Under the pieces are notes generated by a model. It was not told the origin of the DNA, made no database searches, and saw only the letters and a program-made list of their open reading frames with translations. A stretch of DNA of 7,888 nt, from positions 1 to 7,888 of the forward strand of contig JAUZFY010000146.1 in assembly GCA_030840185.1 (NCBI GenBank), given 5' to 3'. The DNA is from Microbacteriaceae bacterium. GTDB lineage: Bacteria; Actinomycetota; Actinomycetes; Actinomycetales; Microbacteriaceae. Shown here one piece after another: positions 1 to 7,888 of this stretch; the first letter of the stretch is position 1, and every line of letters begins with the position of its first letter. Made by a program: the position numbers and the translations under genes.

Positions 1-141
1 AAGAGACTCGGCTTCGACACCGAAATCGAGGAATCCGGGGTGCGATCCCTTCACACTCTCACGCCAACCGAAAAGTGGAATTACGTTCGGATAGAGCCAA
101 GGCTCGTGACCGGACGACGCTTCGTCAGCAGCCGGCGGTAG
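1..141 (+). CDS. C-terminal end of an unidentified protein (partial)
   Basis: The first reading frame is open from the window edge to a TAG at 139-141 and gives 46 residues. About 70% of its codons end in G or C, as expected for a coding frame in this genome, and the stop falls 12 bases before the stop of the convergent stress-protein gene, a normal tail-to-tail arrangement. The visible sequence starts KRLGFDTEIEESG and contains TPTEKWNYVRIEP. A 'RLGF' stretch near the C-terminus followed by a beta strand is common in GNAT acetyltransferases, but this is only a resemblance and I do not recognise the family. The start and most of the gene lie outside the window. Confidence 0.45.
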   Translation, partial: KRLGFDTEIEESGVRSLHTLTPTEKWNYVRIEPRLVTGRRFVSSRR

Positions 142-153
142 TCGCGGTCCGGT

Positions 154-633
154 TCACGGACGTACCACCAGCACCGGGCACGACGCATGATGCACACACT
201 GTTCGGTCACCGACCCGAGCAGCAGACTGGCGAATCCGCCGAGCCCGCGAGATCCGAGCACCAGCATTCGATGCCCCGCGGAGAGACGCAGGAGAGTTTC
301 GGCGGGCTGACCCAGAATGGCAAGGTGCCGGACGGGAACCGACGGATGCTTCGCAACAACCGCGCGCGAATCGGTGATCAGTTGCTCGCGAACGGCTGCG
401 GTGATCTCGTCGAATGACGCGACAAAGCCGCGGTCGAAGAGCGCACCGTGCGGAGCGGTGTCGATGCTCCAACAGCGCACGATCACGACGGGCGCGTTCA
501 AGCCTTCCGCGATGGTCAACGCGGCCTCGAGCGACTTCTTGGATCCGGCGGAGCCGTCATTGCCGACGATGATGCTCTCGGCCGGGATCGTTCCAGGAAC
601 GGCGTTTGCGCTGGTGTTCGGTTGTTCGGACAT
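154..633 (-). CDS. Universal stress protein (UspA family)
   Basis: A 159-residue single-domain universal stress protein, the usual size for the family. After a disordered tail of about 18 residues, IIVGNDGS (21-28) forms the first strand and the adenine-side loop with Asp26. The C-terminal nucleotide-binding signature G-2x-G-9x-G-S is intact: Gly127, Gly130, Gly140 and Ser141, followed by the last strand CPVLVV (152-157). This predicts an ATP-binding cytosolic protein linked to survival under stress or non-growth; the exact role of such proteins is usually unknown. The start at 633 was chosen because AAGAGGA lies 5 bases upstream of it. An ATG at 648 (five residues longer) and a far upstream one at 768 have no good ribosome binding site. 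It is monocistronic here and converges with the fragment at 1-141. Confidence 0.9.
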   Translation of the reverse strand: MSEQPNTSANAVPGTIPAESIIVGNDGSAGSKKSLEAALTIAEGLNAPVVIVRCWSIDTAPHGALFDRGFVASFDEITAAVREQLITDSRAVVAKHPSVPVRHLAILGQPAETLLRLSAGHRMLVLGSRGLGGFASLLLGSVTEQCVHHASCPVLVVRP

Positions 634-733
634 CGGGTTCCTCTTCATTGATGGACCAGTGTTCTCGTAGATCTGGTTCAAGCATGCGGGTAAGAGGAGG
701 TCTGTCGAGCGATCGCCGCCTAATCCCCCACAC

Positions 734-812
734 GAAAACGCAGGAGATTCACCACGGGAGGAGCGCATTCGGCGGACTTTGCCGCGAACGGTGGTGTTTC
801 TCCTGCGTTTTC
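734..812. repeat. 22-bp inverted repeat with 35-base loop
   Basis: The left arm (734-755) reads GAAAACGCAGGAGA-TT-CACCAC and the right arm (791-812) reads GTGGTG-TT-TCTCCTGCGTTTTC. The arms are complementary at 20 of 22 positions, with a perfect outer 14-bp stem, a 2-base mismatch and a perfect inner 6-bp stem. The outer ends are A4 and T4 around a GC-rich stem, so on either strand it looks like a hairpin with a short T run. It lies between two divergent genes, where neither needs a terminator. It could be an interspersed palindromic element, a short terminal-inverted-repeat element or a protein-binding site. The repeat itself is read directly; its nature is inference. Confidence 0.85.
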
Positions 813-869
813 AGTCGGCGGATGGCGCGGCGCGGTCGATCGCCCCGCGAGTCGAACCTGCCACTGCGG

Positions 870-898
870 TTGTCCTCGTGGGTGCTCCCCTCTAGGGT
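870..898 (+). promoter_or_regulatory. Probable promoter of the RibD-C/DHFR-like gene
   Basis: TTGTCC (870-875) and TAGGGT (893-898) are separated by exactly 17 bases, matching the housekeeping sigma pattern of high-GC Gram-positives. Transcription would begin near 905, giving a leader of about 30 nt that contains the GGGAGG ribosome binding site at 926-931. Confidence 0.55.
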
Positions 899-935
899 CG
901 GAGCCAGCGGCACGTGCACTAAACCGGGAGGCCTC

Positions 936-1496
936 ATGGGCAAACTGATCTACTCCGCGATTGCCTCGCTTGACGGGTATGTGGCCGACGAGTCCGGCAA
1001 TTTCGACTGGAGCGAACCGGACGAGGAATTGCACACCTACGTCAACGATCGGGAGCGACCGATCGGCACCTACCTGTACGGGCGGCGGATGTATGACGTG
1101 ATGGTATTCTGGGAATCGGCGCACACGATGACCGCGCTGCCCGCGTTCATCCGGGATTACGCCCAGATTTGGCGGTCGGCGGACAAGATCGTCTATTCAA
1201 GGACGCTTGACGAGGCAGCGAGCACGAAGACTCGTATCGAGAAGCGATTCGATGCTGACGCGGTTCGGCAGTTGAAGTCGTCATCGGAACGAGACATGAG
1301 CGTCGGTGGCCCCGAACTGGCCGGCCGGGCGATAAGGGCCGGCCTCGTTGACGAGATCCACGTGTTCGTCACCCCCGTCGTTGTGGGAGGCGGGAACGGT
1401 TTCCTGCCCGACGGGGTACACCTCACCCTCGACCTCATCGCCGAACATCGGTTCGCAAACGGAGTCGTGCATCTCGGATACCGCGTCACGAACTGA
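936..1496 (+). CDS. Dihydrofolate reductase / RibD C-terminal domain family protein
   Basis: A 186-residue stand-alone protein of the RibD-C / DHFR-like fold (bacterial 'dihydrofolate reductase family protein'). Visible family motifs are the N-terminal strand and loop SLDGYVAD (11-18), LYGRRMYDVM (47-56), and the C-terminal nucleotide-binding region with SVGGPELAGRAI (122-133) and VTPVVVGGGNGFLP (145-158). The family binds NAD(P)H, but the substrates of these short actinobacterial members are mostly unknown, so real folate or riboflavin reduction should not be assumed. The ATG at 936 was chosen because GGGAGG sits 4 bases before it and the family sequence begins there (KLIYSAIASLDG). The frame is open as far back as 606, but that extension looks non-coding. 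It appears monocistronic. Confidence 0.88.
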   Translation: MGKLIYSAIASLDGYVADESGNFDWSEPDEELHTYVNDRERPIGTYLYGRRMYDVMVFWESAHTMTALPAFIRDYAQIWRSADKIVYSRTLDEAASTKTRIEKRFDADAVRQLKSSSERDMSVGGPELAGRAIRAGLVDEIHVFVTPVVVGGGNGFLPDGVHLTLDLIAEHRFANGVVHLGYRVTN

Positions 1497-1630
1497 GGCG
1501 CCCCCCTCGCTCGGCCAACCATCAGCTCGACGGTGCACTTCTTCGATTCAGCGTCCCGGAAAGGCGATCCGCCAAAGGGAGCTGTCCCGAGCGCCCAGGG
1601 TGGCGCACCGAACAACGAGGGACGACGGGG

Positions 1631-1636
1631 TAGCTT
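1631..1636 (+). promoter_or_regulatory. -10 box of a probable leaderless promoter
   Basis: TAGCTT lies at -12 to -7 relative to the A of the ATG at 1643, the spacing expected if transcription starts on the start codon itself. There is no well-placed Shine-Dalgarno sequence (only CGGGG, about 12 bases away). No clear -35 box is present, as is common for such promoters in actinobacteria. Confidence 0.45.
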
Positions 1637-1642
1637 GATCCC

Positions 1643-2089
1643 ATGGATACCTTGTTTACAGTTTTGCACGTCGTCGGAGCAGTCTTCATTGTGGGGCCGA
1701 TGGCGATTCTGCCGATGACCGCCATGCGCGCGCTTCGTTCCGAGAACTACGCCCAGGTGGCAACCCTCGCGAAGTCGACGGCTGTATTCAGCTATCTGTC
1801 CCTCATCGTTTTCGTGCTCGGCTTCGCGGTCCTCGGCATGAGCGCTCCCAAGGACAACCTGTCGTTCACCACCCCGTGGATCCTGATCTCGGTGATCGCG
1901 TATGCGGTCGCCATCGTGCTGAGCCTGGTGGTCGTTGTGCCGGCGATGCGTCGGGCCGCCGAAGCGCCAGCCGGACCGTCCTCCGGGTCTCCTGCTGCGC
2001 CACGGTCGAATGCGGCGGTGAGCGCCGGATCCGGCGTCGTGAGCCTGCTCCTGCTCTTGGTGGTCGTACTGATGGTGTGGAAGCCGTAG
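1643..2089 (+). CDS. Small integral membrane protein, DUF2269-like
   Basis: A 148-residue protein with four hydrophobic segments: about 3-25 (TLFTVLHVVGAVFIVGP), 46-66, 76-100 and 126-146. The opening with a helix carrying LHVVGAVFIVG, the total length and the four-helix layout resemble the DUF2269 family of bacterial inner-membrane proteins of unknown function. A proline-, alanine- and serine-rich linker (about 106-125) precedes the last helix and is probably exposed. The start codon seems leaderless, with a TAGCTT -10 box directly upstream. The gene is alone on its strand and converges with the ROK regulator, with 24 bases between the stops. Membrane location is well supported; the family assignment is moderate and no function is proposed. 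Confidence 0.78.
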   Translation: MDTLFTVLHVVGAVFIVGPMAILPMTAMRALRSENYAQVATLAKSTAVFSYLSLIVFVLGFAVLGMSAPKDNLSFTTPWILISVIAYAVAIVLSLVVVVPAMRRAAEAPAGPSSGSPAAPRSNAAVSAGSGVVSLLLLLVVVLMVWKP

Positions 2090-2113
2090 CGAAAACACAC
2101 GAGGCCCGCAGGG

Positions 2114-3304
2114 CTAGAGTTCCTCCGTCATCGCCCCAATCGACTCTGGCGAGAGGGCGTGATGTAGGGCGAGCACGCTCGCACCGAGAACGGCCGCTTT
2201 TTCGGCCACTCGCGACTGCAGGATCGAAAGGTGCTGCGTGGCCAGCGGCGTCGAACGCTGGTACACGACCTCACGCACGCCGGCGAGAAGGTGCTCGCCC
2301 ACCCGGCTCACGGATCCTCCCAGCACGATCACCGACGGGTTTACCAGGCTGATGCACGTGGTGAGCACTTCGCCGATGTCGCGCCCGGCCTGTCGAACGG
2401 CGCGGATCGCGTCCAGGTCGTTGTGTCGAACCAAATCGGCGACGTCGTTCATATTCGCGACGTCGGCCCCGGTCTCCCGAAGCTGTGCGGCGATCGCCGG
2501 GCCGGATGCCATCGCCTCGAGGCATCCGAAGTTTCCGCACGGGCACGCGACGCCGGAACCACGTTCAATTCGGACGTGGCCGATGTCACCAGCCGAGCCC
2601 TGTGCGCCGCGCTGAAGCGACCCTCCGGAGATTATCCCGGCTCCAATGCCGGTTGCCACCTTTACGAACAGAAGGTCGGTGACATCCGGGAAGGAGCTGG
2701 TCTGTTCCCCGATAGCCATGATGTTCACGTCATTGTCGACAAGGGCCGGCACTCCGAGTTCGCCGAGCACCCAACCGGGAACGTCGAAGCCATCCCATCC
2801 CGGCATGATCGGCGGATTAACCGGTTTTCCCGTGTCGTGCTCGACGGGTCCGGGCAGACCCATCCCCACGGCAAGGAGATCCGCCTCCGTGCGCCCGAGC
2901 TCCCCAAGCAAGCCGCGACTCTCCGTGCCGAACCAGCCGAGAACGGCCTCCGGCCCATCCGCGATGGGGCGGGCCGTACGCCGGGTCAAGAGGATGTCGC
3001 CGGCGAGATCGGCGACGGCGATTGTGGCGTGCGTCGCCCCAAAGTCGGCCCCGATCACCACCCGTGCAGTCGGATTCAGGGCGAACTGCGATGGTGGCCG
3101 TCCGCCGCTGGATGCCGCCCCGCCGGTCGGGCCGATCAGCCCGGTTGCGCGGAGCGCCTCCAGCCGGAGGGCGACAGTGGAGCGGGCGAGTCCGGTGATC
3201 GACGAGAGCTCGGCGCGGGTCCGCGGCTGCCCGTCCCTGAGCAGCTGAAAAATGTCGCTCGCGCCGACAAAGCCGAGCGTGCTGGGCTTTCTGGGGGGCT
3301 CCAT
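2114..3304 (-). CDS. ROK-family transcriptional repressor
   Basis: The protein has 396 residues from this start, typical of ROK repressors with a DNA-binding head. Numbered from the alternative start at 3322 (402 aa), a winged helix-turn-helix covers about 22-64 (RTRAELSSITGLARSTV at 34-50) and a wing follows at 66-80. The actin-like ROK sugar domain begins with GADFGATHATIAVAD (91-105), then GMGLPGPVE (153-161) and VDNDVN (195-200). The family zinc site is complete: His249, Cys260, Cys262 and Cys267 in CPCGNFGCLEA. Asp198 at the kinase catalytic position is present, but the N-terminal head marks it as a regulator. Neither the ATG at 3304 nor that at 3322 has a ribosome binding site; I prefer 3304 because the extra six codons are AT-rich and unusual. 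It diverges from the sugar operon, which it most likely represses until a sugar ligand binds. Confidence 0.9.
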   Translation of the reverse strand: MEPPRKPSTLGFVGASDIFQLLRDGQPRTRAELSSITGLARSTVALRLEALRATGLIGPTGGAASSGGRPPSQFALNPTARVVIGADFGATHATIAVADLAGDILLTRRTARPIADGPEAVLGWFGTESRGLLGELGRTEADLLAVGMGLPGPVEHDTGKPVNPPIMPGWDGFDVPGWVLGELGVPALVDNDVNIMAIGEQTSSFPDVTDLLFVKVATGIGAGIISGGSLQRGAQGSAGDIGHVRIERGSGVACPCGNFGCLEAMASGPAIAAQLRETGADVANMNDVADLVRHNDLDAIRAVRQAGRDIGEVLTTCISLVNPSVIVLGGSVSRVGEHLLAGVREVVYQRSTPLATQHLSILQSRVAEKAAVLGASVLALHHALSPESIGAMTEEL

Positions 3305-3335
3305 ACGGAAAGTAAAGCACATACTGTCGACGAAC

Positions 3336-3347
3336 CGAATAGATTCG
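3336..3347. promoter_or_regulatory. Palindrome CGAATAGATTCG, possible operator
   Basis: The 5-bp arms CGAAT and ATTCG are perfect around a 2-base centre, in the space between the ROK gene and the operon. The centre lies 43 bp upstream of the centre of GACTTAAGTC, close to four helical turns. It may be an auxiliary regulator site or part of the ROK gene's own promoter region. Confidence 0.3.
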
Positions 3348-3370
3348 ACTCACCGACCGACCACTTTTGC

Positions 3371-3398
3371 TTGTGCTTCGACTTAAGTCAGTTACACT
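3371..3398 (+). promoter_or_regulatory. Operon promoter (TTGTGC-16-TACACT)
   Basis: The -35 box TTGTGC is at 3371-3376 and the -10 box TACACT at 3393-3398, with a 16-base spacer. It is the best promoter match in the window and faces the catabolic operon. Transcription from about 3405 would give a 60-nt leader before the first gene. Confidence 0.6.
3380..3389. promoter_or_regulatory. Palindrome GACTTAAGTC, probable ROK operator
   Basis: A perfect 10-bp AT-centred palindrome fills the spacer between the -35 and -10 boxes of the operon promoter, so a bound dimer would block RNA polymerase. Its position beside the divergent ROK repressor makes that protein the likely binder. The palindrome is seen directly; the partner is inferred. 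Confidence 0.5.
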
Positions 3399-3450
3399 CG
3401 TCACAGCGCGAACGGGATGAAGAGAAATTCATCGGCGCCGAACGCAGATC

Positions 3451-3457
3451 AAAGGAG
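3451..3457 (+). promoter_or_regulatory. Strong ribosome binding site that sets the start of the first operon gene
   Basis: AAAGGAG lies 7 bases before the ATG at 3465. The in-frame ATG 48 bases upstream (3417) has no such sequence, so the shorter start is favoured. Confidence 0.85.
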
Positions 3458-3464
3458 ATATTTC

Positions 3465-4211
3465 ATGGCCAGTGGCCCGCTTTCCGTCCAGCTTTACACG
3501 GTGAGGGACGCCCTCGCGGCTGACCTTCCGGGCACGCTCCGTCGAGTCGCGGATCTGGGATATCGCAACGTCGAGCTCTTCGGTTTCGTTGACCTCGCCG
3601 ACAAGTACAGCGAGATCCTCCCGTCCGTGGGTCTTTCCGCTCCTTCCGCTCATGCCCGTCTCATCGGACAAGACACCGCGGCCATTTTCGCCGCCGCACA
3701 GAAGATCGGTATCGTGACGGTCATCGACCCGCACATCGACCGCACCCTGTGGAACGATCGCTCCGACATCGAAAGGCAAGCGGCGCTGCTGAACGAGATT
3801 GCCAAGTCCGGCGCAGATCACGGTCTTCGCATCGGCTACCACAACCACTGGTGGGAGACCGAGTCCCGTATCGACGGGACCACCGCGCTCGAGATCTTTG
3901 CTGACGCCCTCGACCCAGCCGTTGTGCTGGAGGTCGACACCTACTGGGCTGAGGTCGGCGGAGTCTCCGCAATCGATCTGCTTGGTCGTCTCGGGGATCG
4001 AGTTCAGCTCATCCACGTCAAGGATGGTGCGGTCTCGCAAGATGACCAGGACCAGACCGCGGTCGGATCCGGCACGCTCGATGTGCTCGGGATTCTCGCC
4101 GCGGCACCACACGCCCTGCCGGTCGTCGAACTCGACGGCTTCAACGGGGATGTCTTCGACGCGCTCCGCGACAGCTTCAGCTACCTGACGTCGAACGGTG
4201 TGAAGGCATGA
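3465..4211 (+). CDS. Sugar isomerase/epimerase-like TIM barrel protein (short type)
   Basis: A 248-residue xylose-isomerase-like TIM barrel (AP-endonuclease-2 superfamily, with IolE/IolI and the E. coli 3-keto-sugar epimerase YcjR). It opens with SVQLYTVRDAL (7-17), typical of short members. Likely metal-site and acid-base residues are in YHNHWWE (125-131), EVDTYW (156-161, Asp158), IHVKD (183-187, His184) and VELD (221-224, Glu222). Members act on keto/aldo sugars by enolisation: isomerisation, epimerisation, dehydration or hydration, usually with Mn2+ or a similar ion. It is the first operon gene, with a strong AAAGGAG site, and its stop overlaps the next start by ATGA, implying translational coupling. 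In a 3-keto-sugar route it could be the hydratase, eliminating enzyme or epimerase. Fold assignment is firm; the reaction is not known. Confidence 0.88.
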   Translation: MASGPLSVQLYTVRDALAADLPGTLRRVADLGYRNVELFGFVDLADKYSEILPSVGLSAPSAHARLIGQDTAAIFAAAQKIGIVTVIDPHIDRTLWNDRSDIERQAALLNEIAKSGADHGLRIGYHNHWWETESRIDGTTALEIFADALDPAVVLEVDTYWAEVGGVSAIDLLGRLGDRVQLIHVKDGAVSQDDQDQTAVGSGTLDVLGILAAAPHALPVVELDGFNGDVFDALRDSFSYLTSNGVKA

Positions 4212-5314
4212 GCCGCGCCGGACGGGTCGGCGTCGGTGTCATCGGAGCCGGAGTCATCAGCTCTCAGTACCTCGATAACCTCACGGTCTTCCCAGACCTG
4301 GAGGTGCTGTTCGTCGCCGACATCGATCTGGACCGCGCGAGCGCGCAAGCGGCCAAGTACGGCATCCCGGGCAGCGGAACGGTTGCAGAGCTTCTTGCCA
4401 ATCCGGACATCGAGATTGTCGTAAACCTCACCATTCCCGCCGCGCACGTCGAGGTGGCACTTCAGGCGCTGGCCGCAGGCAAGAACGTGTGGACCGAGAA
4501 GCCCTTCGCCCTCGATCGCGAGAGCGGTCGGAAACTGCTGGACGAGGCCGACCGGCTCGGGCTGCGTGTCGCGACCGCGCCGGATACCTTCCTCGGTGCC
4601 GGGCTGCAAACCGCCCTTCGCCTCATGGCCGAGGGAGCCATCGGAACGCCACTGACGGCCCTCGCACTCATGCAGTCCCCCGGGCCGGATTCGTGGCATC
4701 CGAATCCCGAGTTCCTCTTCCAGGAGGGCGGCGGACCGCTGTTCGACATCGGCCCGTACTATCTCACCACGCTCGTTCAGGCCTTCGGGCCGGTGCGAAG
4801 GGTGACGGCGGCCCAGTCGACATCCCGAGCGGTTCGAGTAATCGGATCCGGCCCGCGCGCCGGCACCCAGTTCGATGTGACGGTCCCGTCCCATCACAGC
4901 GCCCTCCTCGACTTCGAGAACGGCGCTTCCGCGCAGGTGATTTTCAGCTTCGAGTCGCATCGCAAGCGCACCGGATTCATCGAGGTTTCCGGCACCAAGG
5001 CAACCATCGAGTTGCCTGACCCGAACAACTTCGACGGTGACTCGGTGATCTTCGACGAGGCGAACGAAGACGGGAAGACCGTGGAAGCGGTTGGGTCCAT
5101 TTCGAGCCGCGGTACCGGTGTGGCGGAGCTCGCGCAATCGATCCGCGCCGGCCGACCGGAACGGGCAGCGGGCGCGCAGGCATTCCATGTTCTCGACATC
5201 ATGGTGTCAATTTCCGAGTCGGCTCGTCTCGGCGAGTCGGTTCCCATCACGAGCAGCTTCACCAAGGCTCCCCCGGTTCCTGAGGGCTGGGATCCCAAGG
5301 TGGCAACGCTGTGA
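4208..5314 (+). CDS. Gfo/Idh/MocA-family NAD(P)-dependent oxidoreductase 1
   Basis: The protein has 368 residues. The N-terminal Rossmann domain has GVIGAG (10-15), and Asp38-Asp40 at the end of strand 2 are placed to select NAD over NADP. EKP (97-99) supplies the conserved lysine. The C-terminal domain contains GGGPLFDIGPYY (174-185): at the usual D-x3-H catalytic site Asp180 is kept but the histidine is replaced by Tyr184, as I recall for a recognised Gfo subgroup carrying 'GPYY'. Such enzymes oxidise or reduce a sugar hydroxyl/ketone, often at C3. It starts inside the stop of the previous gene (ATGA) and ends 12 bases before oxidoreductase 2. Paired with that enzyme, it may do the opposite redox step (for example final ketone reduction) and recycle the cofactor; this role is inference. 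Confidence 0.92.
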   Translation: MSRAGRVGVGVIGAGVISSQYLDNLTVFPDLEVLFVADIDLDRASAQAAKYGIPGSGTVAELLANPDIEIVVNLTIPAAHVEVALQALAAGKNVWTEKPFALDRESGRKLLDEADRLGLRVATAPDTFLGAGLQTALRLMAEGAIGTPLTALALMQSPGPDSWHPNPEFLFQEGGGPLFDIGPYYLTTLVQAFGPVRRVTAAQSTSRAVRVIGSGPRAGTQFDVTVPSHHSALLDFENGASAQVIFSFESHRKRTGFIEVSGTKATIELPDPNNFDGDSVIFDEANEDGKTVEAVGSISSRGTGVAELAQSIRAGRPERAAGAQAFHVLDIMVSISESARLGESVPITSSFTKAPPVPEGWDPKVATL

Positions 5315-5326
5315 TGAGCCTCTGAG

Positions 5327-6424
5327 GTGGGATCGCGCACACCACTAGGGGTGGGATTTATTGGTGCCGGCTTCATGGCCACGGTGCACAGCCGGGCCGC
5401 GAGATCCGACGGTGCGATCCTCGCCGCCGTGGTCACCTCTGGCGGGGCGGGTTCTGCCCGCGTCGCCGAGGCCCTCGGGTTCGAACGCTCGTACGACTCG
5501 GCCGAGCAACTGCTGGCGGATGATGACATTCAGGTTGTGCACATCGTCACACCGAACGTCACGCATTTCGAGTTCGCCCTCGCGGCGCTCGATGCCGGAA
5601 AGCATGTCGTGTGCGAGAAACCGCTGACGACTAACACCGAGGATGCCCGGACGCTGGTCGCGGCCGCCGCGGGCGCGGGCGTGTCGGCCACCGTGCCGTT
5701 CGTCTACCGCTTCCATCCGATGGTGCGGGAGGCACGTGCACGGGTTCGCTCCGGGGAGACCGGCGCGCTGCTGAGCATTCAGGCGAGCTACCTTCAGGAC
5801 TGGCTTCTCGAGCCTTCCGACGACAATTGGCGGGTCGATAAGAACGTGGGTGGCCCGTCCCGCGCGTTTGCCGATATTGGGTCGCACCTGTGCGACCTGC
5901 TTGAGTTTGTGACGGGCGACCACATCGCTCGGGTGCAGGCGGTCACCAAAACGGTGTTCGCCGATCGGGCAATGAACCGAACGGTGACAACCGAAGACCT
6001 CGCAGCAGTCCTGCTCGAGACTCGCGGCGGCGTCGTCGGCACTCTTCTCGTGTCGCAGGTCGCGCCCGGTCGAAAGAACCGACTGCAATTCGAGATCTCC
6101 GGAGCCGAGCAGACCGTTGAGTTCAATCAGGAGGATCCCGAGTCGCTATGGCTTGGGCGCCGTCAGGGTTCTCAACTGTTGCGCCGCGATCTCGAGTTGA
6201 GCGCCGATGCCATGCGCCTCTCGGTGCTTCCGCCGGGGCATCCGCTCGGGTATCAAGACGCGTTCAACGCGTTTATCGCGGACAGCTATGCGAACGTGCG
6301 CGGTGAACCGCGCGATGGTCTTCCGACCTTCGAGGACGGGCTGCGCGCCGTGATTATCACCGACGCAGTGCTCGAATCAGCAGCAACAGACTCATGGGTC
6401 GTAGTAGAAGAGGAATCCGCATGA
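5327..6424 (+). CDS. Gfo/Idh/MocA-family oxidoreductase 2, levoglucosan-dehydrogenase-like
   Basis: The protein has 365 residues. The nucleotide-binding loop is GFIGAGFM (10-17), followed by CEKPL (96-100). The C-terminal domain has YLQDW (155-159), WRVDKNVGG (168-176) and a classical catalytic DIGSH (183-187, Asp183 and His187). The combination of YLQDW, an 'SWR..K' segment and DI.(S/T)H matches my memory of levoglucosan 3-dehydrogenase and its relatives, which oxidise C3 of a pyranose with NAD+. I could not align sequences, so this is a subfamily suggestion. The start is a GTG at 5327: a stop at 5315-5317 blocks any longer form, and no strong ribosome binding site precedes it. A second GTG at 5351 would remove the strand before the glycine motif and is less likely. 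The 3' end overlaps the next gene by ATGA. Confidence 0.9.
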   Translation: MGSRTPLGVGFIGAGFMATVHSRAARSDGAILAAVVTSGGAGSARVAEALGFERSYDSAEQLLADDDIQVVHIVTPNVTHFEFALAALDAGKHVVCEKPLTTNTEDARTLVAAAAGAGVSATVPFVYRFHPMVREARARVRSGETGALLSIQASYLQDWLLEPSDDNWRVDKNVGGPSRAFADIGSHLCDLLEFVTGDHIARVQAVTKTVFADRAMNRTVTTEDLAAVLLETRGGVVGTLLVSQVAPGRKNRLQFEISGAEQTVEFNQEDPESLWLGRRQGSQLLRRDLELSADAMRLSVLPPGHPLGYQDAFNAFIADSYANVRGEPRDGLPTFEDGLRAVIITDAVLESAATDSWVVVEEESA

Positions 6425-7452
6425 CCGACGATGTGAAGGCAGACCAGACGCATCCAATCACCCTGTTTACCGGGCAGTGGGCGGACTTGCCGCTCGAGGA
6501 GGTCGCCCGATACGCGAGCGAGTGGGGCTACGACGGCCTCGAGATCGCCTGCTCCGGAGAACATCTCGATGTGTGGCGGGCTGCGGAGGACAAGACCTAC
6601 CTACAGGGACGCCTCGACATCCTCGATCGTTACGGACTGAAGGTCTTCGCGATCTCCAATCACCTCAAGGGCCAGGCGGTCTGCGACGATCCGATCGACT
6701 TCCGCCACGAGGCGATAGTCGGATCCCGGGTATGGGGCGACGGCGAAGCCGAGGGCGTCCGGCAGCGTGCCGCCGCGGAGATGAAGCTCACCGCGACAGT
6801 GGCGCGCAAGCTCGGCGTCGATACCGTCGTCGGGTTCACGGGTTCAAAGATCTGGCCGTACGTGGCCCAGTTTCCCCCGGTCCCCGCCGCAGTATTCGAG
6901 GCGGGATACCAGGACTTCGCCGATCGTTGGAACCCCATTCTCGACGTCTTCGACGACGAGGGCGTGCGGTTCGCGCACGAGGTGCACCCGAGCGAGATCG
7001 CGTACGACTACTGGAGCACTGTTCGCTCTCTCGAGGCGATCGGAAACCGGCCCGCATTCGGGCTCAACTGGGATCCGAGCCACATGATGTGGCAGGACAT
7101 CGATCCGGTTGGTTTCATTGTGGACTTCGCGGACCGCATCTATCACGTGGACTGCAAGGACACTCGCTTGCGACCGAAAAACGGCCGAGCGGGAGTGCTG
7201 GGATCGCACCTGCCGTGGGGCGATCCGCGCCGCGGCTGGGATTTCGTCTCGACCGGGCACGGGGACGTGCCGTGGGAAGACTCCTTCAGAGCCCTCGAGT
7301 CGATCGGATACTCCGGCCCGATTTCTATCGAGTGGGAATACGCGGGCATGGATCGCCTGCACGGTGCTAAGGAGGCGATCGGATTCATCCGCTCGCTTCT
7401 GTGGAAGCGTCCTACGACGTCATTCGACGCGGCATTCAGCAACCAGGAATGA
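6421..7452 (+). CDS. Sugar isomerase/epimerase-like TIM barrel protein (long type)
   Basis: A 343-residue xylose-isomerase-like TIM barrel, about 95 residues longer than the first operon gene and of a different subgroup. Probable metal ligands are Glu187 (AHEVHPSEIAYD), Asp218 and His221 (NWDPSHMMWQ), His242 (YHVDCKD) and Glu304 (SIEWE), the E-D-H-E pattern of the superfamily. Extra segments, including 84-118 with VWGDGEAEG and 250-280 with HLPWGDPRRGWDF, probably cover the active site. The start at 6421 was chosen because AAGAGGA lies 7 bases upstream and the ATG overlaps the preceding stop (ATGA); an in-frame ATG at 6394 lacks a site. Long members occur beside Gfo dehydrogenases, and related barrels in C-glycoside and levoglucosan breakdown eliminate or hydrate 3-keto sugars. 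That role is plausible here but unproven. Confidence 0.88.
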   Translation: MTDDVKADQTHPITLFTGQWADLPLEEVARYASEWGYDGLEIACSGEHLDVWRAAEDKTYLQGRLDILDRYGLKVFAISNHLKGQAVCDDPIDFRHEAIVGSRVWGDGEAEGVRQRAAAEMKLTATVARKLGVDTVVGFTGSKIWPYVAQFPPVPAAVFEAGYQDFADRWNPILDVFDDEGVRFAHEVHPSEIAYDYWSTVRSLEAIGNRPAFGLNWDPSHMMWQDIDPVGFIVDFADRIYHVDCKDTRLRPKNGRAGVLGSHLPWGDPRRGWDFVSTGHGDVPWEDSFRALESIGYSGPISIEWEYAGMDRLHGAKEAIGFIRSLLWKRPTTSFDAAFSNQE

Positions 7453-7488
7453 ACGCCGAAGCATCATTGAAACGGAGGGGCCGCACGC

Positions 7489-7500
7489 AACACGAGTGTT
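7489..7500. promoter_or_regulatory. Palindrome AACACGAGTGTT upstream of the transporter gene
   Basis: Perfect 5-bp arms AACAC and GTGTT surround GA. It lies in the 115-base gap between the long TIM barrel gene and the binding-protein gene, 67 bases before the latter's ATG. It could be an operator giving the transporter separate control, or a small intercistronic hairpin. No convincing promoter or T run adjoins it. Confidence 0.3.
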
Positions 7501-7567
7501 AATCACTGCATCCGCATGAATTATGGGCTGCCGACCATCTGGTCTTGCCCGAGACAAGGAAGTCATC

Positions 7568-7888
7568 ATGAAAATTAGAACCATTGCAGCAGTAGCAACG
7601 GTAGCGGCCGTCCTCGTCGCGACCGCCGCGTGTAGCTCGGGGGGCACGGCCTCCACGAGCAGCAGCGGTACCGCCGGCAAAACGCTCACCTACTGGGCGA
7701 GCAACCAGGGAACCAGCATCGCGAACGACACTGCGGTGCTCACCCCGGAGCTTGCCAAGTTCAAGAAGCAGACCGGGATCACCGTCAAGCTCGAGGTCAT
7801 CGGATGGAACGACCTGCAGACGCGCATTCAGTCCGCTGTGACCTCAGGGCAGGCGCCCGACGTGGTCAACATCGGAAACACCTGGGCG
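7568..7888 (+). CDS. ABC sugar transporter substrate-binding lipoprotein (N-terminal part)
   Basis: The frame is open from an ATG at 7568 to the window edge, 107 residues, preceded by AAGGAAG with a 5-base spacer. The protein has an n-region KIR, a hydrophobic core (6-21) and a lipobox-like end VATAAC with Cys22, followed by a Ser/Gly/Thr-rich tether (23-36). This is a lipoprotein signal, although threonine at -3 of the lipobox is less usual than leucine or valine. Mature sequence begins TLTYWASNQGTS (38-49), then FKKQTGITVKLEVIGWNDLQTRIQSA and SGQAPDVVNIGNTWA, typical of family-1 (maltose/multiple-sugar) extracellular solute-binding proteins that bind mono- or oligosaccharides outside the membrane. 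Permease genes are expected beyond the window. It presumably imports the substrate of the upstream operon, though specificity cannot be read here. Confidence 0.9.
   Translation, partial: MKIRTIAAVATVAAVLVATAACSSGGTASTSSSGTAGKTLTYWASNQGTSIANDTAVLTPELAKFKKQTGITVKLEVIGWNDLQTRIQSAVTSGQAPDVVNIGNTWA

Follow-up and report, generated by a model that had tools for sequence, protein, structure and literature searches.

Organisation and distribution of the gene set

The window, which is the whole analysed stretch of 7,888 nucleotides from a Microbacteriaceae bacterium, harbours genes for two barrel proteins (TIM1 and TIM2) and two Gfo/Idh/MocA oxidoreductases (DH1 and DH2) (Table 1). A preliminary description of this DNA had reported this set at 3465..7452 beside a ROK regulator and a sugar-binding lipoprotein; all four genes lie in this span and both neighbours flank them. 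TIM1/DH1 and DH2/TIM2 overlap by four bases (ATGA), and DH1 and DH2 are separated by 12 bases. The barrels show no significant BLASTP similarity to each other (E 0.16) and the oxidoreductases, both with PF01408 and PF22725/PF02894 domains, are 28% identical in the aligned part; therefore, each pair indeed consists of two different proteins. The own genome (65% complete) contains four PF01261 matches and eleven PF01408 matches (ten above the cut-off), of which two each belong to the operon.

Table 1. Features of the window and their predicted functions
Feature	Positions	Strand	Length (aa)	Family or start	Remark
ROK-family regulator	2114..3322	-	402	PF00480 (192.4 bits)	divergent from the operon
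Conserved promoter-proximal block	3363..3389	+			candidate ROK operator / promoter core
TIM1	3465..4211	+	248	PF01261	predicted 3-keto-glycoside beta-eliminase (lyase)
DH1	4208..5314	+	368	PF01408/PF22725; Gfo/Idh/MocA	predicted glycoside C3-dehydrogenase, first redox step
DH2	5327..6424	+	365	Gfo/Idh/MocA	predicted 3-keto-glucose reductase, last redox step, LgdC-like
TIM2	6421..7452	+	343	PF01261; ATG at 6421	predicted 2-hydroxy-3-keto-glucal hydratase
Sugar-binding lipoprotein, ABC transporter	7568..7888	+		PF01547	5' part only, contig end at 7888

The N-terminal HTH match of the ROK protein is below the Pfam cut-off. When five ROK-TIM1 intergenic regions were aligned, invariant columns were clustered most densely at the candidate operator or promoter core, and inverted arms were seen in one of these five (locus L008). 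A near-identical contig (L007; 97-99% from ROK to the binding protein) runs on beyond the end of the window and encodes the full-length binding protein (439 aa, same ATG; best solved match 5ysb Lin1841, E 2.7e-28), followed by two PF00528 permease genes.

All four families were found within +/-10 kb in 38 of 80 TIM2-bearing loci (the top 80 of 589 when ranked by similarity to TIM2), and in 25 of these 38 the genes are contiguous and in the same order. This grouping exceeds chance. Since the loci were picked by TIM2 similarity, the conservation of TIM2 among them is inflated; 18 of the 80 were classed as "other", several of them being short contigs. A ROK gene with at least 40% identity is present in 30 of the 38 quartet loci. 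Furthermore, TIM1 matches occur in 74 of 150 Microbacteriaceae genomes, the own genome included, and 40 TIM1-bait loci were chosen from these 74. Gene ends in the loci were set by a script, without a gene caller, and rows were kept for the conservation analysis if they were found and long enough (35 for TIM1 and 39 each for DH1, DH2 and TIM2, window included).

The two barrel proteins

Among solved structures, TIM1 matches AtOGE (8bvk, E 1e-13) and 8tcd/8tcs (E 3e-13). In the alignment, the catalytic His134 of AtOGE corresponds to H128 of TIM1, and the metal-site residues H132, E161 and H189 correspond to H126, E156 and H184. H126, H128 and H184 are invariant in 53 rows and E156 is kept in at least 90%. 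E37, H63 and E222 are likewise invariant and match E39, H66 and E233 of AtOGE by position only, as the alignment spans residues 120-225 of AtOGE. The predicted model of TIM1 is nearest to 3-keto-beta-glucopyranoside-1,2-lyases, and nearer to these than to epimerases or IolE. TIM1 is thus predicted to be a 3-keto-glycoside beta-eliminase.

TIM2 matches SCO6571 (2zds, E 4.9e-161) and AtHYD (8ro4, E 2.6e-42), the latter across the whole barrel (residues 15-335 of the 342-residue query). Asp243 (HVDCKD) is present in 84 of 84 TIM2 homologues, whereas AtHYD carries a His (FHVKD), which is not known as a defining residue. Genes 76-83% identical to TIM2 were detected in three of nine independent loci with levoglucosan dehydrogenase (LgdA), which had been found without recourse to TIM2 (six over the cut-off in 297 genomes and three selected from 14 plasmid records). 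TIM2 probably represents the group called LgdB3 and is predicted to act as a 2-hydroxy-3-keto-glucal hydratase.

Order of the two oxidoreductases

K98, D180 and Y184 of DH1 as well as K98, D183 and H187 of DH2 are kept in 39 of 39 rows each. The motifs YLQDW (155) and DIGSH (183), from which DH2 had been favoured as the first dehydrogenase, are both present in DH2. In such a reversed order of the same pathway, the initial oxidation at C3 would fall to DH2, and DH1 would act as 3-ketoreductase in the last step. The Lys-Asp-His set of DH2, its score with the levoglucosan dehydrogenase model NF052479 (188.5 bits; DH1 47.1 bits; cut-off 650 bits) and the second rank of 6a3f (LGDH) among its solved relatives are in agreement with this order. 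Additionally, Tyr184 of DH1 takes the place of a His in the nearest solved relatives of DH1. KijD10, a 3-ketoreductase for which a Y186F mutant structure exists, presumably has its tyrosine at the equivalent position, so that DH1 could also be a reductase.

However, the corresponding His has been named in both LgdA (H193) and LgdC (H185) (PMC10066097), and DIGSH therefore gives no separation of the roles. In the oxidoreductase tree (100 rows selected from the loci, with ECOLI_YcjS as a long branch), DH2 fell into a clade of 48 rows (100/99) that also contained 13 of the 15 second oxidoreductases encoded at LgdA loci, apart from LgdA, which formed a separate clade; the two DH2-like genes of locus L125 lay outside the 48 rows. 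By tree and neighbourhood, DH2 appears to belong with the second oxidoreductase type of the levoglucosan operons; the term "LgdC-like" rests on this gene neighbourhood. DH1, in turn, regularly accompanies the lyase: 38 of the 40 TIM1-bait loci encode DH1, and 20 encode DH2 (one of them, L177, a partial match of 71 bits). Moreover, DH1 was the sole detectable Gfo gene in ten TIM1 loci, a count based on 21 of the 40 loci and a query set of known relatives (E ≤ 1e-4), which diverged genes may escape. In these loci, DH1 would be the obvious candidate for the oxidation that the lyase requires. These genomes could, however, encode the oxidant or an additional reductase outside the locus, and one locus with TIM1 and DH1 only (L175) may be truncated, as its contig comprises 6 kb. 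Taken together, DH2 as the first dehydrogenase is not favoured, and the reversed order is considered unlikely.

Levoglucosan, a sugar of burnt biomass, is an unlikely substrate of the operon, because both oxidoreductases score far under 650 bits with the model mentioned above. No LgdA above this cut-off was detected in the own genome at its 65% completeness. DH1 shares 25-27% identity with LgdA and TIM1 24-29% with LgdB1 candidates (29% over 146 aa for one candidate, LgdB1 being assigned solely from its length and its place next to LgdA), and TIM1 was not placed among the LgdB1-type eliminases. A DH2-family gene is absent in four and TIM2 in six of the nine LgdA loci, and locus L123 contains LgdA together with a TIM1+DH1 pair. 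In some quartet-like loci, a Gfo protein nearer to LgdA replaces DH2 (L130: 37% to LgdA, 33% to DH2).

Proposed pathway and comparison with known systems

Based on gene order, families, residue conservation, structural neighbours, and tree and neighbourhood patterns, we infer the reactions, both redox directions, the cofactor and the substrate class. It seems reasonably probable that the operon encodes a non-hydrolytic pathway of two modules, in which a glucoside would be taken up and cleaved to yield glucose. Uptake would be mediated by the ABC transporter, and the ROK protein may sense the substrate or product. In the front end, formed by the coupled genes of TIM1 and DH1, the glucosyl unit would be oxidised at C3 by DH1 in an NAD(P)+-dependent reaction; the C2 proton would thereby be acidified, and TIM1 could eliminate the aglycone, yielding 2-hydroxy-3-keto-glucal. 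In the finishing module, formed by the likewise coupled genes of DH2 and TIM2, TIM2 would hydrate the 2-hydroxy-3-keto-glucal to 3-keto-glucose, from which DH2 would form glucose by reduction and thereby restore the cofactor that DH1 had consumed. Since relatives of two of the four enzymes also occur next to the levoglucosan dehydrogenase gene, the operon resembles a common finishing module to which a different front end has been joined. Several observations count against this two-module reading: Tyr184 of DH1, the higher score of DH2 with the levoglucosan dehydrogenase model, the LgdA loci that lack DH2-family or TIM2 genes, the outlying DH2-like genes of L125, the mixed locus L123, the replacement of DH2 as in L130, the TIM2 loci with a psicose-epimerase-like barrel, the Asp of the TIM2 homologues, and the loci in which DH1 is the sole Gfo gene, where further redox enzymes could be encoded elsewhere.

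A more far-reaching and tentative reading, which we regard as possible though rather doubtful, is that TIM1 and DH1 form a complete GH4-type glycosidase split over two genes, and that DH2 and TIM2 are a portable finishing cassette. DH1 would then oxidise C3 of the glycoside and later reduce 3-keto-glucose, recycling its own cofactor, and TIM1 would perform both elimination and hydration. The cassette would be joined to unrelated front ends, such as TIM1+DH1, LgdB1+LgdA or a psicose-epimerase-like barrel, which occurs with TIM2 in place of TIM1 or LgdB1 in 15 of the 80 loci (one member scored). In this case, new 3-keto-sugar pathways would evolve through swaps of the front pair.

Remodelling of the YcjQRS kind, in which a 3-keto sugar is made, a barrel epimerises it and the other redox enzyme yields a different glycoside with the bond uncleaved, is very improbable. 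In E. coli, YcjQ (guloside 3-dehydrogenase), YcjR (3-dehydro-guloside 4-epimerase) and YcjS (glucoside 3-dehydrogenase) are annotated beside ABC transporter genes; by annotation, 3-keto glycoside intermediates, a Gfo enzyme, a barrel and the transporter are common to both systems, and the epimerase-like barrels in the 15 loci mentioned would suit this route as well. The E. coli system differs in that it epimerises instead of cleaving. TIM1 has no significant BLASTP similarity to YcjR, and when structures were compared with TIM1, YcjR ranked far behind the lyases, which argues against this route; in the pairwise comparison, made for TIM1 only, TIM1 was not assigned to the YcjR-type 4-epimerases. 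Catabolism of inositol or rare sugars by dehydrogenases and inosose dehydratase/isomerase barrels (Iol-type) is hardly to be expected: all four proteins match IolG/IolE models weakly, and IolE structures are level with AtOGE for TIM1, though about 4 to 5 Z units under the lyases, but all scores are far under the cut-offs (TIM1 34.9 and TIM2 36.2 of 290 bits; DH1 60.2 and DH2 123.9 of 355 bits), and the grouping with Iol families that had been named beforehand as evidence against a 3-keto-sugar pathway was not observed.

The preliminary description is thus retained in part. A route via C3 oxidation, beta-elimination and hydration, in which the two redox steps could regenerate NAD between them, and a substrate outside those studied are backed by families, residues, structural neighbours and gene neighbourhoods; DH2 as the first enzyme, levoglucosan as the substrate and the YcjQRS-type route are not. 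If the two-module pathway is correct, non-hydrolytic sugar cleavage would be common in Microbacteriaceae, given that TIM1 matches occur in 74 of 150 genomes, and hidden behind the label "sugar phosphate isomerase/epimerase". For annotation, a barrel-Gfo pair with HNH and K-D-Y would then mark the substrate-specific half, and an SCO6571-type barrel with its Gfo the common half. A function could then also be proposed for SCO6571, the structure of which has been available since 2008 under the molecule name "putative DNA-binding protein", and natural glucosides consumed without hydrolysis by these bacteria would become directly testable.

The proposed pathway resembles the levoglucosan dehydrogenase pathway LgdA-LgdB1-LgdB2-LgdC of Bacillus smithii (PMC7676230) and its LgdB3 variant in Paenarthrobacter (PMC10066097) in its two Gfo enzymes, its two PF01261 barrels and the published order of oxidation, elimination, hydration and reduction, and DH2- and TIM2-family genes are found in part of the LgdA operons examined. 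In contrast, DH1 and TIM1 stand in place of LgdA and LgdB1 in the window, and its binding protein belongs to the SBP_bac_1 type, whereas the LgdA operons examined contain Rbs-type transporter genes. The Agrobacterium tumefaciens operon for AtOGE, AtHYD and a Gfo protein, with GlycDH (PMC10628242; 8bvk, 8ro4), shares the aligned metal and catalytic residues of AtOGE with TIM1, and AtHYD is related to TIM2; however, the first dehydrogenase is a flavoenzyme there and a Gfo candidate here, and the His of the HxKD motif of AtHYD is an Asp in TIM2. The closest functionally titled structures to TIM1 are the lyases BT1 and AL1 (8tct, 8tcd, 8tcr), which come from another phylum, the Bacteroidota, and share 22-26% identity with TIM1 in structure alignments. 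A published account implies that a B. thetaiotaomicron lyase also performs hydration (PMC13273386), whereas the operon in the window possesses a separate hydratase candidate.

Gene layout and regulation

The four-gene operon TIM1-DH1-DH2-TIM2 is real, conserved and sensible. It encodes two PF01261 barrels (TIM1, predicted 3-keto-glycoside β-eliminase; TIM2, predicted 2-hydroxy-3-keto-glucal hydratase) and two Gfo/Idh/MocA oxidoreductases (DH1, predicted glycoside C3-dehydrogenase; DH2, predicted 3-keto-glucose reductase). ATGA overlaps join TIM1 to DH1 and DH2 to TIM2, and 12 bases separate DH1 from DH2. The window is one entire contig of 7888 bases from an incomplete genome (1.81 Mb, 360 contigs, 65% complete), and its closest named contigs come from Microbacteriaceae. 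A near-identical contig of a Microbacteriaceae MAG (L007) is 97–99% identical to the window from the ROK gene to the binding protein, which is complete there and followed by two PF00528 permease genes.

Features of the operon region (positions in the window)
Feature	Position	Strand or remark
ROK gene	2114–3322	divergent from the four-gene operon
TIM1	3465–4211	+
DH1	4208–5314	+
DH2	5327–6424	+
TIM2	6421–7452	+
HVDCKD site of TIM2	within 6421–7452	residue 243 when translated from 6424 (342 residues)
Sugar-binding lipoprotein gene	starts 7568	cut by contig end at 7888

Between the ROK gene and TIM1, a block at 3363–3389 is kept in five relatives. By eye, TTGTGC (3371–3376), overlapped by this block, and TACACT (3393–3398), after it, lie 16 bases apart and form a candidate promoter-like pair.

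A further cluster of this genome (L006, G000:C26, 1–6862) looks like hexuronate catabolism. Two additional PF01261 barrels are encoded there together with a Gfo oxidoreductase, a LacI regulator and a gene of the mannitol-dehydrogenase family; by eye, its ends are enolase-superfamily-like and UxaC-like.

Distribution of the two gene pairs

With TIM1 as bait (E ≤ 1e-25), matches were obtained in 74 of 150 genomes of the family and in 7 of 198 genomes across the phylum, the own genome being counted in both. Among 40 fetched loci, DH1 (at least 45%) was present in 38, DH2 (at least 40%) in 20, TIM2 (at least 60%) in 20 and all four genes in 12. When 21 of these 40 loci were searched more broadly, ten contained TIM1 and DH1 only (one on a short contig), and six contained TIM1, DH1 and DH2 without TIM2. 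The best 80 of 589 loci found with TIM2 comprised 38 with all four genes, nine of the levoglucosan dehydrogenase (LgdA) type, 15 with an epimerase-like barrel and 18 others. In the 38 four-gene loci, TIM1 and DH1 were adjacent in 37 (4-base overlap in 22), and DH2 and TIM2 in 33 (4-base overlap in 12).

The D-psicose-3-epimerase-like barrel (L030, L032, L034–L036, L040, L045, L049, L052, L053, L057, L064, L067, L068, L074; 99 bits against a cut-off of 300 in L030) is a candidate third front end beside TIM2, and DH2 is present in 14 of these 15 loci. Ribose-type transporter genes, as judged by cluster, accompany this combination. DH1 relatives (about 40–44%) are paired with a ThuA-domain gene on two Rhizobiaceae plasmids and in Priestia (L127, 7959–9730; L128, 7950–9709; L129, 7184–9053), where ThuA may stand in for the TIM1 lyase.

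An LgdA set independent of TIM2 was assembled from two sources: the regions around matches to model NF052479 of at least 650 bits (297 genomes of the order, matches in 6) and those around 3 of 14 plasmid matches. Seven of these nine LgdA scored 699–748 bits. A DH2-family gene occurred in five loci (L118, 50%; L121, 44%; L122, 43%; L126, 49%; L125, two copies, 37–39%) and was missing from four; a TIM2-family gene occurred in three (L121, 83%; L122, 80%; L126, 76%) and was missing from six. In each of the nine LgdA-type loci obtained with TIM2, a DH2-family gene and an LgdB1 candidate accompany TIM2. In L123 (563–2538 and 9929–13231), an LgdA operon and a TIM1+DH1 pair (39% and 50%) lie at most 8 kb apart in one genome; neither DH2 nor TIM2 was detected in this locus. 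A 'putative quinol monooxygenase' gene lies near the levoglucosan dehydrogenase gene on plasmids of Arthrobacter (L126, 10193–10468), Deinococcus (L125, 12750–13049) and Metabacillus (L124, 6597–6887).

Probable order of the redox steps and the predicted hydratase

In a maximum-likelihood tree of 100 oxidoreductases, LgdA formed one clade (17 rows, support 100/99) and DH1 a separate one (26 rows, 91/100). Of the 15 second oxidoreductases from LgdA loci, 13 fell into the clade with DH2 (48 rows, 100/99) and the two Deinococcus copies of L125 just outside it (98/93). DH2 is 30–32% identical to LgdA itself. The preliminary description had chosen DH2 as first dehydrogenase from its motifs. This assignment is not supported, as DH2 groups with the second oxidoreductases and the DIGSH histidine cannot decide the order, because PMC10066097 names both H193 of LgdA and H185 of LgdC.

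The part common to any such operon is the final steps, in which TIM2 would hydrate 2-hydroxy-3-keto-glucal and DH2 would reduce 3-keto-glucose; DH2 and TIM2 are therefore best read as a common finishing pair. DH1 is placed first mainly on a neighbourhood argument: a lyase of the TIM1 type needs a 3-keto substrate, and in loci where no redox gene besides DH1 was detected, DH1 is the natural oxidant unless one is encoded elsewhere. The redox roles are thus probably the opposite of those first proposed. The original order, with DH2 first and DH1 last, is improbable but keeps an appreciable minor chance, because Tyr184 of DH1 is found in 39 of 39 rows, versus His in the best solved relatives, and because a Gfo protein closer to LgdA replaces DH2 in L130 and in the TIM1-bait loci L184, L187, L199, L201, L205 and L208. 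Tyrosine occupies the Tyr184 place in the 3-ketoreductase KijD10, glucose-fructose oxidoreductase and dihydrodiol dehydrogenase, so either direction would be possible for DH1.

By homology, TIM2 looks like a hydratase. SCO6571 (2zds) is a close relative (E 4.9e-161), and AtHYD (8ro4, titled 2-hydroxy-3-keto-glucal hydratase) is clearly related (E 2.6e-42); its own paper terms the AtHYD evidence preliminary (PMC10628242). Because HVDCKD in 84 of 84 TIM2 homologues replaces the HVKD of AtHYD (FHVKD), which also occurs in TIM1, metal or substrate binding may differ in the SCO6571 group.

Substrate and comparison with known pathways

Levoglucosan is an unlikely substrate. The binding protein belongs to the SBP_bac_1 type, and its best match, a distant one, is Lin1841; this points to a glycoside or short oligosaccharide. 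The glycoside hydrolases nearby differ between loci (GH3 in L131 of Deinococcus, GH2 in L197, GH36 in L198). On S. meliloti pSymB (L140), a long stretch listed without genes (8972–11593) separates a TIM1-like gene from ABC transporter genes; by eye, its minus-strand frames resemble a GH2 enzyme.

No description of the TIM1-DH1-DH2-TIM2 set was found in listings of the open-access literature. One study reportedly deals with an alternative broad-specificity glycan pathway and another is said to treat non-hydrolytic glucoside metabolism.

TIM2 is probably a member of the LgdB3 group. According to PMC10066097, LgdB3 occurs in Actinobacteria and Proteobacteria, never alongside LgdB2. The work in PMC13273386 uses a hydration-deficient variant of a B. 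thetaiotaomicron lyase, which implies that the wild-type lyase also hydrates; TIM1 might therefore suffice alone in two-gene loci with DH1. The four-step chemistry has been described for levoglucosan (PMC7676230) and, in A. tumefaciens, for glucosides (PMC10628242).
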